Part shown: one piece after another, positions 1 through 40,410 of the stretch | Position numbering within the stretch: position 1 is the stretch's first letter | Layout: every line of letters begins with the position of its first letter | NCBI GenBank assembly: GCA_020832405.1 | Contig: JAFIET010000031.1 | Location: 1-40,410, forward strand | DNA from: Balneolales bacterium | GTDB lineage: Bacteria; Bacteroidota; Rhodothermia; Balneolales; Cyclonatronaceae | Direction: 5' to 3' | Length of the DNA stretch: 40,410 bases | The notes under the pieces: model-generated | What the model was told of the DNA's origin: nothing | The model's input: only the letters and a program-made list of their open reading frames with translations | The model's database searches: none | Position numbers and translations under genes: made by a program

Positions 1-15
1 TTCGGAAACAAATGC

Positions 16-56
16 AAAAAAAAAGCCTTCCTGAATAATTTCAGGAAGGCTTTTTA
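16..56 (-). terminator. Hairpin terminator, likely bidirectional
   Basis: A 10 bp perfect stem (25-34 with 41-50, GCCTTCCTGA) and a 6-nt loop. A run of nine A lies to the left and five T to the right. Read on the minus strand it is a strong intrinsic terminator about 100 nt after the stop of the minus-strand gene ending at 157. It could also end a plus-strand gene lying outside the window. Confidence 0.85.
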
Positions 57-156
57 TGTAAATGGCCTGATATTGAAGTGGTGCGCGCAGTCGAAAAACA
101 AAACTGAGACGCTATCAGCGGTCAGGCCGGCCGGGGGTGAATTCAGCTAATGGGGG

Positions 157-990
157 TTAGCCGTTGTACTGATCAATCGCCGCTTTAAGGCGGTTCTCTG
201 AATCAACGAGCACATTCTGCAGAATGTTGTGCAGTGTTTCGGTGTACCAGAGGCCTGCCGGGCTGCTGAGGTAGGCGGCATAGCTTTCGAGATAGCTAAT
301 GTCAATATCACGGTAGGTGTACAGCATATTTAGCATCACGTACTCGCTCATTTGGTTTTCCAGCTGTGTGCGTATCAGTCCGGAGGTGTAGGCAAAATCT
401 TCCTCGCTCATTCTGCGGTCTTCAGGTGCCTGAACACTATGTACGGCCCGCATCACATTGCTGTAAATGCTATGAAGGATGATGACCGTGTTATCCAGAG
501 TACGGGTGCCGTCGAGTATCTGTCGTGTTAGCTCAACGCGCCGGCGGTTTTGCCGGCTGCCGGGTTCAAAACTTTGGGAAAAATCAAACAACTCATCTTC
601 GGTGGCATGTACCTGCGCGGCTTCTGTTTCAAGGATGATGCGGCCCGGGTCAGAATCAAGAAACCGGATAACTTCAGCACCGAGGTGTAAATCAAGATGC
701 TCGCGCAAACGCTCTTTGAAGTTTTCTGTGAGTCCTTCTCCGCCAAATGCGCCGCCGAGCCATTCGTTGAGTGTTGCCCGCTGTGACGGGCTTACATTGG
801 TTTGCCCGATACTCTGTTCAATACTAAGCCAGATATCTGAAAGGGCATGCTCAAAGCCGGAAGCTTCCATGATGCGGTGGTGCAGGCTTTCTTCAGAAAG
901 CTGCTGCGCATTAAGGAGGGGTTGTGAAATCCATAAAAGGGCTAAAAAGGCCACCACAGCCCCAAAATAAATGAACCGGCTGCTGTACAT
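157..990 (-). CDS. Secreted or anchored hypothetical protein, DUF2059-like
   Basis: 277 aa of unknown function. The chosen ATG at 990 opens directly with an N-terminal hydrophobic segment (residues about 7-28) followed by LLNAQQ, so the protein is probably exported or anchored in the inner membrane. A GTG at 1065 would extend it by 25 residues and overlap the upstream gene, which is less likely. The rest is predicted mostly helical. Its C-terminal part (YLESYAAYLSSPAGLWY) resembles the pattern of DUF2059-type domains, in which an acidic helix is followed by F/Y..SP.G. The same architecture is seen in the 307-aa protein at 11924-12847, so the two are probably paralogues. It follows the DUF2911 gene on the same strand. 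Function unknown; family placement is inference from pattern only. Confidence 0.75.
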   Translation of the reverse strand: MYSSRFIYFGAVVAFLALLWISQPLLNAQQLSEESLHHRIMEASGFEHALSDIWLSIEQSIGQTNVSPSQRATLNEWLGGAFGGEGLTENFKERLREHLDLHLGAEVIRFLDSDPGRIILETEAAQVHATEDELFDFSQSFEPGSRQNRRRVELTRQILDGTRTLDNTVIILHSIYSNVMRAVHSVQAPEDRRMSEEDFAYTSGLIRTQLENQMSEYVMLNMLYTYRDIDISYLESYAAYLSSPAGLWYTETLHNILQNVLVDSENRLKAAIDQYNG

Positions 991-1039
991 TACAGACAAA
1001 TAACAGGCAGCTGAAGAACCTGAGGCAGTCAGTAGTGCA

Positions 1040-1576
1040 TTATTTTCGGATGGGCAGCTCAACACGGGTACGCTCCCACTCCATAATCAGCAGTACGTTT
1101 TCTTCATCCTGCTTATCAAGCGAAATGGTGAAGATTTCTGATTTATCCGCAGTTCGTTTCACCGGAACTCTGGTACGAAGCACATCAAAAGCTGAGTTAT
1201 ACGCATAGGAACCCCACAGCCCAAGCTGCGAATTGAGAATTACTGTCCATTCATCGGGGCCCGGTACTGTAAAGACAGAGTAGGTACCAGCCGGAAGAGG
1301 GGTACTGTCAAAAAAAACATCCCCGGTGAGTGTGATTTCGGTTGATTCGTTAGCCCCTGTACGCCATACTTCACCATAAGGAACAAGTGATCCAAAAATC
1401 TGACGGTCACGAACATAGGGCCGGCCGTAAATTACCTTCACGTACGTATCACCAAGCATGGTACGGCTCAGACCCAGCGGGCTCTGACGGGGTTCAGGAA
1501 GCGATTGGGCTTCAGCATGGGGTACAGTGAAGCCCAAAGTGAGCAGGAAAACAGCGAATAGTACAATAGATTTCAT
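1040..1576 (-). CDS. DUF2911 family secreted protein
   Basis: 178 aa from ATG 1576, chosen because it gives a clean signal peptide (MKSIVLFAVFLLTLGF... cut near AEAQ, residue 24). The upstream start at 1621 would put 15 polar residues before it. The mature part carries the DUF2911 hallmarks: SPLGLSRTMLGDTYVKVIYGRP, then VPYGEVWRTGANEST and LPAGTYSVFTVP. The family is a periplasmic beta-rich domain common in Bacteroidota, and its biochemical role is not known. It is divergent from the Nramp gene (162 bp between starts). It may be transcribed with the downstream gene ending at 157, since the two are separated by about 50 nt. Confidence 0.88.
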   Translation of the reverse strand: MKSIVLFAVFLLTLGFTVPHAEAQSLPEPRQSPLGLSRTMLGDTYVKVIYGRPYVRDRQIFGSLVPYGEVWRTGANESTEITLTGDVFFDSTPLPAGTYSVFTVPGPDEWTVILNSQLGLWGSYAYNSAFDVLRTRVPVKRTADKSEIFTISLDKQDEENVLLIMEWERTRVELPIRK

Positions 1577-1738
1577 CTGATGTATTGTGGTAATGGATAA
1601 GGTAAGCTGCCATCTCAACATTAATTTTATGTGCAGCTTTCAAACAACGTGAATATCGCTTTTATTGTATTTGTAAACCATGTAGGGCCTGTAGTAATTC
1701 GGCTCTGAACAGAAGTGTGAATTTAATGATACAACTTA

Positions 1739-3031
1739 ATGAGGATGAATAAAAAAAAGGGGCCCGTGAATCAGACAAATATTAAGAATCGGCTTTTTCT
1801 TGCCCTCGGGCCCGGCCTGCTGATGGCCGGCGCCGCGGTTGGCGTATCGCATCTGGTGCAGGCAACCCGCGCGGGAGCCGACTACGGTTTTGCCATCATC
1901 TGGGTGCTCGTTGTTGCCGTTGTAAGCAAATATCCGTTTCTCGAATTCGGTCCGCGCTTTGCCGCAGCTACCGGAACGCATCTGATTACAGGATACCGGC
2001 GGATGAGCGCCGCTGCATTTTGGGTTTACGTAGCGATTACTTTTGGCACCATGTTCATCATAACGGCTGCGGTCACCATTGTTACGGCCGGTCTTGCGGA
2101 GCAGCTGTTTGGCATGGGCTGGAGTAACTTCAGCTGGAGTGCCCTCATTTTTGCCACCTGTGTGATGCTGCTTTGGTTTGGCCGCTACCCCGGCCTTGAT
2201 TTATCGATGAAGGTGATCATCAGCCTGCTTACCCTGCTCACGCTCACCGCTGTGCTTATTGCATTCGGTGCCGGTGCCGGCGCTGATGCGGTTCGCACCG
2301 GGGCCCCTTCTTACTGGAATGCAGCGGGAATTGCGTTCATCATTGCATTTATGGGATGGATGCCCATCCCGCTCGATGCCGCAGTATGGCACTCCATCTG
2401 GACGGGTGAGCGCAGCAAGCAGACCGGCAGCAAACCGGATATCCGCGCAGCACGTTTCGATTTTGACATGGGCTACGGCGCCGCCGCATTTATCGGCCTC
2501 CTGTTTTTCCTTTTGGGTACGCTGGTGATGTTTGGCAGCGGGGTGACCTTCGCCGCGGGCAGCGTTGCCTTTTCTTCGCAGATTGTGGATTTGTACAGCC
2601 AAACACTTGGCAGCTGGAGCGTGCCGCTCATTTCGGTTGCAGCTTTTATCACCATGCTGAGCACAACCCTTGCTGTAACCGATGCCTACCCGCGCGTGCT
2701 CTCTGAGCTGTGGGCGGAGGTCTCTGCGGATGGCGGCGAGTCAGCAACGCGGGTTGCCGTTTACCGTTTGGGCCTGTTTGCGGTTCCGCTGGCGGCGCTT
2801 GGGGTTCTGTATTTCACAAGTGATGCGTTCACGCTGCTGGTCGATTTCGCTGCGAGCCTTTCTTTTATTGCGGCTCCTGTGCTGGCGTGGTTCAACTACC
2901 GGCTGATTACGGGCAATCAGGTGCCGCCGGAAGCGCGGCCTTCAAAAGGGTATCGCATCTTCAGCCTGTGCTGTCTGGGTTTTCTGACATTGTTTACGGT
3001 AATCTGGTTTTACTGGCGCTTTTTTAGCTGA
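1739..3031 (+). CDS. Nramp-related transporter lacking canonical metal motifs
   Basis: 430 aa, about eleven hydrophobic segments, overall Nramp/MntH-like (SLC11) fold by order and by the TM1 pattern GPGLLMAGAAVGVSH. In canonical Nramp proteins TM1 carries DPGN and TM6 carries MPH, which bind the metal. Here the DPGN position reads GVSH (residues 35-38) and TM6 reads GWMPIPLDAAVW, so the Asp and Asn ligands are absent. Substrate therefore cannot be assumed to be Mn2+/Fe2+. A related group of Nramp-like proteins with changed motifs is known. Start is ATG 1739 or the in-frame ATG 1745; there is no clear Shine-Dalgarno sequence. A hairpin terminator follows at 3050-3092. Family assignment is good; substrate is unknown. 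Confidence 0.85.
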   Translation: MRMNKKKGPVNQTNIKNRLFLALGPGLLMAGAAVGVSHLVQATRAGADYGFAIIWVLVVAVVSKYPFLEFGPRFAAATGTHLITGYRRMSAAAFWVYVAITFGTMFIITAAVTIVTAGLAEQLFGMGWSNFSWSALIFATCVMLLWFGRYPGLDLSMKVIISLLTLLTLTAVLIAFGAGAGADAVRTGAPSYWNAAGIAFIIAFMGWMPIPLDAAVWHSIWTGERSKQTGSKPDIRAARFDFDMGYGAAAFIGLLFFLLGTLVMFGSGVTFAAGSVAFSSQIVDLYSQTLGSWSVPLISVAAFITMLSTTLAVTDAYPRVLSELWAEVSADGGESATRVAVYRLGLFAVPLAALGVLYFTSDAFTLLVDFAASLSFIAAPVLAWFNYRLITGNQVPPEARPSKGYRIFSLCCLGFLTLFTVIWFYWRFFS

Positions 3032-3049
3032 GGCAGCATCATATCATCC

Positions 3050-3092
3050 AAAAAAACAGGCCTGAACGGATTAGATTCAGGCCTGACATTTT
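3050..3092. terminator. Bidirectional hairpin terminator between convergent genes
   Basis: Stem of 10 bp (3057-3066 CAGGCCTGAA with 3076-3085), 9-nt loop, seven A before it and ACATTTT after it. It lies between the stop of the plus-strand Nramp gene (3031) and the stop of the minus-strand CoA-transferase gene (3162), and can serve both. Confidence 0.85.
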
Positions 3093-3161
3093 AAGCACAA
3101 CGCAGATTACTGCTACTAACTAACTACTATGATGGCTTTACAGAAAAAAAGATTTTTTGTT

Positions 3162-4445
3162 TCAAATGGAGATGAGGGTATTGAAGCGCTCTGAAGCAGC
3201 CTGCTCAAGCGCCTCGCGGTGGTCAGGGTGGGCAATGTTGATGAGCGCCTGTGCCCGCTGCCGCATGTTTTTGCCGTACAGATAGGCAACGCCAAACTCA
3301 GTGACCACATAGTGCACGTGCGCGCGGGTTGTAACAACGCCCGCACCCTGCTTGAGGAAGGGTGTAATCCGGCTGATGCCCTTTGCCGTAACCGATGGCA
3401 GCGCAATAATCGGCTTGCCGCCCTCTGACTTGGATGCACCGCGGATAAAATCCATCTGCCCCCCAACACCGCTGTACTGATAGGTGCCGATTGAATCAGC
3501 ACAAACCTGACCGGTCAGATCAATCTCAATGGCGCTGTTGATGGCCGTTACCTTCGGATTCTTCCGGATCACGCCGGTATCATTCACATAGGCGATGTTG
3601 AGCATGGCCACAAGCGGGTTGTCATCAATAAAATCGTATAGTTTTTGGGTGCCCATCACAAAACCGCTCACAATTTTGCCGGGGTGAACTTTTTTCAGGG
3701 TGTTATTTATCACGCCGCTTTCAACAAGCGGGATTACGCCGTCAGAAAACATCTCGGTGTGGATACCCAGATTTTTGTGATTGGTGAGGGCGGCAAGAAC
3801 GGCGTTTGGGATGGCACCGATACCCATCTGAAGGGTTGCGCCGTCTTCAACAAGATCCGCGACATACTGCCCGATCCGGGCTTCCTGCTCGGTCGGGATG
3901 CCGGGTTCATGGCTGTACAGGTACTCATCAACCTCAATCGCGTAATGAATGGCGGACTTATGAATCAGGCCGTCGCCGTGTGTGCGTGGCATTTTGGGGT
4001 TTATCTGTGCGATGATGAGTTTCGCGCTTTGTATAGCTGCCGGGGTAACATCAACGGAAGTGCCGAGGGAACAGAAGCCGTGACGGTCAGGGGGGGAGAC
4101 CTGAATGAGGGCTACATCAAGGGGAAGGATGTTTTTGGTAAACAGCCCCGGGATTTCGCTCAAAAATACTGGAATGTAATCTCCGCGGCCTTCACGAATT
4201 GCACGGCGCACATTTCCGCCCACAAAAAGAGCGTTAATATGGAAGCTTTCTGCCATTTCGGGCGCAGCATAAGGCGCTTCGCCGTCGGTGTGCAGGCTGA
4301 TAATCTCCACGTTTCTCAGCTCGGAGGCCCGGGCAGTCATGGCGTTGACAAGATGCTGCGGGGCAGCAACGGCTGCCTGAATAAATACACGGTCGTTTGA
4401 TTTAATACCGGCTACCGCTTCAAGCGGATTTTGAACAATTTTCAT
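3162..4445 (-). CDS. Acetyl-CoA hydrolase/transferase family CoA-transferase
   Basis: 427 aa from ATG 4445; the longer reading to 4523 adds 26 residues not typical of the family. This is a family I-like CoA-transferase of the acetyl-CoA hydrolase/transferase (Cat1, 4-hydroxybutyrate CoA-transferase) type. It moves CoA between acetate, succinate, butyrate or similar acids in the cytoplasm. Visible motifs: GIGAIPNAV (208-216), HTEMFSDG with the probable catalytic Glu231 that forms the glutamyl-CoA thioester, and GVGGQMDFIRGA near the C-terminus. Length matches the family. The exact acid pair cannot be told from sequence. The gene stands alone between a bidirectional terminator (3050-3092) and a 350 bp spacer. 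Confidence 0.92.
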   Translation of the reverse strand: MKIVQNPLEAVAGIKSNDRVFIQAAVAAPQHLVNAMTARASELRNVEIISLHTDGEAPYAAPEMAESFHINALFVGGNVRRAIREGRGDYIPVFLSEIPGLFTKNILPLDVALIQVSPPDRHGFCSLGTSVDVTPAAIQSAKLIIAQINPKMPRTHGDGLIHKSAIHYAIEVDEYLYSHEPGIPTEQEARIGQYVADLVEDGATLQMGIGAIPNAVLAALTNHKNLGIHTEMFSDGVIPLVESGVINNTLKKVHPGKIVSGFVMGTQKLYDFIDDNPLVAMLNIAYVNDTGVIRKNPKVTAINSAIEIDLTGQVCADSIGTYQYSGVGGQMDFIRGASKSEGGKPIIALPSVTAKGISRITPFLKQGAGVVTTRAHVHYVVTEFGVAYLYGKNMRQRAQALINIAHPDHREALEQAASERFNTLISI

Positions 4446-4799
4446 ATCGATAAATAATTTAAGGGAGAACGTATGCGCGGGCGGCAGTTTCGGCCCGGCA
4501 GCGGATTGTATCAGTTGAATCAATCCGGCACAGGCAACACATTGTAGAAGAACTGCAGCTGTTTAATAAATGGGATGATACAGAGCCGACTTAGCTGAGA
4601 ATGTATTCGACACAGTTCAGAATTTTGTAAGCAGTATCTAAAATCAAATATAGATATTATAATTATAAATTAGCAAGATCAAATCCGTCTTCCTTCAAAA
4701 AAATCTGGGAAGCGGGGAGGAGTTCGGTGCCGGGAGATGCACTTCTTCCCGTATTCAGACTGAATTGTTTTGCAGGTGAAGATCATATATATAAGCAAA
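4446..4799. other. Intergenic spacer, no gene seen
   Basis: About 350 bp between the CoA-transferase start and the fasciclin terminator. The part at 4620-4680 is strongly AT-rich and may hold the promoter of the CoA-transferase gene, but I find no convincing TAnnTTTG box. No ORF with coding character was seen. Confidence 0.5.
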
Positions 4800-4834
4800 A
4801 AAAGGCTCCTCTCAGAAAGAGGAGCCTTTTCGAA
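4799..4834 (-). terminator. Hairpin terminator of the fasciclin gene
   Basis: Perfect 13 bp stem (4800-4812 with 4818-4830, AAAAGGCTCCTCT) and a 5-nt loop. Minus-strand reading ends in a T-run. It lies 29 nt after the fasciclin stop at 4859. Confidence 0.9.
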
Positions 4835-4858
4835 AAGCCTGGTTGATCCGATCTGCTT

Positions 4859-6574
4859 TTACAGCTCAGGGATAAGGACGCCGTCGATTACGTGAATTAC
4901 GCCGTTGGTACCGTCAACATCTGCTTCGGTTACCGTGGTGCTGCCGTTGATGACAACATTGCCGTTTACCAGCTGTGCCGTAACGCTCTGCCCTTCGAGC
5001 AGGGTCGGTACGGTTACTTCTTCGCCGGAAATTGCGCTTGAAAGCACGCGGGTATCAAGTACGTGGTAGAGCAGAACGTTGGTGAGCTGCTCGGGTGTGA
5101 GGGTTTCAACTACATCCGCAATGGCTTCGAAAGCCGCATTGGTCGGGGCAAATACGGTGAAGTTGGCATCAGCGTTGCTGAGGGCACCCGCAAGGTTTGC
5201 GCTTACAACGGCATCAACAAGCGTGCTCAGGAAGTAACGCTTCTGTGCGTTGTTCACTACATTGCCGAAAGCATCCGGCAGAAGCACGTTGTTAATGGCG
5301 TGAATCAGACCATTTGAGGCCTCTACATCAGCAAGCGTAACAGCGGCATTTCCGTTTACGGTTACGGTTGTGCCGTCGAACGTTACGAAAATGGATTCCC
5401 CGTTCAGCGTAGTTACGGTTTGCTCAGGGGCGAGGTCGCCGGAAGCAACTTCTGCTGCAAGTACGTGAAGGGTGAGAATGCTGGTGAGCTCATCTATGGA
5501 GAGGCTTTCGAGCGTGCCCGCCGGCAGGTTTGAGAAGGCATCGTTGGTAGGCGCAAACACAGTGAAAGGACCCTCACCGGAGAGGGCGCCTACGAGGTCA
5601 GCCTGAACGAGAGCATCAACGAGGGTGGAGAAATCAGGATTTCCTGCTGCAATGCCGGGGATGGTGTTGTCTTCAGCATCGGGAATCAGCACGGTATCAA
5701 TTACGTGAATCACGCCGTTTGTGCCAACATTATCCGCTGAAATCACGGTTGAGATTCCGTTGATGGTAACGGTGCCGTTAGAAACTGTTACGGTGATGTC
5801 ATCGCCGGATAGTGTTGTTACGGTCTGCTCGCCCTGAAGGTCAGTTGAGAGCACGCTTGTGTCAAGTACGTGATAAAGCAGGATGTTTGTAATTTCTTCC
5901 GGGCTTAGGGTTGGCAGCACATCGGCAATGGCGTCAAAGGCTTCGTTTGTTGGAGCGAAAACCGTGAAGTCGCTGTCCGCATCTGCAAGTGTTGAGGCAA
6001 GGTTGGCATCAACTACGGCTGATACGAGTGCGCTGAGGAAGTAACGCTTTTGCGCGTTTTCAACAATATTATTGAAAGCGTCGGGAAGAAGTACCTGATC
6101 TACTGCATGAATCAGACCGTTGGAGGCTGTAATGTCTTCGGTAATAACACCTGACAGGCCGTTTACGGTTACGTTTCCGTTGTTTACAGTCACGAAAAGT
6201 TCCTGATCATTCAGGGCCGTTACGGTTTGTGTGGGCTGAAGGGCACCGGAGGGAACTTCAGCTGTGATTACGTGATAGGTTAGTATATCGACCAGCTGTT
6301 CTTCAGTTAGGCTTTCAAGTGTGCCTTCAGGAAGAGCTGCAAAAGCATCGTTTGTTGGTGCAAATACGGTAAACGGACCGGCTGCTTCAAGAGCACTTAC
6401 CAGACCGGCCTGTTCGAGGGCGCCAACCAGGGTTGAAAACTGCTCGTTGGCTGCGGCAACGTCAACAATGGTAGGGTCATCAGGTACAATTGGTGATGTG
6501 GAGCTGCTGCTGTCGCAGGCCTTCGCAAACAAACCGAATGCGATAATGAGAATTAGAATGTTCAGATTCTTCAT
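4859..6574 (-). CDS. Four-domain fasciclin (FAS1) lipoprotein
   Basis: 571 aa from ATG 6574. The N-terminus is a lipoprotein signal ending in the lipobox FAKAC (Cys20), followed by a Ser-rich linker, so the protein is anchored to a membrane and exposed. Four FAS1 domains follow at about 39-165, 172-300, 305-430 and 440-570, each with the two FAS1 motifs (FTVFAPTNxAF and the NGxIHxIDxVLLP type). Domains 1 and 3 resemble each other more than 2 and 4, and both 2 and 4 begin with NAQKRYFLS, so the protein arose by duplicating a two-domain unit. FAS1 domains mediate adhesion or matrix interactions; the partner is unknown. ATG 6574 was preferred over 6643 because it starts the signal peptide. Confidence 0.93.
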   Translation of the reverse strand: MKNLNILILIIAFGLFAKACDSSSSTSPIVPDDPTIVDVAAANEQFSTLVGALEQAGLVSALEAAGPFTVFAPTNDAFAALPEGTLESLTEEQLVDILTYHVITAEVPSGALQPTQTVTALNDQELFVTVNNGNVTVNGLSGVITEDITASNGLIHAVDQVLLPDAFNNIVENAQKRYFLSALVSAVVDANLASTLADADSDFTVFAPTNEAFDAIADVLPTLSPEEITNILLYHVLDTSVLSTDLQGEQTVTTLSGDDITVTVSNGTVTINGISTVISADNVGTNGVIHVIDTVLIPDAEDNTIPGIAAGNPDFSTLVDALVQADLVGALSGEGPFTVFAPTNDAFSNLPAGTLESLSIDELTSILTLHVLAAEVASGDLAPEQTVTTLNGESIFVTFDGTTVTVNGNAAVTLADVEASNGLIHAINNVLLPDAFGNVVNNAQKRYFLSTLVDAVVSANLAGALSNADANFTVFAPTNAAFEAIADVVETLTPEQLTNVLLYHVLDTRVLSSAISGEEVTVPTLLEGQSVTAQLVNGNVVINGSTTVTEADVDGTNGVIHVIDGVLIPEL

Positions 6575-6937
6575 GATGATGGAATAGTTTTGAATTGTTT
6601 TTTGTGGATGTGATCTGCTATCATAACACCCCATCAAATTCATGTACCTATGAAAGCCGTTCCGTTTTTTTGGTCTTTACATGTTACAACAAATGTTTTC
6701 TGAGCGGTAAGCCGGTCCTTCAGCTGCCCGCCAAATTGCTGTACAGCATGTAGTTGGAGGCAGCCCTGGCATGCTGATGAGTCACACAAACGGAGCTTTT
6801 GCGCTGCGTTCGATTTTACAAAAAAAGAAAGGGCGGGCTCTTAAAAACGGCCTCAGACGTGGCTATTCCGGTGCATCTTTTGAAGAATTCGGGATGGCGG
6901 CACTCCTTTTTCAGTATGGCGGGCAGCGGCTGCCGAC
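6575..6937. other. Intergenic spacer, no gene seen
   Basis: 363 bp between the fasciclin start and the stop of the lipoprotein gene. It should hold the fasciclin promoter and the end of the upstream transcript. I found no clear terminator, no box with a good spacing and no credible ORF. A CTGATGAGTC string near 6773 resembles a hammerhead core but does not fold as one. Confidence 0.5.
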
Positions 6938-7540
6938 TTAGTCGCGCGAGAAAGTAACCTTGAAATCGCTCCAGGTAAACTGCGAGCCGCCGGCGCTGTC
7001 GGTCCAGTTTTGAACCGACCAAAGGCCGTCATCACCCTGCACCAGGTCCATGATGAAGGTGCCGCTCGCTACCGTCGGGATGCCCTGCCCCGTGCGGTTG
7101 TGAAAGATGGTGAGCGAGTAGGTTGCCGTGTAGCGCTCGCCGCCGGTTGGCAGGGGCGTGCGCTCTTCGTCGGAGAGCACAAGCGCATGGCCGCTTTGAT
7201 TTTGCGCTGACCCCCGCATGTTGTTGAAGTAATTTTCCTCACTTTGCCGGCTCCAGTTTTGCCAGATCTGCGGGTCGTTGTCGAAAGCCGAGGCGGAGGG
7301 CGTGAAGCTGAAACCGTCTTCGCTCAGGCTCCGCATGTAGTTCAGGGTATTGAGGCCGGCTATGGCCGATTGCAGGTTGCGGATCACTACTTCGGCCCGA
7401 TCGGGCTGCTGAAAGCCGCTGCCGCTGCCCGCACCGGGTTCTTCGGGCGTGCGCGTTTCGAAAATGCCGCATCCTGCTGCCATCAGCCCAAAGCTGAGCA
7501 GCAGTACAGCCAACCGTAAAAAGGTGTTAGTGTTTTTCAT
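6938..7540 (-). CDS. Hypothetical lipoprotein
   Basis: 200 aa from ATG 7540. It opens with a lipoprotein signal (MKNTNTFLRLAV... lipobox MAAGC, Cys24), then a Glu/Gly/Ser linker. The mature domain of about 160 residues alternates helix and strand (NYFNNMRGSAQ, YTATYSLTIFHN, GTFIMDLVQGDDGLWSVQNW) and ends in a strand-rich half. This shape, with the paired DGLWSVQNWTD strands, is reminiscent of NTF2/SnoaL-like folds, but that is inference. Its first 14 nt overlap the end of the RluA-type gene, so it is probably translationally coupled in the trhO-pseudouridine synthase operon. Function unknown. Confidence 0.8.
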   Translation of the reverse strand: MKNTNTFLRLAVLLLSFGLMAAGCGIFETRTPEEPGAGSGSGFQQPDRAEVVIRNLQSAIAGLNTLNYMRSLSEDGFSFTPSASAFDNDPQIWQNWSRQSEENYFNNMRGSAQNQSGHALVLSDEERTPLPTGGERYTATYSLTIFHNRTGQGIPTVASGTFIMDLVQGDDGLWSVQNWTDSAGGSQFTWSDFKVTFSRD

Positions 7541-8435
7541 ACCAGTGTGAAGGTACGGGCAGGCTTGCATCAACAGCAAGTGCGGGAATTTTGAGGACGG
7601 TGCTGTGCAGACAAATGGCCCGGTTCTGAAGCCGGTGCGCGTTGCCCGGCTGATACACGAGGTCGTCGGCAATGGGGTGGCCCAGCCAGGCGAGGTGCAG
7701 CCGCAGCTGATGCGTGCGCCCGGTTACGGGTTCGCAGCTTACGAGGCTGAGCTGCCCGCCCCGCTGCAACACCCTGAAAACCGACCGTGCCGGTTTACCC
7801 TCCGGATGACACTCAAACCGAAAGCCCTTCGCCCGGCGCACGGGCTGTTCGCAGCTTGTTTGGTCCCACGCGGGCGCGCCCTGCACCAGGGCTGCGTATT
7901 CTTTCTTGACTCCGCCGCTGCGGAACAGCTCTGCGGCCTCACGGCTGAACGCGGCGTTGCGGCCCAGCAGCATGAGTCCGGAGGTAACCGCATCGAGCCG
8001 GTGAATGAGGTGCAGCTGCGGGTAGCCGCTTTCGGCCAGGATTTCGGTGAGGCAGTTCCGGTTGTAGCGCCCGCCGGGGTGCACCGGCATGGGCGCAGGT
8101 TTGTTCACGAGCAGGTAATCATCCGCGACCGAAATAATCTGAACCGCGTCGGGCACGGAGGGTTCGGTTACGTTCAGGTTGGTATGCTGAATGTGGTCGC
8201 CGGCGCTCAGCAGCTGCTCCGCCCGGGCGGCTGCGTCGTTGAGCTGTACGCGTCCGTCGGTGATGCGGCGCCTCCAGCCTGCTTCCTCGCGAAAGGGGAA
8301 GCGCTCGAGCAAAAAAGCAAGGAGGGTTTTGCCGGCATCAGCGGGCTTCACCCGGAACACGTAGGTGTGGGCGTAAGGCGGCTGAATGCGCACGGGGCTG
8401 CATTCTCCGGCAGGCGGCCGCTGCGCTTCGCGCAT
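7527..8435 (-). CDS. RluA-family RNA pseudouridine synthase
   Basis: 302 aa. Isomerises uridine to pseudouridine in rRNA or tRNA in the cytoplasm. The catalytic signature HRLDAVTSG is present with Asp148. An S4-like RNA-binding segment lies at about 36-90 (ITDGRVQLND), and the late motif GRTHQLRLHLAWLGHPI is intact. ATG 8435 was chosen; a GTG at 8438 directly before it is an equal alternative. The upstream trhO stop is only 4 nt away, and the lipoprotein start overlaps the 3' end, so the three form an operon. Which uridine it modifies cannot be told from sequence. Confidence 0.92.
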   Translation of the reverse strand: MREAQRPPAGECSPVRIQPPYAHTYVFRVKPADAGKTLLAFLLERFPFREEAGWRRRITDGRVQLNDAAARAEQLLSAGDHIQHTNLNVTEPSVPDAVQIISVADDYLLVNKPAPMPVHPGGRYNRNCLTEILAESGYPQLHLIHRLDAVTSGLMLLGRNAAFSREAAELFRSGGVKKEYAALVQGAPAWDQTSCEQPVRRAKGFRFECHPEGKPARSVFRVLQRGGQLSLVSCEPVTGRTHQLRLHLAWLGHPIADDLVYQPGNAHRLQNRAICLHSTVLKIPALAVDASLPVPSHWYEKH

Positions 8436-8439
8436 CACC

Positions 8440-9411
8440 CTAACTACAGCCGCCGGTTTCCCGGGCCTTGAATTCTTCCCCGAAATATTTGTACCACTTC
8501 CGGAAGGGCGCGAAGGCGTTGTCCGGGTTGAAGGGCCGCTTAAACGGGTGATTTTTACAGGCTTCGCAGCAGGCGCCTTCCATCTGCCGGGCGCCTTCTT
8601 CCGTGCAGATAAACAGGCGGTTGCACTCCATATTGGCGCAGTTCAGGTAGGTATCGGCCGGCACGCCGGTAATTTCGCAGTGCGCTACCGGCTCCTCATC
8701 GTCGGGGTTTACCGGCACCACAAGCCGGTCGTCGAACACGAAACACTTCCCCCGATAATGTACACCTCCGGTTTCTTTGGCATAGTTGAGGATGCCGCCG
8801 TGCAGCTGATTCACATCCTGCCAGCCCTTCTTTTTCATCAGCACGGAAAACTTCTCGCAGCGGATGCCGCCGGTGCAGTACATCAGTACTTTTTTGTCTT
8901 TGGGAATTTCCTGCTCGGCCTGCTCATCTACCCACTGCGGGAAATCATAAAAGTTTTCGAGGTCCGGCAGGATGGCGCCTTCAAAATGGCCGACCTTGCT
9001 CTCGTAGTTGTTCCGCGCATCGATAATCACGTAGTCTTCACCAGATTCCATCACCGCTTTCCACTCCTGCGGACTCAGATGCCGGCCGCCTTCGGTGGAG
9101 GGGTCAAGGGGGATGGGGCTTTTGATGGTCACAATTTCGGGGCGCAGTTTTACGCTCAGGCGCGCGAAGGGGATCCGGTCGGCTTCATCCTCCTTGAACT
9201 CCGTATCCGCGAAGCCGGGCTCAGCCCGAAGCATTCCCTTGTAAGCCTCAGTAGCTTCAGGCGTGCCCGAAACCGTGCCGTTGATGCCTTCTTCGGAAAC
9301 GTAAATGCGGCCAAGCAGCCCGTGAGCTTTGCAGAAATCGCGCTGCCGCTTTAGAAAGGCCTGCGGATCAGCGATGTGTGTGAAATTGTAGTAGAGTAAT
9401 ACCGGGAACAT
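8440..9411 (-). CDS. trhO: tRNA uridine(34) hydroxylase TrhO (YceA family)
   Basis: 323 aa. TrhO proteins hydroxylate U34 of tRNA to 5-hydroxyuridine in an oxygen-dependent reaction, the first step to the cmo5U/mo5U wobble modifications. Visible: N-terminal acylphosphatase-like UPF0176 segment (GLLGRIYVSEEGINGTVSG, about 31-49), a rhodanese domain (about 115-215) with the active-site loop CTGGIRCEKF (Cys179), and a Cys-rich C-terminus (CANMECNRLFIC, CCEACKNHPF). Length fits the family. ATG 9411 is 57 nt downstream of a terminator that ends the preceding CobW operon, so this gene starts its own transcript with the pseudouridine synthase and lipoprotein genes. Confidence 0.96.
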   Translation of the reverse strand: MFPVLLYYNFTHIADPQAFLKRQRDFCKAHGLLGRIYVSEEGINGTVSGTPEATEAYKGMLRAEPGFADTEFKEDEADRIPFARLSVKLRPEIVTIKSPIPLDPSTEGGRHLSPQEWKAVMESGEDYVIIDARNNYESKVGHFEGAILPDLENFYDFPQWVDEQAEQEIPKDKKVLMYCTGGIRCEKFSVLMKKKGWQDVNQLHGGILNYAKETGGVHYRGKCFVFDDRLVVPVNPDDEEPVAHCEITGVPADTYLNCANMECNRLFICTEEGARQMEGACCEACKNHPFKRPFNPDNAFAPFRKWYKYFGEEFKARETGGCS

Positions 9412-9465
9412 AAAATCTGGGAAATATGACGTGCGGCACCGGTGCCGCTGATGTAAGGGATGAGC

Positions 9466-9503
9466 ATCAAAAAAAGGCCTTCACCAGAAACCGGTAAAGG
9501 CCT
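9466..9503 (-). terminator. Hairpin terminator of the CobW operon
   Basis: Stem AGGCCTTxACC/GGTxAAGGCCT (9475-9503), with the one mismatch becoming a G-T wobble on the minus strand. On that strand it is followed by a run of seven T. It lies 80 nt after the CobW stop at 9583. Confidence 0.85.
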
Positions 9504-9582
9504 GAAAGGCGGTAGCCGGAAGGGATTTTTCCGGAAGCCCAAAAATACGACAGTTTTAAAAAGCGGACAAATGCGGGAAAAC

Positions 9583-10644
9583 TCAGTCAGCCGCCGCCGG
9601 CTGAACGAGGCAGGCGCGGAAGCCTTCTTCCAGCAGCTTTTTGTTCAGGTTTTTGCCGATGAATACGAAGCGGTTCAGGGGGTCATCACCGGGTTTCCGC
9701 TCCCGGCCGAAATCACCCTGAATAACACTGAAAACGGCCTGAAACACGAAATTACGGGTTTCGCCGGGAAGGGTGAGGATGCCCTTCATCCGGTAGAGGG
9801 TGCCGCCGTGCAGCATTTGCAGCATGCCGAGCCAGGCGTCGAGCCGCTCGAGATCCATCTCGCCGGGAACCGACAGGCTGAACGACGAAACGCCCTCGCT
9901 GTGCACTGCGGGGGTGTGATGATGGTGGTGATGCGTTTCGTGCTCGTGATCATGCTCATGGGTGTGGTCGGCTTCGGGATCATCCCCGAAGGAAGCTTCG
10001 ATGCCGTGCAGCCGGTCGGGATGGAAAACCGAAATGCTGAAAAGCCGGTCGATGGGCACCTCAGCCTGTGTACACGTAAGCACGGGGGCTTCGGGGTTGA
10101 TTTCGCGGATGAGCTTGATGGCTTCGGCCTGCTGCGCCTCGCCGGCGAGATCTGTTTTGTTGAGCAGGATGAGGTCCGCACAGAGCAGCTGCTGCCGGGC
10201 TTCGGCGGTTTCGGCGAGCTGCCGGCTCAGGTGCAGGGCATCGGTAACGGTGATGATGCCGTCGAGCCGGAAATCGCGCTGAATGTAGATGCTGCTGAAA
10301 AACGTCTGCGCGACCGGCACCGGATCGGCCATGCCGGTGGTTTCAATCACGATGCGGTCGAATTCCTGCCGTCGCTCTTTGAGGGTTTCCAGCACCCGGA
10401 TTAAATCATCGCGGACGGTGCAGCACAGGCAGCCGTTCTGCATCTCGAAGATGCCGTCTTCCTCGCGCAGCACCAGCTCGTGATCGATGCTGATTTCACC
10501 GAATTCATTTTGAATGACTGCGATGCGGCCGGCATCGCTGCGGGTGAGCAGCTGATTGAGCAGGCTCGTTTTGCCGGCACCCAAAAAGCCGGTAATAAGG
10601 GTTACGGGAAGTGCGGTGGCCGGTGATGGTTCAGTTTCAGGCAT
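9583..10644 (-). CDS. CobW/COG0523-family GTPase (metal chaperone)
   Basis: 353 aa. G3E-family P-loop GTPase predicted to deliver a metal, most often zinc, to target proteins in the cytoplasm. Visible: Walker A GFLGAGKTS (19-27), the metal-binding CxCC motif in NGCLCCTVRDD (Cys72, 74, 75), NKTDL (162-166) and a His/Asp/Glu-rich stretch at 227-248 of the kind that stores metal. The CobW C-terminal domain follows (about 252-345). It is the last gene of the run 11874-9583, 9 nt after the upstream membrane-protein gene. No zinc-uptake regulator site was recognised. The metal and client protein are unknown. Confidence 0.93.
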   Translation of the reverse strand: MPETEPSPATALPVTLITGFLGAGKTSLLNQLLTRSDAGRIAVIQNEFGEISIDHELVLREEDGIFEMQNGCLCCTVRDDLIRVLETLKERRQEFDRIVIETTGMADPVPVAQTFFSSIYIQRDFRLDGIITVTDALHLSRQLAETAEARQQLLCADLILLNKTDLAGEAQQAEAIKLIREINPEAPVLTCTQAEVPIDRLFSISVFHPDRLHGIEASFGDDPEADHTHEHDHEHETHHHHHHTPAVHSEGVSSFSLSVPGEMDLERLDAWLGMLQMLHGGTLYRMKGILTLPGETRNFVFQAVFSVIQGDFGRERKPGDDPLNRFVFIGKNLNKKLLEEGFRACLVQPAAAD

Positions 10645-10653
10645 AAAAATAGC

Positions 10654-11421
10654 TTAGCGAAAGCGCAGGTTAAGCAGGTGAAAAAACAGGGTGTGAAAGC
10701 GGGACTGCTGCCCGGGGGAAAGAATGTGCGGGAAAACCTCTGCCGTGTACATATCGTGACCGGAAGCGCCGGTTTCAGGCACGCCGTAAGCGGTAAACGG
10801 GATGGCTTCTCCGTTCAGCGGCAGCCGGTACAGAACACTTTCCCCGAACTGATCGACCTCAAACACCAGATAACCTTCAAAAATGCGTGCATTTCTGAAG
10901 TGAGGGTGGGAGCTTGCGGCAACTTCATTTCGGATATTGAACAAATGCCCGGAATCGGCCGGGGCGTCGCTGAAGCGGATGTACCAGGAATGCTCGGGCA
11001 AATCATCCTGATATTTGTGCACGGCTGCGGTAGCCGCGGCATAAGGCGCACGCGGGCGCTGAAACAGGAAATCGGCCTGAATTACATCCGGTTTGAGCAT
11101 CAGGCCAATGGCTGCGCGGAACTCATCGGCAGGGCGGGCATCGAAACGGTCGTTGGGCAGGGTAATAATCTGCAGGTACCAGGCAAGCAGCAGCACAATA
11201 AGAATGCCCTGATTGCGGTGTGGTTTGTCTGAAAAATACAGGGCCAGGAAACCCGAGCAGCTCGCAATGGCCATGCCCGTTACCGCTGCAAGCAGGAAGG
11301 CCTGTGCCTCAAAAGTGAACAGCATAAGCAGGCAGAGCTGCCACAAAGATACGGCAAGCACGGTCGCGGCAATTATCCGCGGGCTTTTGCTTCCCTCAGG
11401 CGGCGTTCCTTTGCTGTTCAT
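10654..11421 (-). CDS. Hypothetical membrane protein
   Basis: 255 aa, not recognised. Three hydrophobic helices lie in the first 90 residues (about 15-33, 38-60 and 70-88), followed by a soluble domain of about 165 residues rich in aromatic and acidic residues (YLVFEVDQFGESVLYRL). A His-rich patch (SSHPHFRN) is present but has no known metal-binding pattern. It lies 12 nt after the DUF6794 gene and 9 nt before the CobW gene, so co-transcription is very likely. Function unknown. Confidence 0.75.
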   Translation of the reverse strand: MNSKGTPPEGSKSPRIIAATVLAVSLWQLCLLMLFTFEAQAFLLAAVTGMAIASCSGFLALYFSDKPHRNQGILIVLLLAWYLQIITLPNDRFDARPADEFRAAIGLMLKPDVIQADFLFQRPRAPYAAATAAVHKYQDDLPEHSWYIRFSDAPADSGHLFNIRNEVAASSHPHFRNARIFEGYLVFEVDQFGESVLYRLPLNGEAIPFTAYGVPETGASGHDMYTAEVFPHILSPGQQSRFHTLFFHLLNLRFR

Positions 11422-11433
11422 GATAAAATGGTG

Positions 11434-11874
11434 TTACTGACTTTCTCCTTCCCAAAAAGCGCGCATCTCGCGCAGCTGATCCTGCAGCTGCATCGGCCGG
11501 CCGTTGAGGTAGCGGTGCAGGCTCGTTAGGATTACTTCAGCCATTTCAGGCGGTGTGCGCAGGCCCTCACTGGTAAAAAAGTTTGTGAGCGGGTTGTAGC
11601 CGCCAAGCTCCCATCTCCCGATAAGGCTGCTGCCCAGCTCAGACTGACCGATGCCATAGCCCACAAAAGCTTCTTCTTCCATTGCCAGGTAGCGTGCGCG
11701 GGTTTCTTCACTCAGTTCTGCGGCAAGGGTAATTACAGCTTGCTGAACATTTCTGGGCTGCGGACTTTGCTGGTTTGTAACAAGGTAATCGGGGAGAAAT
11801 GCCGGGGAGGCAAAAGCAGGAACGGCTAATAAAATTGCGCTCAGCAGGATGACTTTAAATAATGCTACACGCAT
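11434..11874 (-). CDS. Secreted DUF6794-like protein
   Basis: 146 aa. A signal peptide (residues 1-22, MRVALFKVILLSAILLAVPAFA) is followed by a short domain. Its pattern fits DUF6794: PRNVQQAVITLAAELSEE near the start, then a helix, RWELGG, LTNFFTSEGL, and the end motif AEVILTSLHRYLNGRPMQLQDQL with a terminal FWE. The usual GLW of the family reads WELGG here. The family is found mostly in Bacteroidota and its function is not known. The gene begins 49 nt after the upstream paralogue-type gene (11924). Confidence 0.75.
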   Translation of the reverse strand: MRVALFKVILLSAILLAVPAFASPAFLPDYLVTNQQSPQPRNVQQAVITLAAELSEETRARYLAMEEEAFVGYGIGQSELGSSLIGRWELGGYNPLTNFFTSEGLRTPPEMAEVILTSLHRYLNGRPMQLQDQLREMRAFWEGESQ

Positions 11875-11923
11875 AATTAAAAACAGGATAAAATTAGAGG
11901 AAGCTCAATGTGAAAGATACAAA

Positions 11924-12847
11924 TTAATCGTCAAAGGCGTCGGAATCTTGGGCCTGTTGAATGGCCCGGGCAGCAAGCCCTGCAGCAACTTTCTCGCTCA
12001 CTTCCCCAAACCCGTTAAGCACCGCATTGTTATACGCCCGGATAAACCACCCTCCGCTTTCGCTCTGTAAAAAGTGCAGATGCTGTTCGAGAATGGCCTC
12101 ATCGGTATAGCGGGTAGCATAAAGTGCTACATAAAGCAGAACATTATCAAATAATTGCCGGAAATTTGATCGGAGTGAGATGATGAGATCATTTAACTGC
12201 CGATCGTTTAGCTGTTCTTCTTCACTGTTGGTCTGATTGAGGGCGAAAATAATGATCGTGAGAAAATCCTCGATACTTTGAACGGTAATCCGTGTGGTTT
12301 GGGAAACCCGGAGGATTTCGCTGAGCAGCCTTATTCGCTCCGTGAATGCTTCCGGGTTGAGCTCAGCTTCAAGCAGATAGGTCTGAAAATCGGCTTCGGT
12401 TTCGGGGTCGCTGAAATCGGTGCTGTTATCGTAAAGCAGACGGGTAAGTTCCCGGATTTCAGGCAGCTGCAGGTGAGCAGCGGCATCAGCGGCCTGCTGC
12501 TCACGAATACTTCGGCTGAGGCTCCTGAGCATGACTGATTCCATTAGTTCGTAATTGAAAGCATCAAGAATAATTGCACTAAAACTTTCATCCTGCTGAT
12601 CTGAAGTAAGGTCCAGAATAATTTCCTGAATGTTACTTGTGGTGTTTCGGGTGAAGGCATCGAGGCGGGCGAGTTCGTAAAGTTCGCGAGCAAGAGCGGT
12701 GCGGTCAGCATCCTGATTAACAAAGGGCTCAGCAGAAAGGGGAGTGAGACCCGCCGGTAAGGCTGGCCCGGGCTGGAAAAACATCACCCCTAAAATGAAA
12801 AGAAAAAAGCCGGCTGAGCGGCTGAAAAGGGAAGGTTTAGTATTCAT
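11924..12847 (-). CDS. Secreted hypothetical protein, paralogue of the 157-990 gene
   Basis: 307 aa from ATG 12847. It starts with a signal-like segment (MNTKPSLFSRSAGFFLFILGVMFF). The rest is predicted nearly all helical. The region around NFRQLFDNVLLYVALY and FLQSESGGWFIRAYNN matches, in spacing and residue type, the C-terminal half of the protein encoded at 157-990 and the general DUF2059 pattern. I therefore call the two paralogues, with moderate confidence. It follows the SpoIIE-type phosphatase gene by 94 nt and precedes the DUF6794 gene by 49 nt. An upstream start at 12931 would give a non-signal extension. Function unknown. Confidence 0.78.
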   Translation of the reverse strand: MNTKPSLFSRSAGFFLFILGVMFFQPGPALPAGLTPLSAEPFVNQDADRTALARELYELARLDAFTRNTTSNIQEIILDLTSDQQDESFSAIILDAFNYELMESVMLRSLSRSIREQQAADAAAHLQLPEIRELTRLLYDNSTDFSDPETEADFQTYLLEAELNPEAFTERIRLLSEILRVSQTTRITVQSIEDFLTIIIFALNQTNSEEEQLNDRQLNDLIISLRSNFRQLFDNVLLYVALYATRYTDEAILEQHLHFLQSESGGWFIRAYNNAVLNGFGEVSEKVAAGLAARAIQQAQDSDAFDD

Positions 12848-12941
12848 TACAAAAAAATGCAGGAACAGGTAAGCGTGTTTTGGCAGGAAGATATGTGCCG
12901 CAGGGAGTGTATTGGTAGCTTTAAACGTCAAAACAGGTGCA

Positions 12942-15413
12942 TTATGCGGTAATTTTGATGCAGATCAGGGTGGTGTCGTCTGCCAGTTCGTAGTTACTGA
13001 ATGTGAGGATAAACCGTTTGATTTCCTCACAAATGGCTGCTGATTTTTTTGTGCCGGTATCGAGTGTTTCAATGTAGAGGCGCAGGCGTTCGAAATCCAT
13101 ACGGTCGCCGGTCGGGCTTTGAGCTTCGGGCAGGCCGTCGGAGTAGAACAGCAGCAGGTCGCCTTCCTCGAGCCGGGTTTGAGTATTGGTGTACTGCACC
13201 TTGGGTATAAAGCCAAGTGGGAAGCGAGGCGCAGGCAGGCTCAGGTATTCGCACTTGCCGTTGCGCTTAAGCATGGGCGGGCAGTGACCGGCGTTTGAAA
13301 GCTCAAGGGTGAGATCGTTAAGATTGATGTAACCTACCTGACAGGTGATAAAAGTGTGCGGATCGGTTTTTTTGCAGAGCGTCGGGTTAATTTGGGTTAG
13401 CACTTCGGCGGGGCTGTCTGTGCTAATGCGGCTCAGCAGCAGCCCGCTGGTGAAAATCGCATTAAAGGCGGCCTGCATACCTTTTCCGGAAACGTCAACA
13501 ATGGAGAGCGCCAGTTTTTCGGGTTTTCCTAAAGCATCGGAAAGCACCTGATAATCATAGAAATCACCGCCAACTTCATAAGAAGGGGAGAAAAACCCGA
13601 ATACGTCAAGTCTTGGAAGTTCCGGCGCCTTAGCGGGCAGCAGGTTGAATTGACTTTCCTTGGCGATGGCGAGTTCCTTTTCGGAGCGGAGCCGTTTTTG
13701 GATGGTTTCTTCGTAAGCAGGTACATACGAGCTTACGGTGCTGAGCTTGTTGCCGTAAAGTACCGAAACCAGGCCAAGAGCGAAGGGTGCGATTAAAACA
13801 CCGATCAGGAAAAGCGTTTGCCAGGTATAAAAAATATCATCAAAAATGATGAGAGAGAGCAGCCGGAGCCCGGCAAAAAAGACAAACCACGAAATAATGG
13901 CTGAAACGATCCCGAAGTAGCGGTAAGCAAGAACCAGCGGTATGCTCAGAATCAGGCAGATGATGAAGGTTTGCAACAGGCTGCCGTCGCTGCTGAAAGG
14001 GGGCAGCAGTACGAAAATACTAAGGGCTGCAATAAGCATGCTCAGCAGCATGCGCAGGTTTTCACCAAGGGTTGTAAAACAGATGATATTGTAGCACAGG
14101 CCCACGTGCGCAATTACAAAAATCATGGAAACCAGCCAGCTGTTCAGGAAAATGGAAAGGCCCGGCGCAGATGATACTACTTCGCGGCTTGCTTCCAGCA
14201 GGCTGTCCTGAGGGAGCAGCAACAGGTTGAAACTGTACAGGCTCAGTGCCAGAATGGCAAAGTAGAAACCGGCAAAACCGTAGCCGGTGAGGATACCGGC
14301 GCCTACCTCATGCTTCATGAAATCGAAACGCCAAACGGCATCAATTACGGGTATCTGCCCGCTTTTGAGCTCACGCGCGAGCGATTCCCAGGCTACATAG
14401 GCAAAGGCTGCATACAGCCCGTAAAGGCTGGCACTGATAAGCTGTGAAAGCTGATCGATGGCAATGATGGATACATCAAAAAAAGCATAAAAGGTACCGG
14501 TGAGGTAAAGAACCTGCCAAAGATACTGAGCGAAGGTTACGCTGCCGAAAATAAAGAGACTTCGCTTCCATTCCATACGACCTCTGAATATCTGCCTCAC
14601 GGATGTTGCCAGAATCAGAAGGGCGAAAAACACAACTGACAGCATAATAGAGGTAGATTGCCAAAACTGACCAAAGCCGGGCAGGGGGACCGGTTTTTCG
14701 GCTGTAAATGAAGCGGAAAACTGTTTGAGCAGGAAGTGTTCGGTGTTATCTGCCGGAAAACTGACGTTAAAAGTGACCTTATGTGGCCCGCCTAAGCCCG
14801 CAAACCCGCGCTCAAAGGTGAAGCGCTGCCGCCCTTCCCGGTCCTTTTCCTCTTCGGTGAACAGGTAATTGGAAAGGTTGTAGCCGAAAACAGAGTCAGC
14901 CAGTGAGATTAAACCAGGCGCATCGGGACGGCCCCCGATAACGACCTGCGCGTCATTACCGGTCTCGAATGAGATGATGTTTCCCTGATTGCTGAGCCTG
15001 ATTCGGAACAGGCCGGATTGGCTGAAAAGATTGTCGGGGCCTGCAATTAACCCGGGTTCTTCAATTTTGCGGCCGGCACCGATATCCCAGCCGGAAATGG
15101 GCAGGTCTGAGCGGTTTACTTGCTGTGGGGAAGGTGTGCCGGGCAGCTCATGCTGCAGCTGCCGGAACAGAGCCGGTTCGTGAAACCGAAGTGCGAGCAC
15201 GCTAACCGTATCCGTTTGTAGACCAAGGCGGGCTGCGGTAGTAAGGGCTGTTTCAGCAGCTTCCTGCTTATTCAGCGCTTCCGAGATGCCCATGTAGAAA
15301 TCAAAACTGCTTCTAAGCAGTAAAAAAACGACAATGCCGATAACACCCAGGTAGCTGAACTGCAGGCCGGGGCGGTCGATGATGCGGGCAGGATTGAATG
15401 CGCGTTGTGGCAA
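12942..15413 (-). CDS. Membrane-bound PP2C/SpoIIE-type Ser/Thr phosphatase
   Basis: 823 aa. The N-terminus has one transmembrane helix (about 19-35), then an extracytoplasmic region of about 220 residues, then eight or so membrane helices (about 256-560). It ends in a cytoplasmic coiled linker and a SpoIIE/RsbU phosphatase domain (589-823). Metal-binding acidic residues are visible: GGDFYD (Asp617), DVSGKG (Asp640), SDG (Asp759) and ADDT (Asp812/813). Such proteins dephosphorylate anti-anti-sigma factors or other STAS proteins in partner-switching stress pathways. No STAS or anti-sigma gene lies in the window. The start is TTG 15413; no ATG or GTG was seen upstream in frame, and a later start would remove the first helix. 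It heads a minus-strand operon. Confidence 0.88.
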   Translation of the reverse strand: MPQRAFNPARIIDRPGLQFSYLGVIGIVVFLLLRSSFDFYMGISEALNKQEAAETALTTAARLGLQTDTVSVLALRFHEPALFRQLQHELPGTPSPQQVNRSDLPISGWDIGAGRKIEEPGLIAGPDNLFSQSGLFRIRLSNQGNIISFETGNDAQVVIGGRPDAPGLISLADSVFGYNLSNYLFTEEEKDREGRQRFTFERGFAGLGGPHKVTFNVSFPADNTEHFLLKQFSASFTAEKPVPLPGFGQFWQSTSIMLSVVFFALLILATSVRQIFRGRMEWKRSLFIFGSVTFAQYLWQVLYLTGTFYAFFDVSIIAIDQLSQLISASLYGLYAAFAYVAWESLARELKSGQIPVIDAVWRFDFMKHEVGAGILTGYGFAGFYFAILALSLYSFNLLLLPQDSLLEASREVVSSAPGLSIFLNSWLVSMIFVIAHVGLCYNIICFTTLGENLRMLLSMLIAALSIFVLLPPFSSDGSLLQTFIICLILSIPLVLAYRYFGIVSAIISWFVFFAGLRLLSLIIFDDIFYTWQTLFLIGVLIAPFALGLVSVLYGNKLSTVSSYVPAYEETIQKRLRSEKELAIAKESQFNLLPAKAPELPRLDVFGFFSPSYEVGGDFYDYQVLSDALGKPEKLALSIVDVSGKGMQAAFNAIFTSGLLLSRISTDSPAEVLTQINPTLCKKTDPHTFITCQVGYINLNDLTLELSNAGHCPPMLKRNGKCEYLSLPAPRFPLGFIPKVQYTNTQTRLEEGDLLLFYSDGLPEAQSPTGDRMDFERLRLYIETLDTGTKKSAAICEEIKRFILTFSNYELADDTTLICIKITA

Positions 15414-15568
15414 AGTCGGGTGTAGAATGATGGTTGGGAAAGGAGAAAAACCTGCGAATGCGAAAGGGGGAGGATGCCGGGTGTCGTATAGGGTGGCAGC
15501 ACTACTGTACGCCTTCAGCTGTAATTGTTGCGGTTTAACGCTTTATCTCAAAATAACTGCGAACGATG

Positions 15569-15607
15569 CAAAAAAAAACCCGGCTCTGATGAACCGGGTT
15601 TTTTTTA
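15569..15607 (-). terminator. Hairpin terminator of the DUF349 gene
   Basis: Stem AACCCGG (15577-15583) with CCGGGTT (15594-15600), preceded by eight A and followed by eight T, so it can act in both directions. It lies 30 nt after the DUF349 stop at 15635. Confidence 0.88.
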
Positions 15608-15634
15608 CGAGGGGATGTGCTGCTGCGGCAACGC

Positions 15635-17899
15635 CTATTCTTTGGTGCCGGACTCCAAATCGTTCAGCTGAGCCTGAAGTTCCTGAATCTGCAGTTCTTT
15701 CTGATCCAGCTTCAGTTGTGCCTGATCGATGTTGCTCTGAATTTCGTCAATCAATTTCTGACCCTTTTTGTTGGGTTTGAAGTAGGTTTTGGTATCGGCA
15801 TAATTCAGAATCTGATTGCGGATTTCGTCGGCTTCTTTACGAAGGCGGAACAAATCGTTGGATAGTTTGCGGCTTTCAGAAACCGGCGCATTGCTTCTGC
15901 CGCCTCTGCCGCCACCGTAATCGGAGCGTCCGCTGCCGCGTTGCCCGCCTTTGGGGCTGCGCTCACGCAGCTTACCAAAAAAAGTATCACAGGCACTTCG
16001 GTAAGCATCCCAAACTTTGTCTTTCTGTTTGATAGGTACAAAGCCAATAGCTTTGTATTCTTCCTGCAGCTGCTTTACTTCTTCCAGTGCTGCTTCTATA
16101 TCTTCAGATTCAGAAAGCTCACTGATTTTGGTCACGATAGCCTGCTTTTGTTTGAGGTTATCATGCTGTTCAGCACGGATATTCTTGAAATGTTCCCGCC
16201 GGTTTTTGTAGTAGGTATCGATCAGCTTGCGGAAAGCCCGCCAGGTAGAGTTTGACTTTCTGCGGGGTACCGGGCCGATGCTTTTCCACTTCTCGAAAAT
16301 ATCTTCTGCATTTTTAGTGCTGCCTTTCCATGCACCGTCTTCAATAAGCTTTTCAATCTGCTGAATGAGTTTTTCACGCTGCTCGAGGTTTTGGTTTTCT
16401 TCCTCGATTATTCGCTCACTGTTTTCAGAACGGTAGTTGTTGAACTCGTCGGTAGCAGCTTTGAACGTTTCCCATAGTTCATCGTTTTTTTTCTGCGGGA
16501 TGGGGCCGATTTCTTTCCACTGCTTATGCAGGTTATTGATATCACGGGAGGCTTCAGCCAGGCTCTCAGCATTTTTTAGCGTTTTTGCCTTCTCAATGAG
16601 GGCTTCGCGCTTGCGGATATTCTCTTCAGTTGCTTCCCGGTAGGATTGGTCGAACTCAAGCCGGACCTCGCTCAATTTGTCGCGAAGTTGGTGAAATTCA
16701 TTCCAAAGCTGATCTTCAACTTCTTTAGCAACCCGACCGATTTTGCGCCAGTCTTTTGCCAGCTGATTCAGCTCAGCATCGAGCTGATCCCAGTCGGTTG
16801 TATTTTCGTTAGCTTTGGAAATAGTGATTTTCATTTTATCGAGAATCAGGCGCTTGCCTTGCTCATTTTCTTCTTCCTTTTTGCGCATTTCCACGATGTA
16901 TTCAACACGGTGTGCTTCAAACACTTCAGAAAGTTCTTTGAGGCGGGCTTCCTGAGCTTCGGTGCCTTCTTGTGGCAGCGGTTTTACGCTTTCAAACTTC
17001 CGCTTCAGGCCGCTGATTTCACCGGAAGCCTTCCATTTTTTGGAGTCGATAATTTTTTGGATACGGCCAAGCAGCTCATCTCTGAATTTGAGGTTATTTT
17101 CGCGTTTTTGCTGCTGCTGCTTCTGATATTCAAGACGACGGGTTTCCAGGTCTTTTTCAACCTGCTCGAACTTGTCTTTAAGCTTGTAGTAATCAACATG
17201 GTCAAAAGCCGGGCCTGATTTCCAGGCTTCTTTGAGCTGATCGTACTGACCGGAAGCTTCTTTGGTATTTTTGACCTCAGCAAGAGCCGCTGCTTTTTCG
17301 GTGAGGCGGCGGTAGAACTGCTCCGGGCTGAGTTCTTCGGCTTCCGCTTCCGAGCTTGCTGCTTCGGCTGCCGGCTCAGCCACAGTTGCCGGAGTTTCAG
17401 CTTCACCTTCGCCTTCGACTTCGCCTTCGCCTTCAGTTGCGGTTGCGGTTGCGGTTTCCGCTTCAGCTTCAGCCTGCGGCTCTTCGGATGAAACCTCAGC
17501 AGGCGCTTCAGCTTCATCAGCTGTGTCGGAGGCTGTTTCAGCAGCTACGACTTTTGCATTAATTTCGGAAGTAAGTGCAGTGTGAAGCGCTTCAAAATCA
17601 CCGATGGCAGCAGCGGTCTCTAAGGTGCCTGTGAGCTCCGCTTTGGCTTTGAGGGCTTCCTCTTCGCTGAAAAGTGCCGGAAGCCCGGCAATTTTTTCGC
17701 GCTGCTGCCGCTCAAGGGCAGCGAAAGCCTGCTCGAAGTGGGCTATACGCGCAGCAGCAGTGTCGGCTGTGAGCCCCTGTTCGATGGTTTTGGTTTCAAA
17801 TAAAGCGTTGGCTTTAAGAGTGAGGTTGCCTTCGCTTGTAACGAGGCAGTAATCATTTTCGAATAAAACTTCATCCGAACTGTTCGCTTCAGTCTGCAT
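15635..17899 (-). CDS. DUF349 repeat coiled-coil protein
   Basis: 754 aa from ATG 17899, which has an AGGA 4 nt upstream; a TTG at 17974 is a weaker start. An N-terminal segment of about 110 residues is followed by an Ala/Glu-rich low-complexity linker (about 130-205). Several DUF349 repeats of about 70-75 residues then follow, each with a W-K-xIG-P(I/V) motif: SLHKQWKEIGPIPQKKND, EKWKSIGPVPRRKSN and YKAIGFVPIKQKD. The end is a long coiled coil. DUF349 proteins are common in Bacteroidota; their role is not settled. The gene is monocistronic, bounded by terminators at 15569-15607 and 17995-18038. The linker is encoded by six-base repeats (17395-17475). Confidence 0.9.
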   Translation of the reverse strand: MQTEANSSDEVLFENDYCLVTSEGNLTLKANALFETKTIEQGLTADTAAARIAHFEQAFAALERQQREKIAGLPALFSEEEALKAKAELTGTLETAAAIGDFEALHTALTSEINAKVVAAETASDTADEAEAPAEVSSEEPQAEAEAETATATATEGEGEVEGEGEAETPATVAEPAAEAASSEAEAEELSPEQFYRRLTEKAAALAEVKNTKEASGQYDQLKEAWKSGPAFDHVDYYKLKDKFEQVEKDLETRRLEYQKQQQQKRENNLKFRDELLGRIQKIIDSKKWKASGEISGLKRKFESVKPLPQEGTEAQEARLKELSEVFEAHRVEYIVEMRKKEEENEQGKRLILDKMKITISKANENTTDWDQLDAELNQLAKDWRKIGRVAKEVEDQLWNEFHQLRDKLSEVRLEFDQSYREATEENIRKREALIEKAKTLKNAESLAEASRDINNLHKQWKEIGPIPQKKNDELWETFKAATDEFNNYRSENSERIIEEENQNLEQREKLIQQIEKLIEDGAWKGSTKNAEDIFEKWKSIGPVPRRKSNSTWRAFRKLIDTYYKNRREHFKNIRAEQHDNLKQKQAIVTKISELSESEDIEAALEEVKQLQEEYKAIGFVPIKQKDKVWDAYRSACDTFFGKLRERSPKGGQRGSGRSDYGGGRGGRSNAPVSESRKLSNDLFRLRKEADEIRNQILNYADTKTYFKPNKKGQKLIDEIQSNIDQAQLKLDQKELQIQELQAQLNDLESGTKE
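17395..17475. repeat. Hexanucleotide repeats in the DUF349 linker
   Basis: Two short runs of six-base units (CTTCGC-type then GTTGCG-type on the plus strand) encode the Glu/Ala-rich linker. The unit length keeps the frame, so slippage would change linker length without breaking the protein. Confidence 0.7.
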
Positions 17900-17994
17900 G
17901 CTTCCTGTGGTAAGTTTGTAAGAATCTATTAGTGGATTGCGATTGAGCAATGATACAGATTCCGAAGTTATCAAATTAAGTTCATTTTACACAT

Positions 17995-18038
17995 AAAAAA
18001 ATGCCTCCCCACAAAAGAAAGAACTTGTGAAGAGGCAT
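17995..18038 (-). terminator. Hairpin terminator of the SDR gene
   Basis: Stem ATGCCTC (18001-18007) with GAGGCAT (18032-18038), extended inside by ACAA/TTGT. Seven T follow on the minus strand. It lies 33 nt after the SDR stop at 18071. Confidence 0.8.
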
Positions 18039-18070
18039 GGCAGAAGCTGTGCAGCGGCATTTGCAGATAC

Positions 18071-18862
18071 TTATTTGTTTTTCATGAAAGCCGCGGCAGT
18101 GCTCATGTTGGCTTTGAGCGGTACAATGGTGCTTATTTTATGCATAACTTTCAGAGTTGCTGATGTAGGTACCAGCATTTCGTTTTTGGAAAGTGCGTAA
18201 AGGGCAACTTCGGTAACCTCCCGGGCAGATTGGATGTTCCGAACGGGCAGGTCTTCAGGCCTGGCCCCCGATACCTGGAAAAATTCAGTCTGAACGGGGC
18301 CGGGGCAAAGCGTTGATACATGCACACCGGTTTGTTTCATCTCGTGCCATAGGGCGCATCCCAGGCTGTTAACGTAACTTTTGGTGGCGGCATACACTGC
18401 AAAATAGGGGATGGGAGCAAAGCCTGCCATTGATGCAACATTAAGAATACCACCCTTGCCCTGTTCAACCATTGCCGGCAGATAAAAGTAGGTTAGCTCG
18501 GTGAGAGCCGTGATGTTCAGCATGGTCATTTCATGGTAGGTACGGGCATCACCTTTCAAAAAAGCACCCTGAAACCCAAAACCGGCATTATTTATAAGAA
18601 TATCCGGTTTCAGACCGGCTTCCTGTGTGTGGCTGTACAAGGCGGCAGCAGCATGTGGCAGGGCAAGGTCGGCAGCGATAACGCAGGCTTCAATCTGATA
18701 CTTGGTGCGGATTTCGTCGGCCAGCTGTTCGAGCCGGTCCTTGCGCCTTGCAACCAGTACAGGCGTGCTGCCGAGGGCTGCAAGCTGCAGGGCAAACTCG
18801 CGCCCGATTCCGGATGAAGCGCCGGTAATGAGCGCGCTTGTACCCTCATAAAAGGATTTCAT
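18071..18862 (-). CDS. Short-chain dehydrogenase/reductase
   Basis: 263 aa classical SDR oxidoreductase acting on a carbonyl or alcohol with NAD(P)H. Visible motifs: cofactor loop TGASSGIG (13-20), NNAG (91-94), catalytic Ser144 and Tyr157/Lys161 in YAATK. The second strand ends VARRKDRL, and two Arg after it favour NADP(H). It resembles DltE/YbbO-like SDRs of the 260-270 aa group. The substrate cannot be told. It is monocistronic, with a 393 bp spacer upstream shared divergently with the MscS gene and its own terminator downstream. Confidence 0.93.
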   Translation of the reverse strand: MKSFYEGTSALITGASSGIGREFALQLAALGSTPVLVARRKDRLEQLADEIRTKYQIEACVIAADLALPHAAAALYSHTQEAGLKPDILINNAGFGFQGAFLKGDARTYHEMTMLNITALTELTYFYLPAMVEQGKGGILNVASMAGFAPIPYFAVYAATKSYVNSLGCALWHEMKQTGVHVSTLCPGPVQTEFFQVSGARPEDLPVRNIQSAREVTEVALYALSKNEMLVPTSATLKVMHKISTIVPLKANMSTAAAFMKNK

Positions 18863-19255
18863 AGCGTAATTATGATTTGAAATGATTTGAAAGGTTAAAA
18901 TTTATTGTTGTAACAACGGCTTACAGGCCCGATTCGTGCCGGATTTGAACCTCGGGCAGGGTATTTGTAAATGATCTGTAAGCGCAGCCTTAGCGCTTTT
19001 TGGCTGTAAAGGGTATCTTCTTATTTTAAGGATCACAATTATAAACGTATTCGGTTACAGATCGGCATCTATAGTGTGCATAAAATATGATTTGCAGAAT
19101 GGTAGTGTTTTTTATGAGGAATGAGAACCAGCTTCACAGCTTGTAAGGCTCCCCCCGCCATAACGCACATTTGCGCTATTATGAATACGTGAAATCTGAA
19201 CGTTGTAAGGGATTCAAACAAGATTCCTGAATTTTAACTTAATTAGATTATAACA
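18863..19255. other. Divergent promoter region, no gene seen
   Basis: 393 bp between the divergent SDR and MscS starts. It must hold two promoters. A TAAATTTT box on the minus strand 56-63 nt before the SDR start is the best candidate for a -7 element, but it lacks a TTTG at the right distance. A short string near 18945 resembles a tRNA T-arm without the stem. No coding ORF was seen. Confidence 0.45.
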
Positions 19256-20074
19256 ATGGAAGAATATTTTAAAGCTGAGTTTTTGATTGGTTTAGTGGCT
19301 ACTTATGGTCCTAAACTACTGGGAGCTATCGCCGTGCTTGTTGTCGGTCTCTATATTACCGGCATTTTAACCAAATTAGTAAAACGGGCCCTGGAAAAGA
19401 GTGAAACCGATGTTGCCCTTCAAACTTTCATCGGAAGCATGATCAATGTTATCCTGAAAATAATGGTGTATATCACCGCATTTTCAGTACTCGGCCTGCC
19501 GATGACCACATTTATTGCCATTCTGAGTGCGTCTTTCCTGGCTATTGGTCTGGCTCTTTCCGGTACTCTCCAGAACTTCGCCGGCGGGGTGATGATTCTG
19601 CTCTTCAAGCCTTTCAACATCGGGCATTTTATTCAGGCACAGGGGCATATGGGTACTGTGAAGGAAATACAGGTTTTTAATACCATACTGCATACGCCCG
19701 ATAATAAAGTGATTATCATCCCCAACGGCGGGCTCGCCACAAGTTCTATGACGAACTTTTCGATGATGCCCACCCGCCGTGTGGACTGGACCTTCGGCAT
19801 CGCTTATGGGGATGATGTTGACAAAGCTTATGAAGTGCTTAACCGTTTGATTGAAGCCGATGAGCGCATCCTCAAAGATCCGGCTCCCTTCATTGCCGTG
19901 AAAGAGCTCGGCGACAGCTCGGTCGATTTTGTGGTACGTGCCTGGGTTAATTCAGGCGATTTCTGGGGCGTATTCTTCAAAATGAATGAGCAGGTTTACC
20001 GCACCTTCGATAAGGAAGGCCTGAGCATCCCGTTCCCGCAGCGCGATGTGCATTTGTATCAGCAAAAAAGCTGA
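19256..20074 (+). CDS. MscS-family mechanosensitive channel
   Basis: 272 aa small-conductance mechanosensitive channel of the inner membrane that releases solutes on osmotic downshock. Three N-terminal helices (about 10-38, 60-80 and 85-115) end in the pore-lining TM3 with its Gly/Ala pattern (GLALSGTLQNFAGGVMILLFKPFNIG). The beta domain follows (VKEIQVFNTILHTPDNKVIIIPNG), then the cytoplasmic alpha/beta domain. Length matches MscS of Escherichia coli. The start ATG 19256 follows an AT-rich stretch with no Shine-Dalgarno sequence. Monocistronic, ended by a strong terminator. Confidence 0.96.
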   Translation: MEEYFKAEFLIGLVATYGPKLLGAIAVLVVGLYITGILTKLVKRALEKSETDVALQTFIGSMINVILKIMVYITAFSVLGLPMTTFIAILSASFLAIGLALSGTLQNFAGGVMILLFKPFNIGHFIQAQGHMGTVKEIQVFNTILHTPDNKVIIIPNGGLATSSMTNFSMMPTRRVDWTFGIAYGDDVDKAYEVLNRLIEADERILKDPAPFIAVKELGDSSVDFVVRAWVNSGDFWGVFFKMNEQVYRTFDKEGLSIPFPQRDVHLYQQKS

Positions 20075-20103
20075 GCGCATTTACTGATCCCTTTTGTGTA
20101 AAC

Positions 20104-20148
20104 AACAGAAGCCTGATTTCCTGCTTGAAATCAGGCTTCTGTTATTTT
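20104..20148 (+). terminator. Strong hairpin terminator of the MscS gene
   Basis: Perfect 17 bp stem (20104-20120 with 20127-20143, AACAGAAGCCTGATTTC) and a 6-nt loop, then ATTTT. It lies 29 nt after the MscS stop. Confidence 0.92.
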
Positions 20149-20371
20149 GAGTACGCGGACTTTCGGACCCGGCCCGAATGTGAGATCATGCCCGGGATGG
20201 TTTGGCGCTGAGGGGCGCCGGCATCAAAAAGCAGGGGACAGGCCGTTGATTTGGGATTTTTTGCCAGCACTGCAGCCAGTGATGCGCACGGAGTTTCCCC
20301 CAAAAATTAACATGCGGGGGTAGTTTTTAAGCCGGGCGGACCAGCTTTGTGTGCGGGTTTAGCTGTTCGGT

Positions 20372-20860
20372 TTAGAAGTGGTAGCGGAAGCCCAGACCGC
20401 CGTTCGCGCCAAAATCAGTTCCGGGAACAAGGTCGAGCACAGGAACTGCTTCGATGAAAACACTGAAAGGACCCTCAGCAAAGAAGTAGTTTAAGCCAAG
20501 CGGAATGCGTACGCCGAGTTTGTCGTCCCGGTTTTCACGGATTTGGATACGGCCGCCGATTCCGTAGTAGAAACTGAGTTTGCCGTGTTCAACCGAAATG
20601 AGATCAAAGTTGTTAATCTGATAGTCGATGTGAATGTGAAGGCGGTTGCTGCCGGAGAAAGACCATGCAAGGCCTGCGGCAAGCGCGGTGTTTTCTGTGA
20701 GGAAATAGTGGCCTGCAAGCCCGGTTGGTTCACCGAGGATGATGCCAACGCCCGTAAGTCCGTCAGTAGATTGCGCCTGAACTTTTTCTGTCTGATTAAA
20801 AAGGCTGAATGCAAGCACGAGATTCAGCATCACAACATATAATGCGATTGATTTTTTCAT
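20372..20860 (-). CDS. Small outer-membrane beta-barrel-like protein
   Basis: 162 aa from ATG 20860, chosen because it gives a signal peptide (MKKSIALYVVMLNLVLAFSLF...VQAQ). The mature part of about 130 residues is built of short amphipathic strands (GVGIILGEPTGLAGHYF, ALAAGLAWSF, LSFYYGIGGRIQI, FSVFIEAVPVLDLV) and ends in GFRYHF, the aromatic C-terminus usual for outer-membrane barrels. It probably forms an eight-stranded barrel or related structure. Function unknown. It is divergent from the arsenosugar operon (242 bp between starts) and is not followed by an obvious terminator. Confidence 0.8.
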   Translation of the reverse strand: MKKSIALYVVMLNLVLAFSLFNQTEKVQAQSTDGLTGVGIILGEPTGLAGHYFLTENTALAAGLAWSFSGSNRLHIHIDYQINNFDLISVEHGKLSFYYGIGGRIQIRENRDDKLGVRIPLGLNYFFAEGPFSVFIEAVPVLDLVPGTDFGANGGLGFRYHF

Positions 20861-21102
20861 AGAAATGATAAATAGTTGGGGGTTCAAATATGATAAATTG
20901 CCGGTTACTAAGATATAAATTCCATGCCTATTTATGATAAAATGATTTATCCCCTGCTTTTTGCGGCCATTCGGTGCGGTCAGGTTTTTTTGCATTAGCG
21001 GCCCGGGGGCAAATCCGGGGGAACAATACAGCCGGGCTTTAGTATTTTAAACGAGACAGGAGTCAGAATAATCATCACTAATATCAGCAGCAGTAAACTT
21101 TT

Positions 21103-21438
21103 ATGGAAAATTCTTATTACAACCCTAAAGACCTCGGTAAGTTTGGTGATATAGCCGAATTTGAACCTCAACTGGCTAAGAAGTTCTTCGACTACTATGG
21201 TTCGGTTTTTGAGGAAGGCGAACTCACAGCCCGCGAAAAAGCCCTGATCGCCCTCGCCGTTGCTCATACGGTGCAGTGCCCGTACTGCATCGACGCCTAC
21301 ACCGAAGCGAGCCTCGAAAAAGGAGCAAACGAAGCGCAGATGATGGAAGCGGTGCACGTAGCCTGCGCCATCCGCGGCGGGGCTTCGCTGGTGCACGGGG
21401 TGCAGATGATGAACAAGGCCAAAAAACTGGGTATGTAA
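21103..21438 (+). CDS. Arsenosugar-associated peroxidase-like (AhpD/CMD fold) protein
   Basis: 111 aa carboxymuconolactone-decarboxylase/AhpD-fold protein. The redox motif CPYC (Cys59, Cys62) lies in the helix after LTAREKALIALAVAHTVQ. This small protein is the usual partner of ArsS and is annotated in genomes as arsenosugar biosynthesis-associated peroxidase-like. It may supply or control thiol redox chemistry, but its reaction is not established. It is the first gene of a four-gene operon. Its stop TAA overlaps the ATG of arsS (TAATG), so the two are translationally coupled. Start ATG 21103. Confidence 0.92.
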   Translation: MENSYYNPKDLGKFGDIAEFEPQLAKKFFDYYGSVFEEGELTAREKALIALAVAHTVQCPYCIDAYTEASLEKGANEAQMMEAVHVACAIRGGASLVHGVQMMNKAKKLGM

Positions 21439-22499
21439 TGAAGGTTGCTTCACTTGTATCAAGAGGGCACGCGCTGAAAGATCCCAAAGAACAGCTGCGC
21501 GTGATCAATTCCGAGACGCCCGTGCTGTGCACCCTGCCGCGCTTTCATCAGATGCTCGAACAGAGCGGGCTGTACCCGCTGCGGCCGACCGGCATCGAAA
21601 TTTTCCAGATGAACCTGGGCTACATGTGCAACATGACCTGCAAGCACTGCCATGTAGATGCCGGCCCCGACCGCAAGGAGATGATGAGCCGCGAAAATCT
21701 GGAGCACTGCATCCGCGCCATCGAACAGCTCGACGCCCAAACGGTGGACCTTACCGGGGGCGCACCCGAGATGCACCCCGATTTTGAGTGGTTCACGGAG
21801 CGCATCAGCAAGCCGGGGCGGAAAATCATTGTGCGGTCGAATCTCACCATTTTGGTGACCAACCCGAAGTACCGCGCATTTCCGGAATTCTTCAAAAAGC
21901 ACCGGATGGAAGTGACCTGCTCGCTGCCGTTCTACAACAAGTTCACGACCGACAAGCAGCGCGGCGAGGGCACCTACGACCGCTCGGTCGAGGCCCTGCT
22001 GCACCTCAACAGCATCGGCTACGGCATGCCGGAAACCGGCCTTGAGCTTAACCTTGTGTACAATCCTGCCGGGGCTTTTCTGCCGGCCGATCAGGCTGCA
22101 CTTGAGGCCGATTTCCGAACCAACCTCCGGCGCCGGCACGGTATCGAGTTCAGCAAGCTCTTCACCATCACCAACCTGCCGATCAGCCGCTACCTCGAGT
22201 TTCTGATACAGTCAGGCAATCTGGATGCCTACATGCAAAAGCTGGTTGAGGCCTACAACCCCTCAGCTGCGGCCGGGGTGATGTGCCGCAACACCATTTC
22301 GGTGGCCTGGAACGGCATCCTCTACGACTGCGACTTCAATCAGATGCTCGAAATTCCGGTCGAAACGGAAAGCAGCCGGCATATCCGTGATTTTGATCCG
22401 GAGGCGCTCAATGCCCGCAATATTATCGTAGATCAGCACTGCTTCGGGTGCACGGCCGGAGCGGGCAGCAGCTGCGGAGGCGCTACGGCGAAAGCGTGA
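21438..22499 (+). CDS. arsS: ArsS-family radical SAM protein (arsenosugar biosynthesis)
   Basis: 353 aa radical SAM enzyme. The 4Fe-4S motif is CNMTCKHC (Cys64, 68, 71). A second Cys-rich region ends the protein (CFGCTAGAGSSCGG), the hallmark of the ArsS radical SAM/Cys-rich family. ArsS is thought to attach the 5'-deoxyadenosyl group to methylated arsenic on the way to arsenosugars. ATG 21438 overlaps the preceding stop, and a longer reading from 21276 would run inside the upstream gene and is rejected. No in-frame TGA was seen, so the Cys are encoded directly, not as selenocysteine. Its own stop overlaps the next start (TGATG). No ArsM gene lies in the window. Confidence 0.94.
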   Translation: MKVASLVSRGHALKDPKEQLRVINSETPVLCTLPRFHQMLEQSGLYPLRPTGIEIFQMNLGYMCNMTCKHCHVDAGPDRKEMMSRENLEHCIRAIEQLDAQTVDLTGGAPEMHPDFEWFTERISKPGRKIIVRSNLTILVTNPKYRAFPEFFKKHRMEVTCSLPFYNKFTTDKQRGEGTYDRSVEALLHLNSIGYGMPETGLELNLVYNPAGAFLPADQAALEADFRTNLRRRHGIEFSKLFTITNLPISRYLEFLIQSGNLDAYMQKLVEAYNPSAAAGVMCRNTISVAWNGILYDCDFNQMLEIPVETESSRHIRDFDPEALNARNIIVDQHCFGCTAGAGSSCGGATAKA

Positions 22500-23158
22500 T
22501 GATGCAGCCCGGAAACACATCCCCCGAAAAAAAAGCGCTCATCGTTTTTCTGAAACGCCCGGTGAAGGGCCGGGTGAAAACGCGCCTCGCCCGCTCGGTG
22601 GGGGAGGAGCAGGCGCTGGCGGTGTACCGCGCTATGGTGCAGCTCACGCTCAAGGCAGCGGATGAAAGCGGGGCCGAAGTTTTCGCATACATGTCGGAGT
22701 CCGGCGATCCGGGTTTTGCGATGCCGGCGGGGTTCCGGCTTCGGGTGCAGCAGGGGGAAACGCTGGGGCTGCGCATGGAAAATGCCTTCAAAGAAGTTTT
22801 TGAGGATGGCTTCGGAAAAGTGCTCATTATCGGGAGCGACTGTCCGCAGATGTCGCCCGCCGTGCTTGGGGAGGCTTACCGCTACCTCGATGCCGCCCCG
22901 GTTGTGGCTGGCCCTGCCACCGATGGTGGCTATTTCCTGCTCGGCATGACGGCCCTCGTACCCGGCATCTTTGAACTTGCGCGCTGGAGCCATGCGCAGG
23001 TGCTGGATGAAACCCTCGCCATCCTGCAGCGAAAGCGGGTCGGCTACGCGCTGATGAGCGAACTGAGCGATCTGGATGATGCGCAGGATCTGCGGCGCCT
23101 CAGCCATCTGCTGCCGGAAACGGTATTTGCGGGAGAAGGGGAAGGAGACAAGGTGTGA
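22499..23158 (+). CDS. DUF2064 glycosyltransferase-like protein (arsenosugar operon)
   Basis: 219 aa from ATG 22499, whose A is the last base of the arsS stop; ATG 22502 is an equal alternative. Nucleotidyl/glycosyltransferase-A fold protein of the DUF2064 (TIGR04282-type) group. Motifs: FLKRPVKGRVKTRLAR near the start, GSDCPQMSP with the metal-binding Asp, and ATDGGYFLLGM. In operons with ArsS this family is annotated as an arsenosugar biosynthesis glycosyltransferase, probably acting on the sugar nucleotide or the arsenosugar ring. The stop overlaps the next start by 4 nt (GTGA). Confidence 0.92.
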   Translation: MMQPGNTSPEKKALIVFLKRPVKGRVKTRLARSVGEEQALAVYRAMVQLTLKAADESGAEVFAYMSESGDPGFAMPAGFRLRVQQGETLGLRMENAFKEVFEDGFGKVLIIGSDCPQMSPAVLGEAYRYLDAAPVVAGPATDGGYFLLGMTALVPGIFELARWSHAQVLDETLAILQRKRVGYALMSELSDLDDAQDLRRLSHLLPETVFAGEGEGDKV

Positions 23159-23865
23159 GCAAAGTCTTTGTGAGCATCATCATCCCCGCCTACCGGGAAG
23201 CGGGCGAAATCGGGAAGCTGGTTCGTTTTCTGATGCCGCTGCTAAAAGCCGACGGCCATGCCGAATGCCTGGTGATTGATGCCGGCAGCGACGACGGAAC
23301 CGAAGCCGAAGCCCGCGAAGCCGGGGCCGTTGTGCTGCAGTCGCCCCGGAAGGGCCGTGCCGCGCAGATGAACTACGGCGCCGCACAAAGCAGGGGCGCG
23401 CTGCTGTACTTCCTGCACGCCGATTCGTACCCGCCAGCCGGCTTTCTGGATGAAATTAGAGCCCGCGCTAAAGAAGGCCGGGAATCAGGCTGCTACCGCC
23501 TCGCATTTGATGAGCCCCATGCCGTGATGCGCCTGTATGCCTGGTTTACCCGCTTCGATCTGCTGCCGTTCAGGTTCGGAGATCAGAGCCTTTTTGTGAC
23601 GCGGGAGGTGTTTGATGCCGTCGGCCGCTTCGATGAGTCGCTGGTTGTGATGGAAGATAACGAGCTGGTAAGGCTGCTCAGAAAGCGGAACACATTTGTG
23701 GTGATGCCGGGCGAGGTAACGACCTCTGCAAGAAAATACAGGCAAAACGGCTTTGTGCGGCTGCAGTTTATTTTCGCGGTAATCTTTGTGCTGCACTACG
23801 GAGGGGCGTCGCAACAGCTTTTAGTGCAATTTTACCGCGACAGCATCAGGCAAAATAAAATTTAG
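23155..23865 (+). CDS. Family 2 glycosyltransferase (arsenosugar operon)
   Basis: 236 aa from GTG 23155, overlapping the upstream stop by 4 nt. GT-A fold glycosyltransferase of family 2, TIGR04283-type, the standard fourth gene of arsenosugar operons. Motifs: FVSIIIPAYREAGEI (strand 1 and nucleotide-binding loop), DAGSDDGTEAEA, and HADS with the DxD-like acidic pair. A GDQSLFVTREVF segment and an Arg/Lys-rich tail that may contact the membrane follow. Acceptor and donor are not known from sequence. The operon ends here; the 169 bp before the TonB receptor gene hold no clear hairpin. Confidence 0.93.
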   Translation: MSKVFVSIIIPAYREAGEIGKLVRFLMPLLKADGHAECLVIDAGSDDGTEAEAREAGAVVLQSPRKGRAAQMNYGAAQSRGALLYFLHADSYPPAGFLDEIRARAKEGRESGCYRLAFDEPHAVMRLYAWFTRFDLLPFRFGDQSLFVTREVFDAVGRFDESLVVMEDNELVRLLRKRNTFVVMPGEVTTSARKYRQNGFVRLQFIFAVIFVLHYGGASQQLLVQFYRDSIRQNKI

Positions 23866-24034
23866 GGTGAGATTGTAAAGCCCAAAAATGCGACAAACCG
23901 TTTCTTCAATCCTTAATTTATAGCAGTTTTAAATATAGCCGTCTGAAAAAAGTTAACAGCATGATAAACTAAGATAAGGTCCCGAAGTGGTAAATTAGGC
24001 TTGCTGTACAATCCTTAATTATTCACTTCAAAAA

Positions 24035-27000
24035 ATGAACATGAAGTCATTTATACTGACCGTATTTTGTTTGTTGATGATACCCGTTCTGGCTGTTGGC
24101 CAGGGCGTTACGACCTCTACCCTCACCGGGGTTGTAACTGATACTACCGGGGAAACCCTTCCCGGCGCTAACGTGACCGCAGTTCACACGCCATCCGGAA
24201 CTACCTTCGGTACCACCACCCTTGTTGACGGTTCCTACCGGATCTCCAATATGCGTGTTGGCGGCCCCTACACCATCCGGGTCTCATTTGTGGGATACCG
24301 TACTTTTGTAATTGAAGATGTGTTCCTCCGCCTTGGAGAAACCTACGTGCAGAACGTAACCCTTAGCTCTGAAGATATCGAGCTGGAAGAGTTTGTGGTT
24401 ACTGCCCTTGGCGACCGCATTTTCAATCAGGAGCGTACCGGCGCTTCAACCAACGTAACTTCTGACCGGATTGCGAGCATCCCGACCATTACCAGAAGCA
24501 TCAACGACCTCACCAAGCTTACCCCGCAAAGCAGCGGAACCAGCTTTGCCGGCCGCGACAACCGCTTCAACAACTACACTATTGACGGTAATGTGTACAA
24601 CAACAATTTTGGTTTGGGTGATGCGCAGTTCGCTGCCGGAAACCCGATCAGCATTGATGTGATTGAAGAAGTACAGATTAACCTTGCTCCTTATGATGTG
24701 CGCCAGGGTGGTTTCACCGGTGCCAACGTAAACGCCATCACCCGAAGCGGTACCAATCAGTTCCGCGGTACAGGCTACATCTTTTACCGCAACCAGGATT
24801 TCCTCGGTACCAAAATCGGTGATAATGAAATCAATGTAGAAGATACCTTCACCCGTACCATCGGGGCATCTGTAGGCGGCCCGATCATTAAAGACCGTCT
24901 TTTCTTCTTTTTTAATATTGAGCAGGAAGAAGCCGACAACCCCGGCGACAACCGTCGTGCACTTCGTCCGGGCCAAAGCCCTGACGGCGCGCAGATCACA
25001 CGGGTGCCCATCGAGCAGGCGCAGTTTGTGCGCGACAGCATCCGGGATATCTACGACTTCGATCCCGGTCGTTTTGAAGACATCGCCTTCGGCAACGAAG
25101 CCCTGCGTGTAAATGCCCGCCTTGATTTCAACATCAATCAGCAGCACCGTGCGATGGTACGCTTCAATTTGTTCGACTCCTTCGTGGATAACTTCGTAAA
25201 CGGCAACAGTATCCGCGGGTTCCCCGGGTCTGAGCGCTACAGAAACACCAACCGTTTTGGTCCGGAAGCCATCACCTTCCGCAACTCACACTACTCAACG
25301 GATGCAACGGTAACTTCTATCGTTGCCGAGCTGAATTCTTCATTTGGCAACAACCTGGCTAACAGTTTCCGGATTGGGAACACCTGGAGTACCCCGCAGC
25401 AGCGCAGTGTGCCCGGCGGCGACGTATTCCCTATGATTGAAGTAATGGAGCCCCTTGGCGGCAACCCGAACGTGTACTATATGTCGATCGGTAACGAGCT
25501 GTTCACTGTTGGTAACCTGCTCGAAAACGACACATTTAATGTAGAGAACACGCTTACGTACTTCACCGGCCGCAACACGATTACAGCCGGTGCCTCATTT
25601 GAGTACATGACTTTTGCCAACGCCTTCAACCCGGTCTGGAACTCATGGTACCGCTATGCAACTTACGATGATTTCGTCCGCTCCGTAATTGACGGTGACA
25701 CAAGCGTACGCCCTTCGCACTTCGCGATCGGTTATACCTACGATGTTGATAACCCGACCGTGCTGCCGCTTGACGAAGTTTCTTTTGCTCAGGTAGCTCT
25801 GTATCTGCAGAATGAATTTCAGGTAAACCGCGATCTGAAAATCACAGCCGGTCTGCGGGTAGATATGCCGTTCTACCCCATCGATGCGCCACGAAACGAG
25901 GCCATCGAAGCGCTCAACCTTTCTATTCCGAACCCGCGCGGCGGCTCAAACATCGTTCCTGATGTAAGTGCCTTCCCGGGTATCAATCCGCTTTGGTCGC
26001 CCCGACTCGGCTTTAACTACGACGTATTCGGCGACCGTAGTACACAGCTGCGTGGTGGTACAGGTCTGTTCTCCGGCCGTCTGCCTTTCGTGTGGATCTC
26101 TAACCAGCTGAATGCAAACGGTGTAACCCGCGGTCAGCGCGGCTATTTTGCTGACGACTGGGGTACAGGCAACGCCCCGGCATGGCAGGGTTTCCAGGCT
26201 GATCCTAATGTTTACCGCCCGGATCCTGCTTCACTTGATGCGGAAATACCAAGTCAGATCAACCTGACCGCCGATGATTTCAAGCTCCCGCAGGTATGGC
26301 GTACCAATATTGCGGTTGATCAGCGCCTGCCTTTCGATATGGTAGGTACCTTTGAGTTCATCTACTCGCAGGATTACAACAGCCCGCTGGCTGTAAACCT
26401 CGCGCACCAGCCCACCGGTGAGTCAGTTAACGTAGCTGGTGTTCAGTACAACACCTACACACAGCAGCTTCCCGGTGCAGCCGGTTCCGGCCTGCGTGAA
26501 GTGTACTACCTCACCAACATTAACAAAGGGAACTACACCTCAGTGAATCTCGGTCTGGAAAAAACCTGGGATATGGGCCTGTTTACCAGCCTGAACTACA
26601 CCTGGAGCCGTGCCCGTGACTACGGTCTGATTGGCGGCTCACAGGCGCAGTCACTCTGGCCTGATGTAGTACAGGATGACCGGAACAACCCCGAAATCGG
26701 TTACTCCCGCTTCGATACCCCGAACCGTATCGTAGCCCAGGCTACCTATAGCACCCGCATGTTTGCAGCACAGTTCCCTACCAACATCTCCCTTATTTAT
26801 GTGGGTGGTGATCAGGGCCGTTACAGCTACACCTATGCCGGCAGCTTCGGCGACGGTTCTGGTGTTCGCCTGATGTACGTGCCGCGTAACTTCGAGGAAT
26901 CACAGCTGGTAGATCTGCTTGACAGCGATGGAAACGTGGAGCTTACCGCTGCGCAGCAGTGGGAAATCCTGAATGCTTTCATCGAGCAGGACGACTACCT

Positions 27001-27343
27001 GAGCAGCAACCGCGGCAAGGTAACCGAGCGTAACGGCGCCAAACTGCCCTGGCTGCACCGTTTCGATGTGCGCGTTTCTCAGGATGTTTCCTTCCAGACA
27101 CACCGCCTGCAGCTTACTTTCGATGTGCTGAACGTCGGCAACCTGCTCAATAACACCTGGGGTGTTGCCCGTGTACCGGTGCAGCGTAACCCGATGGTTT
27201 ACCGCGGTGCTGATGCCAACGGCAACGCACGCTTCAACGTGAACCTGCCTTCCGGCGGCGACCTCAGCGAAAGCTTCCGCGATAACATCAGCATTGCCAG
27301 CACCTGGAGTGCTCAGGTTGGTGTGCGCTACCTCTTTAACTAA
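24035..27343 (+). CDS. Oar-like TonB-dependent receptor
   Basis: 1102 aa. Signal peptide 1-23 (MNMKSFILTVFCLLMIPVLAVGQ), then a carboxypeptidase-regulatory-like Ig-fold domain (about 28-112, STLTGVVTDTTGETLPGANV), a plug (about 120-240) and a long outer-membrane barrel that ends in VGVRYLFN. It belongs to the Oar-type group, with TGANVNAITRSGTNQFRG in the plug region, rather than to SusC, and no SusD gene follows. It should import or secrete a large substrate with TonB energy; the substrate is unknown. Codon use is biased toward C-ending codons more than its neighbours, suggesting high expression. Monocistronic, with terminator 27383-27423. Two copies of CAATCCTTAATT lie upstream. Confidence 0.93.
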   Translation: MNMKSFILTVFCLLMIPVLAVGQGVTTSTLTGVVTDTTGETLPGANVTAVHTPSGTTFGTTTLVDGSYRISNMRVGGPYTIRVSFVGYRTFVIEDVFLRLGETYVQNVTLSSEDIELEEFVVTALGDRIFNQERTGASTNVTSDRIASIPTITRSINDLTKLTPQSSGTSFAGRDNRFNNYTIDGNVYNNNFGLGDAQFAAGNPISIDVIEEVQINLAPYDVRQGGFTGANVNAITRSGTNQFRGTGYIFYRNQDFLGTKIGDNEINVEDTFTRTIGASVGGPIIKDRLFFFFNIEQEEADNPGDNRRALRPGQSPDGAQITRVPIEQAQFVRDSIRDIYDFDPGRFEDIAFGNEALRVNARLDFNINQQHRAMVRFNLFDSFVDNFVNGNSIRGFPGSERYRNTNRFGPEAITFRNSHYSTDATVTSIVAELNSSFGNNLANSFRIGNTWSTPQQRSVPGGDVFPMIEVMEPLGGNPNVYYMSIGNELFTVGNLLENDTFNVENTLTYFTGRNTITAGASFEYMTFANAFNPVWNSWYRYATYDDFVRSVIDGDTSVRPSHFAIGYTYDVDNPTVLPLDEVSFAQVALYLQNEFQVNRDLKITAGLRVDMPFYPIDAPRNEAIEALNLSIPNPRGGSNIVPDVSAFPGINPLWSPRLGFNYDVFGDRSTQLRGGTGLFSGRLPFVWISNQLNANGVTRGQRGYFADDWGTGNAPAWQGFQADPNVYRPDPASLDAEIPSQINLTADDFKLPQVWRTNIAVDQRLPFDMVGTFEFIYSQDYNSPLAVNLAHQPTGESVNVAGVQYNTYTQQLPGAAGSGLREVYYLTNINKGNYTSVNLGLEKTWDMGLFTSLNYTWSRARDYGLIGGSQAQSLWPDVVQDDRNNPEIGYSRFDTPNRIVAQATYSTRMFAAQFPTNISLIYVGGDQGRYSYTYAGSFGDGSGVRLMYVPRNFEESQLVDLLDSDGNVELTAAQQWEILNAFIEQDDYLSSNRGKVTERNGAKLPWLHRFDVRVSQDVSFQTHRLQLTFDVLNVGNLLNNTWGVARVPVQRNPMVYRGADANGNARFNVNLPSGGDLSESFRDNISIASTWSAQVGVRYLFN

Positions 27344-27382
27344 TCGCGGTAGTAGTTTGCACTACTGGTATTCCCGGTAATA

Positions 27383-27425
27383 AACAGAAAAGGCTGCCTC
27401 GTAAAGAGGTGGCCTTTTCTGTTCT
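27383..27425 (+). terminator. Hairpin terminator of the TonB-dependent receptor gene
   Basis: Stem AACAGAAAAGGC (27383-27394) with GCCTTTTCTGTT (27412-27423), extended inward by CCTC/GAGG. It lies 39 nt after the stop. Confidence 0.88.
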
Positions 27426-27552
27426 GTAAGCGTGTTGTTAGAATCTATAAACCACCTTTACCCCTGCATAAAAATACGTGAAAGGCACATGAGCTTAAAT
27501 TGTAAAGAGCTATTTTAGAGATTCCATAACTTATTGTATATAATTAAGCCAA

Positions 27553-28770
27553 ATGAAGCGTAAATTACTGTTTATTATTGTTTTGTTCTTGTTTTTTTCC
27601 GCCTGCAATCAGGAAAGAAAGGATCGGGTACCCCTAATTCTTATTTCTATTGACGGTCTGAAGCCCTCCTATTTGGAGCATACGGATACACCTACCCTCG
27701 ACAGCCTGATTACAAGTGGAGTTATGGCTGAATCCATGATTCCGGTTTTCCCGACTTCTACCTTTCCGAACCACTATTCGCTGGTAACCGGCCTTTACAC
27801 CGAAAACACTGGTGTAATTTCAAACACCATGTTTGATGAAGAAATCGGTCGTTTCTTCCGCCTTAGTGACCGTTCGGCAGTGGGCGACGGGCGCTGGTAC
27901 GGAGGCGAACCACTTTGGGTAACCGCTGAAAAGCAGCATGTACGCACCGCAACCATGTTCTGGCCGGGTTCTGAAGCCGAAATTATGGGCGTGCGCCCGA
28001 CCCGCTGGTACACCTATGACAATTCCGTGACCTACGAATCACGGGTTGATTCAGTGCTAACCTGGCTTACCCTCGAAGATGATAGCCGCCCGGATTTTAT
28101 TACCCTGTACTTCAGTCGTGTTGACAGCCGCGGGCACTCACACGGTCCCTATCATGAAGTAACCATGGAAGCCCTCACGTATGTGGACGGCATCCTCCGG
28201 CAGCTCATTAACGGCCTGAACGCGCACGGTCTCGGGCAGAAAGTCAACATCCTCATCACTTCCGATCACGGCATGATCGACCTCTCAGAGGACCGCCTCG
28301 TGTTTCTTGATGACATCATTGATCTCGATCATGTTAATGTCATCAACTGGTCGCCGGTAGTGATGCTGCAGCCTACGGAAGGCAATACCGAACTCGTTTA
28401 CAATCAGCTGAAAGCCGCTGAAGACAACTTTCGGGTATATATGAAACAAGACCTGCCGGAGCGCTGGCGCTTTGGCGGCCATCACCGCGTACCGGATGTT
28501 GTAGCAGTTGCTGATTTAGGCTGGACAATCACAAGCCGGTCGTTTTTCGAGCGCCGTGGCATTTTGGCAGGTACGCATGGTTTTGATAATGCCTACCCGG
28601 ATATGCACTCATTTTTCCTGGCTGCCGGCCCCGATTTCCATCAGGGCAAAGTGATTGAGCCCTTTTCTGTTGTGCATATTTATGAACTGATGGCCTATCT
28701 GTTAAATATTGAGCCTGCACCCAATGACGGTGACCCGGCTGTATTGAAGCCGATTGTAAACAGGCGGTAA
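27553..28770 (+). CDS. Nucleotide pyrophosphatase/phosphodiesterase-like lipoprotein
   Basis: 405 aa, alkaline-phosphatase superfamily, NPP (ENPP-like) group. It starts with a lipoprotein signal (lipobox FFSAC, Cys18), so it acts in the periplasm or at the cell surface. Visible metal and catalytic residues: Asp34 in LISIDGLKPSY, nucleophile Thr70 in TSTFPNHYS, the SRVDSRGHSHGP metal loop, SDHGM, and a late His in GTHGFDN. All the positions expected for a two-zinc phosphodiesterase appear present. Natural substrate (nucleotides, lipids or other diesters) cannot be told. ATG 27553 is the only sensible start. It stands alone, with no terminator seen before the ferredoxin promoter. Confidence 0.93.
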   Translation: MKRKLLFIIVLFLFFSACNQERKDRVPLILISIDGLKPSYLEHTDTPTLDSLITSGVMAESMIPVFPTSTFPNHYSLVTGLYTENTGVISNTMFDEEIGRFFRLSDRSAVGDGRWYGGEPLWVTAEKQHVRTATMFWPGSEAEIMGVRPTRWYTYDNSVTYESRVDSVLTWLTLEDDSRPDFITLYFSRVDSRGHSHGPYHEVTMEALTYVDGILRQLINGLNAHGLGQKVNILITSDHGMIDLSEDRLVFLDDIIDLDHVNVINWSPVVMLQPTEGNTELVYNQLKAAEDNFRVYMKQDLPERWRFGGHHRVPDVVAVADLGWTITSRSFFERRGILAGTHGFDNAYPDMHSFFLAAGPDFHQGKVIEPFSVVHIYELMAYLLNIEPAPNDGDPAVLKPIVNRR

Positions 28771-28808
28771 ATAGGTATCCGGAAATTCGTGAATGGATTT
28801 CAATTTGA

Positions 28809-28840
28809 ATTGGTTCTAATTTCACATCACGATACATTTG
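28809..28840 (+). promoter_or_regulatory. Candidate Bacteroidota-type promoter for fdxA
   Basis: ATTG (28809-28812), 20 nt, then TACATTTG (28833-28840), a full match to the TAnnTTTG -7 element. Transcription would start near 28848, about 58 nt before fdxA. Confidence 0.5.
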
Positions 28841-28905
28841 TGCCTGATTAGATTGTATCAGAAAGATTTAACGTCTGCTAACCGCTCAACAAATACCAGC
28901 TAAAT

Positions 28906-29241
28906 ATGGCCTACGTAGTAACAGAACCCTGTATCAATTGTAAATATACCAACTGCGCATCGGTTTGCCCCGTTGATGCCTTCCGTGAGGGCCCCAACTT
29001 TTTGGTAATCAGCCCGGATGATTGCATCGATTGTGATGCCTGCGTTTCTGAGTGCCCCGTTGAAGCAATATTTCCTGATGATGAAGTGCCCGAAAAGTGG
29101 GAACACTACATCGAGTGGAATGAAAAACTCGCTGAAAAATGGGACGATAAAGTGATCAACGAAACTGTTGACCCCATGCCCGAGGCAGATGAATGGGCTG
29201 ATAAAGAAAAATCAGTTGATGATATTGTGCAGGACTGGTAA
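28906..29241 (+). CDS. fdxA: Seven-iron ferredoxin FdxA
   Basis: 111 aa ferredoxin carrying one [3Fe-4S] and one [4Fe-4S] cluster, an electron carrier in the cytoplasm. Cysteines: 9, 12, 17, 21, 40, 43, 46 and 50. By comparison with Azotobacter FdI, Cys9, 17 and 50 hold the 3Fe cluster, Cys21, 40, 43 and 46 hold the 4Fe cluster, and Cys12 is left free. The two motif blocks are [14 protein letters not shown] and [12 protein letters not shown]. The acidic tail (about 60-111) with [14 protein letters not shown] is typical of the FdxA group. ATG 28906. Single gene with its own promoter candidate and a terminator. Confidence 0.95.
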
Positions 29242-29259
29242 TACAGTCTGATCTGTTTG

Positions 29260-29297
29260 ATGAGCCGCTGGGGTTTCCTCAGCGGCTTTTTTATTTT
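29260..29297 (+). terminator. Hairpin terminator of fdxA
   Basis: Stem AGCCGCTG (29263-29270) with CAGCGGCT (29280-29287), 9-nt loop, then TTTTTTATTTT. It lies 22 nt after the fdxA stop. Confidence 0.92.
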
Positions 29298-29326
29298 GAT
29301 GTACCCTTAACCTTGCTGTAAGTTTA
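29295..29326 (+). promoter_or_regulatory. Candidate Bacteroidota-type promoter for folP-cdaA
   Basis: TTTG (29295-29298), 20 nt, TAAGTTTA (29319-29326), seven of eight matches to TAnnTTTG. It begins inside the T-tail of the fdxA terminator. Transcription would start near 29333, giving a leader under 10 nt before folP. Confidence 0.45.
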
Positions 29327-29341
29327 TCTGAATACAAGTGT

Positions 29342-30178
29342 ATGCTATCCCGACTCACAAAAACCAAACTACTGCTCAGGCCCGCAGTGATGGGCGTACT
29401 GAACGTAACCCCCGATTCTTTCTCTGACGGAGGGCGCTTCGAATCCATAACCTCCGCCCTGAAGCGGATAGAAGAAATGGCCGCACAGGGGGCCGAAATA
29501 ATCGATATCGGAGGTGAATCTACCCGGCCCGGCAGTGAGCCCGTACACGCAGAGGAGGAAATCCGGCGGGTGCAGCCCGTGTTTGAGCAGGCTGTGAAAG
29601 CCTTCCCCGAGCTGCTCTTCTCGGCTGATACCATGAAAGCCGAAGTTGCCAAAGCCGCCCTCGATGCCGGTGCGCACATCATAAATGACGTAAGCGGGCT
29701 TCAGCGCGACCCGCAGAAAGCCAAGTTAGCCGCTGAATACGGCGCGGCTCTCGTAATCATGCACGCGCAGGGCATTCCCAAAACCATGCAGCGCAACCCG
29801 CAATATGACGACGTGCTCGCAGAAGTGCAGCAGTTTCTTGCCGTGCAGGCTGAGCTTGCGCATAAGGCCGGGGTGAAACACATCATTATCGACCCCGGCA
29901 TCGGCTTCGGGAAACGCCTCGAACACAACCTGAGGCTTTTCGGGGGCCTTCATCGCCTTGCCGAGGCTGCTTATCCCGTACTTGTAGGAGCCTCCCGTAA
30001 ATCCATGATCGGAGAGCTGTTGCAGCAGCGACCGGTTGAAGGCCGCCTCGCCGGCACCATCGCCCTGCACTACCATGCGCTTATGGCCGGTACCGGCATC
30101 ATTCGTGTACATGATGTGCAGGAAGCCTCCGATTCAATTCGTATATTTACAGCAGTTCGCGACTATTCCACACGGTAA
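29342..30178 (+). CDS. folP: Dihydropteroate synthase
   Basis: 278 aa. Joins 6-hydroxymethyl-dihydropterin diphosphate to p-aminobenzoate in folate synthesis; cytoplasmic TIM barrel. Motifs: VMGVLNVTPDSFSDGG with the DHPS loop 1, IDIGGESTRPGSE (loop 2), INDVSGL, IIDPGIGFGKRLEHNLRL and GASRKSMI. Length is normal. ATG 29342 is close to a TTTG-N20-TAAGTTTA promoter, so its mRNA leader may be very short. cdaA follows after 18 nt in the same frame, so they are probably one operon; this pairing recurs in Bacteroidota. Confidence 0.97.
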   Translation: MLSRLTKTKLLLRPAVMGVLNVTPDSFSDGGRFESITSALKRIEEMAAQGAEIIDIGGESTRPGSEPVHAEEEIRRVQPVFEQAVKAFPELLFSADTMKAEVAKAALDAGAHIINDVSGLQRDPQKAKLAAEYGAALVIMHAQGIPKTMQRNPQYDDVLAEVQQFLAVQAELAHKAGVKHIIIDPGIGFGKRLEHNLRLFGGLHRLAEAAYPVLVGASRKSMIGELLQQRPVEGRLAGTIALHYHALMAGTGIIRVHDVQEASDSIRIFTAVRDYSTR

Positions 30179-30196
30179 CTACAGCACGGAGCCCGC

Positions 30197-31000
30197 TTGA
30201 CTTTTTTTGGTTTTCTGGATTTTGGCATCAAAGAGCTGGTTGAAACCATGCTTATTGCCGGTGCTTTGTACTATCTGTACACCCTCATCCGCGGTACTTT
30301 TGCGATCTCTGTATTTTTCGGACTTATCGTCATTTTTTCGGTAAATGCCATTGTGAGTGTGCTTGGCCTCACTACTATCAATTTCATCCTGCTGCGCATT
30401 ACCGATGTTGGTATTCTTGCACTCGTAATTCTCTTCCAGCCTGAAATCCGCAAGCTGCTCTACCGCATCGGTCATAACACAAGCTTCGACCGTTTCTTCA
30501 AAACCAACGAATCCAACCAGGTGATTGAGGAAGTGATCACCGCTGTAAAAAACATGGCGCGGGTAAAAACCGGCGCCCTCATCGTATTTGCGCGCGCATC
30601 CGCCCTGCAGGACCTCGTTGATGCGGGTCAGCGCCTCGATGCCATTGTTTCGGCGCAGCTGCTCGAAACCATTTTCCAGAAAGACACGCCCCTGCACGAC
30701 GGCGCCGTCGTAATCCGTGACGACCGAATCGTGGCAGCAAGCTGTTACCTGCCCATCAGCCAGAACCCTAACATCAGCTCCGTGTTTGGCACCCGACACC
30801 GGGCGGCTGTGGGCATCAGTGAAACCAACAACGTTTTTGTGGTGATTGTGTCTGAAGAAACCGGCCGCATTTCGGTTTCCAAAAACGGCTCCCTCACCAG
30901 CGGACTCACCATTCAGAAGCTCCGCAAAGAAATGGAAGAGCAAATCGGCAAAGAGCCCGGGCAAAACGAGGTATCCTTCACCGAGCCTAAAAAAGAGTAG
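30197..31000 (+). CDS. cdaA: Diadenylate cyclase CdaA
   Basis: 267 aa. Makes cyclic di-AMP from two ATP. Membrane anchor: hydrophobic helices at about 14-30, 37-55 and 62-80. The DisA_N catalytic domain follows (about 85-245), with DGA (168-170, in HDGAVVIRD) and RHR (200-202, in FGTRHRAAVGIS), both required for catalysis and ATP binding. TTG 30197 is the only upstream start in frame after the folP stop; the next Met (residue 18) would lose part of the first helix. Start is therefore TTG, with no strong Shine-Dalgarno sequence. Co-transcribed with folP. No regulator CdaR is seen next to it. Confidence 0.95.
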   Translation: MTFFGFLDFGIKELVETMLIAGALYYLYTLIRGTFAISVFFGLIVIFSVNAIVSVLGLTTINFILLRITDVGILALVILFQPEIRKLLYRIGHNTSFDRFFKTNESNQVIEEVITAVKNMARVKTGALIVFARASALQDLVDAGQRLDAIVSAQLLETIFQKDTPLHDGAVVIRDDRIVAASCYLPISQNPNISSVFGTRHRAAVGISETNNVFVVIVSEETGRISVSKNGSLTSGLTIQKLRKEMEEQIGKEPGQNEVSFTEPKKE

Positions 31001-31323
31001 GCGCCCAAAGGCTGCACCTTTTTTGCAATTACCCGCAGTTTGAACAAGCTGACTTTCCCCCATTCTGAAAATCCCCAAAGTTTTCACCACCCGCGGCTTT
31101 CAATCTCCCGACCCTAAAGGAGATAGATATTTTTAGCAAAGACGGCACCCGCACCCAAACTCCCGACCCCAGAAGGGTCGCATGTTTATAGCAAAAAGCC
31201 GCAGCCCCCAATATCCGACCCCAGCGGGGTCGCACCTGCGGTGGTTTTAATAGAGAAAAACCTATTTCAAAACCTTCCGGACCCGCCCAAAAAACATGCC
31301 TTCACCCTGCCCTGAGGGGCACT
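31001..31323. other. Convergent intergenic region with repeats
   Basis: 323 bp between cdaA (plus) and the SRAP gene (minus). The middle holds the ~54 bp repeats at 31101-31262. No ORF was seen. The palindromic repeats may help end both transcripts, but a classical T-tail is missing. Confidence 0.6.
31101..31262. repeat. Three imperfect ~54 bp tandem repeats with GACCCC...GGGGTC palindrome
   Basis: Copies at 31101-31155, 31156-31208 and 31209-31262. Each starts CAAnnTCCGACCC(C) and the last two contain a palindrome (CGACCCCAGCGGGGTCG in copy 3; GACCC CAGAA GGGTC in copy 2), then a TTTATAGCAAAA-like half. Copy 1 has a broken palindrome. Such GACCCC-type dispersed repeats are known from Bacteroidota genomes; whether this one is dispersed here needs a genome search. 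Confidence 0.7.
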
Positions 31324-32028
31324 TCACGAAAAAAGACCCGGCGCCTGAAGGCTGCCGCTTCCCGGTTTGATTAAATCCGGGTGATTTACCGTGGCCTTAT
31401 TCACATCACCGGGCACTTCCCAAAGGCTCATTTCTTCGGCGGGGTAGGGCTGCAGCAGGGCGCGCAGGGCTTCGGTATCGCGCTGAGCCGGGTCGAGCCA
31501 TGGGTTGTACTGTTCGGGCCGGAGGATCACCGGCATGCGTTCGTGCAGCGGTGCCAGCAGCGGATTGGCCTGCGTGGTGATGATGGTGTAGCTGAAAACC
31601 GCCTCGTTCTGCGGACCAAGCCAGCGCTCAAACAAACCCGCAAACGCGAACAGCGGCTCGTTTTGCAGGCTGATGAAGTGCGGAATTTTCGCCGACCCCG
31701 TTTGCTGCCATTCAAAAAATCCGTTGGCCGGCACAAGGCAGCGCTTGCGTTCAAAAGCCGGCCGGAAGCTCGGCTTCTCATGAATCGTCTCAGAGCGGGC
31801 ATTCATCATTTTGTAGCCGATATTGGGCGTATCGGCAAAGGGCGGAATCAGGCCCCATTTCATCAGCGTGATGCCGCGGGTCTGCGCCCGGCCCGTAAGC
31901 ACCACAGGGTTGAGGGTGCCCGGAGCTACATTGTAGCTCGCGCCTGCTTCCCCGTCAATTTTGAATTCGGATTCAAAATGATGCTCAAGCTCTGTTTTGG
32001 TCGAAAAGCGCACGTAGCGGCCGCACAT
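31324..32028 (-). CDS. SRAP domain protein (HMCES/YedK family)
   Basis: 234 aa. SRAP proteins attach through Cys2 to abasic sites in single-stranded DNA, shielding them during replication. Visible: MCGRY with the catalytic Cys2, YNVAPG, NARSETIHEKPSFRPAF (Arg and Glu of the active site) and HERMPVILRPEQYNPWLD (His). Length is normal. ATG 32028. The gene is alone on its strand, convergent with cdaA and divergent from the ABC transporter genes (183 bp to the ABC start). No LexA-type box was recognised. Confidence 0.95.
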   Translation of the reverse strand: MCGRYVRFSTKTELEHHFESEFKIDGEAGASYNVAPGTLNPVVLTGRAQTRGITLMKWGLIPPFADTPNIGYKMMNARSETIHEKPSFRPAFERKRCLVPANGFFEWQQTGSAKIPHFISLQNEPLFAFAGLFERWLGPQNEAVFSYTIITTQANPLLAPLHERMPVILRPEQYNPWLDPAQRDTEALRALLQPYPAEEMSLWEVPGDVNKATVNHPDLIKPGSGSLQAPGLFS

Positions 32029-32170
32029 GGGATTCTTTTTTTAGGGTGATGAGGAAGCTCCCCGGTGAAAATAGCACCTCAGCCCGGCTCAGGCAAACCG
32101 GCGGGGGGCGTAGCGTGAAAAACGCAGGCGGGCCGGTTTCGATTCCCTCAACAAGCGGCAGATTAATTCG

Positions 32171-32178
32171 TACCTTTG
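32171..32178 (+). promoter_or_regulatory. Possible -7 element of the ABC transporter operon
   Basis: TACCTTTG matches TAnnTTTG exactly, 32 nt before the ABC start at 32211. No TTG lies at the usual distance upstream, so this is weak. Confidence 0.3.
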
Positions 32179-32210
32179 GGCTTGCTCTCCCAATCAGTTA
32201 CCCTGCAAAT

Positions 32211-33140
32211 ATGGAATCAGTTCTCAGGCTTTCCGGTCTGACCAAAGTTTACGGCAGTATCCGCGCCCTCGACGGCGTTTCGCTTGAGGTACCCGAGGGT
32301 GCCGTTTTTGGCCTGCTTGGCCCCAACGGAAGCGGCAAAACGACGCTGCTCTCCGCCATCACCGGTCTTGTGCACCGCACCGCCGGCACCTACGCCTGGA
32401 AAGGTGCCGCTGAAAACCAGCCTTCCGCGCAAGTCGCCGCGATTATTGAAAAAGCCAACTTCCTGCCCAAGCTGCGCGCCGAAGAACAGCTCGGGCACCT
32501 GGCCCGGCTTCGCGGCTTGGATGCGCAAAAGCGCGCCGCCGTAATCCCGCAGATACTCGAAAAAGTGGGCCTCAGCGGGGCGGCCGACCGTCCGCTGCGG
32601 GCATTTTCCCTCGGTATGAAGCAGCGCTTCGGCATAGCCGCGCTGCTGCTCTCCGACCCGCGCGTGCTCATTCTCGATGAGCCGACTAACGGCCTCGATC
32701 CGCAGGGCATCATCGATATCCGGCAGCTGATTGTGCAGCTTGCCGCCGAGGGCCGGACCATCATTCTCGCGAGCCACCTGCTGGATGAGGTCGAAAAAGT
32801 GTGCACGCACGCCGCCATCCTGAAGCAGGGGCGTCTGCTCGAAGTCCGCGATCTTCGCGCCGGAAGCGCGGCCGAAACCGAAGCCGGTCTGCTGCTCGAA
32901 ATCGGCGTTCCCCCCGAAAACCTGCCTGAACTGCTGCGGCTGCTTCAGCAGCATGAGGCCGTTCTGAGCACGCAGCCGGCGGAAGCCGAAGGCCGCCTTC
33001 AGCTACGCCTCAAACCCGGCACCGATGCCGCCGCCCTCAACCGCTACCTCAGCGGCAACGGCCTGTACCTGAGCCACCTGCAGCAGGTACACACCCGCCT
33101 CGAAACCTCTTTCCTCAAAGCCCTGGAGGACCGCCCGTGA
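32211..33140 (+). CDS. ABC transporter ATP-binding protein
   Basis: 309 aa from ATG 32211; a longer reading to 32046 adds 55 low-complexity residues and is rejected. One ABC ATPase: Walker A GPNGSGKTT (38-46), signature FSLGMKQRFG, Walker B VLILDEPTNGLDPQG and the H-switch in ILASHLLDE. A C-terminal extension of about 80 residues is usual for ABC-2 exporters of the CcmA/NatA kind. With the downstream permease it forms an exporter in the inner membrane. Substrate unknown. It overlaps the permease gene by 4 nt (GTGA). Confidence 0.94.
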   Translation: MESVLRLSGLTKVYGSIRALDGVSLEVPEGAVFGLLGPNGSGKTTLLSAITGLVHRTAGTYAWKGAAENQPSAQVAAIIEKANFLPKLRAEEQLGHLARLRGLDAQKRAAVIPQILEKVGLSGAADRPLRAFSLGMKQRFGIAALLLSDPRVLILDEPTNGLDPQGIIDIRQLIVQLAAEGRTIILASHLLDEVEKVCTHAAILKQGRLLEVRDLRAGSAAETEAGLLLEIGVPPENLPELLRLLQQHEAVLSTQPAEAEGRLQLRLKPGTDAAALNRYLSGNGLYLSHLQQVHTRLETSFLKALEDRP

Positions 33141-33916
33141 AAGCCCTGCTTACCGTGCACTTTCTCAAGCTCCGGTTTTATCCGCTCTTCTGGCTCGTGC
33201 TTGCCCTTTATGCGGCTTTTGTGCCCCTAATATTCCGCATCTTTTTCTCCGCGGAGCTAACCGTGAACGAGCAACAGCTTGACCTCGGCAGCTTTTTCGC
33301 CCTCGACGGCAGCGGACTCTGGCACTACCTGATGTTCGCCGGCAGCTACGGCGTTCATCTGTTTGTGCTGCTCATGGTGAGCTTCACCAACCGCGATTAC
33401 CGCTTCGGGTTGCGCCGGCAGTATTTGCTGGAAGGGCAGAACCGCGCCGGGCTGGTACTTAGCGACATCGCGCTTGCAGCTCTGTTCAGCCTTTCGGCCG
33501 TGCTGCTGCTCTCGGGTGCGACCTTTGGCCTGGCCTGGAACCGCGGCATCCTGATTTCAGCGGCAGATATGAGCGCGGTTTTTCCGTTTCTGCTCACCTA
33601 CATCCTGTACTTTTTTGTTTTTGTGATGATGGCATTGCTCGTGAACAGCTTCCTCAAAAATACCGCCGGCTCTTTTTTGGTTGTGCTGTTCTGGAGCCTG
33701 TTTATCGAGGCTGTGGTGCGATGGATTGATCCGAGTGGCCTCAGCGATTTCCTGCCGGTGAACAGCCTCAACGGCCTGATTCCGAGTCCGCTGCGGGTGA
33801 TTGCCGGTGGTGCGGAGTCCGTGAGTCTTGATGCTGCCAAAGTGATGCTCTCCCTGATGTGGGGTGCGGTTTTCGCCGCCGCCTATTGGTGGCGCACAAA
33901 CCGCGAGGATTTTTAA
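33137..33916 (+). CDS. ABC-2 type transporter permease
   Basis: 259 aa with about six membrane helices (near 15-35, 60-82, 105-127, 138-162, 170-190 and 225-245). The first large loop (EQQLDLGSFFALDGSGLW) lies between helices 1 and 2, as in ABC-2 permeases of the NatB type. GTG 33137 overlaps the ATPase stop. No specific substrate motif. It forms an exporter with the preceding ATPase. The VOC protein gene follows after 77 nt and may or may not be in the same operon. Confidence 0.88.
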   Translation: MKALLTVHFLKLRFYPLFWLVLALYAAFVPLIFRIFFSAELTVNEQQLDLGSFFALDGSGLWHYLMFAGSYGVHLFVLLMVSFTNRDYRFGLRRQYLLEGQNRAGLVLSDIALAALFSLSAVLLLSGATFGLAWNRGILISAADMSAVFPFLLTYILYFFVFVMMALLVNSFLKNTAGSFLVVLFWSLFIEAVVRWIDPSGLSDFLPVNSLNGLIPSPLRVIAGGAESVSLDAAKVMLSLMWGAVFAAAYWWRTNREDF

Positions 33917-33993
33917 GATTGAATGCTGTGCTTTTCCGAACATTTCCGGACCGTGCAGAATCCGTTTTATTTTTAAATGAAGAGGAAGCCTGA

Positions 33994-34407
33994 ATGGCTG
34001 AAATAGTGCGGCAGCAAATTGGCTGCATCACCCTGGTAGTCGAAAACTACGACGATGCCATTGCCTTTTACACCAAAAAGCTTGGGTTCACTTTGGTCGA
34101 AGATACCGATCTCGGTGCCGGGAAACGCTGGGTGCTGGTAGCACCCCCAAATTCCGGCGGAACGAAGCTGCTTCTTGCGCAGGCCGGAAACAGCGAGCAG
34201 GCTCAGTTTGTGGGCAACCAAACCGGCGGCCGTGTTTTTCTGTTTCTGGAAACCAACAACTTCCGGCGCGATTACGAACGGATGAAAGCGAATGGCGTGG
34301 TTTTCAGCGAAGAGCCGCGGGTTGAAGCCTACGGAACAGTGGTCGTTTTTCAGGACCTCTATGGAAACAAGTGGGATTTGCTCGAACTGAATCAGGCGAT
34401 GAAATAG
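33994..34407 (+). CDS. VOC superfamily (glyoxalase-like) protein
   Basis: 137 aa. One vicinal-oxygen-chelate fold protein with two beta-alpha-beta-beta-beta modules: GCITLVVENYDDAIAFYTKKLGF in the first, FLFLETNNFRRDYERMKANGV and GTVVVFQDLYGNKWDLLEL in the second. The three possible metal ligands appear as Glu and similar residues, but the first His of glyoxalase I is replaced by Thr-Leu. It may therefore not bind the usual metal. Enzyme activity unknown. Start ATG 33994. Confidence 0.9.
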   Translation: MAEIVRQQIGCITLVVENYDDAIAFYTKKLGFTLVEDTDLGAGKRWVLVAPPNSGGTKLLLAQAGNSEQAQFVGNQTGGRVFLFLETNNFRRDYERMKANGVVFSEEPRVEAYGTVVVFQDLYGNKWDLLELNQAMK

Positions 34408-34843
34408 GATACGCAACGCACGATCCGGATTAAGCTGTCAGCTTTTGGTGCTATTATTTTTCATGAAGTTTAGAGCTTAATGGCTTAACAGTTTAATTCT
34501 GCTCGTTTTGTGCGAGTAGTTCATCACACCGACGTTCAGGGCGCACGCCAAAAAAAAGGCCCGCAACGTCTTCATACTTGTTAATTTGCCAGCATCTGTG
34601 GCGGTCTTTGTTTGGCTTTTCTGGTGAACTGCCGCGAGCGTATCCCTGATATTTCCCGAGGTAGGGGAGGGAGGGAAGGCTACAGCGTGCATCCCCCGAA
34701 AAACAGACTGCAGGCTGCAGAGGAAGCCAAAGAAGCCAATTAAAAGTTTACCCGAATATTCCTTATCAGCATGAAATGGTGTATTTTAGCGGGTTTACAA
34801 CTGTAAATTATAACCGTTAAACCGACATTTCAACCTAATTCTG
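34408..34843. other. Intergenic spacer before the ATP-grasp cassette
   Basis: 436 bp. A weak hairpin (AAGCT/AGCTT, 34432-34444) follows the VOC gene. The second half must hold the promoter of the cassette; TATTTTAG near 34780 resembles a -7 box with one mismatch but lacks the upstream element. A 32-codon minus-strand ORF with signal-like residues (start near 34575) is not convincing. Confidence 0.5.
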
Positions 34844-35557
34844 ATGCACAGACAATTTGTTAAGTGGTGGAGTCCGAGCCTGGGCCGTGATATGGAAATG
34901 CTGATTTTCGGACATGCCGGCACTCCGGTTTTGGTGTTCCCTTCAAGCAACGGTCGATACTATGAGTGGGAAGATTTTAAGATGATCGAAGCCGTTCGCG
35001 ATAAGGTGGAGAGCGGGCAAAATCAGTTTTACTGTCTTGATTCGGTGGATGCCGAAAGCTTTTATAACCGCGGGGTACACCCGCATGTGCGGTTTGCCCG
35101 ATATGAGCAGTATGAGCGCTATGTGCTGGATGAGGTAGTACCGCTGATCCATAATAATAATCCCAACCGCTACATTATCGTGAGCGGTGCAAGTTTCGGA
35201 GCATATCATGCGGCGAATTTCGGACTGAAGCACCCATGGACGTTCCGCAAGATTATTGCAATGAGCGGCAAGTACGATATCCGTGCTTTTGCTGACGGGC
35301 ACAACGGTGATAATGTGTATTTCAATAATCCGGTTGACTTTATGCCGAATATGCATAATCACGACCATCTGGAGCAGATACGCCGCAATGATCTCCGGTT
35401 TGTGGTGGGCGATCACGATATTTGCCTTGATGCAACTAAACACTTTTGTCATATTCTTTATCAGAAAGGAATCTGGTACGAGCTTGATGTGTGGAGCCCC
35501 GGCATCATTCATGACTGGCCGGCCTGGCGTGGCATGATTGCAAAACATTTACTCTAA
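34844..35557 (+). CDS. Alpha/beta hydrolase (esterase-like), first gene of ATP-grasp cassette
   Basis: 237 aa alpha/beta hydrolase of the putative-esterase group. The nucleophile elbow is GASFGAY (Ser117); the likely catalytic His lies in GIIHDWPAW (about 224), and an Asp in VVGDHDICLD (about 192-199). No signal peptide, so it is cytoplasmic. It lacks membrane segments and matches the size of the family. It lies 86 nt before the first ATP-grasp gene, on the same strand. This group is annotated as esterase or as hypothetical; the acid or peptide it hydrolyses is unknown. I infer it works with the ligases that follow. Confidence 0.85.
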   Translation: MHRQFVKWWSPSLGRDMEMLIFGHAGTPVLVFPSSNGRYYEWEDFKMIEAVRDKVESGQNQFYCLDSVDAESFYNRGVHPHVRFARYEQYERYVLDEVVPLIHNNNPNRYIIVSGASFGAYHAANFGLKHPWTFRKIIAMSGKYDIRAFADGHNGDNVYFNNPVDFMPNMHNHDHLEQIRRNDLRFVVGDHDICLDATKHFCHILYQKGIWYELDVWSPGIIHDWPAWRGMIAKHLL

Positions 35558-35643
35558 GCCCTGTATAAGCGGCTTTTCTGTTGGGGCTGGTTAGCCGGCA
35601 GACCTCATTTAATTTTAATCATCTTCAAACCAAAATACTGACT

Positions 35644-36591
35644 ATGAAAAAAATTGGCGTTTTACGGGGGATGGAGACCACCTTCCCCGATGCACTGGTA
35701 CATAATATTAATAAGGAATTCGGATCGCAGGTAAAGGCGGAGTTTGTTCAGCTGGAAGCCGTAAATATGGATGCCGATCCCGGCTATGACGTTATCATCG
35801 ACCGGATCTCGCATGAAGTGCCGTTTTACCGCTCTTATCTGAAATGGGCCTCGCTGAAGGGCACCTACATCATCAACAACCCGTTCTGGTGGAGCGCCGA
35901 TGATAAATTTATCGATAACATCATCGCGCAGCAGGCCGGCGTTGCTGTGCCCAAAACGGTGATACTGCCACACAATCAGCATCCGCCGAATACAGAATCG
36001 ACTTCATTCCGCAACCTGAAGTTTCCGATTGAGTGGGACCCTATTTTTGAGTACATCGGCTTCCCGTCGTTCCTCAAGCCTTTCGACGGCGGCGGCTGGC
36101 GCGGGGTTACCAAGTGTAACAACGCCCATGATTTTTTCAAGGCCTACAATGAGTCAGGCACGGACTGTATGATGCTGCAGGAAGGCATCGAGTTTGAAGA
36201 TTATTTCCGCTGCTACGGCATCGGCCGCAAGTACACGCAGATTATGCGCTACAACCCTGATGCTGAGCCGCACCGCCGCTACTACGATATTTCGCACGAG
36301 CCCGTGCCCGATGCACTTATGAAGAAAATGGAGCGCGACGTGCTCGCCCTCTGCAAAGCGCTCGGCTACGACATGAACACCGTGGAGTTCGCCGTACGTG
36401 ACGGCATCCCCTATGCCATCGACTTCATGAATCCGGCCCCTGATGCCGATTACTACTCCGTTGGCGTCGAAAACTTCAACTGGATTGTGAAGCACATGAC
36501 CGAGTTCGCCGTCGAGAAAGCCCTCGAGAAGCGCAAGAACCCACAGTTTACTGCGAACGGAGTTCTGGAGCCCGATGCTAAGTCCAAGTAA
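35644..36591 (+). CDS. ATP-grasp ligase
   Basis: 315 aa from ATG 35644; a TTG at 35581 would extend it by 21 residues and is rejected. ATP-grasp carboxylate-amine/thiol ligase: the ATP-binding loop FLKPFDGGGWRGV (about 146-158), CMMLQEGIEFEDYFRCYGIG, and the metal-binding segment NTVEFAVRDGIPYAIDFMNPAPDAD. N-terminal pre-ATP-grasp Rossmann part about 1-105. It joins a carboxylate to an amine (or similar) using ATP; substrates unknown. It overlaps the next gene by 17 nt, so translation is coupled. Confidence 0.85.
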   Translation: MKKIGVLRGMETTFPDALVHNINKEFGSQVKAEFVQLEAVNMDADPGYDVIIDRISHEVPFYRSYLKWASLKGTYIINNPFWWSADDKFIDNIIAQQAGVAVPKTVILPHNQHPPNTESTSFRNLKFPIEWDPIFEYIGFPSFLKPFDGGGWRGVTKCNNAHDFFKAYNESGTDCMMLQEGIEFEDYFRCYGIGRKYTQIMRYNPDAEPHRRYYDISHEPVPDALMKKMERDVLALCKALGYDMNTVEFAVRDGIPYAIDFMNPAPDADYYSVGVENFNWIVKHMTEFAVEKALEKRKNPQFTANGVLEPDAKSK

Positions 36592-37930
36592 ACCGGCTGT
36601 AGATTACTACAACCACTTAATTGCTTCCGACCTGAGTGCCGCAACCGAGCAGCATGAAATGCTGATTGAGATGCAACACAAGCAAAATGTGCTGTTTGGC
36701 GGCCGGCCGCTTACGCATTCGCTGCGGCCTATGGTGATGGGGGAGAAGACCTTTCAGTACATCCACGATACGGTGTATGTGATCAGGCAGGCGATTCTCA
36801 AAATTGCCGCAACTTTTTTCAACAACCGGAAAACGCTGGATCATCTGGGGCTCACTCCTTATGAGATTGAGCTTTGCGCCATCCCGACCAACGTAATCCG
36901 CATGTCGGCCACGGCCCGGCTGGATTCCTTCCTCACGGATAACTCCTTCAAGTTTGTGGAGCTGAACGCGGAAGTACCTGCGGGCATCGCCTATATGCAG
37001 GAGATGGCCAATATCTACCGCAAGCTTCCGGTTTTCCAGAAGTTTACCGAGCGCTATCCGGTTCGTTTTGTATCGCCGCTGGAGCACACCATGCAGGGGC
37101 TGATCCGAATCTATCATGAGGAATTTGGCGGCTTTCAGGAGAAGCCGAGCTTTGCCATTGTGGACCACCTCGATGTGCCGACCTACCCGGAGTTTGTGCT
37201 CATTAAGGAGTACCTGGAGCGACAGGGGCACGTAGCCGAGATTTGCGATCCGCGCGAGCTTGAGTGTCGTGACGGCTGGATTTACGCCAACGGCAAGAAG
37301 ATCGACATCCTCTATCGCCGCCTGCTGATGAACGAGTTCTTCGAGATTCAGTACGACTGCGCGGCTTATCTGGAAGGCTACAAGGCACAGAAAACCTGTT
37401 ACCTGAATTCCTTCCGCTCGAAGCTGGTGCACAAGAAGATGATCTTCGCCCTGCTCACCGATCCCGATTACAACCACGTGCTGGATCAGGCCGAGCTGAA
37501 GGCCATCCGCGACCACATCCCCTGGACCCGCAAGCTGAAGCCTTCGAGGGTGAGGTACCGCGGGGCGAATGTGGATCTGCTGGAGCTCATTCGCCGCAAC
37601 CGGGATACTTTCATTATGAAACCCAACGACGACTACGGCGGGCACGGCGTAGTGCTCGGGTTTCAGGAATCGCAGGATACCTGGGAAACGGCCATCAATC
37701 AGGCGCTTCAGCTTGATTATGTGGTTCAGGAAGTGATCGAAATCGGCCGGCAACCCTTCCTGCTGCCCGTTGAAGGCACCTGGCAATCCGTAAACACCGT
37801 GATTGATTTCGACCCTTACCTCAACGGCCCGATGATGGGCGGATGCCTCACCCGCACTTCGCCCTCCAACCTTGCCAACGTAACTGCGGGCGGAGGCAGC
37901 ATTCCGCTGTTTATTGCCCGCTATTTGTAG
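36575..37930 (+). CDS. Circularly permuted ATP-grasp protein
   Basis: 451 aa. Belongs to the circularly permuted ATP-grasp group (COG2308-like): the Rossmann part SFAIVDHLDVPTYPEF lies in the middle, and the ATP-binding segment FIMKPNDDYGGHGVVLG and the strand VVQEVIEIGRQPF lie near the C-terminus. The N-terminal third is helical. ATG 36575 overlaps the preceding gene by 17 nt. ATP-dependent peptide ligases of this group are predicted to make short peptides or amides. It shares an operon with the ATP-grasp gene. A hairpin at 37938-37972 ends this transcript. Confidence 0.87.
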   Translation: MLSPSKPAVDYYNHLIASDLSAATEQHEMLIEMQHKQNVLFGGRPLTHSLRPMVMGEKTFQYIHDTVYVIRQAILKIAATFFNNRKTLDHLGLTPYEIELCAIPTNVIRMSATARLDSFLTDNSFKFVELNAEVPAGIAYMQEMANIYRKLPVFQKFTERYPVRFVSPLEHTMQGLIRIYHEEFGGFQEKPSFAIVDHLDVPTYPEFVLIKEYLERQGHVAEICDPRELECRDGWIYANGKKIDILYRRLLMNEFFEIQYDCAAYLEGYKAQKTCYLNSFRSKLVHKKMIFALLTDPDYNHVLDQAELKAIRDHIPWTRKLKPSRVRYRGANVDLLELIRRNRDTFIMKPNDDYGGHGVVLGFQESQDTWETAINQALQLDYVVQEVIEIGRQPFLLPVEGTWQSVNTVIDFDPYLNGPMMGGCLTRTSPSNLANVTAGGGSIPLFIARYL

Positions 37931-37937
37931 TACTTTA

Positions 37938-37979
37938 AAAGCCGGTTGCAGAACAGTGCTGTAACCGGCTTTACTTTTC
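37938..37979 (+). terminator. Hairpin terminator inside the cassette
   Basis: Stem AAAGCCGGTT (37938-37947) with AACCGGCTTT (37963-37972), the loop closed further by CAG/CTG, then ACTTTTCT. It lies 7 nt after the stop at 37930 and splits the cassette into two transcripts. Confidence 0.8.
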
Positions 37980-37990
37980 TTTGCTTAGCT

Positions 37991-37998
37991 TAGCTTTG
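37991..37998 (+). promoter_or_regulatory. Possible -7 element of the amidotransferase gene
   Basis: TAGCTTTG matches TAnnTTTG exactly and sits between the terminator and the start at 38027, giving a leader of about 22 nt. No TTG at the expected distance upstream, so weak. Confidence 0.3.
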
Positions 37999-38026
37999 TT
38001 ATTTTCTTTCGCATTATTTGTTTTTT

Positions 38027-38887
38027 ATGATTTCAACAACACCGCTGCGCGCAGCTATCATTGATTTATACAATGGAGTGCCCAATCAGGGAATGCGCTG
38101 TATCAAAAATCTGATCAGTGATTCATCCGGCGCTTTTTATGGTGCGCCCATTGAATACACCGTTTTTGATGCCCGTGCCAAGGGTGAAATCCCCGATCTT
38201 TCTTTCGATATTTATATTTCAACCGGCGGGCCCGGCAGCCCCTTCGACAGCGAAGGCAAAACCTGGGAAATCAACTATTTCAACTTCCTGGATGATCTGT
38301 GGAACTACAACTCGGCAAAGCTCACGCCGCCGAAATACGCCATGTTTATCTGCCACTCCTATCAGATGGTAGCACGCCATTTCAGCTTTGCGGAAGTGAC
38401 CCCGCGTAAGAAGCAGTCATTCGGGGTTTACCCCGTGCATCAGACCGATCAGGGCCTGGTTGATCCGATGTTCAAAGACCTGCCCAACCCGTTTCACGCG
38501 GCTGATTTCCGCGATTGGCAGGTTCTTCAACCCCGCAAAGACCTGATGGATGAGATGGGTGCACAGATTCTGTGCCTCGAAAAAGAGCGGCCACATGTGG
38601 ACCTCGAACGCGCCGTAATGGGCATCCGCCTGCTCAAGGAAATGATTGCCCTGCAGTTCCATCCCGAAGCCGATCCTGAAGGCATGCTCTATCACTTTTC
38701 CTCTAAAGAGCAGCGGGAAAAAATTGTGGATGAGTTCGGTGAAACCAAGTACAAGTCCATCATTCAGGGGCTGAAAGACCCCGGCTATATCGAGCGCACG
38801 CACAAACACATCATTCCCGGCTTCCTCAAACGGGCGGTTGAAAACAACCGGCCCGAACTGGTGGAGACCTTTGCGGGTGTCCGCTAA
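38027..38887 (+). CDS. Class I glutamine amidotransferase-like protein
   Basis: 286 aa from ATG 38027; a TTG at 38018 gives three more residues. GATase1 fold with a complete triad: nucleophile Cys109 in AMFICHSYQM, and His212/Glu214 in ALQFHPEADPEG. The oxyanion loop STGGPGSP (65-71) is present. Such domains cut glutamine to provide ammonia to a partner enzyme, here plausibly one of the two ATP-grasp ligases, as no synthetase domain is fused. It could instead hydrolyse a gamma-glutamyl compound, as class I members can. The second esterase gene follows after 18 nt. Confidence 0.9.
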   Translation: MISTTPLRAAIIDLYNGVPNQGMRCIKNLISDSSGAFYGAPIEYTVFDARAKGEIPDLSFDIYISTGGPGSPFDSEGKTWEINYFNFLDDLWNYNSAKLTPPKYAMFICHSYQMVARHFSFAEVTPRKKQSFGVYPVHQTDQGLVDPMFKDLPNPFHAADFRDWQVLQPRKDLMDEMGAQILCLEKERPHVDLERAVMGIRLLKEMIALQFHPEADPEGMLYHFSSKEQREKIVDEFGETKYKSIIQGLKDPGYIERTHKHIIPGFLKRAVENNRPELVETFAGVR

Positions 38888-38905
38888 TCTGAATACCCGT
38901 TTTTC

Positions 38906-39850
38906 ATGATTACCCCGCTTCACCGAAACATTCTGGCACGCCATAAAAGCTCTCTGAACGGAGCCCTGCGGGTGCTGCCGTTTCGGTCGCGGGCGCTCGG
39001 GGTTTCGCGCAATGTGTTTGTTTACGAACCACCCAATATGCGCAACCTCTCCGATATGCATCTGCTATACCTGTTTCGCGGCCATGAGCGCGAATTTGTG
39101 TATATAGATGAAGACGACAGCCGCAGCACAACCACCATCGAAGACCTTGATGCACTCATAAGCTCCGGCCAAATCCCCCCGGTGATGGCGGTAATTCCGG
39201 GGCTCACCTCCATCGACGGCAAAAGGCACAGTATGGGTATCAACAGCCTGCTGCCGTCAGCCGATACCCGCGACGGTCTCGGCTCCGGACAGTTTTGGGA
39301 TTTCCTGACCCTCGATCTCATTCCTTATGTTGAGGCCCGGTATCAGAGTAAGCTGAGCGGCGGCTTCCGGCTTGCTGCTGGCTTCTCGCTCGGCGGCTAT
39401 ACCACCGCGCTTATTGCGACCGCCTTCCCCGGCTACCTCGATCATGCCGGGATTTACGACGGCCTGTTTATGTTCGATGCACAAACCGACATCCGCACCA
39501 ATGCGCCGGATGAAATCTGGCTGAAGTCAGCCGTACCCGATGCCGCCCTCGGCCCCGCCGAAACCCGCTCGCCCGAAGCCCTCGCTCCCTGGAACCCCGC
39601 CGAACTCGTACGCTACGCCGACCCCGTAACCATGGAAGAAATTCAGGAAACCATGTTCTGGATCCGCAGCGCCGCCGGCGACGGCCTTGAGGGCAACCAT
39701 GACCGCTGTAAATACTTCACCGCCCTGCTGCGCGAGCACGGCATCACCGCGGGCTTCAACCGCATCCCCCTGCACCCCGACGCCCGCCACACCTGGCACT
39801 GGAACGATCGCTTCATAAAGCTCTTCCTGCTGAACGTGTTTACGGGTTAA
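38906..39850 (+). CDS. Second alpha/beta hydrolase (esterase D-like)
   Basis: 314 aa putative esterase (esterase D/enterochelin esterase-like group). Motifs: nucleophile elbow AGFSLGGY (Ser161), an Asp in the strand after it, and the catalytic His in PDARHTWHW (about 298-301). The N-terminal 90 residues form a strand-rich half with a possible oxyanion loop LLYLFRGHERE. Cytoplasmic, no signal peptide. It resembles the first hydrolase of the cassette (237 aa) in fold only. ATG 38906 lies 18 nt after the amidotransferase stop. The stop at 39850 is directly next to the inverted-repeat element. Confidence 0.87.
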   Translation: MITPLHRNILARHKSSLNGALRVLPFRSRALGVSRNVFVYEPPNMRNLSDMHLLYLFRGHEREFVYIDEDDSRSTTTIEDLDALISSGQIPPVMAVIPGLTSIDGKRHSMGINSLLPSADTRDGLGSGQFWDFLTLDLIPYVEARYQSKLSGGFRLAAGFSLGGYTTALIATAFPGYLDHAGIYDGLFMFDAQTDIRTNAPDEIWLKSAVPDAALGPAETRSPEALAPWNPAELVRYADPVTMEEIQETMFWIRSAAGDGLEGNHDRCKYFTALLREHGITAGFNRIPLHPDARHTWHWNDRFIKLFLLNVFTG

Positions 39851-39876
39851 TGGCACGCGGATTTGGCACGCGGATT
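39851..39876 (+). repeat. 13 bp tandem duplication at the element edge
   Basis: TGGCACGCGGATT occurs twice in a row (39851-39863 and 39864-39876), directly after the hydrolase stop. The second copy is the outer end of the left inverted repeat. Confidence 0.85.
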
Positions 39877-39913
39877 TGGCGGATTTTCAAGCGCTGATAC
39901 ACGCGGATTTTTT
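39864..39913 (+). repeat. Left inverted repeat arm
   Basis: Begins TGGCACGCGGATTTGGCGG and ends in a T-rich GCGGATTTTTTT. Matches the right arm (40353-40402) in reverse complement with about five mismatches, three of them in the spacer before the last GCGGATTT unit. Confidence 0.85.
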
Positions 39914-40308
39914 TATGATTTGGTTTGCCGCTTGTTTTTGTTCATGAAAACTTTCCTTCTGAAATCAGGCCGTACACCAAAATTCAGCAGCAAACCAACT
40001 TCCATCCGAGTGCCTCTAAGATAATTTAACAGCTGAGCTTCATTTGCACTTACAATTGCTTCAGCAGCCTTAAGCTCAATAATTACAAGGTCATTAACAA
40101 TAAGGTCAGCGAAATATTCGCCGACCTCAATTTTTTTGTAATAAACGCTGATTTTCTTCTGTGCTTCAACCTCAAAGCCTCTGCTTTTCAATTCGCAGTA
40201 CATGGCGTTCTGGTAAACCTTTTCTATGAATCCAAAACCCAACTGATTATATACATCAAAAAAGGTTTTTAAGATTTTATCTGTGAGATCTTTGTGCAGC
40301 AGAGACAT
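39913..40308 (-). CDS. GxxExxY protein, PD-(D/E)XK nuclease-like
   Basis: 131 aa from ATG 40308. The family signature GFIEKVY (residues 26-32) is present, and a nuclease-like core follows: Asp68 in YFADLIV and Glu78-x-Lys80 in IIELKA, spaced as in PD-(D/E)XK enzymes. The QLLNYLRGTRMEVGLLLNFG end is typical of the family. The family is widespread in environmental bacteria and has no proven activity. Low-complexity Lys-rich tail. It is flanked by inverted repeats and its stop codon overlaps the left arm, an arrangement suggesting that gene and repeats move together. Confidence 0.93.
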   Translation of the reverse strand: MSLLHKDLTDKILKTFFDVYNQLGFGFIEKVYQNAMYCELKSRGFEVEAQKKISVYYKKIEVGEYFADLIVNDLVIIELKAAEAIVSANEAQLLNYLRGTRMEVGLLLNFGVRPDFRRKVFMNKNKRQTKS

Positions 40309-40352
40309 TTGCAGTTACGCATCATTTTACTGTTGTATGGGAGTACAAATAT

Positions 40353-40402
40353 AAAAAATCCGCGCAAATCAGCGTTTGAAAATCCGCCAGATCCGCGTGC
40401 CA
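40353..40402 (-). repeat. Right inverted repeat arm
   Basis: Plus strand reads AAAAAATCCGCGCAAATCAG... to ...ATCCGCGTGCCA. It is the reverse complement of the left arm with about five mismatches. It lies 45 nt before the GxxExxY start, so the promoter of that gene must lie in or next to it. Confidence 0.85.
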
Positions 40403-40410
40403 TCAAATGC

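Follow-up and report, generated by a model that had tools for sequence, protein, structure and literature searches.

In the REP/REPIN–RAYT system (REPtron), a single resident gene is bordered by inverted repeats, cognate copies of the repeat lie in intergenic DNA as singlets and as inverted doublets with a short loop, each gene has a separate repeat class, and the RAYT gene, unlike insertion sequences, is mostly inherited vertically (PMC3116915, PMC8266576). The GxxExxY genes analysed here resemble the REPtron in each of these respects, with doublets occurring mainly in Bacteroidia and mostly single arms in the genome from which our sequence comes. They differ in their enzyme, a predicted PD-(D/E)XK nuclease instead of a HuH Y1 transposase, in an arm consensus without the GTAG tetranucleotide, and in arms that are arrays of 40–50 bp with sub-units spaced approximately 9–10 bp apart, where the REPtron has one short palindrome. 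Without a HuH Y1 enzyme, the GxxExxY system lacks the defining feature of the REPtron family, though it appears to work alike.

MITEs mobilised by insertion sequences also have terminal inverted repeats and exist in gene-less and gene-bearing forms; GxxExxY units, however, have no DDE or HuH transposase and their gene-bearing form is not multicopy. The solo-Cas4, RecB and YqaJ nucleases share the predicted fold and the active-site motifs D, ExK and QxxxY, whereas GxxExxY proteins are just approximately 130 aa long. Solo-Cas4, too, is reported to be inherited vertically under purifying selection (PMC5704561), and no report of a solo-Cas4 with cognate inverted repeats was found in the literature searched. 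The TIGR04256/PF13366 family itself is described by motif only. The papers searched use GxxExxY as an annotation and leave it unexplained (PMC8934634, PMC12085832), and one of them reports such a call where a cas4 gene would stand (PMC8934634). We found no description of a GxxExxY–repeat pairing in the open-licence literature searched. These comparisons suggest an undescribed enzyme-plus-repeat system, working like REP/RAYT yet unrelated to it. The preliminary description of the locus had likened its logic to REP/RAYT, an apt comparison given the dispersed cognate repeats, the inverted doublets and the gene bordered by repeats.

The window locus and its predicted nuclease

The window is the whole stretch of DNA analysed (40 410 nucleotides). 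It is an entire contig, C117 of the genome referred to below as G000, and ends just beyond the right arm of the inverted repeat. The features at this end are as follows.

39848–39850, + strand: stop codon (TAA) that ends the putative esterase gene lying upstream (38906–39850, PF00756), with the repeat starting right behind it
39851–39863, + strand: 13-bp direct duplication of the left arm's outer end, TGGCACGCGGATT present twice
39864–39913, + strand: left arm, with inward-pointing CGCnGAT sub-units approximately 9–14 bp apart; one of approximately 50 genomic copies
39913–40308, − strand: GxxExxY/PDDEXK_3 gene, 131 aa, predicted Cas4/RecB/lambda-exonuclease-type PD-(D/E)XK nuclease
40353–40402, − strand: right arm, which repeats the left arm in inverted orientation and points inward
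40356–40410, no strand assigned: final 55 bp of the contig, matching one end of contig C34 exactly

The layout first read from the letters, imperfect inverted repeats (approximately 45 of 50 positions) around one gene whose stop codon lies at the inner edge of an arm, the whole placed directly after another gene's stop, was borne out. The 50-nt arms are 90% complementary across a gap of 439 nt, the GxxExxY stop touches the left arm, and this arm follows the esterase TAA with the 13-bp duplication between them. The pair has a flank-to-flank inverted score of 39 and none of 265 control ORFs reached 18, which places it beyond chance. Since the last 55 bp of the window are also the end of C34, the assembly breaks at the repeat, a typical place for this. 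C34 continues with a convergent gene, the C-terminus of whose protein is predicted to resemble a secretion/sorting domain, and this gene is the likely neighbour of the window's right end.

By its profile scores the window protein is a full member of both TIGR04256 (GxxExxY; 131.7 bits against a cut-off of 35, 1.5e-38) and PF13366 (PDDEXK_3; 136.3 bits against a cut-off of 22, 7.9e-40), above the curated cut-off in each case. The 131-aa protein carries the motifs G24xG26xxE29xxY32, D68, E78-x-K80 and Q92-xxx-Y96. D68, K80 and Q92 are invariant in an alignment of 59 sequences, with E78 and Y96 at least 90% conserved, so that the PD-(D/E)XK-like signature noted previously (Asp68, Glu78-x-Lys80) stands as given. 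Foldseek comparison of a structure model (mean pLDDT 91.7) yielded Cas4 SSO0001 (PDB 4ic1; E 1.4e-4, probability 1.00, TM approximately 0.55) as the top solved structure, with lambda exonuclease next and MGME1 as a weaker match. The model thus predicts a Cas4/lambda-exonuclease-like fold with an intact active site, combining the core fold and the motifs expected of the Cas4/RecB branch of the PD-(D/E)XK superfamily. A sequence-profile search of PDB chains gave zero matches at E ≤ 1, a PHROGs search likewise gave zero matches, and PADLOC returned weak Cas4 matches only (0.0026 and 0.012). Its identity to proteins from other phyla-level groups is 71%, as against 52.5% at most to the genes sampled from its own order, and the gene was therefore probably acquired by transfer.

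Inverted repeats in the window genome and at other GxxExxY genes

The preliminary description had proposed a genome search for the 50-bp arm, reasoning that arms found nowhere else would speak against a mobile unit. The search recovered the arm sequence at approximately 50 other sites in G000, each returned twice because the arms are mutual complements. Among 49 well-formed copies in the fetched stretches, 46 lie outside ORFs, and copies often begin a few bases past a gene stop, as the window's left arm does after the esterase. Their outer edge is sharp, with TRA outside and TGGCAC inside (T at −3 in 32/49, R at −2 in 42/49 and A at −1 in 47/49). The arm consensus is TRGnACRCnGATnACnCnGAT, and arms fall into 46-bp and 50-bp sub-classes, those of the window being of the 50-bp form. 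Allowing up to 3 mismatches, G000 contains a 41-bp core of the 46-bp form 35 times, and 59 relatives, of which five are congeneric, have no copy; the reversed-pattern control was zero everywhere. One close inward pair (C41:14231/14288) stands out among the mostly single copies of G000; in genome G005 the region syntenic with the C41 repeats is without them, the gap being occupied by other sequence. At one contig end (G000:C87:5898-6554) three arm copies with an exact 303-bp spacing mark a longer unit that was duplicated in tandem. On contigs C178, C45, C14, C7 and C113, GGAT-type repeats often abut CGCAAAG-type repeats or GACCGCA runs, which means that individual intergenic gaps hold stacks of several repeat families.

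GxxExxY/PDDEXK_3 genes are present in 61/98 genomes of the order and 155/247 Bacteroidia genomes, as well as in other phyla. Whether they are flanked by repeats more often than chance, a question raised at the outset, was examined in two sets using 200 bp per side and the best inverted local alignment. For 91 genes of the order, with 265 other ORFs from the same stretches as controls, 52/91 reached an inverted flank score of at least 16 compared to 1/265 controls and 4.8% of swapped flanks; approximately 40% of the genes have no clear inverted repeat at this score. The second set comprised the 79 nearest relatives of the window protein (from Bacteroidota, Ignavibacteria, Chloroflexi, Calditrichota and one gammaproteobacterium), of which 55/79 scored at least 16 (10/240 controls) and 47/79 at least 20 (2/240 controls). 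Both results lie far above controls. Swapped flanks matched in 30% of cases at score 16 in the window-type set because the arms have a common consensus. The arms mostly point inward and lie approximately 0–150 bp from the gene, and inward motifs were present on both sides as CRCnnAK doublets in 27/91 genes (0/265 controls) and as GAT triplets in 21/79 (0/240). Direct repeats were enriched too (44/91 versus 6/265 at score 16 in the order set), since many GxxExxY genes lie within arrays. An artefact of chance or composition in low-complexity intergenic DNA might be suspected, given short, periodic sub-units and the 30% of matches with swapped flanks; its probability is negligible, as it is refuted by the control ORFs (1/265 and 10/240) and by reversed patterns, which were found zero times in 98 order and 247 Bacteroidia genomes.

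In Bacteroidia the arms also form inward pairs with loops of 3–24 bp, giving dispersed gene-less units of 91–112 bp that are found together with gene-bearing units within three genomes (G128, G148 and G336). Identical units in G161, which sit at the ends of contigs and could represent one place, were excluded as evidence. Sub-unit spacing is close to one helical turn. Covariation across the hairpin is modest: two R columns alone covary clearly, and most of the conserved pairs fall on framework positions that do not vary. A pure RNA-hairpin reading was therefore set aside, a protein-binding array in duplex DNA being equally possible. The variable positions lack pairing. The gene-less units also bear on the idea that the arms serve the gene only locally, as its operator or transcription terminator, with dispersed copies as unrelated passive duplications. 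Arms within approximately 0–150 bp of the gene and copies that frequently adjoin gene 3′ ends fit this idea, yet many copies lie far from any GxxExxY gene, two-arm units without a gene occur in many genomes, and the sub-unit arrays differ from the terminator layout of a stem followed by a T-run. We regard it as very unlikely.

Correspondence between repeat and protein

The repeat pattern was found in 45/247 Bacteroidia genomes, and a PF13366 gene in 43 of these 45 compared to 112/202 pattern-negative genomes (p = 3e-8). In the order, 26/27 pattern-positive genomes have a GxxExxY gene (p = 5e-6); Y1 transposases, however, are likewise present in 26/27. Co-occurrence alone hence does not name the enzyme and was rejected as proof by itself, and tests of adjacency, paralogues and protein similarity were used.

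Arms differ in class between GxxExxY groups: CRCnnAG arms go with many GPGLLES-type proteins and CRCnGAT arms with window-type proteins, and there are also TGTGAT and ATCCTG types. TGTGAT sub-unit arms (L152, L169, L170, L172 and L174) accompany a GxxExxY group of mostly 127–137 aa. Within 28 genomes that have at least two GxxExxY genes, left and right arms of the same gene matched for 56% of genes (score at least 16), whereas the left arm of one gene matched the right arm of its paralogue in 2.3% of pairs. At loci without shared neighbours, arm similarity climbed with protein identity (Spearman 0.66), such that similar arms were found in 1% of locus pairs at 30–40% protein identity, 44% at 60–70% and 80% above 70%. 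In this last range the share of locus pairs with similar arms was 80% in the orientation consistent with inward-pointing arms and 52% in the opposite one. By these measures the repeat tracks the individual protein, beyond a mere shared genome.

This correspondence would be unexpected if a different enzyme (a RAYT/Y1 or insertion sequence transposase) spread the repeats and GxxExxY were cargo caught between two copies. The Y1 transposases in 26/27 repeat-positive genomes and a REPIN-like array layout (PMC3116915) speak for such spreading. Against it, each GxxExxY paralogue within a genome has arms of its own, arm similarity tracks protein similarity even at unrelated loci, and G000 has approximately 50 copies yet no match to Y1_Tnp (PF01797) across the genome, in a survey directed at Y1 transposases. 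RAYT was rejected as the agent in G000, and we consider spreading by another enzyme improbable overall.

Inheritance and a possible mechanism

In Flavobacterium, eleven genomes carry the unit between genes with BioF- and BioD-like products (intergenic distance 461–650 bp). Five genomes have a bioF–bioD gap of 31, 53, 67, 69 or 123 bp that lacks both the gene and the arms; three of these gaps hold other repeat-like sequence, and one further genome has a different ORF. Comparison of these sites indicates that arms and gene are gained or lost jointly. The preliminary description had held that the same gene at the same place without arms would count against a mobile unit; at bioF–bioD they are jointly present or absent. 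No target-site duplication was seen at the empty sites compared, which come from species whose divergence prevents the boundary from being placed exactly. At the window locus, the esterase gene of relatives is followed by neither the gene nor the arms, and its downstream neighbour differs in each, so that no clean empty site was obtained there. As minor observations, the unit-free sites L371, L372 and L373 contain short CGCAAAG/CACAAAG-type repeat pieces, and many species have the unit inside what is presumed to be a biotin operon (L345–L352 and L215), so that an effect on bioD expression is possible.

Among GxxExxY pairs of more than 80% identity, 65/75 occupy the same locus, and dN/dS is approximately 0.03–0.1. 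From these values the gene is mostly inherited in place, as is RAYT, under strong purifying selection. G000 has one intact GxxExxY copy and one unrelated truncated copy, in place of the near-identical multiple copies of an insertion sequence or MITE, and paralogues in other genomes are usually diverged, with the exception of one tandem pair. That pair (G040:C4, L049 740–1857) consists of adjacent genes with 99% identity and 187 bp of identical flank, a recent tandem duplication; the truncated gene of G000, at the end of C86 (L073 3862–4010), belongs to another subfamily. A hopping transposon was rejected as a reading, close homologues being mostly at a common locus. The preliminary description had suggested a minimal mobile or repeat-spreading unit: the dispersed cognate repeats (approximately 50 copies) favour the second half of this, while the 65/75 shared loci and the low dN/dS argue against a gene that hops. 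A resident gene that moves slowly and has dispersed repeats is the better description of the locus.

We think it probable that the system has two parts, a resident GxxExxY nuclease and its own inverted-repeat family, with the nuclease recognising, cutting and dispersing the units; that the enzyme binds and cuts the arms, and that cutting drives dispersal, is what we infer. The window would then hold the gene-bearing copy of this nuclease-plus-repeat system. In the cognate repeat, three or four CRCnGAT sub-units follow one another approximately 9–10 bp apart, and two such arrays facing inward make one unit, with either a short loop (the hairpin-capable, gene-less form of 91–112 bp) or the nuclease gene in the loop. 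The target of the nuclease would most likely be the arm pair, either in duplex form or folded up in single-stranded DNA while replication or repair is under way, with cutting at the base of the arms. To our knowledge PD-(D/E)XK nucleases do not carry out strand transfer. Dispersal would thus depend on the replication or repair machinery of the host, by which units might be excised or copied into other intergenic sites, often beside gene ends. The nuclease gene itself would mostly stay in place by inheritance, and single arms, as in G000, may be remnants or half-products.

The main rival is a host repair or maintenance nuclease that resolves or trims repeat structures, the repeats being functional sites (for example in operator function, replication or repair) that do not spread. 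Strong purifying selection and vertical inheritance are consistent with this, as are a predicted fold of the Cas4/MGME1/lambda-exonuclease type, typical of end-processing enzymes, and sub-units approximately one helical turn apart, like protein-binding arrays. It leaves unexplained why the repeat expanded specifically in the G000 lineage and why gene and arms are cleanly missing together from an orthologous site, and we judge it unlikely, if less so than the alternatives above.

Under the preferred reading of a nuclease that cuts and disperses its own repeat, the tie between gene and repeat supplies a concrete candidate substrate for the widespread GxxExxY family, making its function directly testable. 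It is quite conceivable, though we would stop short of calling it probable, that a widespread class of dispersed bacterial repeats has its dedicated enzymes in the GxxExxY proteins, each protein lineage recognising its own CRCnnAG, CRCnGAT, TGTGAT or ATCCTG array and spreading or maintaining it by hydrolytic cutting together with host replication or repair, independently of known transposases. If true, this would offer a candidate cause for many unexplained intergenic repeats in environmental bacteria, and, alongside REP/RAYT, another way, with different chemistry, for bacteria to carry dispersed repeats. Finally, at G013:C9, G016:C22, G025:C1 and G057:C17 the GxxExxY domain lies within open frames of 883–896 aa, a possible fusion conserved in one genus.
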